Positions 1-64,000 of a stretch of 64,000 nucleotides of DNA are shown here, one piece after another. Source of the DNA: Caprella mutica (taxonomy: Eukaryota > Arthropoda > Malacostraca > Amphipoda > Caprellidae). Under the pieces are notes generated by a model. It was not told where the DNA came from and did not search any database. It worked only from the letters and a program-made list of their open reading frames with translations. The position numbers and the translations under genes were made by a program. The stretch covers positions 1 through 64,000 of the forward strand of contig CANNZV010001123.1 in the NCBI GenBank assembly GCA_947561585.1, written 5' to 3'. Position 1 is the first letter of the stretch. Each line of letters starts with the position of its first letter.

Positions 1-2136
1 GAAAAGAGTCACTGTGATGATGTACTATCAGAGTAAAGAGTCACTGTGATGATGTACTATCAGAGAAAAGTGTCACTGTGATGATGTACTATCAGAGAAA
101 AGAGTCACTGTGATGATGTACTATCAGAGTAAAGAGTCACTGTGATGATGTACTATCAGAGAAAAGTGTCACTGTGATGATGTACTATCAGAGAAAAGAG
201 TCACTGTGATGATGTACTATCAGAGAAAAGAGTCACTGTGATGATGTACTATCAGAGAAAAGAGTCACTGTGATGATGTACTATCAGAGAAAAGAGTCAC
301 TGTGATGATGTACTATCAGAGAAAAGAGTCACTGTGATGATGTACTATCAGAGTAAAGAGTCACTGTGATGATGTACTATCAGAGAAAAGAGTCACTGTG
401 ATGATGTACTATCAGAGAAAAGAGTCACTGTGATGATGTACTATCAGAGTAAAGAGTCACTGTGATGATGTACTATCAGAGAAAAGAGTCACTGTGATGA
501 TGTACTATCAGAGAAAAGAGTCACTGTGATGATGTACTATCAGAGTAAAGAGTCACTGTGATAATGTACTATCAGAGAAAAGAGTCACTGTGATGATGTA
601 CTATCAGAGAGAAGAGTCACTGTGATGATGTACTATCAGAGTAAAGAGTCACTGTGATGATGTACTATCAGAGTAAAGAGTCACTGTGATGATGTACTAT
701 CAGAGTAAAGAGTCACTGTGATGATGTACTATCAGAGTAAAGAGTCACTGTGATGATGTACTATCAGAGAGAAGAGTCACTGTGATGATGTACTATCAGA
801 GAAAAGAGTCACTGTGATGATGTACTATCAGAGAAAAGAGTCACTGTGATGATGTACTATCAGAGAAAAGAGTCACTGTGATGATGTACTATCAGAGAAA
901 AGAGTCACTGTGATGATGTACTATCAGAGAGAAGAGTCACTGTGATGATGTACTATCAGAGAGAAGAGTCACTGTGATGATGTACTATCAGAGAGAAGAG
1001 TCACTGTGATGATGTACTATCAGAGAAAAGAGTCACTGTGATGATGTACTATCAGAGAGAAGAGTCACTGTGATGATGTACTATCAGAGTAAAGAGTCAC
1101 TGTGATGATGTACTATCAGAGAAAAGAGTCACTGTGATGATGTACTATCAGAGAAAAGAGTCACTGTGATAATGTACTATCAGAGAAAAGAGTCACTGTG
1201 ATGATGTACTATCAGAGTAAAGAGTCACTGTGATGATGTACTATCAGAGAAAAGAGTCACTGTGATGATGTACTGTCAGAGAAAAGAGTCACTGTGATGA
1301 TGTACTATCAGAGTAAAGAGTCACTGTGATGATGTACTATCAGAGAAAAGAGTCACTGTGATGATGTACTATCAGAGTAAAGAGTCACTGTGATGATGTA
1401 CTATCAGAGAGAAGAGTCACTGTGATGATGTACTATCAGAGAAAAGAGTCACTGTGATGATGTACTATCAGAGAAAAGAGTCACTGTGATGATGTACTAT
1501 CAGAGTAAAGAGTCACTGTGATGATGTACTATCAGAGAGAAGAGTCACTGTGATGATGTACTATCAGAGAGAAGAGTCACTGTGATGATGTACTATCAGA
1601 GAGAAGAGTCACTGTGATGATGTACTATCAGAGAGAAGAGTCACTGTGATGATGTACTATCAGAGAAAAGAGTCACTGTGATGATGTACTATCAGAGAGA
1701 AGAGTCACTGTGATGATGTACTATCAGAGTAAAGAGTCACTGTGATGATGTACTATCAGAGAAAAGAGTCACTGTGATGATGTACTATCAGAGAAAAGAG
1801 TCACTGTGATGATGTACTATCAGAGAAAAGAGTCACTGTGATGATGTACTATCAGAGAAAAGAGTCACTGTGATGATGTACTATCAGAGAAAAGAGTCAC
1901 TGTGATGATGTACTGTCAGAGAAAAGAGTCACTGTGATGATGTACTATCAGAGAAAAGTGTCACTGTGATGATGTACTATCAGAGTAAAGAGTCACTGTG
2001 ATGATGTACTATCAGAGAAAAGTGTCACTGTGATGATGTACTATCAGAGAAAAGAGTCACTGTGATTATGTACTATCAGAGAAAAGTGTCACTGTGATGA
2101 TGTACTATCAGAGAAAAGAGTCACTGTGATGATGTA
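1..2136. repeat. 32-bp tandem array (about 67 copies), cut by window start
   Basis: Unit of 32 bp with core GAGTCACTGTGATGATGTAC followed by TATCAGAG. The spacing between successive GTCACTG motifs is 32 throughout. Variants at a few positions (gaaaag, gtaaag, gagaag; rare dtgataatg and ctgtcag) are shuffled along the array. It begins before the window, so its true length is unknown. Stops interrupt its frames and no gene is implied. Confidence 0.97.
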
Positions 2137-2670
2137 AATTTCTCAAATCACAGTTTTCTAATTTCCTATTATTTCAAAATCTCATCAGTTTTCCATCGTG
2201 TACCCAGACCAATTTTTAAATATCTACAAGCATTATAATTAATAAAGTTACTTTTTGGAAATGTGAAATTAGTAAACTGACAATGAATCATCACGAATTC
2301 AGTTCAACTGTAAAGGCGTCCTTATTTCTTTACTCACCAGTGACTATGTGCATAGGGTGGGGAAAAGGACTTGGGTGTAGCGAAGAATATTATTCTAATG
2401 CTGGCACTGATTGGTAATTGTAACAATGGAATGAATTTATTGTATTGAATGAATTGTAATTAATTGAATTGTATTGAATTATGAATAACTGCATTGTGCT
2501 GAATTATGAATAATTGCATTGTGTTGAATTATGAATAATTGCATTGTGCTGAATTATGAATAATTGCATTGTGTTGAATTTTCAGTTGATTTATATTGAA
2601 CATGCTGTTTTGATTGAACTCAACGTAAAATCCATCATATTAGAGGTTATTTAAACTCTTTATTTAAATC
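2137..2670. other. AT-rich unique spacer with a small 25-bp repeat
   Basis: No gene seen. Positions 2476-2580 hold about four copies of a 25-bp unit (GAATTATGAATAATTGCATT plus GTGCT or GTGTT, alternating). The rest is unique AT-rich sequence. Confidence 0.7.
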
Positions 2671-3050
2671 AGGACACCCATAGTATCAACAGGACACACT
2701 TAGGATCATCAAGACACACTTAGGATCAAAAGGACACACTTAGGATCAACAGGACACACTTAGGATCAATAGGACACACTTAGGATCAATAGGACACACT
2801 TAGGATCAATAGGACACACTTAGGATCAATAGGACACACTTAGGATCAATAGGATACACTTAGGATCAATAGGACACACTTAGGATCAATAGGACACACT
2901 TAGGATCAATAGGACACACTTAAGATCTACAGGAAACTTTTAGGATCAACAGGACACACATAAGATCTACAGGACACACTTCTGATCAACAAGACACACT
3001 TAACATCCATAGGACACACATATGGATCAAGAGGACACACGTATAGCAAC
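2671..3050. repeat. 20-bp tandem array (about 19 copies)
   Basis: Unit AGGACACACTTAGGATCAAT. Central copies are near identical, and both edges are decayed, the usual pattern of unequal exchange. Each unit contains TTAGG, but only once per 20 bp, so it is not telomeric DNA. Confidence 0.95.
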
Positions 3051-3375
3051 AAATAATGTATAGGAATAGAGAAGATAAATATGAATAGAGAACATACATA
3101 GAAACAAGGAGATAAAACACACTTGATTTTGTAACAGATATATAGAAAGTAAAAATATTCTAGAGAATTAATGTAGTAAGCAATAGCTAAGTTAGTAACA
3201 AATTTTCAATTTTTTTGTCTCATATCTCAATACTAAATAGATTGTTAATTAATATTAAAAAACTTTAGGATATATAACTTAAATAGAAAGACGGTATCCA
3301 ACATACAACCATTGGTCATACAATTCATTGTCAGGTCCAGGTTTTTCCACCCTTCTCCTGATGATGAATAGAAAT
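3051..3375. other. Unique AT-rich DNA
   Basis: No gene, repeat or transposon end recognised on either strand. Confidence 0.5.
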
Positions 3376-3486
3376 CTCTATTCACTCTATTCACTCTATT
3401 CACTCTATTCACTCTATTCACTCTATTCACTCTATTCACTATATTCGCTCTATTCGCTCTATTCACTCTATTCACTCTATTCTCTC
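3376..3486. repeat. 9-bp tandem array (about 12 copies)
   Basis: Unit TATTCACTC, with two copies reading TATTCGCTC. Because 9 is a multiple of 3, the minus strand stays open and gives a spurious 76-residue Val-Asn-Arg repeat peptide. Confidence 0.95.
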
Positions 3487-3619
3487 GAATATATTAGTTA
3501 TTTATGACAATATTCCAACTGGAAATATCTTCTAAATTTTAATGTTTATGTTTAAGACAAAAAGAAAAGGAAATCTCCAAAGAAAAATAGACCGGAAATG
3601 TGTTTTGTCGAAGGATGGA

Positions 3620-3765
3620 GGGTTTTTGCCGTATTATCGGACAGATCCACATCATCGTTCATATAGGAAACAATATATTGAAATATACTTTAGATAATAA
3701 AATAATTTTATGATCGTACATATGAAACTGTCCATTAACTCAAAACTTACCCTACTAAAATATTT
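3620..3765. mobile_element. Decayed copy of hairpin MITE family A
   Basis: The left end (around TATTATCGGACAGATCCACA then CATCGTTCATATAG) and the right end (ATCGTACATATGAAACTG, CCATTAACTC, AAACTTACCCTA) match, in inverted orientation, the ends of the better preserved copy at 14410-14577. Mismatches are frequent. The assignment rests on by-eye comparison. Confidence 0.55.
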
Positions 3766-4184
3766 TAATTGTTCCTGCAGACTTTATAAATAATGTGAAA
3801 ATTATCTATTTACAATCTAAAGTTTCCTTTCAAAGAATTTATCTCTATTTACGGTTTACAAGGAAACTTTAATAAGAGCAATAATTCTTCTCTCACAATC
3901 CAGACAATCTTCTCTCTGTTGAAAAGAAGCCATGCCTTCAATGGGAGAATTGCCTGTGTTTTTCGGGGTAGAAACATCCCTTTCTGAGTTATTTTGTGAT
4001 GAGCGATCGATAAGAGAGTTCACCGGTGATTGGGGAGTAACCCTAGGAACTTCTTTTTGGGTTATATTGATCACCCAAATTGGTTATCAACCTTCAAATA
4101 GAATGTTTAATTATGTGTATAATAGCTTAAATTTTGATATTATTATGTAGTTTGTTTAGTATTTCTAATATAACTTTTATTTCA
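3766..4184. other. Unique DNA, no gene recognised
   Basis: Short open frames on both strands (72 residues each over the same bases) overlap one another and show no recognisable domain. I treat them as chance. Confidence 0.4.
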
Positions 4185-4500
4185 TTGAACAGTTCAACAG
4201 TTTTATTTCATGCAGCCATGAGCCATGCCACTGACTGGTGGTTGGTAACTTTGTTCATGGAGCCACTTTTCTTTCTGACTGCTTCTTCCAGTCCCTTGTA
4301 CTTAATTTCCTTCTGACGTCAGCGATATAGTTTATTATTTATTATACAAGAATTACACTGCAAACTAAACAAGAAGTCGGGAGCGTCTTGTTCCCAGTAC
4401 AAATCTACACAATGGAAGTAACATTTAAGGCAAGCTAAGCTTCTTATAAGCCTTTGGTTCCGAAGCAGGCGTTAAACCCCACATAAATTCAATACAAATT
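4185..4500 (-). mobile_element. Dispersed repeat family B (SINE-like), copy 1
   Basis: Shares with 7270-7490 and 19390-19560 the blocks GCAGCCATG, GAGCCACTTT, CTGACTGCTTC, AGTCCCTTGTACTTAATTTC and, further on, GAAGCAGGCGTTAAACCCC. Orientation follows the reverse-complement reading, which begins with GGGTTTAACG. This copy carries about 120 bp extra between the last two blocks. No polymerase III boxes are convincing, so SINE is only one possibility. Confidence 0.6.
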
Positions 4501-4509
4501 TTCATGATC

Positions 4510-4730
4510 TAGTTTACTTGCCCGTTAAGAATAACGTGTTCTCAATAGTATCAATATTTGTAACTAGTGTACTTGCCCGTTAAGAATAACGTGTTCTCAA
4601 TAGTATCAATATTTGTAACTAGTGTACTTGCCCGTTAAGAATAACGTGTTCTCAATAGTAACAATATTTGTAACTAGTGTACTTGCCCGTTAAGAATAAC
4701 GTGCTCTCAATAGTAACAATATTTGTGTAA
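4510..4730. repeat. 55-bp tandem array (4 copies)
   Basis: Four near-identical copies, with ACTTGCCCGTTAAGAATAAC at 4516, 4571, 4626 and 4681. Differences are single bases (tatcaat/aacaat, gtgttc/gtgctc). There are no unique spacers, so this is a simple tandem duplication. Confidence 0.95.
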
Positions 4731-4944
4731 TTTAACTATCCACACTTCTGGTCCCTCAGATTTAGCTAAAGTTATTGAATAATAGCATAAGGCACTATAT
4801 ATGCTATAATTAATATCGTCATTATTGAATTAATGACCTCTGGCTTCAGGCCAGAGATTGTAAAGAGTTCTTTAATACCTAACACTGTGGATTTAAGACA
4901 CTTAATTATACTGTTAATGAAATCATTAAATAAAGTCATATAAA

Positions 4945-5290
4945 ACGATGACGGACACTCGTAGAGTGAATACCTTTGCCGCCGCTTGTAAATGACCTTG
5001 ACCATCCACTAATCCTTGAGCTATCAATCACCTTGACCTTGATATTTGAATCAATCGCTCTCAAAATCTAGTTGAATGGTTCCTGGATAATCACCAATTG
5101 TTTCATCAAATTTTCTGCAATTTAGTTGAATTCTTTTTGAGTTAAGCGAATAACAAGATGATAAACAACTTCCCACCATAACATAACCTTCTGCCATTTG
5201 TGAATGTAACTGGTATGCATGCTATCATCTGACAAAATAACTATTTTAATTTATGAATATTACTCAAAGCGTGACAGACAGACAGATAAA
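4945..5290 (-). mobile_element. Non-autonomous Helitron-like element, 3' part
   Basis: Read on the minus strand the copy starts near a GTCTGTCTGTC run (5277-5290), passes through 'caaggtcaaggt' and 'ggaaccatt' blocks and ends with a short hairpin CACTCTACGAGTG followed by TCCGTCATC. The same blocks recur at 16243-16515 and at 29330-29790. In the last copy the end is a clean CTAG, the Helitron 3' signature. This copy has lost the CTAG. Confidence 0.6.
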
Positions 5291-5671
5291 AATAAACAAT
5301 TTCATATAGGGATGATATTAAATAATCAATTGGAAATGCCTTTTTTTTTCTAATCACATTTATCTCTTTTAACACATCGTGTCACAGGTGATACGGAATG
5401 CAATTAATTATTAATTGATGCAGTATGTAGATACCAACATTGCAAACTCTATACAATATAACATTAAAAAGTAATGGTGTATTTTGAAACTAATTGGATA
5501 GTAGAATAATGCATTATTTTATAAATATGTACTGTTTATTATATCAATTAATTTAGTTTTACCTCAGTGTGATAATCAATTTAGAATGTATTAATAGAGG
5601 TATTATTATATATGTATTCTCTATAGTTATTTTTCTATTTAAAATTGCCTAATTCACAATCAATTTAAGTC
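5291..5671. other. AT-rich unique DNA
   Basis: No gene or repeat seen, apart from short A/T runs. Confidence 0.5.
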
Positions 5672-5735
5672 ATAGATCCACTTTTCTTCTTACTGCTTCT
5701 TTATAGTCCCTTGTACTTAATTTATTTTGAGGAGT
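5672..5735 (-). mobile_element. Dispersed repeat family B, fragment
   Basis: A 60-bp fragment with ACTGCTTC, TAGTCCCTTGTACTTAATTT, matching the middle of family B at 4270-4310 and 7400-7430. It directly borders the next array. Confidence 0.6.
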
Positions 5736-6303
5736 TACACCACATAGCACATAACTCAGAGAGAGAAGAGTTATACCACATAACACATAACTCAGAGAGA
5801 GAAGAGTTATACCACATAACACATAACTCAGAGAGAGAAGAGTTATACCACATAGCACATAACTCAGAGTGAGAAGAGTTACACCACATAGCACATAACT
5901 CAGAGTGAGAAGAGTTACACCACATAGCACATAACTCAGAGAGAGAAGAGTTATACCACATAGCACATAACTCAGAGAGAGAAGAGTTATACCACATAAC
6001 ACATAACTCAGAGAGAGAAGAGTTACACCACATAGCACATAACTCAGAGAGAGAAGAGTTACACCACATAGCACATAACTCAGAGAGAGAAGAGTTATAC
6101 CACATAGCACATAACTCAGAGAGAGAAGAGTTATACCACATAGCACATAACTCAGAGAGAGAAGAGTTATACCACATAGCACATAACTCAGAGAGAGAAG
6201 AGTTACACCACATAGCACATAACTCAGAGAGAGAAGAGTTACACCACATAACACATAACTCAGAGAGAGAAGAGTTATACCACATAGCACATAACTCAGA
6301 GTG
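5733..6303. repeat. 36-bp tandem array (about 16 copies)
   Basis: Unit built from ATACCACATAGCACATAACT and CAGAGAGAGAAGAGTT; the period is 36. Variants (tagcac/taacac, atacc/acacc, gagaga/gagtga) are mixed. Since 36 is divisible by 3, two minus-strand frames stay open for more than 200 residues, which I regard as artefacts. Confidence 0.96.
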
Positions 6304-7269
6304 GCTAAAAAGTCTTAAATCCACCATATTAATAATAATAATAATAAACTCACTCAAGCCTTATCACATTTCTCTATTTTTATGTCATTATTCCCCGACT
6401 CTTTTCCTGTGCAGAATATTAAATTATCTCGGCAGTATTTTCTGAGTGTTTTTGAAGGTGTCAAATTTGCTTACCTTGCAAATTTCTTATTACGCTCTTC
6501 TCCCTAGCATAGGCAAGAAGGACTTAGTCCTGGGATATTCCCTTGATATCGTTAATGCTCCCTCATTATCTCCATTTGATGTTGAAAGGATATTCCGTAA
6601 ACATTTAGGATACTATTCGAATTCTTATACGAGGGAATATTCCAGGAATATTGGAGAGTTTCGCTAAGATATCATCAGAGGATATTCAGGGAATATTGTA
6701 TTTCAATACTATTCCTAACGAAACTCTTTGGAATACTCTTGGAATATATATTTACGATAGTATTCCAATCGGAATATCTTTTAAATATCACCGGAATTAT
6801 CAACATAGTTAAGTAGAATATTATTCCCAAAATGTTATCGAACGAATATCCTTGGAACTATTGAGATCTACGGGTCTCGTTTTGAAACAATGTCACTGTG
6901 GAATAGAAAGAAAATGTTACTTCCAAAGAAATACTTTTGAATAACCCTGGTACGATTTCAATACTTCTAATTTAGAAATACGCACCAACAATAAACCTCC
7001 CTCCTCATATCAAATTTTTAATCTATCCACGAGCCCCCAGGGGCTCTATCCTGAAGCTGTCTGTGGTGAATGGAAGAGAAGGGATTATGGATTTGTTTGT
7101 TTTTTACCATGTTTATCATTTTTTTTAACGCTACTTGCAGTTTTAGAGGATAGCGCTAGGGTTATGCTCTTCAACTACGAGGTCTTAGATTTTGTGTTAG
7201 GTAGACTCGTAGGCTTCATTTACTATCACCTCTTCATTTTCCTCTATCAACCGTATGCGCAATTACCGG
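6304..7269. other. Unique DNA rich in GGAATATTC-like words
   Basis: No gene recognised. Between 6520 and 6860 words such as GGAATATTCC and AGGATATTC recur on both strands, and GAGAGTTTCGCTAAG (6654) faces CTAACGAAACTCTTTGG (6713), a short inverted repeat. A similar block lies at 3480-3530. This looks like a decayed foldback or MITE. Confidence 0.4.
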
Positions 7270-7490
7270 TACTTGTGTCCCTTTACGTCACATTCCTTGG
7301 TAAGTGACTGCATTCACGGAGTAGCTTTTCTGCAGCCATGACCATTGTCACGGACTTGAGGTTGATGGGATGTTTTCGTTGAGCCACTTTCTTCTCTGAC
7401 TGCTTCGTCTAGTCCCTTGTACTTAATTTCCTTTTGATGTCAGTGATATAGTTTTTGACTCTGAAGCAGACGTTAAACCCCTACTAACTT
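7270..7490 (-). mobile_element. Dispersed repeat family B, copy 2
   Basis: Contains TCACATTCCTTGGTAAGTGA, CTGCATTCACGGAGTAGC, TTTTCTGCAGCCATGACC, AGTCCCTTGTACTTAATTTC and GAAGCAGACGTTAAACCCC. The first three blocks also occur at 19408-19455. Confidence 0.65.
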
Positions 7491-7876
7491 CAAACTATCT
7501 TTCTCTGAATACGTTTTCGGAGCAATTTAAAATAAGGCTACCTATTACAAATAATTAGAGCTACAATAATAATTTATTTCGTTTGCATGGAATTCGAAAC
7601 TACCAAACAGTTCCGAATTAGATTGACTAAATAATTCTACTAGTGATGCTAGGGAAATTATTGTGGTTTCGGAAAAGAAGAAGGTTATTATTGTTTTTAT
7701 GAATATCGCATTGTATAGATACCTCATTGTTTGATATTTTATCATTTCACCCTATATTCTTGCATGTAGTCCCATTACCATTCGTATGTACCCAGTTAGC
7801 CACTCACTTTTAAGTTAATTAGTTCATTATGTTTAATTAGCTAATGTAAAGTACATTAGTACCTACCTAAGATCAA
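7491..7876. other. Unique AT-rich DNA
   Basis: No feature recognised. A 66-codon minus-strand frame at 7545-7745 has no recognisable content. Confidence 0.4.
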
Positions 7877-8752
7877 GCAGGTAAATTGCGGCCCCTTAAT
7901 TTCAAACAACTTATTTCAAGAAAGTCTTTACACTGGTTAGTTAGCGTGCCGCAATTTACCTGCTATACACTAGTTAGTTAGTGTGCCGCAATTTACCTGC
8001 TTTACGCTAGTTAGTTAGCGTGCCGCAATTTACCTGCTTTACACTAGTTAGTTAGCGTGCCGCAATTTACCTGCTTTACACTAGTTAGTTAGTGTGCCGC
8101 AATTTACCTGCTTTACCCTGGTTAGCTAGTGAGCCGCAATTTACCTACTTTACACTAGTTAATTAGTGTGCCGCAATTTACCTGCTTTACACTAGTTAAT
8201 TAGTGTGCCGCAATTTACCTGCTTTACACTAGTTAGTTAGTGTGCCGCAATTTACCTGCTTTACACTAGTGAGTTAGTGTGCCGCAATATACCTGCTTTA
8301 CACTAGTGAGTTAGTGTGCCGCAATTTACCTGATTTACACTAGTGAGTTACTGTGCCGCAATTTACCTGCTTCACACTAGTGAGTTAGTGTGCCGCAATA
8401 TACCTGCTTTACACTAGTGAGTTAGTGTGCCGCAATTTACCTGATTTACACTAGTGAGTTAGTGTGCCGCAATTTACCTGATTTACACTAGTGAGTTACT
8501 GTGCCGCAATTTACCTGCTTCACGCTAGTGAGTTAGTGTGCCGCAGTATACCTGTTTCACGCTAGTGAGTTACTGTGCCGCAATTTACCTGATTTACACT
8601 AGTGAGTTAGTGTGCCGCAATTTACCTGCTTTACACTAGTGAGTTAGTGTGCCGCAATTTACCTGCTTTACACTAGTGAGTTAGTGTGCCGCAATTTACC
8701 TGCTTTACACTAGTTAGTTAGTGTGCCGCAATTTACCTGCTTGACACTAGGT
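7877..8752. repeat. 37-bp tandem array (about 22 copies) with one inverted unit end
   Basis: Unit contains GTGCCGCAATTTACCTGCTT followed by TACACTAGTTAGTTA; the period is 37 between successive GCCGCA motifs. At 7877-7893, about 30 bp before the array, lies AGCAGGTAAATTGCGGC, the exact reverse complement of 17 bases of the unit. This suggests the unit is the terminal inverted repeat of a small transposon whose far end was amplified. Confidence 0.95.
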
Positions 8753-9220
8753 TCATTTTCCAAATTAACTAGTCTATGGAAGTGGAATATAAAAATACAT
8801 AAAAATCTGTTTTCTAAAACCTGTTCTTTCACTGACCAAATTTTGATTGTAAAACTATTGAAGTGACAATGAAACTATGTTATATGTTCTTCAGTGCCGA
8901 AAATGTTAACAGTAACTTTCCTACGTTCACGAGCCCTTTCTTGTTTATTTCACTTATTATAAGCTATGTTGTTTCACTAAAAAACTTCTCACTGGTATCT
9001 AAATCTATATTATTGGTATTCCCCTCTGTGTAAATATAGTTTTACATTTTCTTTTATTCAGTTTATGGAATAACTTATTCGAAATAGTTTATTGATAGAT
9101 AATAACTAATTAAATTTAGGCAGGACAAAAACAACTTAGATCAATAGTCAAACAGCACGTCAAACCAACAAACTCTGATCAAAAAAATTAACATCATCCC
9201 AACCTACAAGCCAATCAAAC
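8753..9220. other. Unique AT-rich DNA
   Basis: No gene or repeat recognised. Confidence 0.5.
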
Positions 9221-9911
9221 TCATTTCCAGCTCCTCTTTAAGACCCCGTAAGAATCCTCTGGAGACGACACACGTGGTTTACCAATTTGATTGTCCGGTC
9301 GACAGATGTAATGTGGGTCATTCACGATCAGTTTTGCCTCAAGGAATTCCTTCAGGCTTTGTAAACCTGATCGTGAATGGGAATATCTGAGGCCTGTCAG
9401 TCCAACTGTCAGACCATCGAATCGACAGACCATTGTTTGTAGGGTGATAATATCAACCCTAATTATTTTTCTCAAATAGAGGAAGCCATTTCTATGGCCT
9501 GAACAGATGTAGGACATAAGCCCCATCCTCCCGTCCGTGAAATAATCGAGAAGTGTGCATTACCTTCTATTTTGAGAAATTAAAAAGCAATCTCTATTTA
9601 TCCATATTATATAAATATAAAAAAGAAGGGTTCATGTACGTGGGGCTTACGACCAAACTCCACCTTGAACAACGCGTTAGTCTATCCTGAAGTGACCAGC
9701 ACTGATGGAAAGACTGATCGTTAGTGGACGTCCTCGTTCAGTGCCTGAAGGAATTATTGACCGTGGATGGCCTGCTAAAACTCTGTACATGTCGGGTACA
9801 TCACGAGTCGTTTGGAACGAAGGATTCAACAGCACAGATACAGTAGCAGCAGCATCCATAGTCACCTCCAGAACGACCATCCAGATCATCCCCCACTTGA
9901 ACCACCGGTAA
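9221..9911. other. Less AT-rich island with open frames, function unknown
   Basis: Base composition is more balanced than in the flanks. The minus strand has a 101-codon frame (9526-9221), and 9677-9911 is open on both strands (70 and 68 codons). I recognise no family, no splice sites that clearly join them and no start context. It could be decayed transposon coding sequence or a chance island. I would not annotate a gene. Confidence 0.25.
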
Positions 9912-10880
9912 TGCAGTCATCTTTCAAAATAGTCCATTCCAACAATAACATAGTTGATCTCAAATACTAGAAGCCATTACCATCCAAGAGCAGAACGCTT
10001 ATATCAATTTAAAATTCAATGAACTATCACAATTTCTTAATTTAAATAAATAATACTTGTATATCTATATCCTATAAACGATTTACCATATCGCATTTCA
10101 TGTAATTATTGATACATTGTAGCACGGTCCATTTATCTGTTATTAGATCAGTACCAATATTCTAAAATTTTATTTGTTCCGTGTATGTTTACTTTAGTGT
10201 GACTGCTCTGTGAATATTTTAACTATAGCTCTTCTTTATCCTTATTTTTCATATAATAATTAGACCTTATTTGGTAGAGCAGTTTTTCTTGTGTCAGCCA
10301 CAGACAATGGTAACTCTATCGTTAACTTAGGCAGGTCACACTATCGAACTGTTCATCTCATATACATTCCATATAAACTACTTTCCTATATCTCTTTTCT
10401 TATTTTCTTTTCTCTATAAACTAATTCATTATATTTATTAGGCACTATTCACATGGCAGTCTCTCTACTGTGTGCATACATATTACTTTCCGTGTTTTTC
10501 AATTTATTATTAATATTTTACTTTTTCATAGTTATATTTCCAGATTAACTTGAAAATGTCTATAGTAGAAAGACGAAACACCGTTAGCTTTATTTCATTG
10601 GGTAAATTTTATTCGAGAATTATTTTAAATAAAATTTAAATAGAGTTTTATAAAATTAACGCTGATTTGATATCTTAAAATTAAGGTACCAGAATCATTA
10701 TTTTTTGCAATATTGTTTAACTAAGAAGTTACAAATCTACACATGTTCTTCTTTTCCTTGTGTGTACTACAGTATGCATTGGTGTGTAGACAATGTGAAC
10801 AAAAGAGAGATGCTGTCAAGTGCATAATTTTTGTAAGACCATTAGTCACAGTGATTTATATTCCCTCTTTAATCGTGATG
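9912..10880. other. AT-rich unique DNA
   Basis: No feature recognised over nearly 1 kb. Confidence 0.5.
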
Positions 10881-11200
10881 TCTCATTCCATTGGTATTCC
10901 TTCATTATTCCCTCTTCCTTTTGGAGGTCTTATTCCATTTGTATTCCTTAAGTATTCTCTCTTACTTTTGGAGGTCTTATTCCATTGGTATTCCTTCAGT
11001 ATTCCCTCTTACTTTTGGAGGTCTTCTTTCATTGGTATTCCTTCAGTATTCCCTCTTACTTTTGGAGGTCTTCTTCCATTGGTATTCCTTCAGTATTCCC
11101 TCTTACTTTTGGAGGTCTTATTCCATTGGTATTCCTTCAGTATTCCCTCTTACTTTTAGAGGTCTTATACCATTGGTATTCCTTCAATATGAGCTTCATA
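10881..11200. repeat. 47-bp tandem array (about 7 copies)
   Basis: Unit contains TTGGTATTCCTTCAGTATTC and CCTCTTACTTTTGGAGGTC; the period is 47. Three plus-strand frames are open only because the unit lacks stops. Confidence 0.93.
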
Positions 11201-11600
11201 TCCAAGATTCCCTAGATGTTCCCTTGTGATTTGTGGGATTATTCCATTGAAGTATCAAAAAGATATCTCCTCAATATCAAGAAATGATCATTGTGGAATA
11301 TTCCTCGGGAATATCAATCTTCTGTTGTGAGTAAATCACACTTTTGACTCTGTTGTCCATTGTGTGTTACTTTTACACACTTTTTGATTCCGTCAAAAAA
11401 CATCCCCCTTTAGCTAATTATTTACCCCCATTTCCACCCCCCCCCTTACCACCCCTCTTTCCATCCCTTTCTTTAGAAGTTTAGAACATTGTGTCACCTT
11501 TTGTCATGCCCCTCCCCCTTCCACCTTTACTTTTTCTAGTTTTCAACACATTCTGCGGGGGAGAGGAGCACTCACATCCCCCCACTTCACTCCTGTCTCA
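11201..11600. other. Unique DNA with pyrimidine-rich part
   Basis: 11230-11320 again holds GGAATATTCC-like words. 11395-11530 is C/T-rich with a C-run near 11440. No gene recognised. Confidence 0.4.
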
Positions 11601-11604
11601 CCCC

Positions 11605-11838
11605 CACCTTACACATTTCCCCCCAATTAACTTATGTTCCCCCACTTCAGTCACACCCCCCCCCCCCACTTCACTCATGTTCCCCCACTTCACTCATGTT
11701 CCCCCACTTTACTCATGTTCCCCCACTTTACTCATGTTCCCCCACTTTACTCATGTTCCCCCACTTTACTCATGTTCCCCCACTTTACTCATGTTCCCCC
11801 ACTTTACTCATGTTCCCCCACTTCACTCATGTCCCCCA
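11605..11838. repeat. 19-bp tandem array (about 12 copies)
   Basis: Unit TGTTCCCCCACTTTACTCA, spaced at 19 (for example C-runs at 11701 and 11720). The flanks are C-rich and related, so the array probably grew from this strand-asymmetric pyrimidine sequence. The open frames of 79 to 159 residues here are artefacts. Confidence 0.94.
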
Positions 11839-12290
11839 TTTTGTCAATCCTCCACAACTCTTCCGTTCCCCCATTTCACATTTTATCCATCCTCTCCCCA
11901 TCAGTCCTCCATCCCCCACTCCCCCGGGGGAGTAGTTTCGACAGCTCTATTCGGCTTCAATCAGTGTTAATAGACTGCTCTAAATTTAGACTGAGTGACA
12001 GTGTCTCTGGAAATTAACAGACACCTCATAGAGTATTCAGCAGCGGGGGACAGTGGGGGGGGGGGGGGCATGTACACTGTACAGGGAAACATGTAACATG
12101 TTTAAATTGTTTATAGCAATGTGTAGTTTTGAAACTTCTAGCATGTTAAACATGTTTAGAGCAACATTAATACGTGTAGTTTACTGTATTGATGTATTTT
12201 TAAGTTATTTATTACTGTGTTAACTAGAAGAATATAACATTTTCCTCTAAACAGTTTGTGGTAAATGAAATATAAAAGAGCTGTTGATCA
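11839..12290. other. C-rich then unique DNA, with a G homopolymer
   Basis: Contains an uninterrupted G run at about 12055-12068. No gene is seen. Homopolymers of this length are often assembly weak points. Confidence 0.5.
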
Positions 12291-13270
12291 TTTTAGAAGA
12301 TAATTGAAATGAGAAGAACAATCATAATTAACGAATAGATTTCAATATATGGTGTCCATTCATCCAACGTATATTACTCAAAATCGTGGTGCACCACAAG
12401 GATCTATTTTGGGCTCATTGGTGTTCCTGATTTTCATAAATGATTTGCTTTCTTCATCTGTTAAATTAAAATTCACTTCATTCTGTCAACACTCTAATTA
12501 CTTCAATCGAAGTGAAAAAGATACCTTTGATGTAACAATAAATGAAGAGATGGATTTTCGATGGCTGTCGTTCACCACAAATTCGCATTAACATTCAATA
12601 GACTAAGTTTATCATTCTTTAGTTGTCGTAGTGGGACTTCTATTTCACCTGTTAAAATAGGAGATGACGTGATTGATTAGGTTGACTGCACGAAGTTTTA
12701 TGGGTTTTCTTGGAGCAGAACTTTCTCTGAACACGTACAGCATATATCTAACTAACTTTCCGAATCAACTTATATTCTAATTAAGCTCAAACATTTTCTT
12801 CAACGTAATATCATGATTAACCTGTTCTACTCTTCTCTCCATCATTTTATAATGGACTTAAGTAATGGTATGGTTGTTCCTCTTATTGGTAATATAGGAT
12901 TTTTGTTTTACAAAACAAAGTTTAGGGTGCATTTGTAACTTAATACAGATAGTCGTTTCAAAATTAGGATATTAGATAATCTGTACAACTTCAGTGTATT
13001 AATCTATAAGCATCAAACTATTCACAGAGGTTTTGATGAAAATTTAATTCATCTTTATAACAGATCAATTTTGTGTACACTCATTTAATAATAGCCATGT
13101 ACTTCCTAGACATCGTCACACTGTATCTTTGGGAAGATCCTTATTTAATGCTGGAATGAAACTATGAGTGGTGTGCCGTTCTATGAGTGGTGTGCCGTTT
13201 GATGTGAAGCAATTAACATCTCTTGTGACATCAAGATTGCGAATTGTGTGTTCGCAGTGATGTGTAACAG
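12290..13270 (+). pseudogene. Non-LTR retrotransposon reverse transcriptase fossil
   Basis: The frame at 12349-12591 carries PQGSILG followed by FLIFINDL, the conserved block just upstream of the catalytic Asp-Asp in LINE reverse transcriptases. The catalytic segment itself is degraded (Phe-Cys-Gln-His where Phe-Ala-Asp-Asp is usual). Downstream, frame-shifted stretches up to about 13250 still resemble the palm/thumb and C-terminal region, ending in a VPFDVKQL-like motif. Many stops and shifts make it inactive. The clade is uncertain; the style is RTE/Jockey-like. The 5' half and endonuclease are absent. Confidence 0.8.
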
Positions 13271-14409
13271 TGATCTTATTCATTTCCTTTATTTATCTCA
13301 TTAGCGTCTACTCTTTGCATTAGTAGCTTTTTTCTTTCTTTAGCGAAATACTTTTGTAAAGATTGAAATTTATTACGAATTGTTAAAATGTTCAATAAAT
13401 TAAATAATACTATATAAATAAAGTTAAATTTCATGAAATAGAATATAGTTTAAATATCTAATATCATAGTTGAACACAAGGAATTACAATTTAACAATTA
13501 CATATCATTAATTCAGCTTTGATTAAATTTTTTACCTGAAACTAATTTATATTTATTTTTAAATACACTATTTACATTAATTTGAACTTGGTTACACTTT
13601 CTTGTGGGTCACCCTGTACATTATGTATTTGTTCAGTATAGTCACACAATTACCCCTTCTAATAATCTTGAGTTACCTAACTGTCTAAGAATTAGACTTC
13701 ACTATAATAAAGTTATCTTATCGGATAATATACTAAATTACATAATATTCATTATAGAGGAATAATATTATATAATAGTATTTATATAAATTTTAATATT
13801 AATACATTATTTGAAGACTATATTCCATGTGAGTAAATCAAATACTGGTTTGTTTCTCCGTAGACTTAATTAGTACAGGGTAATCAGGAAAAAACCGTCA
13901 CTTTCGAGTCGTGAATTAAAGAAAACTAATACGCTTAGAGTGGGGATATGGAGTTTACTATAGAGAATGTTCAGTTTTCTATGTTGATTTACTTTATAGC
14001 ATAAACACATCGATTTAAAATATCCATCAGAAAAATTATTTAGTGTTAGATCAGAAATACGTAAAAAACCAAAACTTCAACCTTTTCAAAAATGTTTTCC
14101 AAAATAGTAACAGTTATGAATCAATAACTCACGTCCAACCTACAGAATAACTCACCACATCAATTGTCAAATTGTTTAACTTTTACCAATCACAGATAAA
14201 ATAGCTTCGTTATTATTTCTCGTAGCAGAATGAGTAAGTTGGTGCCAAGTAAAGGAACATTTTGTCCCACCAAACAGTAAAGCTGAGGTAAAGCAAAATA
14301 AAACAAGGTATTATTATATTATTTTCGGTATCTTGTTTTTTTGGTGATGATATTACTAATATGTAAATGCTGTAAGAGATAAAAAGGAACTAAATGAAAA
14401 TATTGGCCC
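13271..14409. other. AT-rich DNA with possible mariner-type transposon ends
   Basis: At about 13585-13620 ACTTTCTTGTGGGTCACCCT then GTACA, and at 13874 TACAGGGTAATCAGGAAAAA, look like the two ends of mariner-type elements, which often terminate in TACAGGGTG-like sequence. They face away from each other, so they are probably ends of different or rearranged copies. The remainder is unrecognised. Confidence 0.35.
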
Positions 14410-14577
14410 TAGGGTAAGTTACGAATTATCGATCAGTACTACATCTTCGGTCATATAAAAAAAAACAATATAAAAATTGTTATTTGATAGCACTGCGTAA
14501 TAATAATAATTTTTATATAGTTTTTTTTATATGACCGAAGATGTGAAACTGACCGATAATTCGAAACTTACCTTATT
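14410..14577. mobile_element. Hairpin MITE, family A (best copy)
   Basis: About 167 bp made almost entirely of inverted repeats. The left arm begins AGGGTAAGTTACGAATTATC and continues through CATCTTCGGTCATATAAAA. The right arm is its reverse complement with a few mismatches, about 56 bp long. No coding potential. A TA or TTA target duplication is possible but not clear. Related copies: 3620-3765, 34892-35032, and half copies near 15015-15065 and 55736-55785. Confidence 0.85.
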
Positions 14578-16022
14578 ATGGAAGTCCTACAAATAGTGAT
14601 GGATGACTCTAACTGTTATTTACAATTTTTTAAATTAAAATAAATGAAAAATTAATTTAAAAAATTAATTTCAATAAATTACTTTTAACTACTCTATATT
14701 TATTAGTTTATTTGTATTCACAAATTAAAAGTGTTACATTTTAATTTTTTCTTAATTTATTATCATTGTTTTATTTTGTTATAGTAAATGCTTTTATTCA
14801 CTTTATCAACTTTTTCAATTCGAACTTTTTTTATCAATCTTTTAAAAAGTATCTTTATTTTCAATTCAGTCCCACCTAAAAGAAAATCAGAACAGTTTTC
14901 TATGTTACATCCTATCATAGAAAACTGTATTTCTTGTGTCACTGAACTATTTGCTAGCCTTTGAAGTATTTCCATCATATAGAAGAAGTTAAAATGCTAA
15001 ATTATATTATTTTTTTATATGATCGAAACTGACGAACCGTCCGATAATTCGGAATTTACCTCACCATGTTTTTAATTTTTAATCGTCCAAAAGTATGGGA
15101 CAAATGTGATTTAATTATAAAAACGTAAATCAATAAAAATACATATATTCATTTAGTTAATATTTTAATTCATGTTTATTTTCTTAAAAAACCTATTCTA
15201 ATAGTCTTAGATATCAATTTTAGACTGTTCTTCTTCATGAAGTTCCATCGACATTTCTTCCGTGTTAGTGAAATTTCTTCCCATAAACTTAACCCCTAAA
15301 GTTTTTCAAAGAATTTTTTATGGGATTTAATTCAAAATTTTGTAGTTGCCAATCCATAATTTCATAATATCGTTCGCAAGGTAACTCATTACCTTCTTTG
15401 CCTTATGACAATGTGCTTTACAATGCATAGTTATAGCACCTTACACATACCTGAATTCTGCCTAATTAACACAACATGATCTTGAATAATTGTTAATACA
15501 TATGAGGTTCACATAAGTTTTTCGCAGGCAAGAGGCTTTGTAATTTGGCTAGTTACGAAAGTTGCTTACGTAACTGAAAAATACTTAAGTTCAATTTTCG
15601 ATTCATACACAATGGACTTTATTTCAACCAAATCTCTTCTTATTCTTCCAATTAATAAGTCTTTTATTTTCTTGTGTGCTTCAATTAATCAAACCTATTT
15701 ACTGAAACCGTCTAAAGGGCCGTACACACGCAGGGTTTTTTAAGTCTTTCCACCAGATTTTTTGCTAAGCTCCTCCTACTTTTTCCACGAGAATATAAGA
15801 AAAAACTATATAAATCATATAATTATTATAGATGATAACGACTATCAGTTGTTAAAATTTAAGTTTTGAAAAATTTATAGATCTAAAGATGTAAAGTCTA
15901 GAAATTTTGTCCCTTAGCTTTGGACGCTACTGTAGATGTCAAACTCTAAATATTCACAAAACTGTGACAGCTTTAAACACTCCAGCAAAGAGTAACCGAA
16001 AAGGCCATCAGAGAATATTATT
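14578..16022. other. AT-rich DNA with one MITE family A half-copy
   Basis: 15015-15065 (TTTTTTATATGATCGAAACT, CCGATAATTCGGAATTTACC) matches one arm of family A. At about 15717, GGGCCGTACACACGCAGGG resembles ends of other dispersed repeats. No gene seen. Confidence 0.45.
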
Positions 16023-16023
16023 C

Positions 16024-16068
<45 letters not shown>

Positions 16069-16069
16069 A
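16023..16069. repeat. (CTGT)n microsatellite, about 11 repeats
   Basis: Perfect CTGT repetition. Open frames over it encode only Cys-Leu-Ser-Val or its complement. Confidence 0.98.
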
Positions 16070-16242
16070 TGATGTTAAAACAGAATGGTAAAAATAATAA
16101 AGATGAATTTGAATTGTCAATCTAACATCTATTTCGTCTTCTATAATTCTATTTAAGCCGCTGAAGAAAATCAATTACTGACTGACCCGTATACTGACAG
16201 AACGATTTGATGTCAAATTTGTTTCTAACTAAGTAAATAAGT

Positions 16243-16515
16243 GCTAGTTGACGACTACTCGTAGAGCGCATACTTTCACCGCCGCATATTATATTGACCA
16301 TCCAATAATTTTCCTTAATTTGTATATGACCTTGACCTTGACCTTCACCCATTCACTCCCAAAATCTTATTAAACGGTTCCTGGATAATGACCAATCGTC
16401 CCGTCAAATGTCATGCAATTTGGTTCAATACTTTTTGAGTTGATAAATAACAAGATGATAAATAAATAAATGCCGTCTAAAATATAACCTTCCTCAATCT
16501 GCGAAGGTAATGAAT
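16243..16515 (-). mobile_element. Non-autonomous Helitron-like element, 3' part
   Basis: The minus-strand reading ends GCGCTCTACGAGTAG then TCGTCAACTAG. The internal blocks (TGACCTTGACCTTGACCTTC, CGGTTCCTGGATAATGACCA, CGTCCCGTCAAATG) match 4945-5290 and 29330-29790. The 5' head is not seen, so this is a truncated copy. Confidence 0.6.
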
Positions 16516-16950
16516 TGTATTGTCACTTAGTGCGACCAAACCTCTTATTACGACCAAAGCCACTTAGTGCGACCAAGTTTATGAACCAACTTATCAACTG
16601 GTATTAGTAATTATTTTACAATAGCTTCCTAAACTTCTTCCTAATTCCTTTTTATAACTCAGTCTCTTCGTAATATTTCAAACTATTATATATTGCATAA
16701 TATTGGATAAATGTGTTATACAGGGCACATACTCTTTATAAAAGAAAATATAAAATTTAGTAGCTTTCTTAGTAGAGGGTAGATTTGAATTCGATTGGTT
16801 TTAAAACAATCTCCAAAAAATTTAAACATTTTTAAATACTTATCTAGAGATAAACAACCGTGTGGACGCCATATGAGATGGGGGGATTTTCGGTCTAGTT
16901 TCCATTGATAAAATGTTAATGGTGATAATTATTCATACTTACATCAGTCT
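16516..16950. other. AT-rich unique DNA
   Basis: No feature recognised beyond a short direct repeat of CTTAGTGCGACCAA (about 16526 and 16563). Confidence 0.4.
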
Positions 16951-16951
16951 A

Positions 16952-17340
16952 ACCCAAGCAACACAAGTTAATGGGGCCCTTGTTGGCACTAGGTGTACAA
17001 ATCGTATTGATACTGTGTGGTTATTTGCAAAGTGGGCCAACATGGTGACCGCATGGGCTGCTATGTTGAAACCATCTTGGCCCAAGATGTTGCCGATATG
17101 TTAATCAAGTTTCAGCCATATAATGTTGATACGTTATATAGTAATCAGGTTGGGCCAATATGATATTTCCGTGGGACGGATTCGCCACATTGAACCAACC
17201 TTCTCCCAATGTAACATTCCTTGGGAATGGAAAACCACATTACCCCCATGTAATTTCTAGGCTACTTTTCAGTCTGCCATCTCTTGCCCATCTAACCATC
17301 TAGTGCCCATGTTGGCACAATGTGTCATGGCTGCTTGGGA
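16952..17340. mobile_element. MITE with CCCAAGCA ends
   Basis: Starts ACCCAAGCAACACAAG and ends CATGGCTGCTTGGGA, which is complementary over CCCAAGCA and partly beyond. About 390 bp, no coding sequence, and internal words such as GTTGGC/GCCAAC repeat in both orientations. The superfamily cannot be assigned by eye. Confidence 0.6.
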
Positions 17341-17439
17341 ACTCTTCTCTGGTTTTTCGATTTTACAGATATATAATAGATATTCTAAATGCGAGATTTA
17401 GTCCCACGTACTCATTGGTCTAGAACTGTCAGACTGTGT

Positions 17440-17583
17440 CTTAATGGAAAGTTTCAAAACAGTTGAATCGGTAGAGGTTCAGATGGCGACATGAACATTA
17501 AGTGGCCACTAAGATCGCCTGATGTTACACATTGTGATTTCTTTCCGAGAGGATTTATCAGGAGTAAGTTTTATCGGTTCAAG
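17440..17583 (+). pseudogene. Mariner-type (DDE) transposase fragment
   Basis: One frame from 17440 reads Leu-Asn-Gly-Lys ... WPLRSPDVTHCDFFPRGFI, the familiar Trp-Pro-x-Arg-Ser-Pro-Asp-x-Thr-x-x-Asp-Phe-Phe block around a catalytic Asp of IS630/Tc1/mariner-like transposases that are common in arthropods. A stop is present within it, and the frame is broken on both sides. The MITE at 17587 starts immediately after it, so it was probably disrupted by that insertion. Confidence 0.75.
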
Positions 17584-17586
17584 GTC

Positions 17587-17916
17587 CATTCGCCGAAAAC
17601 ACATTCGCCGCAAGACACTTTCGCCGAAAAAAAATGAAAATTATTTACATAAATAAAATATACTTTTTTCAATAATAAGAATCAGTAAAGTATACATTTT
17701 GTCACTATCTAACCTGACTTGGGGGGGGGGGAGAGGCAGCACCTCCACCACCTGCCCCCCCCCCCCCCTATCCCCCGCCCCATAACCGGACCGCTAACCT
17801 GACCTTAGGTGGACAATATCTCTTTGTATTTATAACGTATAGTGTTTTTTTTTTTAATTTTGGGTGAAAGTGTCGTGCGGTGAATGTGTTTTCGGCAAAT
17901 GTGTTTTCGGCAAATG
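17587..17916. mobile_element. MITE with GCCGAAAACAC terminal repeats and G/C runs in the centre
   Basis: The left end (CATTCGCCGAAAACACATTC, then GCCGCAAGACACTTTCGCC) is the near-perfect inverted match of the right end (17866-17916). The centre carries a G run at about 17720-17730 and a C run at about 17756-17769, which could pair or form G-quadruplex structure. There are no codable frames. Terminal words of the type CATTyGCCGAAAACAC recur inside each end. Confidence 0.8.
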
Positions 17917-18240
17917 TAAATATAAACTGTAAAACCAAAATCTGAAGTCTCTCTGATTATTCTATAACTAAACAAATTAAAATCTAACCGATAAGAAGTT
18001 ATTGAAGTTTATGATGTGGTGCACTACAAATCTAAGCCCTGTAGTGTATATTAACCAAAAATAAATCAACTAGTGGTTTGCTTATCCGTAGACTGAATAA
18101 CTGACTATTCCATACTTAAGAAAAGTTTTACATATAGATCCTTATGTATACATATATTTATACCTTACCACATGTTAAATTTAGGTTTTACGTGTTACAA
18201 TTAATTGTTAAAATTTAGTGTTAAGATTCTGTCCAGCTGT
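17917..18240. other. AT-rich unique DNA
   Basis: GTTTGCTTATCCGTAGACT near 18075 resembles GTTTGTTTCTCCGTAGACTT near 13849, probably a remnant of the same transposon family. No gene. Confidence 0.4.
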
Positions 18241-18865
18241 TACTAACGTTTATCTTGTTTCCTTCACTAACGTTTACCTTGTTTCCTTCACTAACGTTTA
18301 TCTTGTTTCCTTTTATAACGTTATTTTTTTATCTTTCTAACGTTTATCTTTTTCCTTCAGTAACGTTTATCTTGTTTCCTTTTTTAACGTTTATCTTGTT
18401 TCCTTTTATAACGTTATTTTTTTATCTTTCTAACGTTTATCTTTTTCCTTCAGTAACGTTTATCTTGTTTCCTTTTTTAACGTTTATCTTGTTTCCTTTT
18501 CTAACGTTTATCTTGTTTCCTTCCCAAACGTTTATCTTGTTTACTTCCTAACGTTTATCTTGTTTCCTTCCCTAACGTTTATCTTGTTTCCTTCCCTAAC
18601 GTTTATCTTGTTTCTTTCTCTAACGTTTATTTTGTTTACTTCCCTAACGTTTATCTTGTTTCCTTCCCTAACGTTTATCTTGTTTCCTTCCTTAACGTTT
18701 ATCTTGTTTCCTTCACTAACGTTTATCTTGTTTCCTTCCCTAACGTTTATCTTGTTTCCTTCCCTAACGTTTATCTTGTTTCCTTCCTTAATGTTTATCT
18801 TGTTTCCTTCCTTAACATTTATCTTGTTTCTTTCACTAACGTTTATTTTGTTTACTTTTATCCTC
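18241..18865. repeat. 24-bp tandem array (about 26 copies) with a higher-order part
   Basis: Unit TAACGTTTATCTTGTTTCCT plus TCCC. The left third carries a roughly 92-bp higher-order repeat (a shortened unit with ACGTTATTTTTTTATC, seen at about 18318 and 18410). The period is a multiple of 3, so a Leu-Phe-Pro-Ser-rich artefact frame stays open. Confidence 0.94.
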
Positions 18866-19011
18866 CTTTAGTGTCTAGAATAATGAATAATAATAAACTC
18901 TCAATATATTGGAAATGGTTAAGGTCGACAAAGGTCAAAGTAGCCAAAGATATCTAGCCTTTAATTGCAACTGAAATATTCGACATCATTGTTTGAGAGA
19001 ATATAAGTTAA

Positions 19012-19335
19012 GAGGAGCTATAGTGAATTGATGAGTAAATTGAGAAAGAGGAGTTGAGAGGAGCTATAGTGAATTGATGTGTAAATTGAGAAAGATGAGT
19101 TGGGAGGAGCTATAGCGAATTGATGAGTGAATTAAGAAAGAGGAGTTGGGAGGAGCTATAGTGAATTGATGAGTGAATTAAGAAAGAGGAGTTGGGAGGA
19201 GCTATAGTGAATTGATGAGTAAATTGAGAAAGAGGAGTTGGGAGGAGCTATAGTGTATTGATGAGTAAATTAAGGAAGAGGAGTTGGGAGGAGCTATAGT
19301 GAATTGATGAGTAAATTGAGAAAGAGGAGTTGGTA
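19012..19335. repeat. 46-bp tandem array (about 7 copies)
   Basis: Unit contains GGAGCTATAGTGAATTGATG, AGTAAATTGAGAAAGAGG and AGTTGG. Successive GGAGCTA motifs lie 46 bp apart (19014, 19060). Confidence 0.94.
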
Positions 19336-19369
19336 CAAAGAGTTTGCAATCTTTCCCTTCATTGCCGTT

Positions 19370-19560
19370 CGTACAATTTCTGTACATCGATGACCCTTTT
19401 CGTCACATTCCTTGGTAAGTGACTGCATTCACGGAGTAGCTTTTCTGCATCCATGCCACTATCACCGACTATTGATAAAGTACTTTTTGATGAAACCACT
19501 TTCATTTCTTGCAGCTTTTCCAAGAGCAGAAGCAGAAGTTAATCCCCACTAAACTAATGA
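19370..19560 (-). mobile_element. Dispersed repeat family B, copy 3
   Basis: Matches 7270-7490: TCACATTCCTTGGTAAGTGA, CTGCATTCACGGAGTAGC, TTTTCTGCATCCATGCC, then GAAGCAGAAGTTAATCCCC. More diverged in the middle. Confidence 0.6.
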
Positions 19561-19765
19561 TAATCTATTCTTTAACAAAAAAATAAACCCTAATGAAGCA
19601 TTAAGAAAATTGATATTAAGTATATATATTTTCTTTCATACGAAGGGAAATCTAGAAAATCATTTTAGTAAAGGTAAACATTATCTGCACATTTTTATCA
19701 GTCTACTATATCAATTAAATTAAATTGATGACGAAACAACACTCATTGTGTCTGTTGACACAATT
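19561..19765. other. AT-rich unique DNA
   Basis: Nothing recognised. Confidence 0.4.
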
Positions 19766-20131
19766 TTTTAGGGTTCAATTGTCTGAGGAGCCAATTCTCT
19801 TGTAGCCCTAATATCCTGTACTAAATTGTTGTGGGGTTCAATTTTCCTGGTCCAAATTGTTGTGGGGTTCAATTGTCTTGGTCCAAATTGTTGTGGGGTT
19901 CAATTGTCTTGGTCCAAATTGTTGTGGGGTTCAATTGTCTTGGTCCAAATTGTTGTGGGGTTCAATTGTCTTGGTCCAAATTGTTGTGGGGTTCAATTGT
20001 CTTGGTCCAAATTGTTGTGGGGTTCAATTGTCCTGGTCCAAATTGTTGTGGGGTTCAATTGTCTTGGTCCCAATTGTCTTTGGGTCCGATTGTCCTGGTC
20101 CAAATTGTCTTGGGGTCCAATTGTTGGTGCA
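19766..20131. repeat. 31-bp tandem array grown from a transposon end
   Basis: Unit contains TTGTGGGGTTCAATTGTCTT and GGTCCAAATTG; the period is 31, with about 9 regular copies (19830-20060). The right edge decays through TTGGGTCCGATTGTCCTGG to CCAATTGTTGGTGCACC, then stops exactly where LINE coding sequence begins. The same terminal words, inverted, occur at 34190-34245, marking them as an element end rather than random sequence. Confidence 0.9.
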
Positions 20132-20876
20132 CCATTTCAAAGTCTCTTTGCAGCGGTTGAAGTCGCCGACGACATGAGGATCGCATGTGTGACCCCAATC
20201 TTCAAGAAAGTTTGTACAGCAACAACTATAGTTTACCTTTTTTAATTAATTTTATTTGACTGACTAGTTTTACATCGGTTATTAGAAAGCTGCTTGAATA
20301 CATCATCAAGGATAGGATTGTGAATCACATAAAAGAACACGAGCTCATGGGATAGAATCAGCATGGCTTTCTTCGCGGAAGTCATGTATGACAAACCTAC
20401 TAGAGTACTTCTACTACGTTCTCCAGGAGCATGACAAATCCAAAGCTGTGGACATCGTCTACAATGATTTCAAGAAGGCCTTTGACAAGGTACCTCACAA
20501 GAGAGTTATACATACAATGGATATCAGGTCATGGTAGAGTAACCGACAACAAGAGTGGTGGGCAATGGCGTAGCCTCTCCGTGGAGTTTCGTAACCAGCG
20601 GGATTCTTCAGGGTTCAGTCTTTGGCCCTCTGCTCTTTTTTATTTACATAAATGACCTTGACGTAAAACTCGTCAGTATGGAATCCAAGTTTTCTGACGA
20701 AACAAAGTTTTGTCATCAATGCTGCAAGTCCAGAGGCCATCCGACAATTTCGACATGATCTTTTCAAGATCGGAGAATGGTCGGAAAAGTGCCAGATATA
20801 CCCTTCAATGTGTACAAGTGTAGATTACTCCAAGCTGGTCGTAGAAAAGATGAAGCTGCCTACACGCTACTTGCTT
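20132..20876 (+). pseudogene. CR1/Jockey-like LINE reverse transcriptase, 5' portion of a split fossil
   Basis: Frames across this span give, in order, VTPIFKK (about 20192-20212), a stretch around 20285-20345 reading LEYIIKDRIVNHIKEHEL, the FDKVPHKR-type block near 20485-20510, and SGILQGSVFGPLLFFIYIND at about 20594-20653, the motif upstream of the catalytic site. The catalytic Asp-Asp is changed (Ser-Asp-Glu). Several frameshifts and a stop are present. The gene is interrupted at 20877 by a DNA transposon and resumes at 22454. The endonuclease part is absent and the left side is replaced by the 31-bp array. Confidence 0.88.
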
Positions 20877-22453
20877 GACGGACACTTGGCAGAATGACAC
20901 TTGGCCAAACGGACATTTGACCGAAACACATTTGGCCAAACGGACATTTGACCGAAACACATTTGGCCAAACGGACATTTGACCGAAACACATTTGGCCA
21001 AACGGACGTCATAGAGTTATGATAAACTATTCTAGAGAGAGAAAGTGTTACAGCGATTGCAGGACGCTAAGGAAGACGGTGTAAAACCTTATTTTGTTTC
21101 AGTTATATCATTTCTCCATTAAACTGACGCTAGATTGCCAGTCACGTGACCCAAAAATAAGGATTTTAGCGTCCCGCAAGACGCGATATTATTTTGGCCA
21201 CTGACTCACCACTTGATAACTCTGTGATGATTAGGAAAGAATTCAAATTGTTGAGCAATATATGCTTGCAGTTCGTAATATGGATACACATTACGTACAT
21301 TGTACATATTAAAATCAATTTTTCTTTTTATAGAATAACCTTAAATTCGATGGAAAGAAAAAAACATTTATTGAATTAACCGGAGGCTGCAGTTCGTAAT
21401 ATGGATACACATTATCTAAACATTAAAATTTGATTTCCTTTTTATGAAATATCTTCTTAATTACATGGAAATAAAAATTATAATTAATTTAAGGGGATCG
21501 TTCCGGTATTTAGGATGTACCAATAATACTTGTCCGATTGAGCTGAGATTTTAACATAAGGTGTAAAGTGAAAAATAATCATATGCTCTCTGTTGAGATT
21601 TTTTCATTTTGGGGCCCCCCTCCCCCGTGGGGGTCGAAAAACCTTCTTTTTCGACCCCCCCCCGGGAAACTATAGAACGGCTTGGGGGTTGGTGCTACAG
21701 AAAAATTTATTGAAGCTAATATGTTCTCTACTACTATCCTAAGGTCGTGGTGCAGCTTTTGTTTTGAATTTCTATCTGAAAAAATTTTTATTTGAATTTT
21801 AAAAAAAATTGTCATATTTTTATTTTTATTTTTTTTTTTTTCAAAAAAAAAAAAGTTTATAGAAAAAGTTATAGGAAAAGGGCTTCACCACGACCTTAGG
21901 AATTTCGGTCTGAACATATTAGCTCTTATACATTTTTCTGTAGCACCAACCCCCAAAAAGTTCTATACTTTTGAACGTGGAGAATTTGAGAAAAAATGGT
22001 ACTGAGATAATGGAGGAAGAAAAATATTTTTCAAAAAATTTTTAAATTTAAAAAAAAACTATATGCTTTTCGTCCCAGCCAAGAAGACTCATCAGGTCGC
22101 TTCGGGGGTCAACCCAGGCAGCGACGAAGCCTTCAACCATAAATGGGAGGCAAAAAAACAACACAGAAACAACACAAAAACAATCTCAAAACAACCTCAA
22201 AACTCCCTAACCCCCAAACTGAGAAGCGTGTTTGACACACGTACAAACGTACTAGGTGAATGAAATTTTTTGTGAGTTTTCTTTGGTAGATTTGCAGGGT
22301 AACTAAATAAAAAAAAAAAAACGAAAAAAATGTAAAAAATACCGGAACGATCCCCTTAAACAGAGGGTGCAGTTGGTAATATGGATTTACATTGAATAAA
22401 AGTATTTCACCCAAATGTCCGTTCAGCCAAGTGTCAAACGACCAAGTGTCTGC
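20877..22453. mobile_element. DNA transposon (outer) with inverted ends made of 31-bp subrepeats
   Basis: Starts GACGGACACTTGGCAGAATG and ends in the reverse complement of GCAGACACTTGGTCGTTTGA. The match continues inwards through ACACTTGGC, AACGGACATTT and GAAA for about 50 bp. Next to the left end GGACATTTGACCGAAACACA repeats three times at a 31-bp period. Flanks share ACACG(AG)CTACTTG on both sides, a likely imperfect target duplication. Inside, a block containing GCAGTTCGTAATATGGATAC occurs three times (about 21268, 21388 and 22370). No transposase is visible; non-autonomous. Confidence 0.75.
21493..22355. mobile_element. Nested TTAA-flanked foldback element (inner)
   Basis: The inverted ends GGGGATCGTTCCGGTATTT (left) and the exact complement (right, ending 22355) are flanked by TTAA on both sides (21489-21492, 22356-22359), the target choice of piggyBac-like elements. 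Within it, 21670-21757 and 21885-21972 are long inverted arms (sharing GGGGGTTGGTGCTACAGAAA, CCTAAGGTCGTGGTG), so the centre can fold into a large hairpin. Short G- and C-runs lie at 21612-21670. No transposase. It interrupts the third internal repeat of the outer element. Confidence 0.8.
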
Positions 22454-23000
22454 ACACGAGCTACTTGGAGCCGCAATAAGACCCACAGAAGGATCTTGGA
22501 GTGATGACACTTGAAGCTTCGGCTTAATACTTAAAAATATGTAAATTAAATTCATTTTATAGGATTGAGGAGATACCCGTATCCTCGATCTTTTGTAAGG
22601 GTATTCCGTTTAAATAAATAATTAAATATATAAATAAATGATCACCCAGGATCTAAAGTTCTCTCGACAGTGCAGGGAAGCTGAGAGGTACATCAAAATG
22701 CTATTCAGATCTCGGAACAGAGAGACAGTTCTCACCCTGCACAATTCTCTGGTAAGACCTCATTTGGAGTTTGTGGTCCAGTTTCACACAGAGTGGTGGT
22801 TGAGGAACGGGTGCAAGCAAAGGCGACTAAGTTTGTGGCTGAAATCCCATCCAAGGAATATGCATGTTTAGAAGACCTGGGTCTCTTCACGATTGAGCAG
22901 CGTCGTTTGAGGGGTCAACTCATTGAAAATATTAAAACGCTTCGAGGAATAAGTCATTTGATCCCGAAAACTACTTTTTGTTGTGTGTGAACCCAAACTG
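22454..23000 (+). pseudogene. CR1/Jockey-like LINE, 3' portion of the split fossil
   Basis: Continues the gene at 20132-20876: KDLGVM-like residues at about 22490-22510, then, after another insertion, ITQDLKFSRQCREAER and LVRPHLEFVVQF (22638-22790), and in a shifted frame RVQAKATKFVAEIP and LEDLGLFTIEQRRLRGQLIE (22800-22930). These are the C-terminal signatures of this LINE group. One frameshift lies near 22795. Non-coding LINE tail sequence may continue to about 23150. Confidence 0.9.
22514..22637 (+). mobile_element. Small retroposed fragment with A-rich tail inside the LINE
   Basis: About 125 bp splits the LINE codons between the Gly-Val-Met and Ile-Thr-Gln positions. It contains AGGATTGAGGAGATACCCGT and ends in AAATAAATAATTAAATATAT-type sequence. 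Similar bases (TGATGACAC, TGATCACCC) flank it and may be the target duplication. Most likely a 5'-truncated LINE or SINE tail. Confidence 0.6.
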
Positions 23001-23764
23001 CAACCACGGGTTGAAGGTGGTTCCGCCTTGGTTTCTCCGTGAGCTGGCTTATTGAGTTGTCACGCGCTTCACTCAATTGACCTCGGGGTTGAGATGAGTC
23101 TGTGACCGCAATCCTACTTCAACTTCAAACAACTAAGAAAAAACCTGGCGCCTTTCTGTGGCAAGAGAGATCAGGTCATTCCCTGCGTCCTGTCACCGAC
23201 TCAGGGACAACGTTTGGGCAGCACCTGTGAGAGTGGCAGTGTTTGGCAGGTGTAACTGACCAAGTCCAGGGAAAATCTTGGAGCTCAAGATTGTACTCAA
23301 GTTGTCTTCCAACGCCAGGAGAAGATTCTCCCTTTATCAGGTTGTTAATACGGTTTGGAGGTGAAAGGAACAACGGAGCAATCATATTCCGTTGCTAATC
23401 CAAAGGGGCCTTCCTTTTGTGCATTTTGTGCTTTTCAAGGTCCCTTTATTCCTGTGACTCCACTCTTCTTCCACCCTTCTCTACCTCCTTATCTCCACCA
23501 TTCACTCACTTTAATTCCCTCTCTTTCTCTCCACCCCCCCCCCCCCCCTCCTTCTCTCTCCTTCCCTCTCACTTTAACTTCCCGCTCCCTCTCTCTCTCA
23601 CTTTAAATCCCTTCCCTTCCCCTCCTCTCCGTGCTTTAATAGATGTTAAGGTGTGTGTTTCCAGTGTGTGTCTGACAGTGACAGTGATAGCACGTGTGGT
23701 GCCTCTCTCCAATCACCTCCTCCACCTTTACTCTCCTCTCACTCACCCCTTGCGCACCTGACGC
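23001..23764. other. Unique DNA, then a pyrimidine-rich tract
   Basis: 23000-23400 is less AT-rich and may be LINE tail plus unknown sequence. 23450-23640 is strongly C/T-rich with a C run near 23537. Open frames here (83 and 114 residues) are low-complexity Pro/Ser/Leu and not credible genes. Confidence 0.45.
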
Positions 23765-24690
23765 ACAATAGCCTTACGAATGACGCGCACCAGCCTCACG
23801 AGTGCCGCGCACCAGCCTCATGAGTGACGCGCACCAGCCTCACGAGTGACGCACACCAGCCTCATGAGTGACGCGCACCAGCCTCACGAAAGACGCGCAC
23901 CAGCCTCATGAATGACGCGCACCAGCCTCATGAGTGACGCGCACCAGCCTCACGAAAGACGCGCACCAGCCTCATGAGTGACGCGTACCAGCCTCATGAA
24001 TGACGCGCACCAGCCTCATGAATGACGCGCACCAACCTCATGAATGACGCGCACCAGCCTCATGAATGACGAGCACCAGCCTCATGAGTGACGCGCACCA
24101 GCCTCATGAGTGACGCGCACCAGCCTCATGAATGACGAGAACCAGCCTCATGAGTGACGCGCACCAGCCTCATGAATGACGCGCACCAGCCTCATGAATG
24201 ACGAGAACCAGCCTCATGAGTGACGCGCACCAGCCTCATGAGTGACGCGCAACAGCATCATTAATGACGCGCACCAGCCTCATGAATGACGCGCACCAGT
24301 CTCACGAGTAACGCGCACCAGCCTCATGAATGACGCGCACCAGCCTCATGAATGACGCGCACCAGCCTCACGAGTAACGCGCACCAGCCTCACGAGTAAC
24401 GAGCACCAGCCTCATGAATGACGCATACCAGCCTCATGAGTGACGCGTACCAGCCTCATGAGTGACGCGCACCAGCCTCATGAATAACGCGCACCAGCCT
24501 CATGAGTGACGCGCACCAGCCACACGAGTAATGCGCACCCTCGTGAGTGACGCGCACCAGACTCATGAGTGACGCGCACCAGTCTCATGAGTGACGCGCA
24601 CCAGCCTCATGAGTGACGCGTACCAGCCTCATGAGTGACGCGTACCAGCCTCATGAGTGACGCGCTACAGCCTCATGAGTGACGCGCACT
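23765..24690. repeat. 22-bp tandem array (about 42 copies)
   Basis: Unit AGCCTCATGAATGACGCGCA plus CC; the period is 22. Rich in CpG (GACGCGC) in an otherwise AT-rich window. Variants: tgag/tgaa, cacg/catg, gcgt/gcgc. Confidence 0.96.
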
Positions 24691-25173
24691 TCACAGCAGC
24701 ATGCTGACTGTTGGCCTGCCCTATCACTGCGCTGTTTCTCACTGTGTTGTTTATTTGCTGTATTACGTGATGTTTAGCCACATCATTTCTCAGCCAAGGC
24801 AATCCACACAAATGTCACTAATCTATACTATAATGAGAGCCTCGTCTGTCTGTCTGTCTGTCTGTCTGTCACACTTTTATTAAGAAATACACATTAAAAG
24901 GAGAAACACATCATTTGTGGCAGTATCATGACTACGGGCTACATCAATATTGACACTAATTATTTAAAAATTATTATTTAAATTTTGTTTTTGAACAGAA
25001 TTTTTTGTTCAATCAGAATATTTTTTATCACTAATACATTCTTGCATTTGAATATAATTTAGATATATTAACAGTGATAATAAATCCTAATACAAAGAAC
25101 AGAACTTTGGGGGGGGGAGATATTGTGGAGACATTTTGAAACAGTTGTGATGATTTGTGATTTTTATTAATTT

Positions 25174-27078
25174 TAAGGTATTCACTAAAGGTATTCACCA
25201 AAGGTATTCACTAAAGGTATTCACTAAAGGTATTCACTAAAGGTATTAACTAAAGGTATTCACTAAAGGTATTCACTAAAGGTATTCACTAAAGGTATTC
25301 ACTAAAGGTATTCACTAAAGGTATTCACTAAAGGTATTCACTAAAGGTAATCACTAAAGGTATTCACTGCAGGTATTCACTAAAGGTATTCACTAAAGGT
25401 ATTCACTAAAGGTATTCACTAAAGGTATTCACTGCAGGTATTCACTAAAGGTAATCACTAAAGGTATTCACTGCAGGTATTCACTAAAGGTATTCACTGC
25501 AGGTATTCACTAAAGGTATTCACTAAAGGTATTCACTAAAGGTATTCACTAAAGGTATTCACTAAAGGTATTCACTAAAGGTAATCACTAAAGGTATTCA
25601 CTGCAGGTATTCACTAAAGGTATTCACTAAAGGTATTCACTGCAGGTATTCACTAAAGGTATCCACTAAAGGTATTCACTAAAGGTATTCACTAAAGGTA
25701 TTCACTAAGGGTATTCACTAAAGGTATTCACTAAAGGTATTCACTAAAGGTATTCACTAAAGGTATTCACTAAAGGTATTCACTAAAGGTATCCACTAAA
25801 GGTATTCACTAAAGGTATTCACTAAAGGTATTCACTAAAGGTATTCACTAAGGGTATTCACTAAAGGTATTCACTAAAGGTATTCACTAAAGGTATTCAC
25901 TAAAGGTATTCACTAAAGGTATTCACTAAAGGTATTCACTAAAGGTATTCACTAAAGGTATTCACTAAAGGTATTCAATAAAGGTATTCACTAAAGGTAT
26001 TCACTAAAGGTATTCACTAAAGGTATTCACTAAAGGTATTCACTAAAGGTATTCACTAAAGGTATTCACTAAAGGTATTCACTAAAGGTATTCACTAAAG
26101 GTATTCACTAAAGGTATTCACTATAGGTATTCACTAAAGGGATTCACTAAAGGTATTCACCAAAGGTATTCACTAAAGGTATTCACTAAAGGTATCCACT
26201 AAAGGTATTCACTAAAGGTATTCACCAAAGGTATTCACCAAAGGTATTCACTAAAGGTATTCACTAAAGGTATTCACTAAAGGTATTCACCAAAGGTATT
26301 CACTAAAGGTATTCACTAAAGGTATTCACTAAAGGTATTCACTAAAGGTATTCACTAAAGGTATTCACTAAAGGTATTCACTAAAGGTATTCACTAAAGG
26401 TATTCACTAAAGGTATTCACTAAAGGTATTCACTAAAGGTATTCACTAAAGGTATTCACTGCAGGTATTCACTAAAGGTATTCACTAAAGGTATTCACTA
26501 AAGGTATTCACTAAAGGTATTCACTAAAGGTATTCAATAAAGGTATTCACTAAAGGTATTCACTAAAGGTATTCACTAAAGGTATTCACTAAAGGTATTC
26601 ACTAAAGGTATTCACTAAAGGTATTCACCAAAGGTATTCACTAAAGGTATTCACTAAAGGTATTCACTAAAGGTATTCACTAAAGGTATTCACTAAAGGT
26701 ATTCACTAAAGGTATTCACTAAAGGTATTCACTAAAGGTATTCACTAAAGGTATTCACTAAAGGTATTCACTAAAGGTATTCACTAAAGGTATTCACTGC
26801 AGGTATTCACTAAAGGTATTCACTGCAGGTATTCACTAAAGGTATTCACTAAAGGTATTCACTAAAGGTATTCACTAAAGGTATTCACTAAAGGTATTCA
26901 CTGCAGGTATTCACTAAAGGTATTCACTGCAGGTATTCACTAAAGGTATTCACTAAAGGTATTCACTAAAGGTATTCACTGCAGGTATTCACTAAAGGTA
27001 TTCACTGCAGGTATTCACTAAAGGTATTCACTGCAGGTATTCACTAAAGGTATTCACTAAAGGTATTCACTAAGGTAA
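25174..27078. repeat. 12-bp tandem array (about 158 copies)
   Basis: Unit AAGGTATTCACT over 1.9 kb. The commonest variant replaces AAAGG by GCAGG, creating CTGCAG, clustered at 25370-25660 and 26790-27030. The clusters suggest local block duplications. Confidence 0.97.
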
Positions 27079-27138
27079 TGAGAATTAAAAAGTTTCCTTC
27101 GGATCTCTCAGCTTCACTTTATTAACTTCTAGAGAAGA
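27079..27138. other. Short unique spacer between arrays
   Basis: 60 bp of unique sequence. Confidence 0.6.
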
Positions 27139-27840
27139 GTGTTAGCACTAGAGTGTTAGCACTAGAGTGTTAGCACTAGAGTGTTAGCACTAGAGTGTTA
27201 GCACTAGAGTGTTAGCACTAGAGTGTTAGCACTAGAGTGTTAGCACTAGAGTGTTAGCACTAGAGTGTTAGCACTAGAGTGTTAGCACTAGAGTGTTAGC
27301 ACTAGAGTGTTAGCACTAGAGTGTTAGCACTAGAGTGTTAGCACTAGAGTGTTAGCACTAGAGTGTTAGCACTAGAGTGTTAGCACTAGAGTGTTAGCAC
27401 TAGAGTGTTAGCACTAGAGTGTTAGCACTAGAGTGTTAGCACTAGAGTGTTAGCACTAGAGTGTTAGCACTAGAGTGTTAGCACTAGAGTGTTAGCACTA
27501 GAGTGTTAGCACTAGAGTGTTAGCACTAGAGTGTTAGCACTAGAGTGTTAGCACTAGAGTGTTAGCACTAGAGTGTTAGCACTAGAGTGTTAGCACTAGA
27601 GTGTTAGCACTAGAGTGTTAGCACTAGAGTGTTAGCACTAGAGTGTTAGCACTAGAGTGTTAGCACTAGAGTGTTAGCACTAGAGTGTTAGCACTAGAGT
27701 GTTAGCACTAGAGTGTTAGCACTAGAGTGTTAGCACTAGAGTGTTAGCACTAGAGTGTTAGCACTAGAGTGTTAGCACTAGAGTGTTAGCACTAGAGTGT
27801 TAGCACTAGAGTGTTAGCACTAGAGTGTTAGCACTAGAGT
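27139..27840. repeat. 14-bp tandem array (about 50 copies), apparently invariant
   Basis: Unit GTTAGCACTAGAGT. I saw no substitution or indel in about 700 bp, unlike every other array here. It abuts the next array without spacer. Confidence 0.97.
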
Positions 27841-28124
27841 GATATACGCGATATAATATATGATATACGCGATGTAATATTTGATATACGCGATGTAATA
27901 TATGATATACGCGATGTAATATATGATATACGCGATGTAATATATGATATACGCGATGTAATATATGATATACGCGATGTAATATATGATATACGCGATG
28001 TAATATATGATATACGCGATGTAATATATGATATACGCGATGTAATATATGATATACGCGATGTAATATATGATTTACGCGATGTAATATATGATATACG
28101 CGATGTAATATATGATATACGCGA
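27841..28124. repeat. 21-bp tandem array (about 13 copies)
   Basis: Unit GATATACGCGATGTAATATA plus T. The first unit begins immediately after the last GAGT of the 14-bp array. Each unit has a CGCG core inside alternating AT. Confidence 0.96.
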
Positions 28125-28406
28125 TAGTCACATTCAATTTATTACAGCAAAGTTATTTATTTTCTATGTGACTAATTCTTCACAGTCAGTCGTAAAGGGA
28201 CAAGGAAACACATTTGTGTTTTTCTTCAGTAAAATAATTGATTAATGTTAACTTATCTTTTCATTTCAAATTATTTCTATAAAATCATTTACATGTGCCA
28301 ATATGAATGGCATATCTCATAATATATTTTTTTACTTCTCTCTCCAGTTTCGGAATATCGACTGAGACCTAAAGTACTTTAATTATCCGAATTAGAAACA
28401 CCAGCT
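28125..28406. other. AT-rich unique DNA
   Basis: Nothing recognised. Confidence 0.5.
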
Positions 28407-29252
28407 AATTTGGTACACTATTGAGCCATTTGGTACACTATTGAGCCATTTGGTACACTATTGAGCCATTTGGTACACTATTGAGCCATTTGGTACACTA
28501 TTGAGCCATTTGGTACACTATTGAGCCATTTGGTACACTATTGAGCCATTTGGTACACTATTGAGTCCTTTGGTACACTATTGAGTCATTTGGTACACTA
28601 TTGAGCCATTTGGTACACTATTGAGCCATTTGGTACACTATTGAGCCATTTGGTACACTATTGAGCCATTTGGTACACTATTGAGCCATTTGGTACACTA
28701 TTGAGCCATTTGGTACACTATTGAGCCATTTGGTACACTATTGAGCCATTTGGTACACTATTGAGCCATTTGGTACACTATTGAGCCATTTGGTACACTA
28801 TTGAGTCATTTGGTACACTATTGAGTCATTTGGTACACTATTGAGCCATTTGGTACACTATTGAGTCATTTGGTACACTATTGAGCCATTTGGTACACTA
28901 TTGAGTCATTTGGTACATTATTAAGTCATTTGGTACATTATTAAGTCATTTAGTACACTATTGAGCCATTTGGTACACTATTGTGTCATTTGGTACACTA
29001 TTGAGCCATTTGGTACACTATTGAGCCATTTGGTACACTATTGAGTCATTTGGTACATTATTAAGTCATTTGGTACATTATTAAGTCATTTGGTACATTA
29101 TTAAGTCATTTGGTACATTATTAAGTCATTTGGCACATTATTAAGCAATTTGGTACATTATTAAGTCATTTGGTACATTATTAAGTCATTTAGTACATAA
29201 CTAAGTCATTTAGTATATTATTAAGTCATTTAGTACATTTTCTGTCACTTTT
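28407..29252. repeat. 20-bp tandem array (about 42 copies)
   Basis: Unit TGGTACACTATTGAGCCATT. The right third is dominated by a second version (TACATTATTAAGTCATT), showing a gradient of divergence. Degenerate copies of the same unit reappear at 30153-30330. Confidence 0.96.
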
Positions 29253-29885
29253 AAATGATTAAAAGGTCTCCTCCACTCTAACATTTTTTTTCACTATTCG
29301 TTAGATCTAAAGTTACTGGTTTTTTAAACGGCAAACAATTTCAAATTTAGTTCTATGATTCAACCAATTTGCCAGGAATTTGGTGGGACGATTGGACAAT
29401 GTCCAGGGATCATCTGGTAACATTTTGGGAGCAATCCGGTCAAAGGTCAAGGTCATTCTTGATTCACCAAGTAGTCAATCAAATTGCATGGAATTTGTTG
29501 GGACGATTAGTCAATATCCAATAACCAATTAGATCAAATTTGGTAGCTATTGGTTCAAAATTTTAAGATCAAGGTCAAGGACATCTATAACTGAATAACT
29601 TTAAGAACATTCAAATAAGTTGCCTGGAATTTGGCGGGACGATTGGTCAATGTCCAGGAACTGGTTTATTAGATTTTACGAGCGAACAGGTCAATGGTCA
29701 AGGTCATTTAGAACCCATATATCATTGAATTGTCAAGGTCATTTATAAGCGATGGCGAGGGAATGTGCTCTACGATTGCACGTCATCTAGTTATTATATC
29801 TTATGGAAGTTGTCCTCCTACTTTCTAAACAAAGAAAAAGAAAGCCTAACTTCTGGGTAATAAAAAACAATAACAAGACTGCGTA

Positions 29886-30056
29886 GATACCTACCTATTT
29901 TAAACTAGTTACTAGATGCTAGGCAACGATACCTACCTATTTTAAACTAGTTACTAGATGCAAAGCAACGAAACCTACCTATTTTAAACTAGTTACTAGA
30001 TGCTAGGCAACGATACATACCTATTTTAAACTAGTTACTGTATGCTAGGCAACGAT
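29886..30056. repeat. 42-bp tandem array (4 copies)
   Basis: Unit starts GATACCTACCTATTTTAAAC and ends GATGCTAGGCAAC; the period is 42. Confidence 0.95.
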
Positions 30057-30059
30057 ATT

Positions 30060-30150
30060 CCTCAAGACGAATTTTCCAACGGCGATAATTCCGACAGTGA
30101 AAATTCCGACGGCGAATTGTCCCACGGCAAAAATTCCTAGAACCCACTTT
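30060..30150. mobile_element. Isolated transposon end with CGACGGCGAA-type subrepeats
   Basis: CCAACGGCGATAATTCCGAC, GTGAAAATTCCGACGGCGAA and TTGTCCCACGGCAAAAATTC are three variants of one word, the same style as the ends of the MITE at 17587. No partner end found nearby. Confidence 0.45.
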
Positions 30151-30152
30151 TA

Positions 30153-30335
30153 AGTCATTTAGTACACTGAAGCCATTTGGTACACTTTTAAGCCATTTGG
30201 TACACTATCAAGTCATTTGGTACACTTTCAAGTCATTTGGTACACTTTCAAGTTACTTGTAACAGTTATATATCATTTAATAGGTACACAAATAAATTAT
30301 TAGATACATTTTTAAGATATTTGGTACCTTTTTAA
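30153..30335. repeat. Degenerate outlying copies of the 20-bp array
   Basis: TCATTTGGTACACTTTCAAG-like units, about 8, matching the 28407 array. They are separated from it by about 900 bp of transposon and 42-bp array sequence. Confidence 0.8.
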
Positions 30336-30544
30336 AGAAGACACTATTGCACACCATAAATTGTCAGACTAGCAATAGAGTCTCTACATGAGAGTGACTC
30401 GTGTCATATTTAGGCAGGCAAATTCTTTGATCTGGGTAATGCAGTTGACTGCAACACAAACGACTGCACTTCTTCAGAAATTGCGCCATAAATATTCCAA
30501 TAGAGCCTCACTTAGCTTTCAAAGGCGCCATTGCGGAGATACGA

Positions 30545-30715
30545 GATGTAGCATAGATACGGCCACTGGTATCTAAAACATGTAATGTAAGCTGTAGCAT
30601 AGATACAGCCACTGGTATCTGAAACATGTAATGTAAGATGTAGCATAGATACGGCCACTGGTATCTAAAACATGTAATGCAAGCTGTAGCATAGATACAG
30701 CCACTAGTATCTAAA
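30545..30715. repeat. 46-bp tandem array (4 copies)
   Basis: GTAGCATAG at 30548, 30594, 30640 and 30686. The unit includes GATACGGCCACTGGTATCTA and AAACATGTAATGTAAG. Confidence 0.95.
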
Positions 30716-31003
30716 ACAGTTAATTCATTAGTACTCTTCGTCTTCTTTCTTTCACTTTTAAAATAATATATAATTACCTGAACTGTTCTTTTTATGAATT
30801 ACTACAGTTTTATTAGTTTTTAATATAATGAGGTTCACTCACTTACCTTTTTAAATGGTGTATAATTTTCCTAGGCCAGGTTTACTTTGTTGCACCCTAA
30901 TTAATTAGGATAGTTAAACAACCAAGAACTTTTATCTAAATAGCATCCATGCGGGTGGTAAACCTGAGATAAAAAGGATAGAAACTTAAAAATAAAGTAG
31001 ACA
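30716..31003. other. AT-rich unique DNA
   Basis: Nothing recognised. Confidence 0.5.
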
Positions 31004-31847
31004 TGATACTTGTTAGGGATATGTAAGTAGGCAGGATACTTGTTAGGGACATGTAAGTAGACAGGATACTTGTTAGGGACATGTAAGTAGACAGGATACT
31101 TGTTAGGGATATGTAAGTAGGCAGGATACTTGTTAGGGACATGTAAGTAGACAGGATACTTGTTAGGGATATGTAAGTAGACAGGATACTTGTTAGGGAT
31201 ATGTAAGTAGGCAGGATACTTGTTAGGGACATGTAAGTAGACAGGATACTTGTTAGGGATATGTAAGTAGACAGGATACTAGTTAGGGGTTTGTAAGTAG
31301 ACAGGATACTTGTTAGGGATATGTAAGTAGACAGGATACTTGTTAGGGACATGTAAGTAGACAGGATACTTGTTAGGGATATGTAAGTAGGCAGGATACT
31401 TGTTAGGGATATGTAAGTAGACAGGATACTTGTTAGGGATATGTAAGTAGGCAGGATACTAGTTAGGGGTTTGTAAGTAGACAGGATACTTGTTAGGGAC
31501 ATGTAAGTAGGCAGGATACTTGTTAGGGACATGTAAGTAGACAGGATACTTTTTAGGGATATGTAAGTAGACAGGATACTTTTTAGGGATATGTAAGTAG
31601 ACAGGATACTTGTTAGGGATATGTAAGTAGACAGGATACTTGTTAGGGACATGTAAGTAGACAGGATACTAGTTAGGGACATGTAAGTAGACAGGATACT
31701 TGTTAGGGACATGTAAGTAGACAGGATACTTGTTAGGGACATGTAAGTAGGCAGGATATTTGTTAGGGACATGTAAGTAGGCAGGATATTTGTTAGGGAC
31801 ATGTAAGTAGACAGGATACTTGTTAGGGACATGTAAGTAGACAGGAT
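31004..31847. repeat. 30-bp tandem array (28 copies)
   Basis: Unit GTAAGTAGACAGGATACTTG plus TTAGGGACAT. No length variation is seen. The minus strand is open over 298 codons because 30 is a multiple of 3, giving Leu-Thr-Ser-Ile-Leu-Ser-Thr-Tyr repeats. There is one TTAGGG per unit only, so it is not telomeric. Confidence 0.97.
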
Positions 31848-32266
31848 AGGGAGATTTAAAACTTTCTATTAAACTGTGATATTTATTTCACACGAGCTGT
31901 TTGTCTTAACTAAAACGCAGCATAAAAAACACCCAATCTATTAGCACATACGTTCATTCAGTGGTAGCGTTTTTTTTTTCATGCACCAAAAACGCCCGTG
32001 TGAAAAGGGCCTCAGAGTATTTCAGTCAAATTGGAAAAATACCTAAGAAAATCGCTTTAAATGTCCTCTATATCTAGAAAAGGCAGATATTAATTGTATA
32101 GCAATATATTATACTGATAGCTGTTATATTTCCTAAGTTTTCATGTTCCCAATATTGATATATTTGCTGTGGTAATTACTGTAGTTTTATTTGGCGTCTG
32201 TAGATGTATTTACAGGGCAATAAACACTGAGAAACAGCAACAGGATTTGCCATGCCAGTTTGGGGG
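31848..32266. other. Unique DNA with a possible dispersed-repeat end
   Basis: AAACGCCCGTGTGAAAAGGG (about 31988) followed by CCTCAGAG resembles the end of a DNA transposon family. No gene. Confidence 0.35.
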
Positions 32267-32668
32267 TGATAGGTACACTGTGATAGGTACACTGTGATAG
32301 GTACACTGTGATAGGTACACTGTGATAGGTACACTGTAATAGGTACACTGTGATAGGTACACTGTAGTAGGTACACTGTGATAGGTACACTGTGATAGGT
32401 ACACTGTGACAGGGTACACTGTGATAGGTACACTGTGATAGGTACACTGTGATAGGTACACTGTGATAGGTACACTGTAATAGGTACACTGTGATAGGTA
32501 CACTGTAGTAGGTACACTGTGATAGGTACACTGTGATAGGTACACTGTGACAGGGTACACTGTGATAGGTACACTGTGATAGGTACACTGTGATAGGGTA
32601 CACTGTGATAGGGTACACTGTGATAGGTACACTGTGATAGGTACACTGTGATAGGGTACACTGTGATA
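32267..32668. repeat. 14-bp tandem array (about 28 copies) with a 141-bp higher-order repeat
   Basis: Unit GATAGGTACACTGT. A 15-bp variant (GTGACAGGGTACACT) recurs at 32406 and 32547, and the order of the neighbouring variants (TAATAG, TAGTAG) repeats with it. This gives a higher-order period of 141 bp. Confidence 0.95.
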
Positions 32669-33550
32669 GTTATGGTAGATATTAATTAATAGTCAAACAT
32701 AACAATAACAACTAACAGTTTCTTTTTCTTTTCTAACATTTTTATCTCATAATTTATTATTGGTGGATGCTTGGCAATTAGTGACTTCAAATATAATGAA
32801 AGGCATTAATAATTATTTGAATTACCATGTAAATTAATCTCTTAGTTTTAGAATTATTGCATTTTCTTGCAGTAATTACCAAGCATTCATTTTAACTGAA
32901 TAGGACAGAGAATATTTTTTGAAATGTTCAGATGTGTTTCGAATATCGTGGTATTTGGTAAGTACTTGCTTAAAATGTGCTATGAATAGTAAAACATATG
33001 GAAAAAATAGAAAAAACAGTTGGCTGTTTTAGTTCCTTGTGTAATAAATAGTTATTCATTAACAATAACCACACAGAAATAGTTATAGTTACCTCTAATT
33101 AATAAACTGTTATTGTTTAGCATTTAAATGATCGAAAATACCTCGAATCATACCTAAATGTAAAATAAAGTCATTTTATCTGCTAGATAGTTTTGGTAGT
33201 TTGAACTGCTTCGGTTCTAGTGTTAGATAATAATCACATTTCCTTTATAGTAGTTACTTTAATAATATTTTATTGAAACAAAACATAGTTAAAAAGAAGA
33301 ATTATAGGTTATACAATAAATAAATTTGTTTAAAACTGCATAAGGTAACTTTGAAAGTTAATTTGGGTGGCAATAATTTACTGTTATTTCCCTTCACTCC
33401 GTCGCATTGGATCCAATTTAGTAGATCATCCTTTATTTTTGAGACTGCTGTACAATCTGGTATTCTTTAGTAGGACTAAAACCGACACAACGTGTGAATG
33501 TCCATAATATCTGGTGATAAAATAGATACCATTCTTTGGCAGCGATGGGA
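32669..33550. other. AT-rich unique DNA
   Basis: No gene or repeat recognised. Confidence 0.5.
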
Positions 33551-33810
33551 GGTTAAGAAAGGGAGAAAGAAAGGAAGGAAGGAAGGAAAGAAGGAAGGAA
33601 GGAAGGAAGGAAGGAAGGAAGGAAGGAAGGAAGGAAGAAAAGAAGGAAGAAAAGGATAAAGAAAAAAAAGAAAGATGAAAAGAAAGAAGAAACGAAAGAA
33701 AGAAAGATGAAAGGAAAGAAGAAACGAAAGAAAAAAAGATGAAAGGAAAGAAGGAAAAGAAGAAAGTGAAAAGGAAGAAAGAAAAGAAAGAAAGGGAAGA
33801 AAGGATGGTA
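33551..33810. repeat. Polypurine tract with (GGAA)n
   Basis: About 260 bases nearly all A or G on the plus strand. A clean GGAA run lies around 33572-33640, and the rest is mixed AAAG/GAAG words. On the minus strand it yields a spurious Ser/Phe/Leu peptide. Confidence 0.95.
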
Positions 33811-33995
33811 GACAAATAAAGATGAAATAACAGAGAGATGATAGCAGTTGGAAGGGAATATATTTAGAATAACGGCAATGGTGTGAGCCTAAGACTGGAA
33901 TGATGTGGGAATGACATGATGTGGGAATTGATATGGGAACAAGGGTGTGTGGTAATTGATGTTATTTGTTTTTTTTTTATTGTATTACATCACTA

Positions 33996-34186
33996 TAAAG
34001 GTTTGTTCACACATATAAGTGTTCTATCCATGACCTGTCCTCTCAGTGCTTTTTATCACTGAGAGGAGTCGGTACTGTGTGAATGTGTCCTTTGAAATTA
34101 AAGTAACGATATATTTTCTCACTGACACTGAAGTACTGAGAGGAGACGGACCGGGTAGAACACTGATGTGTGTGAACAAGCATTAA
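33996..34186. mobile_element. MITE with GTTTGTTCACACA terminal repeats
   Basis: The left end AAAGGTTTGTTCACACATAT, GTGTTCTA and CCTCTCAGTG matches the right end in reverse complement (GCTTGTTCACACACATCAGT, GTTCTACCC, CCTCTCAGTA). The inverted arms are about 65 bp and the element about 190 bp. There is an additional internal hairpin (CTCTCAGTG ... CACTGAGAG at 34050-34067). No coding sequence. Confidence 0.85.
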
Positions 34187-34250
34187 AGCAGTGCACCAAT
34201 AATTGGACCCAAGACAATTGGGCCAAAGACAATTTGGCTCCAAGAGCCTA
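34187..34250. mobile_element. Transposon end related to the 31-bp array at 19.8 kb
   Basis: TGCACCAATAATTGGACCCA then AGACAATTGGGCC and AGACAATTTGGCTCC are the inverted counterpart of the right edge of the array at 19766-20131. Single, unamplified copy. Confidence 0.7.
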
Positions 34251-34891
34251 GAAAAAATTGTACCATCAACTTTGTTATTACTTAGGTAGTGACAATATTA
34301 TCTTTGAAATATGCTTTAAATTCTTTTAACAAATATTCTCCGTATTCTGTACATAATATATTCTTTTATGCTCTGAAGTCAATTATTTCCTCCAAAAATA
34401 TGCTTTACATTCTTCCTCTAAATTCATAATAGTGCTGTAATTCTATTGATAAACCTGATAAGGGATATATTACCAAGCCCCTTAAATGGCATTTGGATAC
34501 TAATCTCATGTTTTGGTGTAATGGAAATCTTTGAAGAGTATACTCATTAACTTGAATCATGTCATATAGATGAAATGTGTAGTGTACATCGTCTGACAAA
34601 GTTCAGTCACAGTTATACTTGTTAATAAAATGGGTAAATTTTAAGTTATTCCTTACATTGAATTAGGAAAATTGGGCAGTTGTTGCGATAAAATGATATA
34701 ATGAGAATGCATTTTGTAATATTAATTATTGAAAATTTTCAATAATGAACACTGAACACATTTCGACATATTCACATTAACATTAATTCGGCTTTTATAT
34801 GTTCCAATCATTTCGACATGTCTTAGTGGGCTCAATTTTAAGTCCACGCTGTGAAGATTTTTCATTGCAATGCTCTATTAAATATGCGATC
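34251..34891. other. AT-rich unique DNA
   Basis: No feature recognised. Confidence 0.5.
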
Positions 34892-35032
34892 TTAGGGTGA
34901 GTTTCACATTCTCGATCACATTACAAGTTAAAACATATTACAAGCTTAAACATCAAATTATATACTGTTTTCTTATATGATGGAAAATGTGAAACCTTCC
35001 GAAACTCGGAACTTACTCTAAATAATTTAAAC
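34892..35032. mobile_element. MITE family A, diverged copy
   Basis: Starts TTAGGGTGAGTTTCACATTC and ends CGAAACTCGGAACTTACTCT. Between them are TTATATGATGGAAAATGTGA-type arm sequences as in 14410-14577. Confidence 0.6.
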
Positions 35033-35264
35033 CTATGTTCAAATTATTCCTATTGGAATTTCAATTTTTCACACAGCGAAATATATTAAAGCTCTTCACA
35101 TGTGAATTGAAAAGATGATACATGCAATTGTAATAAGTGTAGTTCCCTTTTATTTCCATTTGATAACAACAGCTAGTACTGGCATCAATTGATTCATCTT
35201 TGTGAATTATTCATCAAATTAGAGAATGTCGAACTGAATCACATTTGCTCTGAGAGTTCGCTTC

Positions 35265-35660
35265 TAGAGCCATCGGTCGAAAGACATTGCGTCGAAAATG
35301 AATAATCAAAAATAACAGATAACCGGTTTACAGCCACTGTGTCAAAAGCCACTGTGCCGAAAGCCAATATGTCGAAAGCCACTGTGCCGAAAGCCAATGT
35401 ATCGAAATCCACTGTGCCGAAAGCCATTGTGTCGAAAGACACTGTGTCCAAAGCTACTGGGTACAAAGCCACTGTGTCGGAAGCCACTATGTCGAAAACC
35501 GCCATGTCGAAAGCCATTATGTCGGAAACCACTGTGTCGAAAGCCATTCATCGGAAGCCACTGTGCTAAAAGCCATTGGTCTGAAGCCGTTGTGCCGAAA
35601 GCCATTGGTTCAAAGACAATGGTCAAATGCCTCTAGTCGAAAACCACTGTTCGAAAATCA
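35265..35660. repeat. 15-bp imperfect tandem array (about 20 copies), transposon-end style
   Basis: Unit GCCACTGTGTCGAAA with heavy variation (ccg, tcg, tcc; act, att). Outlying GGTCGAAAGACATTGCGTCG at 35274 and TAGTCGAAAACCACTGTTCG at 35634 look like further members. The word style (GtCGAAA plus CAcTGTG) is that of subterminal repeats of DNA transposons such as 17587. The four open frames on both strands are artefacts. Confidence 0.85.
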
Positions 35661-36110
35661 CTGGTCTATCAGAGTATGCAAATACATTGGTAACAGGAGA
35701 GGGGCCTCTAATGCAATGACTGGGATTCGATACGCGTCTTCGGCCCCTCACTGCCTGCCCTCATTTTAGGGAAATTCGAATTGAATGATTTCGGATTTCG
35801 TCACTCTCTGTAAATCCATTCACATTCAATAGAAAAACAGCTATTGTGAAACCCATTTCAATATGTTAGAATTCGAAACACGGAGCAGGGTTTTCGAATG
35901 AATATCCAAATACATTTAGGGTGTTTTCTCTTTTTCGACATATCAGAGACAGAATGAGATGTCAAACTAAGAAATAAGACTGAAGAGATGACATTACTGG
36001 TAGTATATCGTATTCATTAGGTTTGAACTAAGAATTCCTGTACCTAGCCACAACTAGTGTAGTAGAGTATTTTTCCACCTAATGTAATTTGTTAATCAAA
36101 AACGGATGAG
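35661..36110. other. Unique DNA
   Basis: GGGATTCGATACGCG near 35727 superficially resembles a polymerase III B box, but no A box is found at the right distance. No gene recognised. Confidence 0.35.
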
Positions 36111-37139
36111 GTTCATCCCTAGTGGAATATTATTTGTATTGACTGTAAATAGATATTGTATGAATGTTCTTCACCGTAAGAGTTCATCCCTAGTGGAATA
36201 TTATTTGTATTGACTGTAAATAGATATTGTATGAATGTTCTTCACCGTAAGAGTTCATCCCTAGTGGAATATTATTTGTATTGACTGTAAATAGATATTG
36301 TATGAATGTTCTTCACCGTAAGAGTTCATCCCTAGTGGAAAATTATTTGTATTGACTGTAAATAGATATTGTATGAATGTTCTTCACCGTAAGAGTTCAT
36401 CCCTAGTGGAATATTATTTGTATTGACTGTAAATAGATATTGTATGAATGTTCTTCATCGTAAGAGTTCATCCCTAGTGGAATATTATTTGTATTGGCTG
36501 TAAATAGATATTGTATGAATGTTCTTCACCGTAAGAGTTCATCCCTAGTGGAATATTATTTGTATTGACTGTAAATAGATATTGTATGAATGTTCTTCAC
36601 CGTAAGAGTTCATCCCTAGTGGAATATTATTTGTATTGACTGTAAATAGATATTGTATGAATGTTCTTCACCGTAAGAGTTCATCCCTAGTGGAAAATTA
36701 TTTGTATTGACTGTAAATAGATATTGTATGAATGTTCTTCACCGTAAGAGTTCATCCCTAGTGGAATATTATTTGTATTGGCTGTAAATAGATATTGTAT
36801 GAATGTTCTTCACCGTAAGAGTTCATCCCTAGTGGAATATTATTTGTATTGACTGTAAATAGATATTGTATGAATGTTCTTCACCGTAAGAGTTCATCCC
36901 TACTGGAATATTATTTGTATTGACTGTAAATAGATATTGTATGAATGTTCTTCACCGTAAGAGTTCATCCCTAGTGGAATATTATTTGTATTGACTGTAA
37001 ATAGATATTGTATGAATGTTCTTCACCGTAAGAGTTCATCCCTAGTGGAATATTATTTGTATTGACTGTAAATAGATATTGTATGAATGTTCTTCACCGT
37101 CAGAGTTCATCCCTAGTGGAATATTATTTGTATTGACTG
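36111..37139. repeat. 71-bp tandem array (about 14.5 copies)
   Basis: Unit contains GTTCATCCCTAGTGGAATAT, TATTTGTATTGACTGTAAAT and AGATATTGTATGAATGTTCT. The period is 71 (36111, 36182, 36253), the longest unit in the window and among the most uniform. Two pieces of the same unit lie 12 kb away at 48856-48890 and 49172-49218. Confidence 0.97.
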
Positions 37140-38159
37140 CATGATAGGTAGCTATCTTTCTCATTATTTTCCGGTAGAGATTTTCTGCTGCCTAATTCCT
37201 CCAACCGTACGTAACATTAGCTGGATTTTTTTTTCTAATAAAGTAATTACCAAATGCTTCTTATTACGATATAACAAAAATTGCTAATATTCTGTCTTCT
37301 AAATTCTGTTTCCCAATACTGCAGAAGAAAACTTTTAGTATCGAATACCAATTAATCCAAGCAAGAAGAATTTATTGCTGGGGTATTGAGGGAGTATCTC
37401 AGGAATAAATTCTTTTTGCCCTGGGCGATAATTTTCCGCTGCAAACCAATATCGCTCGCGACCGTTAACGCGAGGAAAAATTCGTTTTACCTTGTTTTCA
37501 AATTTTGGCGGTTATTACCGCGCGAACAAAATCCGCATGTGTGCCCGCATTCCACAGAATTGATGATTTTTTAGGGTCGTGCGGTAATTGGCGCACGACA
37601 AATACCGCTCGTTTTCGGGTGACCTGATTACTTCAACTGAATAATCTTGATTTTTGATAGAAAGCCATAATAATAATTATTTGATATCTACCGATACACC
37701 TATAAAGTAAATTTTGAGTTATTAGGAATAACTACATAACAAATAGTACCATGTAATAATTTTTGGTACATTACATTGATATCACTAACCTAGTCACACT
37801 GCAAAGAATCAACGATTCTCATATTTATTTTAAAATGTTCAAAGTACTCAGTAAGTTAGTTACAGTGCAATAACTACCTTACCTCTTTTGATATAACTAT
37901 TGCATAATCAATATATGATTTTGTCCACATTTCATAGTCTTTATGACATCTATGATCTCCTGACTCAATGGCGTTAAATTTTATGTGGTGCAGGACAAAA
38001 TAATTCATGAAATAATTAAATGCACAAATATATGGTCAATCAGAACATTTGGTGTACACATCACTTTACTCATACGGAATAATTTTAATTAAAGAAATAT
38101 GCCTTCATTGTTTGAAAAAAATATGGGACACATATGTCCCATTAGGAGAAAAATGGTTA
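37140..38159. other. Unique DNA, part CpG-rich
   Basis: 37380-37610 is less AT-rich with several GCG words (TATCGCTCGCGACCGTTAAC, ATTACCGCGCGAAC). A 62-codon frame at 37386-37574 is not recognisable. Probably a decayed element. Confidence 0.35.
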
Positions 38160-38750
38160 AAGGAAGGAATAGAGCCTCTAGCCTCTAAAGGAAGGAATAG
38201 AACCTCTAGCCTCTACAGCAAGGAATAGAACCTCTAGCCTCTAAAGCAAGGGATAGAACCTCTAGCCTCTAAAGCAAGGAATAGAACCCCTAGCCTCTAA
38301 AGGAAGGAATAAAACCTCTAGCCTCTAAAGGAATGAATAGAACCTCTAGCCTCTAAAGCAAGGAATAGAACCTCTAGCCTCTAAAGCAAGGAATAGAACC
38401 TCTAGCCTCTAAAGGAAGGAATAGAACCTCTAGCCTCTAAAGGATGGAATAGAACCTCTAGCCTCTAAAGGAAGGAATAGAACCTCTAGCCTCTAAAGGA
38501 ATGAATAGAACCTCTAGCCTCTAAATGAATGAATAGAACCTCTAGCCTCTAAAGGAAGGAATAGACCCTCTAGCCTCTAAAGGAAGGAATAAAACCTCTA
38601 GCCTCTAAAGGAAGGAATAGAACCTCTAGCCTCTAAAGGATGGAATAGAACCTCTAGCCTCTAAAGCAAGGAATAGAACCTCTAGCCTCTAAAGCAAGGA
38701 ATAGAACCTCTAGCCTCTAAAGCAAGGAATAGAGCCCATAGCCTCTACAC
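38160..38750. repeat. 28-bp tandem array (about 21 copies)
   Basis: Unit GGAATAGAACCTCTAGCCTC plus TAAAGCAA or TAAAGGAA; the period is 28. Two subtypes (GCAA, GGAA) are interspersed. Confidence 0.96.
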
Positions 38751-38965
38751 TCTGTGAACTGTTGTAAAGTTTAACCTGATGCTAAATTATTGTTATTTAT
38801 TATCAACCCTATAAATTTTATGATATAATTCTGTGTGCTCCCAGTGTTCCCATGACTTATAGTGCTCATCTGACTGCCAGTGCTCCCACAGTGCTCCCCT
38901 GACTGGGTACACTGGTGTGTGCCGTTAAAGGAGATAGCAGTGTAGGGACAGCTCACAGATATTGA
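38751..38965. other. Unique spacer
   Basis: Contains a short direct repeat of CAGTGCTCCC (about 38879 and 38891). No gene. Confidence 0.4.
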
Positions 38966-41148
38966 AGATGATATGCCCTCTCTACTAACTATCACCATCT
39001 TCTAATAAATGATATGCCCTCTCTACTAACTATCACCATCTTCTAACAAATGATATGCCCTCTCTACTAACTATCACCATCTTCTAACAAATGATATGCC
39101 CTCTCTACTATCTATCACCATCTTCTAATAAATGATATTCCCTCTCTACTAACTATCACCATCTTCTAATAAATGATATTCCCTCTCTACTAACTATCAC
39201 CATCTTCTAACAAATGATATGCCCTCTCTACTATCTATCACCATCTTCTAACAAATGATATGCCCTCTCTACTAACTATCACCATCTTCTAATAAATGAT
39301 ATTCCCTCTCTACTAACTATCACCATCTTCTAATAAATGATATTCCCTCTCTACTAACTATCACCATCTTCTAACAAATGATATGCCCTCTCTACTAACT
39401 ATCACCATCTTCTAATAAATGATATTCCCTCTCTACTAACTATCACCATCTTCTAATAAATGATATTCCCTCTCTACTAACTATCACCATCTTCTAATAA
39501 ATGATATTCCCTCTCTACTAACTATCACCATCTTCTAACAAATGATATGCCCTCTCTACTAACTATCACCATCTTCTAATAAATGATATGCCCTCTCTAC
39601 TAACTATCACCATCTTCCAATAAATGATATTCCCTTTCTACTAACTATCACCATCTTCTAACAAATGATATGCCCTCTCTACTAACTATCACCATCTTCT
39701 AACAAATGATATTCCCTCTCTACTAACTATCAACATCTTCTAATAAATGATATGCCCTCTCTACTAACTATCACCATCTTCTAACAAATGATATGCCCTC
39801 TCTACTAACTATCACCATCTTCTAATAAATGATATGCCCTCTCTACTATCTATCACCATCTTCTAACAAATGATATGCCCTCTCTACTAGCTATCACCAT
39901 CTTCTAATAAATGATATGCCCTCTCTACTAACTATCACCATCTTCCAATAAATGATATGCCCTCTCTACTAACTATCACCATCTTCTAACAAATGATATT
40001 CCCTCTCTACTAACTATCACCATCTTCTAACAAATGATATGCCCTCTCTACTAACTATCACCATCTTCCAATAAATGATATGCCCTCTCTACTAACTATC
40101 ACCATCTTCCAATAAATGATATGCCCTCTCTACTAACTATCACCATCTTCTAATAAATGATATGCCCTCTCTACTAACTATCACCATCTTCCAATAAATG
40201 ATATGCCCTCTCTACTAACTATCACCATCTTCTAATAAATGATATGCCCTCTCTACTAACTATCACCATCTTCTAATAAATGATATGCCCTCTCTACTAA
40301 CTATCACCATCTTCTAATAAATGATATGCCCTCTCTACTAACTATCACCATCTTCTAACAAATGATATGCCCTCTCTACTAACTATCACCATCTTCTAAT
40401 AAATGATATGCCCTCTCTACTAACTATCACCATCTTCTAATAAATGATATGCCCTCTCTACTAACTATCACCATCTTCTAATAAATGATATGCCCTCTCT
40501 ACTAACTATCACCATCTTCCAATAAATGATATGCCCTCTCTACTAACTATCACCATCTTCTAACAAATGATATGCCCTCTCTACTAACTATCACCATCTT
40601 CCAATAAATGATATGCCCTCTCTACTAACTATCACCATCTTCTAATAAATGATATGCCCTCTCTACTAACTATCACCATCTTCTAATAAATGATATGCCC
40701 TCTCTACTAACTATCACCATCTTCTAACAAATGATATGCCCTCTCTACTAACTATCACCATCTTCCAATAAATGATATGCCCTCTCTACTAACTATCACC
40801 ATCTTCTAATAAATGATATGCCCTCTCTACTAACTATCACCATCTTCTAATAAATGATATGCCCTCTCTACTAACTATCACCATCTTCTAATAAATGATA
40901 TGCCCTCTCTACTAACTATCACCATCTTCTAATAAATGATATACCCTCTCTACTAACTATCACCATCTTCTAATAAATGATATGCCCTCTCTACTAACTA
41001 TCACCATCTTCTAATAAATGATATACCCTCTCTACTAACTATCACCATCTTCTAATAAATGATATGCCCTCTCTACTAACTATCACCATCTTCTAATAAA
41101 TGATATGCCCTCTCTACTAACTATCACCATCTTCTAACAAATGATATG
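38966..41148. repeat. 41-bp tandem array (about 53 copies)
   Basis: Unit contains AATGATATGCCCTCTCTACT, AACTATCACCATCTTC and TAATA. Subtypes: GATATTCCC, GATATACCC, TAACAAA, CCAATAAA. It runs straight into the next array. Confidence 0.97.
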
Positions 41149-41405
41149 CCTAATACTAGTGTAAATATTACACCTGTTACTAGTGTAAATGTTACACCTG
41201 TTACTAGTGTAAATGTTATACCTGTTACTAGTGTAAATGTTATACCTGTTACTAGTGTAAATGTTATACCTGTTACTAGTGTAAATGTTACACCTGTTAC
41301 TAGTGTAAATGTTATACCTGTTACTAGTGTAAATGTTACACCTGTTACTAGTGTAAATGTTACACCTGTTACTAGTGTAAATGTTACACCTGTTACTAGT
41401 GTTTA
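41149..41405. repeat. 24-bp tandem array (about 11 copies)
   Basis: Unit GTAAATGTTACACCTGTTAC plus TAGT. The first unit begins directly after GATATGCC of the 41-bp array. Both strands are open (86 and 133 residues) only because of the period. Confidence 0.96.
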
Positions 41406-41544
41406 AAATGTTACCAGGCTGGTAAATCTGGTGTTGTGTTGCCAGACTTTGTCTCTTTATTGCTATAGGCTTTACGAGTTTTTTAATGACGTCATTTGTA
41501 GTTAATAGAAGAGACACCAAATTGAAAGTAAACAAGAGTAAGGG

Positions 41545-43248
41545 GCTTTAACCACTGGGGGTCTTACTATTTTGGGGGCTTTACTCTTTGGAGGCTTTAC
41601 TCTTTGGCGTCTTTACTCTTTGGGGGCTTTACTCTTTGAGGGCTTTAGTCTTTAAGGGGTTTACTCTTTGGGGGCTTTACTCTATGGGGGTTTTACTCTT
41701 TGGGGGCTTTACTCTTTAAGGGGTTTACTCTTTAAGGGGTTTACTCTTTGGGGGCTTTACTCTTTGGGGCTTTACTCTATGGGGGTTTTACTCTTTGGGG
41801 GCTTTACTCTTTAAGGGGTTTACTCTTTGGGGGCTTTACTCTTTGAAAGGCTTTACTCTTTGGGGCTTTACTCTTTGGGGCTTTACTCTTTGGGGGGTTT
41901 TACTCTTTGGACACTTTAGTCTTTTAGGGGCTTTACTCTTTTGAGGCTTTACTCTTTGGGGGCTTTACTCTTTGAGGGCTTTACTCTTTGGGGGCTTTAC
42001 TCTTTGGGGGCTTTACTCTTTTGAGGCTTTACTCTTTGGGGGCTTTACTCTTTGGGGGCTTTACTCTTTAAGGGCTTTACTCTTTGGGGGCTTTACTCTT
42101 TTGAGGCTTTATTCTTTGGGGGTTTTACTCTTTGGGGGCTTTACTCTTTGGGGGCTTTACTCTTTAAGGGGTTTACTCTTTGGGGGCTTTACTCTTTGAA
42201 AGGCTTTACTCTTTGGGGCCTTACTCTTTGGGGGGTTTTACTCTTTGGGGGCTTTACTATTTGAGGGACTTTACTCTTTGGGGCTTTACTCTCTGGGAGG
42301 TTTTACTCCTATGGGGCTTTACTCTTTGAAGGGCTTTACTCTTTGAAGATCTTTACTCTTTGGGGGCTTTACTCTTTGAGGGGCTTTACTCTTTGGGGGC
42401 TTCACTCTTCGGGGGCTTTACTCTTTGGGGGCTTTACTTTTTGGGGGCTTTACTCTTTGGGGGCTTTACTCTTTGGGGGCTTTACTCTTTGGGGGCTTTA
42501 CTCTTTGGGGGCTTTACTCTTTGGGGGCTTTACTCTTTGGAGGCTTTACTCTTTGGGGGCTTTACTCTTTGGGGGCTTTACTCTATGGGGGCTTTACTCT
42601 TTGGGGGCTTTACTCTTTGGGGGCTTTACTCTTTGGGGGCTTTACTCTATGGGGGCTTTACTCTTTGGGGGCTTTACTCTTTGGGGGCTTACTCTTTGGG
42701 GGCTTTACTCTTTGGGGGCTTTACTCTTTGGAGGCTTTACTCTTTGGGGGCTTTACTCTTTGGGGGCTTTACTCTTTGGGGGCTTTACTCTTTGGGGGCT
42801 TACTCTTTGGGGGCTTTACTCTTTGGGGGCTTTACTCTTTGGAGGCTTTACTCTTTGGGGGCTTTACTCTATGGGGGCTTTACTCTTTGGGGGCTTTACT
42901 CTTTGGGGGCTTACTCTTTGGGGGCTTTACTCTTTGGGGGCTTTACTCTTTGGAGGCTTTACTCTTTGGGGGCTTTACTCTTTGGGGGCTTTACTCTTTG
43001 GGGGCTTTACTCTTTGGGGGCTTACTCTTTGGGGGCTTTACTCTTTGGGGGCTTTACTCTTTGGAGGCTTTACTCTTTGGGGGCTTTACTCTATGGGGGC
43101 TTTACTCTTTGGGGGCTTTACTCTTTGGAGGCTTTACTCTTTGGGGGTTTTACTCTTTTGGGGCTTCTCTTTTTTGGGGGTTTTACTCCTTGGGGGTTTT
43201 TACTCTTTGGGGGGCTTTACTCTTTGGGGACTTTACTCTTTAACTCTT
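41545..43248. repeat. 16-bp tandem array (about 105 copies) with a 111-bp higher-order repeat
   Basis: Unit GGGGGCTTTACTCTTT. The left third is degenerate, the middle uniform. A 15-bp unit (GGGGGCTTACTCTTT) occurs at about 42683, 42794, 42905 and 43016, that is every 111 bp (six 16-mers plus one 15-mer). Strong strand asymmetry (G and T on plus). Open frames of about 300 residues are artefacts. Confidence 0.96.
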
Positions 43249-43350
43249 TATCTCCTGAATTAATTTGATCGTGGGAAAATATTTTAACATCGTAGTAATG
43301 TACAGGCCGACTAGTCATATCAACTTGATGAATGTAAGAGAACATTAATT
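43249..43350. other. Unique spacer between arrays
   Basis: About 100 bp of unique sequence. Confidence 0.6.
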
Positions 43351-44503
43351 GTGTTTAACCGGTCCTTTCATGTGTTTAACCAGTCCTTTCATGTGTTTAA
43401 CCAGTCCTTTCATGTGTTTAACCGGTCCTTTCATGTGTTTAACCAGTCCTTTCATGTGTTTAACCAGTCCTTTCGTGTGTTTAACCGGTCCTTTCATGTG
43501 TTTAACCAGTCCTTTCATGTGTTTAACCAGTCCTTTCATGTGTTTAACCAGTCCTTTCATGTGTTTAACCGGTCCTTTCATGTGTTTAACCGGTCCTTTC
43601 ATGTGTTTAACCGGTCCTTTCATGTGTTTAACCGGTCCTTTCATGTGTTTAACCGGTCCTTTCATGTGTTTAACCGGTCCTTTCATGTGTTTAACCGGTC
43701 CTTTCATGTGTTTAACCGGTCCTTTCATGTGTTTAACCGGTCCTTTCATGTGTTTAACCGGTCCTTTCATGTGTTTAACCAGTCCTTTCATGTGTTTAAC
43801 CGGTCCTTTCATGTGTTTAACCGGTCCTTTCTTGTGTTTAACCGGTACTTTCATGTGTTTAACCGGTCCTTTCATGTATTTAACCGGTCCTTTCATGTGT
43901 TTAACCGGTCCTTTCATGTGTTTAACCGGTCCTTTCATGTGTTTAACCGGTCCTTTCATGTGTTTAACCGGTCCTTTCATGTGTTTAACCGGTACTTCCA
44001 TGTGTTTAACCGGTCCTTTCATGTGTTTAACCGGTCCTTTCGTGTGTTTAACCGGTCCTTTCATGTGTTTAACCGGTCCTTTCATGTGTTTAACCGGTAC
44101 TTCCATGTGTTTAACCGGTCCTTTCATGTGTTTAACCGGTACTTCCATGTGTTTAACCGGTACTTCCATGTGTTTAACCGGTCCTTTCATGTGTTTAACC
44201 GGTACTTCCATGTGTTTAACCGGTCCTTTCATGTGTTTAACCGGTCCTTTCATGTGTTTAACCGGTCCTTTCATGTGTTTAACCGGTACTTCCATGTGTT
44301 TAACCGGTACTTCTATGTGTTTAACCGGTCCTTTCATGTGTTTAACCGGTCCTTTCATGTGTTTAACCGGTCCTTTCATGTGTTTAACCGGTCCTTTCAT
44401 GTGTTTAACCGGTACTTCCATGTGTTTAACCGGTCCTTTCATGTGTTTAACCGGTCCTTTCATGTGTTTAACCGGTACTTCCATGTGTTTAACCGGTCCT
44501 TTA
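43351..44503. repeat. 21-bp tandem array (about 55 copies), open on both strands
   Basis: Unit GTGTTTAACCGGTCCTTTCA plus T. Variants: CAGTCC in the left part, GGTACTTCC in the right part. Two plus frames and one minus frame run through all copies without a stop (about 380-398 codons), a consequence of a stop-free 21-mer. Each unit carries the palindrome ACCGGT. Confidence 0.97.
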
Positions 44504-44633
44504 TGGATAATATCTCCAAATTGTCACGCAAAATACATTAATTGATAGGAGACAGATAGGTCCTATTATTAGGACATAAAGGAAGGTGCTGATTACTATG
44601 ACTAATTACAATCTTAACCGAAATAAAGACTGC
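44504..44633. other. Unique spacer
   Basis: No feature seen. Confidence 0.5.
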
Positions 44634-47600
44634 AATAGGACAAAAAGAGCCGATTGGGACTGTAGTGGGACAAAAAGGGCACATTGAGACTGTAGTGGGA
44701 CAAAAAGAGACCATTGGGACTGTAGTGGGACAAAAGAGACCATTGGGACTATAGTGGGACAAAAGAGACCATTGGGACTGTAGTGGGACAAAAAGGGCTC
44801 ATTGGGACTGTAGTGGGACAAAAAGGGCACATTGAGACTGTAATGGGACAAAAAGAGACCATTGGGACTGTAGTGGGACAAAAAGAGACCATTGGGACTG
44901 TAGTGGGACAAAAGAGACCATTGAGACTGTAGTGGGACAAAAGAGACCATTGGGACTGTAGTGGGACAAAAGAGACCATTGGGACTGTAGTGGGGTAAAA
45001 AGAGACCATTGAGAATGTGGTGGGACAAAAAGAGCCCATTGGGACTGTAGTGGGACAAAAGAGACCATTGGGACTGTAGTGGGGTAAAAAGAGACCATTG
45101 AGACTGTAGTGGGACAAAAGAGACCATTGGGACTGTAGTGGGACAAAAGAGACCATTGGGACTGTAGTGGGGTAAAAAGAGACCATTGAGAATGTGGTGG
45201 GACAAAAAGAGCCCATTGGGACTGTAGTGGGACAAAAGAGACCATTGGGACTGTAGTGGGACAAAAGAGACCATTGGGACTGTAGTGGGGTAAAAAGAGA
45301 CCATTGAGAATGTAGTGGGACAAAAAGAGCCCATTGGGACTGTAGTGGGACAAAAGAGACCATTGGGACTGTAGTGGGACAAAAGAGACCATTGGGACTG
45401 TAGTGGGGTAAAAAGAGACCATTGAGAATGTAGTGGGACAAAAAGAGCCCATTGGGACTGTAGTGGGACAAAAGAGACCATTGAGACTGTAGTGGGACAA
45501 AAGAGACCATTGAGACTGTAGTGGGACAAAAGAGACCATTGGGACTGTAGTGGGACAAAAGAGACCATTGAGACTGTAGTGGGACAAAAGAAACCATTGG
45601 GACTGTAGTGGGACAAAAGAGACCATTGGGACTGTAGTGGGACAAAAGAGACCATTGGGACTGTAGTGGGACAAAAGAAACCATTGGGACTGTAGTGGGA
45701 CAAAAGAGACCATTGGGACTGTAGTGGGACAAAAGAGACCATTGGGACTGTAGTGGGACAAAAGAGACCATTGGGACTGTAGTGGGACAAAAGAGACCAT
45801 TGGGACTGTAGTGGGACAAAAGAGACCATTGGGACTGTAGTGGGGTAAAAAGAGACCATTGGGACTGTAGTGGGACAAAAGAGACCATTGGGACTGTAGT
45901 GGGACAAAAAGAGACCATTGGGACTGTAGTGGGACAAAAGAGACCATTGAGACTGTAGTGGGACAAAAGAGACCATTGGGACTGTAGTGGGACAAAAGAG
46001 ACCATTGGGACTGTAGTGGGGTAAAAAGAGACCATTGAGAATGTAGTGGGACAAAAAGAGCCCATTGGGACTGTAGTGGGACAAAAGAGACCATTGAGAC
46101 TGTAGTGGGACAAAAGAGACCATTGGGACTGTAGTTGGGTAAAAAGAGACCATTGAGAATGTAGTGGGACAAAAAGAGCCCATTGGGACTGTAGTGGGAC
46201 AAAAGAGACCATTGGGACTGTAGTGGGACAAAAGAGACCATTGGGACTGTAGTGGGGTAAAAAGAGACCATTGAGAATGTAGTGGGACAAAAAGAGCCCA
46301 TTGGGACTGTAGTGGGACAAAAGAGACCATTGAGACTGTAGTGGGACAAAAGAGACCATTGAGACTGTAGTGGGACAAAAGAGACCATTGGGACTGTAGT
46401 GGGACAAAAGAGACCATTGAGACTGTAGTGGGACAAAAGAAACCATTGGGACTGTAGTGGGACAAAAGAGACCATTGGGACTGTAGTGGGACAAAAGAGA
46501 CCATTGGGACTGTAGTGGGACAAAAGAAACCATTGGGACTGTAGTGGGACAAAAGAGACCATTGGGACTGTAGTGGGACAAAAGAGACCATTGGGACTGT
46601 AGTGGGACAAAAGAAACCATTGGGACTGTAGTGGGACAAAAGAGACCATTGGGACTGTAGTGGGACAAAAAGAGACCATTGGGACTGTAGTGGGACAAAA
46701 GAGACCATTGGGACTGTAGTTGGACAAAAAGAGACCATTGGGACTGTAGTGGGACAAAAGAGACCATTGGGACTGTAGTGGGACAAAAGAGACCATTGAG
46801 ACTGTAGTGGTACAAAAGAGACCATTGGGACTGTAGTGGTACAAAAGAGACCATTGGGACTGTAATGGGACAAAAGAGACCATTGGGACTGTAGTGGGAC
46901 AAAAGAGACCATTGGGACTGTAGTGGGGTAAAAAGAAACCATTGGGACTGTAGTGGGACAAAAGAGACCATTGGGACTGTAGTGGGACAAAAGAGACCAT
47001 TGGGACTGTAGTGGGACAAAAGAGACCATTGGGACTGTAGTGGGGTAAAAAGAGACCATTGGGACTGTAGTGGGACAAAAGAGACCATTGAGACTGTAGT
47101 GGGACAAAAAGAGACCATTGGGACTGTAGTGGGACAAAAGAGACCATTGAGACTGTAGTGGGACAAAAGAGATCATTGAGACTGTAGTGGGACAAAAGAA
47201 ACCATTGGGACTGTAGTGGGACAAAAGAGATCATTGGGACTGTAGTGGGACAAAAGAGACCATTGGGACTGTAGTGGGGTAAAAAGAAACCATTGGGACT
47301 GTAGTGGGACAAAAGAGACCATTGGGACTGTAGTGGGGTAAAAAGAAACCATTGGGACTGTAGTGGGACAAAAGAGACCATTGGGACTGTAGTGGGACAA
47401 AAGAGACCATTGGGACTGTAGTGGGACAAAAGAGACCATTGGGACTGTAGTGGGGTAAAAAGAGACCATTGGGACTGTAGTGGGACAAAAGAGACCATTG
47501 AGACTGTAGTGGGACAAAAAGAGACCATTGGGACTGTAGTGGGACAAAAGAGACCATTGAGACTGTAGTGGGACAAAAGAGATCATTGAGACTGTAGTGG

Positions 47601-48857
47601 GACAAAAGAAACCATTGGGACTGTAGTGGGACAAAAGAGATCATTGGGACTGTAGTGGGACAAAAGAGACCATTGGGACTGTAGTGGGGTAAAAAGAAAC
47701 CATTGGGACTGTAGTGGGACAAAAGAGACCATTGGGACTGTAGTTGTACAAAAGAGACCATTGGGACTGTAGTGGGACAAAAGAGACCATTGGGACTGTA
47801 GTGGGACAAAAGAGACCATTGGGACTGTAGTGGGACAAAAGAGACCATTGGGACTGTAGTGGGACAAAAGAGACCATTGGGACTGTAGTGGTACAAAAGA
47901 GACCATTGAGACTGTAGTGGTACAAAAGAGACCATTGGGACTGTAGTGGGACAAAAGAGACCATTTGGACTGTAGTGGGACAAAAGAGACCATTGGGACT
48001 GTAGTGGGGTAAAAAGAAACCATTGGGACTGTAGTGGGACAAAAGAGACCATTGGGACTGTAGTGGGACAAAAGAGACCATTGGGACTGTAGTGGGACAA
48101 AAGAGACCATTGGGACTGTAGTGGGGTAAAAAGAGACCATTGAGAATGTAGTGGGACAAAAAGAGCCCATTGGGACTGTAGTGGGACAAGAAGAGACCAT
48201 TGGGGCTATAGTGGGACAAAAAGAGACCATTGGGATCCTGTAGTGAGACAAAAGAGATCATTGCGACTGTAGTGAGACAAAAGAGACCAATGGGACTGTA
48301 GTGGGACAAAAGAGACCATTGGGACTGTAGTGGGACAAAAGAGACCAATGGGACTGTAGTGGGACAAAAAGAGCCCATTGGGACTGCAGTGGGACAAAAG
48401 AGACCAATGGGACTGTAGTGGGACAAAAAGAGCCCATTGGGACTGCAGTGGGACAAAAAGAGCCCATTGGGACTGTAGTGGGACAAAAAGAGCCCATTGG
48501 GACTGTAGTGGGACAAAAGAGCCCATTGGGACTGTAGTGGGACAAAAAGAGCCCATTGGGACTGTAGTGGGACAAAAGAGACCAATGAGACTGTAGTGGA
48601 ACAAAAAAAGCCCATTGGGACTGTAGTGGGACAAAAAGAGCCCATTTGGACTGTAGTTGGACAAAAAGAGCCCATTGGGACTGTAGTGGGACAAAAAGAG
48701 CCCATTGGGACTGTAGTGGGACAAAAAGAGCCCATTGTGACTGTAGTGAGACAAGAGAGACCATTGTAACTGTAATGGGACAAAAAGAGCCCATTAAGAC
48801 TGCAGTGGGACAAAAGAGACCATTGTGACTGTAGTGTGACAAGATAGCCCATTGCAA
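44634..48857. repeat. 29/30-bp tandem array (about 143 copies) with nested higher-order repeats
   Basis: The largest array in the window, 4.2 kb. The unit is GGGACTGTAGTGGGACAAAA plus GAGACCATT (29 bp) or with one extra A (30 bp). Marker variants (GAGAATGTAG with GGGGTAAAAA) recur every 118 bp in places (45306 and 45424; 46154 and 46272). The block around 45306-45424 recurs about 848 bp later. GATCATTGAGACTG recurs 410 bp apart (47171, 47581). Minus-strand frames reach 925 codons because the 29-mer has no stop in any frame on that strand; it is not a gene. Confidence 0.97.
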
Positions 48858-49218
48858 CTGTAAATAGATATTGTAAGAATGTTCTCCACCGTATTGATGT
48901 GCTCGAAAATGATATGTTTTGTTTCCACCATCTAAATTTTTAAAAATATAGTAAACAGGGCATAAGGTTTTTGAGATATTGTCTCAACCGAATAAGTTAC
49001 TATCGATACAGTGCTGCAAGAATAATGTTCTTAAGGTCAACTTCTTCCCGATTGGTTGGAGAGTAGGAGGAGTCAACGGGAGGCGGAACACTAAACCGTT
49101 ATTGCTCCACCCCCTGTTGGCTTCTCGTTCCTCTCCTATAGTTATGAGTTGAATTAAATTATTTCTAAAACAATATGAATGTTCTTCACCGTAAGAGTTC
49201 ATCCCTAGTGGAATATTA
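48858..49218. other. Unique DNA between two fragments of the 71-bp unit
   Basis: 48856-48890 (AACTGTAAATAGATATTGTA, GAATGTTCT, CACCGTA) and 49172-49218 (ATATGAATGTTCTTCACCGT, AAGAGTTCATCCCTAGTGGA) each match part of the 36111 unit. The 280 bp between them are unrelated, partly G/C-richer, and show no gene. Confidence 0.75.
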
Positions 49219-50084
49219 ATTATGTATTTTTTCTATTCATATCAAATTAATCAATGTTAATAAAATATGGCTTCAAATTCGTAATCAGTCGTAAATTCAA
49301 TGATTAAAAGATCATCTATCAATAACCAAAAATGATTAGACAAAACTATGATCGTAAGTTATCATAATCATTCTAAAAACCTTATAGTCTATCCTCTACC
49401 GTGTTTCGTCGGACATTCACGACATGCAGAAATGATACCAATGGTACACTCATTACATTGAGTTAGAGTTGAAATTATGTTACTTTAGCTAATTGAACTT
49501 CATTTTGTGATACAGAGAGGCGTTTACCATGTGGTATTTATTTGTACCAACAACTGTTACATATGTTTAACAATGATAAATAAAATATCACACTCTAAAT
49601 CCAAATAAAGTAAATACACTATCTAACTTTCGTGAGTTGAAGGTCTAAATGGTAGGTAGATCCTATTGTCCTTTAAGGTAATTATTTTATCTCGCATATC
49701 TCTCCTCACCACATCCTACTATAGCTTTCATTTCTTTTTGACGCTGCAGTCGGATTCAACAGGTGAAGTAACTCCCTCTCAGTCTCACCTTACCGACGCT
49801 TTTGCGCTCATATAAAAAAAAACACTTGTGCTTCGCAACCTGAAAATTTGAACGGCGGAAAAGAAGTGAATTTTATGCGCCGCCACAGTTTCATATCCTC
49901 ACCTGTTGAGTCTCCTGCCGCAATAAAACCTATCAACAGTCTCCTTCTTCCGACTTACTTAATGAAACTTTTTTATGACTCGCCAGAAAACTTTCATGGA
50001 ACTTTATTGGAAAGCGAGTTGAAATTGGAAAAAAAATCTATTTTGGTTTGATTGATCGATTGATTCTCATAGACACATGATGGG
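49219..50084. other. Unique DNA with weak inverted repeats
   Basis: At 49755-49920 ATTCAACAGGTGAAG faces CCTCACCTGTTGAGTC, and short GGCGG/CCGCC pairs lie between them, suggesting an old foldback element. A 67-codon frame (49848-50051) lies inside and is not recognisable. Confidence 0.35.
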
Positions 50085-50560
50085 ACAAGAGCCAAATAGG
50101 ACAAGTACCCATTGGGACAATACCCAATAGGGAAATACCAAATGGGACAAGTACGCCGTTAAGGCACTGTTAACAATATAGGACAAGTATTATCCCAATT
50201 GGGACACTGTTAGCAATATCGGACAAGTATTATTCCAATTAGGACACTGTTAGCAATATAGGACAAGTATTATCCCAATTAGGACATTGTTAGCAATATA
50301 GGACAAGTACCCCAATTGGGACACTGTTAGCAATATAGGACAAGTACCCCAATTGTGACACTGATAGCAATATAGGACAAGTATTATCCCAATTGGGACA
50401 CTGTTAGCAATATAGGACAACTATCCCAATTGGGACACTGTTAGCAATATAGGACAACTATCCCAATTGGGACACTGTTAGCAATATAGGACAAGTATTA
50501 TCCCAATTAGGACACTGTTAGCAATAAAGGACAAGTACCCCAATTGGGACACTGTTAGCT
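50085..50560. repeat. 36- to 40-bp tandem array (about 12 copies)
   Basis: Unit contains TTAGCAATATAGGACAAGTA, TTATCCCAATTGGGACACTG. Short units lack the TATTA stretch. Each unit contains the palindrome CCCAATTGGG. The left edge decays through GGGACAA words. Confidence 0.92.
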
Positions 50561-51535
50561 AGTAAAATGTTTATAAAGTCAATTCCAGTAATAATGCGTA
50601 ATCGTTAGATGGTAAAATAGCATGATTATTGCTTTAAGAATTATTGTTACTGTTTTTGCATTTGGTTTGTGCTGTTCTATTTGAGTTCATTTGTTCTATT
50701 TTCTTAGTTGGCTGTGACTTGGACATTGACATTGTTTTTGGTAACTTTAGTTCGAGATACTTTCAAGTTGTTAGTTTATTGGAAAAAAATTTAAAATACG
50801 TTAAATTATGTATTACAGTTTAATTTACTCATTGTACACAACAGTCGAATGCCTTTACTATTGTGTATGCTCTACGAATAATAATAAAAAATTAATTATC
50901 TACAAATAATCTTAAGAATATTAGAATGGTATTATTACTAAAGTCAAAATATTAGAAAATGGATATATGTTGAAATGAATTCCGCAATAATATGTAATAT
51001 TTTTGGGACCATACACCTATTTTTTATAACTATTAAAACTATATTTAGAGCTGATTAGACTACTTTCGTTAGAACTGTAAATCCGGACTCTGCTTATGAC
51101 ATAAAATTTATGCCTCTTCCCTCAAAAACTTAACTTTTATAGAAAATTCTTTTGTTCCTCGTACAGGGTAGTCCTATTCCGTTAAAACGTATAACCCATT
51201 CAAAAGCGTCTTTTAATTACTATTACGGCTATTATGGCTATTGAAAAGAATAAGATCTATAAGTATATACATTTCATGCCTTCCATCCAAAATGGCTACA
51301 GTTGAATTCACCGCATTCATCATTAAAAGCTAGTTTCAACACTGCAAAGTACTGACAAGTTGATCATGTGAGGGAACCTTCTTTTCGATTTAATGATGTC
51401 ATACGATGCAATTCAAAATATTCGTCATCTTATAAACAACAAGGGAAAAGAAATCGAAAGGAATTAAATCGAGTTAATTTTGTTGTTCCGGAAAAATCCT
51501 ACCTATTTGAAACCTGAGCGTTTGCCGGAGTATGG
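50561..51535. other. AT-rich unique DNA
   Basis: No feature recognised. Confidence 0.5.
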
Positions 51536-51640
51536 TTCCAAGGTAGCAATGATTCTCGGGCCAATGTTGTCCCGATGTTGTCCCAATATTTCCAATATTG
51601 TTCCAATGTTGTCCCAAGAAAAATTGCTACCTTGGTTACA
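51536..51640. mobile_element. Short MITE with CCAAGGTAGCAAT ends
   Basis: Begins CCAAGGTAGCAATGATTCTC and ends AAATTGCTACCTTGG, perfect inverted repeats of 13 bp. About 100 bp; inside it GTTGTCCC / CCAATGTTGT words repeat. Confidence 0.7.
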
Positions 51641-52060
51641 TTCGGATGTCATCGCATCTAAACTGGAATATGTGAGGTATTAGGTAGAATAATTATCATA
51701 ATATAAATTAATTGATTGAGGTTGTTAAAGTATGTCTTATAAAATATATTACCATCTGTTCTTTTTCTTTAGAGAAATCTAAAGAATTTTGATAGACACA
51801 AATAAATATAAAAGTTAAAAAACAATTTATCTTCTACTTGTTTTTTATTCGGAAACTTGGAAGAGTTCAATAACTTAGCACTTATCCTCTCTTCTCACTC
51901 CTCTTCTACAGTCTGTACCATCTTCTAACTCATCTTCTAGACTCTCTTAAATCATATCTCATCTGGTGATAGACATGTTAAACTGGGAGTAAAATGAAGA
52001 GTTCCGTCAGATTTATGGTTCTTATCTCAGAGTTTTTAAATTACTAAATTGTCTTTACTT
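51641..52060. other. AT-rich unique DNA
   Basis: No feature recognised. Confidence 0.5.
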
Positions 52061-53220
52061 TGACTCTGCGTCATGGCAGATAGGACACTAGTGATATTTG
52101 TGACTCTGCGTCATGGCAGATAGGACACTAGTGATATTTGTGACTCTGCGTCATGGCACATAGGACACTAGTGATATTTGTGACTCTGCGTCATTGCAGA
52201 TAGGACACTAGTGATATTTGTGACTCTGCGTCATGGCAGATAGGACACTAGTGATATTTGTGACTCTGCGTCATGGCAGATAGGACACTAGTGATATTTG
52301 TGACTCTGCGTCATGGCAGATAGGACACTAGTGATATTTGTGACTCTGCGTCATGGCAGATAGGGCACTAGTGATATTTGTGACTCTGCGTCATGGCAGA
52401 TAGGACACTAGTGATATTTGTGACTCTGCGTCATGGCAGATAGGACACTAGTGATATTTGTGACTCTGCGTCATGGCAGATAGGACACTAGTGATATTTG
52501 TGACTCTGCGTCATGGCAGATAGGACACTAGTGATATTTGTGACTCTGCGTCATGGCAGATAGGACACTAGTGATATTTGTGACTCTGCGTCATGGCAGA
52601 TAGGACACTAGTGATATTTGTGACTCTGCGTCATGGCAGATAGGGCACTAGTGATATTTGTGACTCTGCGTCATGGCAGATAGGACACTAGTGATATTTG
52701 TGACTCTGCGTCATGGCAGATAGGACACTAGTGATATTTGTGACTCTGCGTCATGGCAGATAGGACACTAGTGATATTTGTGACTCTGCGTCATGGCAGA
52801 TAGGACACTAGTGATATTTGTGACTCTGCGTCATGGCAGATAGGACACTAGTGATATTTGTGACTCTGCGTCATGGCAGATAGGACACTAGTGATATTTG
52901 TGACTCTGCGTCATGGCAGATAGGACACTAGTGATATTTGTGACTCTGCGTCATGGCAGATAGGACACTAGTGATATTTGTGACTCTGCGTCATGGCATA
53001 TAGGACACTAGTGATATTTGTGACTCTGCGTCATGGCAGATAGGGCACTAGTGATATTTGTGACTCTGCGTCATGGCAGATAGGACACTAGTGATATTTG
53101 TGACTCTGCGTCATGGCAGATAGGACACTAGTGATATTTGTGACTCTGCGTCATGGCAGATAGGACACTAGTGATATTTGTGACTCTGCGTCATGGCAGA
53201 TAGGACACTAGTGATATTTG
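52061..53220. repeat. 40-bp tandem array (29 exact-length copies)
   Basis: Unit TGACTCTGCGTCATGGCAGA then TAGGACACTAGTGATATTTG. It spans exactly 1160 bp with no indel and only a handful of substitutions (ggcaca, ttgcaga, ggcata, tagggca), so it is young or actively homogenised. Confidence 0.98.
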
Positions 53221-53330
53221 ATACCTTTAGATACCAGTCGTATCTAGGGTACATTCAAATACCAGTCGTATCTAGGATACCTTCAAGTAACTCTCGTATC
53301 CAGGATACCTTAAGATACCTCCACACCGGA
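53221..53330. repeat. Degenerate 28-bp repeat (about 4 copies)
   Basis: Copies of ATACCAGTCGTATCTAGGAT followed by ACCTTCA, losing similarity to the right. Confidence 0.7.
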
Positions 53331-53810
53331 TGCAAATCATCCCCTCTTTGGAATTTCCCGTAAGTCTGTTTCCGGATGACAAGAAACTCCTTCTAACTCT
53401 CCTGCCTCCAATGGAGAGAAAAAGAGAGAGAAACTCTCTCCTTCTTTACCTTTCTTCTCGACTGGAAAATTTGATATCGGCAGATCGTCTGTTATTGTCC
53501 GTACGCTAAATACTGATAGTATTTTATCGTACAATATCATCAGGAATGTCCGACGAAACTCACGAAAGTCTGAAAGTGTTTATAATTTATGATAAATTAC
53601 TATTGTATTTTGTCTAATCATTTATTGTGGTAGGTAGTTGATCTGTTTATAATAAATCGAAAGCTTATGAACGGTTAATATGTTTTCCGACTTTTATGTG
53701 GCGGTAATAATGCCATACCCCATCTGGTGGCGCGTATGGAAACTGGAACTATTGGAGTCACTGAGCTACTGTACCCGGTGTACTAACTTCTGAGTTTTTC
53801 CTTGAATCAC
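53331..53810. other. Unique DNA
   Basis: No gene recognised. GAGAGAGAAA/TTTCTCTC-type words around 53410-53440. Confidence 0.4.
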
Positions 53811-54325
53811 TATGTGAATAAAGTCTCCTTAGTGAATAGTGAATAAAGTGTCATTAAAGTCTCCTTAGTGAATAAAGTGGCCTTAGTGAATAAAGTCTCC
53901 TTAGTGAATAAAGTCTCCTTAGTGAATAAAGTGGCCTTAGTGAATAAAGTCTCCTTAAAGTCTCCTTTAAGTCTCCTCAGTGTATAAAGTTTCTTTAAAG
54001 TCTCCTTTAAGTCTCTTCAGTGTATAAAGTCTCCTTAAAGTCTCTTTTAAGCCTCCTCAGTGCATAAAGTCTCTTTATAGTCTCCTTTAAGTCTCCTCAG
54101 TGTATAAAGTCTCTTTATAGTCTCCTTTAAGTCTCCTCAGTGTATAAAGTCTCTTTATAGTCTCCTTTAAGTCTCCTCAGTGTATAAAGTCTCTTTATAG
54201 TCTCCTTTAAGTCTCCTCAGTGTATAAAGTCTCTTCATAGTCTCCTTTAAGTCTCCTCAGTGTATAAAGTCTCTTTAAAGTCTCCTTTAAGTCTCCTCAG
54301 TGTATAAAGTCTCTTAAAGTCTCCC
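53811..54325. repeat. Short-unit array merging into a 40-bp tandem array
   Basis: Left part: AGTGAATAAAGTCTCCTT and AGTGAATAAAGTGGCCTT, about 18 bp each (53818-53960). Right part: 40-bp unit TTTAAGTCTCCTCAGTGTAT plus AAAGTCTCTTTATAGTCTCC, about 9 copies. The 40-mer contains two copies of the shorter AAGTCTC word, so it probably arose from the shorter repeat. Confidence 0.9.
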
Positions 54326-54444
54326 TCAAAAGAGACACTGCGTGTACCTAATAATTTAGCAAAGTTAGCATCGCTGTCCTTATTTCCTGGTGATATTTCA
54401 TCGTTCGTAAGCGACTCTAATTTCTTGCAATGTCTTTTGCACAT
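54326..54444. other. Unique spacer
   Basis: About 120 bp, no feature. Confidence 0.5.
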
Positions 54445-55572
54445 CTAACCACACGAATTAGAAACTAACCACACGAATTAGAAACTAACCACACGAATTA
54501 GAAACTAACCACACGAATTAGAAACTAACCACACGAATTAGAAACTAACCACACGAATTAGAAACTAACCACACGAATTAGAAACTAACCACACGAATTA
54601 GAAACTAACCACACGAATTAGAAACTAACCACACGAATTAGAAACTAACCACACGAATTAGAAACTAACCACACGAATTAGAAACTAACCACACGAATTA
54701 GAAACTAACCACACGAATTAGAAACTAACCACACGAATTAGAAACTAATCACACGAATTAGAAACTAACCACACGAATTAGAAACTAACCACACGAATTA
54801 GAAACTAACCACACGAATTAGAAACTAACCACACGAATTAGAAACTAACCACACGAATTAGAAACTAACCACATGAATTAGAAACTAACCACACGAATTA
54901 GAAACTAACCACACGAATTAGAAACTAACCACACGAATTAGAAACTAACCACACGAATTAGAAACTAACCTCACGAATTAGAAACTAACCACACGAATTA
55001 GAAACTAACCACACGAATTAGAAACTAACCACACGAATTAGAAACTAACCACACGAATTAGAAACTAACCACACGAATTAGAAACTAACCACACGAATTA
55101 GAAACTAACCACACGAATTAGAAACTAACCACACGAATTAGAAACTAACCACACGAATTAGAAACTAACCACACGAATTAGAAACTAACCACACAAATTA
55201 GAAACTAACCACACGAATTAGAAACGAACCACACGAATTAGAAACTAACCACACGAATTAGAAACTAACCACACGAATTAGAAACTAACCACACGAATTA
55301 GAAACTAACCACATGAATTAGAAACTAACCACACGAATTAGAAACTAACCACACGAATTAGAAACTAACCACACGAATTAGAAACTAACCACACGAATTA
55401 GAAACTAACCACACGAATTAGAAACTAACCACACGAATTAGAAACTAACCACACGAATTAGAAACTAACCACACGAATTAGAAACTAACCACACGAATTA
55501 GAAACTAACTACACGAATTAGAAACTAACTACACGAATTAGAAACTAACCACATGAATTAGAAACTAACTAC
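54445..55572. repeat. 20-bp tandem array (about 56 copies)
   Basis: Unit CTAACCACACGAATTAGAAA. Very uniform, no length changes, a few single-base variants (ACATGAA, CTAACTACA). Confidence 0.98.
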
Positions 55573-56125
55573 ACTTATCTAGGACAGTTCCTATTAATTC
55601 TCTTTAATTCTAGTGACAGGGTGAGATATGATTCATCCAACTGCTCCACATTTACAATCAAATCAGAAAGAACGACATAATATTTTCAAATTTTATTTCA
55701 TTTGGTGTAAATTGAATAATAATTATTATGTATTTTTTATGTTCGAAGATGTGAAACAATCCAATAACTCATAGCTTGCCCAATCTTTTAACAATTGATC
55801 TAATTTTTTGTTGTTTCTTTGTCAGGAGTTCATTGTAGAGTAATTTGCTAACAGAAGGTGTGTCACTTTTTGTCAATATTGTCTGTATGACTCTAATGTG
55901 AAATCACAAATGCTATCACTGCTTTGATTGTAACTTTTGACGTCGGTGTTACTTCCAAAGAAGAGGTTGAACCTGCTACTTAACAGATAGATAATTAATG
56001 AATTACAACTCTCAGTAACATTGTATTTTATTAATTTATTCATTCAATGTGAATAAATTAATAAATTTAGTATAGTATTTCATTAAATATTGTGGATATG
56101 TGAAATTAATTTGATAACATCGTTG
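55573..56125. other. AT-rich unique DNA with a MITE family A half-copy
   Basis: 55736-55785 (TATGTTCGAAGATGTGAAAC, CCAATAACTCATAGCTTGCC) matches the right arm of family A. No gene. Confidence 0.45.
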
Positions 56126-56130
56126 AATAA

Positions 56131-56195
56131 GCGATATCGTTATATTAACGATATCGTTAATTTAACGATATCGTTATATTAACGATATCGTTAAA
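56131..56195. repeat. Cluster of AACGATATCGTT palindromes
   Basis: Four cores (about 56131, 56147, 56164, 56181), spaced 17 bp, separated by TATATT, ATTT and similar. Each core is its own reverse complement and the whole block is nearly palindromic, so it could form cruciforms. Confidence 0.85.
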
Positions 56196-56459
56196 TTAAC
56201 ACGAGCAACATCGTTAAACATTTGACAAAATTAAAACTAACTTAAAAAAAAAAAAAAAAATTTTGAACAAACAAAATCATTGAACATAGTAGGAAGGACA
56301 TCGTTTAAATGAGATTTTATTTTCCGGTAGATTTCATCTGTTCTTGACCCTGTTCCCATTTTAAAGGACATCCTGTCACTTGGTATCCAGTGCACCGTGA
56401 CACAATATCACAAAACAGAGCAAAGAAATACTTAATTTGCCTTTAGTTTTAGCTCCAGA

Positions 56460-56570
56460 TTGGCCCCATGCCAAATATGCTAAGACTCTCTGCATTATTC
56501 ATAATCCGCATTGCTATGCTACTCAAATACGAGCAGCATCTGCACTAAACACTGCACAATATATGCCTAG
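56460..56570. repeat. Decayed left edge of the 22-bp satellite
   Basis: ACTAAACACTGCACAATATA then TGCCTAG matches units of the array that resumes at 61331 (CTAAACACTGCGGTGAATAT). Further left, similarity fades. This shows the LTR element split the satellite. Confidence 0.7.
56566..56570. other. Target site duplication CCTAG (left)
   Basis: CCTAG lies directly before TGTCCTGG of the left LTR and again directly after ...CAGCACA of the right LTR (61331-61335). Five bp fits LTR-retrotransposon integration. Confidence 0.9.
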
Positions 56571-58175
56571 TGTCCTGGTACGTTAGGTTGTGAAACAATG
56601 CGAAGGCTAAACACTGTTTTTTATTTTGTAATTTATAGTTTATAATCTTGGCATTGACATAACAAATGTGAATATATCTGGAAAGTACACAAACAATATA
56701 GAAGACAAGAAGTTACATATAAATGGGAACACCTACAGAGAAATGACTGACTACACCTACAGAGAAATGACTGACTACACCTACAGAGAAATGACTGACT
56801 ACACCTACAGAGAAATGACTGACTACACCTACAGAGAAATGACTAACTACACCTACAGAGAAATGACGGACTACACCTACAGAGAAATGACGGACTACAC
56901 CTACAGAGAAATGACGGACTACACCTACAGAGAAATGACGGACTACACCTACAGAGAAATGACGGACTACACCTACAGAGAAATGACGGACTACACCTAC
57001 AGAGAAATGACGGACTACACCTACAGAGAAATGACGGACTACACCTACAGAGAAATGACTGACTACACCTACAGAGAAATGACTGACTACACCTACAGAG
57101 AAATGACTGACTACACCTACAGAGAAATGACTGACTACACCTACAGAGAAATGACGGACTACACCTACAGAGAAATGACGGACTACACCTACAGAGAAAT
57201 GACGGACTACACCTACAGAGAAATGACGGACTACACCTACAGAGAAATGACGGACTACACCTACAGAGAAATGACGGACTACACCTACAGAGAAATGACG
57301 GACTACACCTACAGAGAAATGACTGACTACACCTACAGAGAAATGACTGACTACACCTACAGAGAAATGACTGACTACACCTACAGAGAAATGACTGACT
57401 ACACCTACAGAGAAATGACGGACTACACCTACAGAGAAATGACGGACTACACCTACAGAGAAATGACGGACTACACCTACAGGGAAATGACGGACTACAC
57501 CTACAGGGAAATGACGGACTACACCTACAGGGAAATGACGGACTACACCTACAGGGAAATGACGGACTACACCTACAGGGAAATGACGGACTACACCTAC
57601 AGGGAAATGACGGACTACACCTACAGGGAAATGACGGACTACACCTACAGGGAAATGACGGACTACACCTACAGGGAAATGACGGACTACACCTACAGGG
57701 AAATGACGGACTACACCTACAGGGAAATGACGGACTACACCTGCAGGGAAATGACGGACTACACCTGCAGGGAAATGACGGACTACACCTACAGGGAAAT
57801 GACGGACTACACCTACAGGGAAATGACGGACTACACCTACAGGGAAATGACGGACTACACCTACAGGGAAATGACTACACCTACAGAGAAATGACTACAC
57901 CTATAGAGAACACTTAATAGAACAAAGACAACTCGAATAACACCTACATAATTAAACTACACAATATAAATTATACACTGAAATGTGACACTACGTGGCT
58001 TTACACTAGCTACTATTGACAATGAATGAATGGATAGAGTTTGAGAAATGGTAGCTAGTGTTGCCGTTCGGATTTCTAAAGAATATAATGCGAATTAATG
58101 GCTAATGGTTCTATTGCGAAATTTAATCTTTAATTGATTGAAAATAAAGTATAGAATTAATTGCTGACCAGCACA
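56571..58175 (-). repeat. 3' LTR (1605 bp) containing a 24-bp minisatellite
   Basis: Plus-strand reading starts TGTCCTGGTACGTTAGG and ends GACCAGCACA; in element orientation it therefore runs TGTGCTGG...CCAGGACA. The array (about 56732-57870) has 47 units of CCTACAGAGAAATGACTGAC plus TACA, and the later units read CAGGGAAATG. In element orientation AAAATAAAAAACAG near 56620 is a possible poly(A) signal. A 408-codon frame runs antisense to gag through the array (Tyr-Arg-Glu-Met-Thr-Asp-Tyr-Thr repeats). I consider it a by-product of the 24-bp period. Confidence 0.93.
56732..57870. repeat. 24-bp minisatellite in the 3' LTR (47 units)
   Basis: Order of the ACT/ACG marker in successive units: 4 ACT, 1 variant with ACTAAC, 8 ACG, 4 ACT, 7 ACG, 4 ACT, 3 ACG, then units with CAGGG. 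Two units carry CTGCAGG. Confidence 0.93.
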
Positions 58176-58190
58176 CTCCCCCCAGCGACG
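58176..58190 (-). promoter_or_regulatory. Polypurine tract next to the 3' LTR
   Basis: On the minus strand GCTGGGGGGAG immediately precedes TGTGCTGG of the LTR. This is the expected place for the plus-strand primer of reverse transcription and fixes the element's orientation as minus, in agreement with gag. Confidence 0.8.
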
Positions 58191-58398
58191 AAAGTCGAAA
58201 CCAGTGGACCAAGGAGGAGCTGATCGCAACCAACAATAGCTCACGAAAACAAAAATTAACAATAGAAAACACAGCAATTCCTAAAATATAATAATTATAT
58301 TACAATAATGATTCGTTGAAAGAAGATTCACACGCACATCGAAATTTCCTATAAGATAATGTATTAGAAAATGGTAAGATAATTAGGAATTTTTTTTT
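58191..58398 (-). other. Region between gag and the purine tract
   Basis: About 210 bp without an open frame of note. In an autonomous BEL/Pao element pol would start here. Confidence 0.7.
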
Positions 58399-59895
58399 TT
58401 AATTGTACACTGAATCAAAATTAGGGTCCATTATCTCATCGATATTGTACTGCATGAAGTCTATGAGATCTTGAAATGGAGGAAGGACACCCATGCTGTC
58501 CACGGTGAATTTGTAGCCTTGTGACCTCCATTTGCGTTGTAGCCAATCGGGTAATTTACACCATACTTTTTTTTGGCCAGCATTTAAATTGAAGATCTGG
58601 AGTTCGGTGTTAGTCGGCATGTTCGCCTCGATCATATGACGAAGATGGATTAACTCTTTGAGTTTTGCTTCCGTACGTGGGGGGCGTACGTTTGGCATGT
58701 CATCTAGCCTCTTCTGGATAGTTTGACAGACTCTTATTGGATTTCCGTATTCTTTACCTAAAATCTTCCAAATCTTTTTGAGAGCCAAGTTAGGTGAAGC
58801 TGCTCCAGCTGCCAGAAGCTCTTGTATCACCCTATTTGGACTTCCCACTGTATTAGCCAAGAGAATGGTTAATACATCGAGGGGCTCCAGTGGAACTCCC
58901 CTCATTCGGTTGTCAAGAAGCATGAACCATGACCTGTACCGTTGAGGATCCCCATCGAATGGAGAGATTGATTGCTTGAACAACTCTTGCTTTACCAGGT
59001 GTACCGTAGCAGCGTCCATCCGTTGTTGAATTGGTACTTGACTTCTTATAGGTAGGTGAGAGTGTGTCATAGTCGTTCTCGCGGCACCCAAGTTTCTTGC
59101 AGTAGGAGATGCAGGAGGAAATTGCTGCTGAGCAGTAATGTGGGGTGCCGATACGCTTGTTGCTACATATGGTGAATTAGCGTTACCACAGGTAGCTTCA
59201 CGATTGTTTCCGATAAAATGGAGGCTAGCGGTTTCCAGGTTTATGATATTTTGAGGAACAGGAAGAGAAGGCTGTGGAACTGTAACAGAGGGCACAGATT
59301 CAATTGCTAGAAGAGGGGCCGAAGAGCATGCGCCACCACCGGAAGACACACAGATATCCTCAATGACCAGAGTAGCTACTGCAGAGTCATCCAACTGCGT
59401 GCCTTCTACGAGGTCAATCAGCTCCGAAACTGTACCTCCTCCCATCTTCGAGCGAGATTCCTCTCCTTGTTGATCGCCCGGTGGTTCCTGAAGGCACTGA
59501 ACTGATGCCTCCTCGTTTTGCGATATAGCACTGCGAGTGTCCATGTTTGAGATCTCGTCTTCGTTCATATCGCACAGTGCAGCGTTAGCTATGGCGATAT
59601 ACTGCTTAAAATCTGTTCGCATCTCTGCTTTTTCTCTCTGAGTGGTTTGTGCTTGTTGCAGAGAGGCGATGCAAATATACCTTGCAATTAGCGTGGTGGC
59701 AGCTTCATAGTAGACTATCCATTCTTTTTTGGCATATGCGATAAACGAACGGATGTTGTCTGGATGACTGCCCAGAATTTCTTGCTTCATTAGATTCTTT
59801 AGAGCAACAGAAGTTTCTTCATAGTTTTGCTCCAGGTTTATCAAGGGATTTACTGGAGTACGCTTAGTAGCACCATTTACCGGTGAACGATGCAT
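58399..59895 (-). CDS. gag: Gag-like protein of a BEL/Pao retrotransposon (498 residues)
   Basis: Intact single frame from ATG at 59895 to TAA. The N-terminal 110 residues are helical and charged. Residues about 110-290 are low-complexity, Ser/Thr/Pro/Gln-rich and probably disordered. Residues about 300-400 read like the DUF1759 gag domain of BEL/Pao elements (FDGDPQRYRSWF at 313-324, LDVLTILLANTVG, IQKRLDDM). 440-498 match its usual continuation (KLPDWLQRKWRS, a DLIDFM-like helix, DPNF near the end). In autonomous relatives such a protein assembles the particle and is followed by zinc knuckles, protease and pol. Here it stops right after the DUF1759 region, with no CCHC knuckle. The ATG is the first in the leader, 118 bp inside the 5' LTR. 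It is the only credible protein-coding gene in the window. Family assignment is from memory of the motif pattern. Confidence 0.85.
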   Translation of the reverse strand: MHRSPVNGATKRTPVNPLINLEQNYEETSVALKNLMKQEILGSHPDNIRSFIAYAKKEWIVYYEAATTLIARYICIASLQQAQTTQREKAEMRTDFKQYIAIANAALCDMNEDEISNMDTRSAISQNEEASVQCLQEPPGDQQGEESRSKMGGGTVSELIDLVEGTQLDDSAVATLVIEDICVSSGGGACSSAPLLAIESVPSVTVPQPSLPVPQNIINLETASLHFIGNNREATCGNANSPYVATSVSAPHITAQQQFPPASPTARNLGAARTTMTHSHLPIRSQVPIQQRMDAATVHLVKQELFKQSISPFDGDPQRYRSWFMLLDNRMRGVPLEPLDVLTILLANTVGSPNRVIQELLAAGAASPNLALKKIWKILGKEYGNPIRVCQTIQKRLDDMPNVRPPRTEAKLKELIHLRHMIEANMPTNTELQIFNLNAGQKKVWCKLPDWLQRKWRSQGYKFTVDSMGVLPPFQDLIDFMQYNIDEIMDPNFDSVYN

Positions 59896-60013
59896 GATGG
59901 CTTTGGAGTTAGTAGAAACGAGTGGAAATCGTCACTCGATGTAACTTTATCAGTAAACTTTATTTGTAGGTGGAAATCTTCACCTCAGTTAGCCTTGATA
60001 GTTTATAAATTAC
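59896..60013 (-). promoter_or_regulatory. Gag leader with two matching hairpins
   Basis: CGAGTGGAAATCGTCACTCG (59919-59938) and AGGTGGAAATCTTCACCT (59968-59985) each fold into a short stem with GTGGAAATC-type content, spaced about 50 bp apart. This is where primer binding and packaging signals normally lie. Their role is inference. Confidence 0.5.
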
Positions 60014-61330
60014 TGTCCTGGTACGTTAGGTTGTGAAACAATGCGAAGGCTAAACACTGTTTTTTATTTTGTAATTTATAGTTTATAATCTTGGCATTGA
60101 CATAACAAATGTGAATATATCTGGAAAGTACACAAACAATATAGAAGACAAGAAGTTACATATAAATGGGAACACCTACAGAGAAATGACTGACTACACC
60201 TACAGAGAAATGACTGACTACACCTACAGAGAAATGACTGACTACACCTACAGAGAAATGACTGACTACACCTACAGAGAAATGACTAACTACACCTACA
60301 GAGAAATGACGGACTACACCTACAGAGAAATGACGGACTACACCTACAGAGAAATGACGGACTACACCTACAGAGAAATGACGGACTACACCTACAGAGA
60401 AATGACGGACTACACCTACAGAGAAATGACGGACTACACCTACAGAGAAATGACGGACTACACCTACAGAGAAATGACGGACTACACCTACAGAGAAATG
60501 ACTGACTACACCTACAGAGAAATGACTGACTACACCTACAGAGAAATGACTGACTACACCTACAGAGAAATGACTGACTACACCTACAGAGAAATGACGG
60601 ACTACACCTACAGAGAAATGACGGACTACACCTACAGAGAAATGACGGACTACACCTACAGGGAAATGACGGACTACACCTACAGGGAAATGACGGACTA
60701 CACCTACAGGGAAATGACGGACTACACCTACAGGGAAATGACGGACTACACCTACAGGGAAATGACGGACTACACCTACAGGGAAATGACGGACTACACC
60801 TACAGGGAAATGACGGACTACACCTACAGGGAAATGACGGACTACACCTACAGGGAAATGACGGACTACACCTACAGGGAAATGACGGACTACACCTACA
60901 GGGAAATGACGGACTACACCTGCAGGGAAATGACGGACTACACCTACAGGGAAATGACGGACTACACCTACAGGGAAATGACGGACTACACCTACAGGGA
61001 AATGACGGACTACACCTACAGGGAAATGACTACACCTACAGAGAAATGACTACACCTATAGAGAACACTTAATAGAACAAAGACAACTCGAATAACACCT
61101 ACATAATTAAACTACACAATATAAATTATACACTGAAATGTGACACTACGTGGCTTTACACTAGCTACTATTGACAATGAATGAATGGATAGAGTTTGAG
61201 AAATGGTAGCTAGTGTTGCCGTTCGGATTTCTAAAGAATATAATGCGAATTAATGGCTAATGGTTCTATTGCGAAATTTAATCTTTAATTGATTGAAAAT
61301 AAAGTATAGAATTAATTGCTGACCAGCACA
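60014..61330 (-). repeat. 5' LTR (1317 bp) containing a 24-bp minisatellite
   Basis: By eye identical to the 3' LTR outside the array, and 288 bp shorter, which is exactly 12 units. Promoter and start of the element RNA should lie here, transcribed on the minus strand. The antisense open frame is 312 codons. Confidence 0.93.
60173..61030. repeat. 24-bp minisatellite in the 5' LTR (35 units)
   Basis: Marker order 4 ACT, ACTAAC variant, 8 ACG, 4 ACT, 3 ACG, then CAGGG units with a single CTGCAGG. Relative to the other LTR it lacks one block of 7 ACG plus 4 ACT and one CAGGG unit. Confidence 0.93.
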
Positions 61331-62575
61331 CCTAGATGCTGCGGTGAATATGCCTAGACGCTGCGGTGAATATGCCTAGACGCTGCTGTGAATATGCCTA
61401 AACGCTGCTGTGAATATACCTAAGCGCTGCGGTGAATATGCCTAGACGCTGCGGTGAATATGCCTAGATGCTGCGGTGAATATGCCTAGATGCTGCGGTG
61501 AATATGCCTAGATGCTGCGGTGAATATGCCTAGACGCTGCGGTGAATATGCCTAAGCGCTGCGGTGAATATGCCTAGACGCTGCGGTGAATATGCCTAGA
61601 CGCTGCTGTGAATATGCCTAGACGCTGCGGTGAATATGCCTAAACACTGCGGTGAATATGCCTAAACGCTGCGGTGAATATGCCTAAACGCTGCGGTGAA
61701 TATGCCTTAACGCTGCGGTGAATATGCCTAAACGCTGCGGTGAATATGCCTAAACACTGCGGTGAATATGCCTAAACGCTGCGGTGAATATGCCTAAACA
61801 CTGCTGTGAATATGCCTAAACGCTGCTGTGAATATGCCTAAACGCTGCTGTGAATATGCCTAGATGCTGCGGTGAATATGCCTAGACGCTGCGGTGAATA
61901 TGCCTAATCGCTGCGGTGAATATGCCCAGATGCTGCGGTGAATATGCCTAGACGCTGCTGTGAATATGCCTAGACGCTGCTGTGAATATGCCTAAACACT
62001 GCGGTAAAAATGCCTAAACGCTGCTGTGAATATGCCTAGATGCTGCGGTGAATATGCCTAGACGCTGCGGTGAATATGCCTAATCGCTGCGGTGAATATG
62101 CCCAGATGCTGCGGTGAATATGCCTAGACGCTGCTGTGAATATGCCTAGACGCTGCTGTGAATATGCCTAGACGCTGCGGAGAGAATGCCTAGATGCTGC
62201 GGTGAATATGCCTAGACGCTGCGGAGAGAATGCCTAGATGCTGCGGAGAGAATGCCTAGATGCTGCGGTGAATATGCCTAGACGCTGCGGAGAGAATGCC
62301 TAGATGCTGCGGAGAAAATGCCTAGATGCTGCGGTGAATATGCCTAGACGCTGCGGAGAGAATGCCTAGATGCTGCGGAGAGAATGCCTAGATGCTGTGG
62401 TGAATATGCCTAGACGCTGCGGAGAGAATGCCTAGATGCTGCGGAGAGAATGCCTAGATGCTGCGGTGAATATGCCTAGACGCTGCTAGGAATATATTTA
62501 GATGCTACGGAAAGAATTTCGAATTGCTGCAGAAAAATACACTTGACACTGCGTAGAATATACTTAGATGGATGC
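61331..62575. repeat. 22-bp satellite (about 53 copies) with a 66-bp higher-order end
   Basis: Unit CTAGACGCTGCGGTGAATAT plus GC. Units starting GACGCTGCGGAGAG occur at 62215, 62281, 62347 and 62413, a 66-bp higher-order repeat made of three 22-mers. It decays after about 62500. The first five bases are the right target duplication of the LTR element. Confidence 0.95.
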
Positions 62576-63174
62576 AGCTTGAAATTGATACTGTATCGAT
62601 TATTTTCATTAACGGGTGAAATGATAACGAACATCCAACTTTAAAGGGAACTGTGTTTCGTATTTTTGAGCACAAAATATTAGGAGTATATTGATCTAAT
62701 ACGATTGAGTTTCATTTAAAATGGTTATACAGTTTTTTATTTCGTCCAGTTTTTTATTGTAGTAGATGATAGAGATAGAAGAAGAGGTGACCACCCAGAC
62801 GGGATGATCTTAAACTGCGCTGAATCGACTGCTTCCAATGACTGAATCTAAGTTTCTCCACACTAGTTCACAGTAACCAGGCTTTATATGCTCTAAGTAT
62901 ACTCGTACAGTATAATCTCTAATTATACTTTTAAGTATATTCTTTAAGTATACACTCTAACCTATCTAATTAGCCGGATACATCTAGGGTGGTTAACTGA
63001 TCCCATTGGCCACAATTAACCACAAGAATTCCAAGTCTTTACCTCACTACCATAAAACACATCATTAAACCTTTTACTACTCCGTGAGAAGGATACATTA
63101 GACTCAAGGCAAGTAGATCTATTTCCATTATTTTATGGTATCGCATTTTCAATGTGGCTGACTAAATATTAAGC
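62576..63174. other. Unique segment splitting the 22-bp satellite
   Basis: About 600 bp, with several TTTAAGTATA/TATACTTAAA-type words (62895-62960). No gene or clear element ends. Confidence 0.5.
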
Positions 63175-63720
63175 TAAAGCCAAAGTGCCACATAAACGTT
63201 GCGCAAAAAATGCATGAGCGCTGCGGTGAATGTACTTAGATGCTGCGGAGAGAATGCAGAAATGCTGCGGTGAATGTACTTAGATGCTTCGGAGAGAATG
63301 CAGAAATGCTGCTGTGAATGTACTTAGATGCTGTGGAGAGAATGTAGAAATGCTGCGGTGAATGTACTTAGATGCTGTGGAGAGAATGCAGAAATGCTGC
63401 GGTGAATGTATTTAGATGCTGCGGAGACAATGCAGAAATGCTGCGGTGAATATACTTAAATACTGTGGAGAGAATTCAGAAATGCTGCGGTGAATGTACT
63501 TAGATGCTGCGCAGAATATACTTAGATGCTGCGGAGAGAATGCAGAAATTCTGCGGTGAATATACTTAGATGCTGTGGAGAGAATGTAGAAATGCTGCGG
63601 GGAATGTACTTAGATGCTGCGAGAGAATGCAGAAATGCTGCGAGAATACATTTAGACGTTGCAGAAATAACGCTGAACTGCTGCAATGAATACGCTTAGC
63701 CGCTGCGAAGAATATAAGTA
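63175..63720. repeat. 22-bp satellite, dimeric (44-bp) form
   Basis: 44-bp unit: AATGCTGCGGTGAATGTACT, TAGATGCTGCGGAGAGAATG plus CAGA; periods of 44 at 63261 and 63305. Each half resembles the 61331 unit, so this is a diverged higher-order form of the same satellite. Decays to the right. Confidence 0.93.
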
Positions 63721-63845
63721 CCTAAACACTCTCATCTAACCAGTCACGCCACTCTCTTGCATCTCAGTACCTATTAGTTAGTGGCGCTAAAACAGTTCAT
63801 CACGTCTCAGATTACCTCTCTAGCATTAATGGCAGCTTGCTGCTT
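63721..63845. other. Unique spacer
   Basis: No feature. Confidence 0.5.
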
Positions 63846-64000
63846 TTATCCTACCAACTCTCCTCTTTTGATGTCAGTCTTTACAGTATTTATCTTACCA
63901 ACTCTCCTCTTTTGATGTCAGTCTTTATAGTCTTTATCTTACCAACTTTACTCTTTTGATGTCAGTCTTTATAGTCTTTATCTTACCAACTTTACTCTTT
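63846..64000. repeat. 43-bp tandem array, cut by window end
   Basis: CTTACCAACTCTCCTCTTTT, GATGTCAGTCTTTATAG recurring every 43 bp, at least 3.5 copies. It continues beyond the window. Confidence 0.9.

What the first reader, a model, noticed from the sequence alone, without database searches (positions are those of the whole stretch)
56571..61330. Gag-only LTR retrotransposon whose LTRs each carry a long minisatellite
Seen: TG...CA LTRs, CCTAG target duplication on both sides, purine tract at the 3' LTR, one intact 498-residue gag, no pol, and a 24-bp tandem array making up most of each LTR. Known: BEL/Pao elements encode gag and pol together; gag-only elements are described mainly in plants. 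Inference: a recently active non-autonomous BEL/Pao derivative that spreads a ready-made minisatellite, and so could be one source of the many arrays in this genome.
Basis: partly seen in the sequence, partly recalled or inferred. Interest (0 to 1): 0.88.

Follow-up and report, generated by a model that had tools for sequence, protein, structure and literature searches.

The report
Gag-only retrotransposon with minisatellite LTRs
A stripped-down jumping element that kept only its gag (particle-protein) gene carries a long, length-variable 24-bp minisatellite inside both end repeats, is likely copied by the enzymes of a full-length sister family in the same genome, and has carried that minisatellite to many new sites.

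Summary
It is not a one-off. The same genome (903 Mb) holds many copies; 19 of 22 loci with both ends read have target duplications of at least 5 bp. A sister family shares LTR arms, leader and tail but carries gag-pol (RVT_1, Pao Peptidase_A17, DUF5641), one copy with an unbroken 1957-aa frame. All 22 gag-only copies compared share one pol-deletion junction. Two mosaic lineages show gag-only and full-length forms recombining, so their RNAs were likely packaged together. The array belongs to the whole family, full-length copies included, and is hypervariable: the two LTRs of one element differ in 19 of 23 elements, including 7 of 10 with no substitution in the compared LTR arms. It persists in solo LTRs and reaches about 10 kb at one locus. 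So the element spreads a minisatellite, but only its own kind: no other array in the window shares its unit. Whether lengths change during reverse transcription or later in DNA is not settled; an age-only model was not rejected (p=0.20).

The parts
56566..56570 (.). target-site duplication CCTAG, low side
61331..61335 (.). target-site duplication CCTAG, high side (also the first bases of a unit of the 22-bp target array)
56571..58175 (-). 3' LTR, 1605 bp
56571..56728 (-). armB of the 3' LTR (sense 3' part; holds the only AATAAA of the two arms)
56729..57895 (-). 24-bp minisatellite in the 3' LTR, 48.8 copies
57910..58175 (-). armA of the 3' LTR (sense 5' part)
58176..58183 (-). polypurine tract GGGGGGAG (sense) next to the 3' LTR
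58176..58398 (-). tail (3' untranslated region), shared with gag-pol copies from about its 10th base
58389..58415 (-). pol-deletion junction: gag homology to gag-pol copies stops at gag nt 1481 and resumes at about tail nt 10; same junction in 22 of 22 gag-only copies compared
58399..59895 (-). gag ORF, 498 aa, ends before the zinc-knuckle-like part of its relatives
59896..60013 (-). leader, 118 bp, begins GTAATTTATA; contains no TGG
60014..61330 (-). 5' LTR, 1317 bp
60014..60171 (-). armB of the 5' LTR
60172..61050 (-). 24-bp minisatellite in the 5' LTR, 36.8 copies
61065..61330 (-). armA of the 5' LTR
56549..56570 (.). degenerate in-phase unit of the 22-bp array on the other side of the element (15 of 22 matches): the insertion lies at the edge of that array
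61331..62486 (.). 22-bp target array, 52.5 copies, unrelated unit

Best explanation
This is a gag-only LTR retrotransposon that is likely mobilised in trans by the reverse transcriptase and integrase of a gag-pol BEL/Pao sister family in the same genome, and both forms carry a hypervariable minisatellite inside their LTRs. Shown: one shared pol deletion, LTR arms, leader and tail shared with gag-pol copies, target duplications of at least 5 bp at 19 of 22 loci, and gag-only/gag-pol mosaics. The mosaics suggest that the two RNAs were reverse-transcribed together, which I read as packaging in the same particles. The only AATAAA of the LTR arms lies beyond the array, so the array is predicted to be part of the genomic RNA and to be copied in each cycle. 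Template slippage within or between the repeats would then add or drop whole units, as retroviral reverse transcriptases do with direct repeats. An insertion deposits two arrays, and a solo LTR keeps one. Once in the chromosome an array can probably also change at the DNA level, up to about 10 kb at one locus.
For: Gag-pol partner: copies on C2968, C1516, C2524 and C2291 with the same LTR arms, leader and tail and about 4.5 kb between gag and tail. In pieces of the C2968 copy Peptidase_A17, RVT_1 and DUF5641 pass the Pfam cut-off, zf-CCHC and Integrase_H2C2 do not. On C2968 gag and RT lie in one 1957-aa open frame. One deletion junction in 22 of 22 gag-only copies. Target duplications of 5 bp or more in 19 of 22 loci. 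Mosaics: five copies match gag-pol copies at 166 of 168 diagnostic sites up to position 1454, then the gag-only group at 24 of 24; two other copies (C3965, C12a) switch twice, at 160/167 and 1378/1393. In one search every LTR with both arms found has an array except the two of C1156. LTR pairs differ in 17 of 21 elements read, plus C626 and C24 by coordinates. Window and C40 copies: leader, gag and tail 100% identical, yet all four arrays differ. Solo LTR on C269 with CCTAC on both sides and 14.6 units. Direct-repeat deletion by reverse transcriptase: PMC3187697 (passages).
Against: Timing is not settled: array changes against substitutions in LTR arms fit an age-only model (heterogeneity p=0.20, n=21). 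Two overlapping contig ends of one locus (C2418, C2573) carry different 5' arrays, so change after insertion, or assembly error, also occurs. Selection on gag in the gag-only lineage is weakly supported: C186 against the rest N 14.5, S 10.5, p=0.015; within the young group N 17.5, S 8.5, p=0.22. Three of 22 loci lack a perfect duplication (C362, C1156, C1394). Three of those with one (window, C2968, C12b) lie in repeats, where it weighs less. No transcript or particle data. No Pfam, NCBIfam or PDB sequence match for this gag.
Confidence: 0.82

Rival explanations
1. The array changes length only in chromosomal DNA (replication slippage, unequal exchange, gene conversion between LTRs) after insertion; reverse transcription merely copies it.
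For: Age-only model not rejected; two array versions at one locus (C2418/C2573); C24's array of about 10 kb beside its 5' armB against 384 bp in its 3' LTR; DNA-level remodelling is claimed for SVA/LAVA VNTRs (PMC4432496, abstract and section list).
Against: 7 of 10 elements with no substitution in their compared LTR arms already differ in array; between the window and C40 insertions leader, gag and tail (1838 bp) have no difference while each pairing of their arrays shows 2-3 indel events; C40's own LTRs differ by one substitution.
Confidence: 0.35
2. The array is a working U3 enhancer (or R-region) repeat kept by selection, like retroviral enhancer repeats grown long.
For: Present in gag-only and gag-pol copies alike with a shared unit core TGTAGGTGTAGTC..TCATTTC; LTR enhancer repeats of retroviruses vary in copy number and alter expression (PMC3187697, passages).
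Against: Both LTRs of the C1156 copy share a deletion that removes the array, so that copy probably moved without it, although no duplication is visible there; arrays of about 4 units occur.
Confidence: 0.35
3. The gag-only copies are plain decay products; gag is open only because the copies are young.
For: Within the youngest group N:S is near neutral (p=0.22); some copies carry stops or frameshifts.
Against: One shared junction, mosaic lineages and separate insertions with their own target duplications mean that the deleted form itself multiplied; C186 against the rest shows fewer amino-acid changes than neutral (p=0.015).
Confidence: 0.2
4. The two-LTR structure or the array lengths are assembly artefacts.
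For: Some contigs end in or beside such an LTR (C4721, C2450, C2418/C2573).
Against: Arrays of one element are letter for letter the same in C5292, C186 and C2968; insertions have their own flanks and duplications.
Confidence: 0.03

Closest known systems
BEL/Pao LTR retrotransposons (e.g. Drosophila roo: one ORF, LTRs of 428/429 bp; PMC3087523, passages; that roo is BEL/Pao is recalled)
   Same: Gag-pol sister copies: long single frame, Pao peptidase, RT, DUF5641, LTRs with TG...CA and 5-bp duplications.
   Different: The window element has lost everything after the first part of gag; its LTRs are mostly minisatellite.
TR-GAG / gag-only non-autonomous LTR elements of plants (search listing only; definition recalled)
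   Same: LTRs, leader, intact gag, no pol, presumed use of a partner's enzymes.
   Different: BEL/Pao superfamily, partner identified in the same genome, mosaics with the partner, and no zinc-knuckle part in the retained protein.
Ogre/Tat elements: 3'-UTR tandem repeats that seed satellites (soybean Gmr9 PMC3305785, passages; Lathyrus PMC7004042, passages)
   Same: Tandem arrays carried by an LTR element, variable, able to give rise to long arrays.
   Different: There the array lies between coding region and LTR; here it is in the LTR, so two per element, and it survives in solo LTRs.
[quoted passage not shown] Kelly 1994, seen only as reference and table entry in PMC6947457)
   Same: Minisatellite born inside an LTR.
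   Different: As recalled, local expansion at single LTRs; here the array is inherited by the mobile family.
SVA/LAVA VNTR composite retrotransposons (PMC4432496, abstract and section list)
   Same: Retrotransposon-borne VNTR with ordered unit types, moved in trans by another element.
   Different: Non-LTR, hominoid; the VNTR is a central domain, not in terminal repeats.

Membership tests
BEL/Pao | pol with Pao-type peptidase, RT and integrase | tested here: not met
   The window element has no pol. Its sister copy on C2968 has Peptidase_A17 138.8 bits (cut-off 22.3), RVT_1 30.9 (29.6), DUF5641 42.5 (23.1); integrase zinc-binding domain only 21.5 of 25.5 and no integrase core listed
BEL/Pao | common descent with a BEL/Pao element (LTR arms, leader, gag, tail) | tested here: met
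   armA 86-98%, armB 96-99%, gag 83-84% nt identity to C2968, C1516, C2524, C2291
BEL/Pao | LTR TG...CA with short target duplication (4-6 bp, recalled) | tested here: met
   5-6 bp in 19 of 22 loci of the family
BEL/Pao | tRNA primer-binding site next to the 5' LTR | tested here: inconclusive
   No TGG in the leader; a 10-nt complement to armB exists, reached in 8 of 500 shuffles
gag-only non-autonomous LTR element (TR-GAG-like) | two LTRs, polypurine tract, intact gag, no pol | tested here: met
gag-only non-autonomous LTR element (TR-GAG-like) | mobilised in trans by an autonomous relative | tested here: inconclusive
   Partner present and mosaics found; no transposition assay
LTR-borne minisatellite (MaLR type) | tandem array inside the LTR, unit of 10-100 bp | tested here: met
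Ogre-type 3'-UTR array | array between coding region and 3' LTR | tested here: not met
   array lies between armA and armB of each LTR
retroviral U3 enhancer repeat | repeats upstream of the transcription start that raise transcription | not testable with these tools
   no transcript data; U3/R border unknown

The most novel reading that the evidence does not exclude
The LTR pair is a mobile satellite nursery: an unusually changeable minisatellite that is re-copied, and re-sized, at each retrotransposition, planted in pairs at new sites, frozen as solo LTRs, and sometimes let loose to grow into a satellite of about 10 kb that has outrun its LTR (C24). The gag-only form is more than a parasite: since the sister makes gag and pol as one 1957-aa frame with no separate Gag in sight, gag-only copies may supply the extra capsid protein that particles need, a two-part system with division of labour.
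Probability: 0.25. Interest if true: 0.82.

Novelty: new variant of a known kind. Interest (0 to 1): 0.62.

Why it matters
It joins two questions usually kept apart: how minisatellites get to new places, and how non-autonomous LTR elements live off their relatives. Here one genome holds the full-length partner, the deleted form, recombinants between them, young insertions, solo LTRs and an overgrown array, so the rate and the moment of array change (copying or chromosome) could be measured by comparing donor and daughter insertions.

Tried and rejected
Segmental duplication as the cause of the two LTRs: rejected; C40 and other copies sit at different sites with their own duplications. The element as source of the window's other arrays: rejected by unit comparison. 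The plus-strand ORFs of 408 and 312 aa through the arrays: set aside, since a 24-bp unit keeps its frame and often lacks stops. Self-priming through the 10-nt complement between leader start and armB: not adopted; 8 of 500 shuffles reach it and the gag-pol copies aligned have a changed base in it. AlphaFold model of gag from two sequences: mean pLDDT 38, not used. No PDB sequence match for gag or an RT piece. The protein search for gag scored the 7999 candidates sharing most words and gave one relative, P0001, an unnamed JGI protein of 813 aa without Pfam hits. Selection on gag in the mosaic lineage: uninformative, one fixed difference from gag-pol copies in codons 1-445. Age-only test of array change: not rejected. 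No tRNA in the window. Literature: ten searches, of which I saw the top listings only (one gave no paper), listed no BEL/Pao family with a family-wide minisatellite in its LTRs; the library holds open-licence PMC papers only. PMC3442997 (Anopheles Pao-Bel) was searched for tandem, minisatellite and gag: 0 each in the main text. PMC9659126 passages gave no such case.
Full report
OBSERVATION. The element runs on the minus strand. Both LTRs, the CCTAG duplication, the purine tract and the 498-aa gag are where the finding puts them. The LTRs have three parts, in sense order: armA (266 bp), the array, armB (158 bp). The arms are identical between the two LTRs (424 of 424 bp). The arrays hold 36.8 (5') and 48.8 (3') copies of 24 bp; coded by unit variant they differ by one block of 11 units and one single unit.

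TARGET. The element sits at the edge of a 22-bp array. With the element and one CCTAG removed, the array phase runs on, the unit before the insertion matching the consensus at 15 of 22 places. CCTAG recurs in that array, so this duplication alone is modest evidence. Elsewhere the duplications differ from copy to copy: 19 of 22 loci of the family with both ends read have at least 5 bp (16 of 19 labelled; C948 from the flanks printed, C1115, C40); C362, C1156 and C1394 do not. The 22 include four gag-pol copies and one solo LTR. Contigs C2418 and C2573 hold the same locus at overlapping ends and count once. The insertions of the window, C2968 and C12b lie in repeats, where a duplication weighs less.

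FAMILY. The window lies in an assembly of 903,207,152 bases in 7200 contigs. The gag search scored 86 of 969 candidates and gave 112 matches; the armB search scored 40 of 102 and the armA search 40 of 96. Copy numbers are therefore lower bounds. The best gag matches are gag-only copies at 94-100% identity; a group at about 73-80% holds gag-pol copies and gag-only mosaics; other gag-pol relatives follow at 37-60%.

PARTNER. Four loci (C2968, C1516, C2524, C2291) have the same LTR arms, leader and tail but about 4.5 kb more between gag and tail. Scanned in pieces, the C2968 copy has RVT_1, Pao Peptidase_A17 and DUF5641 above cut-off, and a zinc knuckle and an integrase zinc-binding domain below it; no integrase core was listed. 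The gag and RT matches on C2968 lie in one open frame of 1957 aa. A search with its RT/peptidase piece scored 86 of 1503 candidates and found 6 loci at 87-100% identity (C2968, C1516, C996, C362, C2524, C2291); the next relatives reach at most 65%. So the gag-pol form was found at few loci.

ONE DELETION. In 22 of 22 gag-only copies whose gag end was read, gag runs to the same base, then joins the region at the end of pol by the same junction; in 4 of 4 gag-pol copies gag continues. Left out of that comparison were C2573 (same locus as C2418) and fragmentary or broken loci such as C373, C1223, C289 and C1113. P0001 has, to the eye, zinc knuckles just after the point where the gag-only protein stops (no Pfam hit), and the weak zf-CCHC match of C2968 lies in the deleted part. 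So the retained protein likely lacks the nucleocapsid part.

MOSAICS. At 192 sites in leader and gag where gag-only (C1123, C186, C5292) and gag-pol (four copies) groups differ, five gag-only copies (C12b, C164, C368, C691, C2450) carry gag-pol states at 166 of 168 sites up to position 1454 and gag-only states at all 24 sites from 1455. C3965 carries gag-only states to 160, gag-pol states from 167 to 1378 with four exceptions in 148 sites, and gag-only states from 1393. C12a follows the same pattern, with a stretch of 23 sites it does not resolve and a few further exceptions. These need at least two separate recombination histories between the two forms. The plain route is template switching between co-packaged RNAs; that step is inferred.

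SELECTION. dN/dS between the main gag-only group and gag-pol copies is 0.29-0.35, leaving out C2418 (0.43-0.46), whose frame ends early; that path includes the gag-pol lineage. Against the unanimous rest of the gag-only group, C186 has N 14.5 and S 10.5 (neutral share of N 0.773, p=0.015); inside the young group N 17.5 and S 8.5 (p=0.22); the mosaic lineage has one fixed difference and says nothing. So constraint on gag in the gag-only form is suggested, not proven.

THE ARRAY. In one search every LTR in which both arms were found has an array, except the two of C1156, which share an array-removing deletion. Among unit tokens counted 24 bp is commonest (683), then 20 (245), 25 (64) and 26 (12). 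Unit types often follow one order from armA to armB. Lengths run from about 3.4 to 77.7 copies within LTRs read whole. Seventeen of 21 elements differ in array between their own LTRs (not C5292, C186, C2968, and the C948 tandem, which shows one unit substitution but no indel). By coordinates C626 (LTRs of 1841 and 2091 bp) and C24 also differ, giving 19 of 23; C1156 and copies with one LTR unread are left out. Over the 21 elements there are 29 array indel events against 31 substitutions in the arms (part of armA for C2291); 10 elements have no substitution, gaps not counted, and 7 of these differ in array. A model in which both simply grow with age is not rejected (p=0.20).

SPREAD AND OVERGROWTH. 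The exact 22-mer TCATTTCYCTGTAGGTGTAGTC occurs 2406 times (1420 + 986), its backward control 0 times. C269 is a solo LTR with 14.6 units and CCTAC on both sides. C4:1708566-1710553 is an array of about 2 kb between an armB of 92% identity and two pieces of armA of 88-89%. On C24 an array ends at 800581 next to armB and gag; each of nine sampled stretches back to about 790637 is array and the last 3.1 kb were read whole; beyond it lies DNA with no armA. That is about 9.9 kb, some 410 units if unbroken, against 384 bp in the 3' LTR. I read this as an array that outgrew its LTR; recombination with another array is not excluded.

PLACE IN THE RNA. In the window copy the only AATAAA of the two arms is in armB, beyond the array; 11 of 14 aligned copies keep it. 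A transcript ending there would contain the array at its 3' end. TATA-like words lie on both sides of the array, so U3 or R cannot be told apart. The leader has no TGG for a usual tRNA primer.

OTHER ARRAYS. Arrays of period 9 or more, the element's own included, cover 32,242 of 64,000 bases of the window. Apart from the element's own two, none found by TRF resembles its unit at the threshold used.

KNOWN CASES. Passages read: soybean Gmr9 (PMC3305785) and Lathyrus Ogre (PMC7004042) carry arrays beside, not in, the LTR. PMC6947457 cites mouse minisatellites within LTRs. PMC3187697 describes loss of direct repeats by template switching and copy-number change of LTR enhancer repeats. A BEL/Pao family with a heritable, hypervariable minisatellite in its LTRs, and a gag-only form with mosaics, did not appear in the top listings of ten searches. 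I therefore call it a new variant of known kinds.

Noticed in passing
window 1-64000: Half of the window (32,242 bases, the element's own arrays included) is tandem arrays with period 9 or more, of many unrelated units.
   Followed up: partly
L046 (C24:797500-807400) and C24:790637-800581: An array of the LTR unit of about 9.9 kb joins armB and gag on one side and other DNA without armA on the other.
   Followed up: partly
L045 (C1113), 2670-3252: A 24-unit array joined to armB and a partial gag, again without armA found upstream.
   Followed up: no
L052 (C2968), 1-1428 and 9445-9901; L027 (C12b) flanks: Other family copies also lie inside tandem repeats (18-bp units on C2968; an AT-rich repeat on C12b). 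Preference for arrays was not tested against the genome's background.
   Followed up: no
L019/L020 (C948:35298-42577): Two gag-only bodies with three LTRs in tandem sharing the middle LTR; the three arrays have no indel between them.
   Followed up: partly
L024/L025 (ends of C2418 and C2573): Two contigs overlap at one element with matching flanks (383 and 194 bp, no mismatch, a few gaps) but 5' arrays of 532 and 573 bp: heterozygosity or assembly error.
   Followed up: partly
window 59896-60013: No tRNA-type TGG primer site beside the 5' LTR; the first ten leader bases complement a stretch of armB.
   Followed up: partly
window 4206-4330, 7101-7487, 19391-19522: Pieces of another dispersed repeat, also found in L026, L041/L045 and L044.
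   Followed up: no
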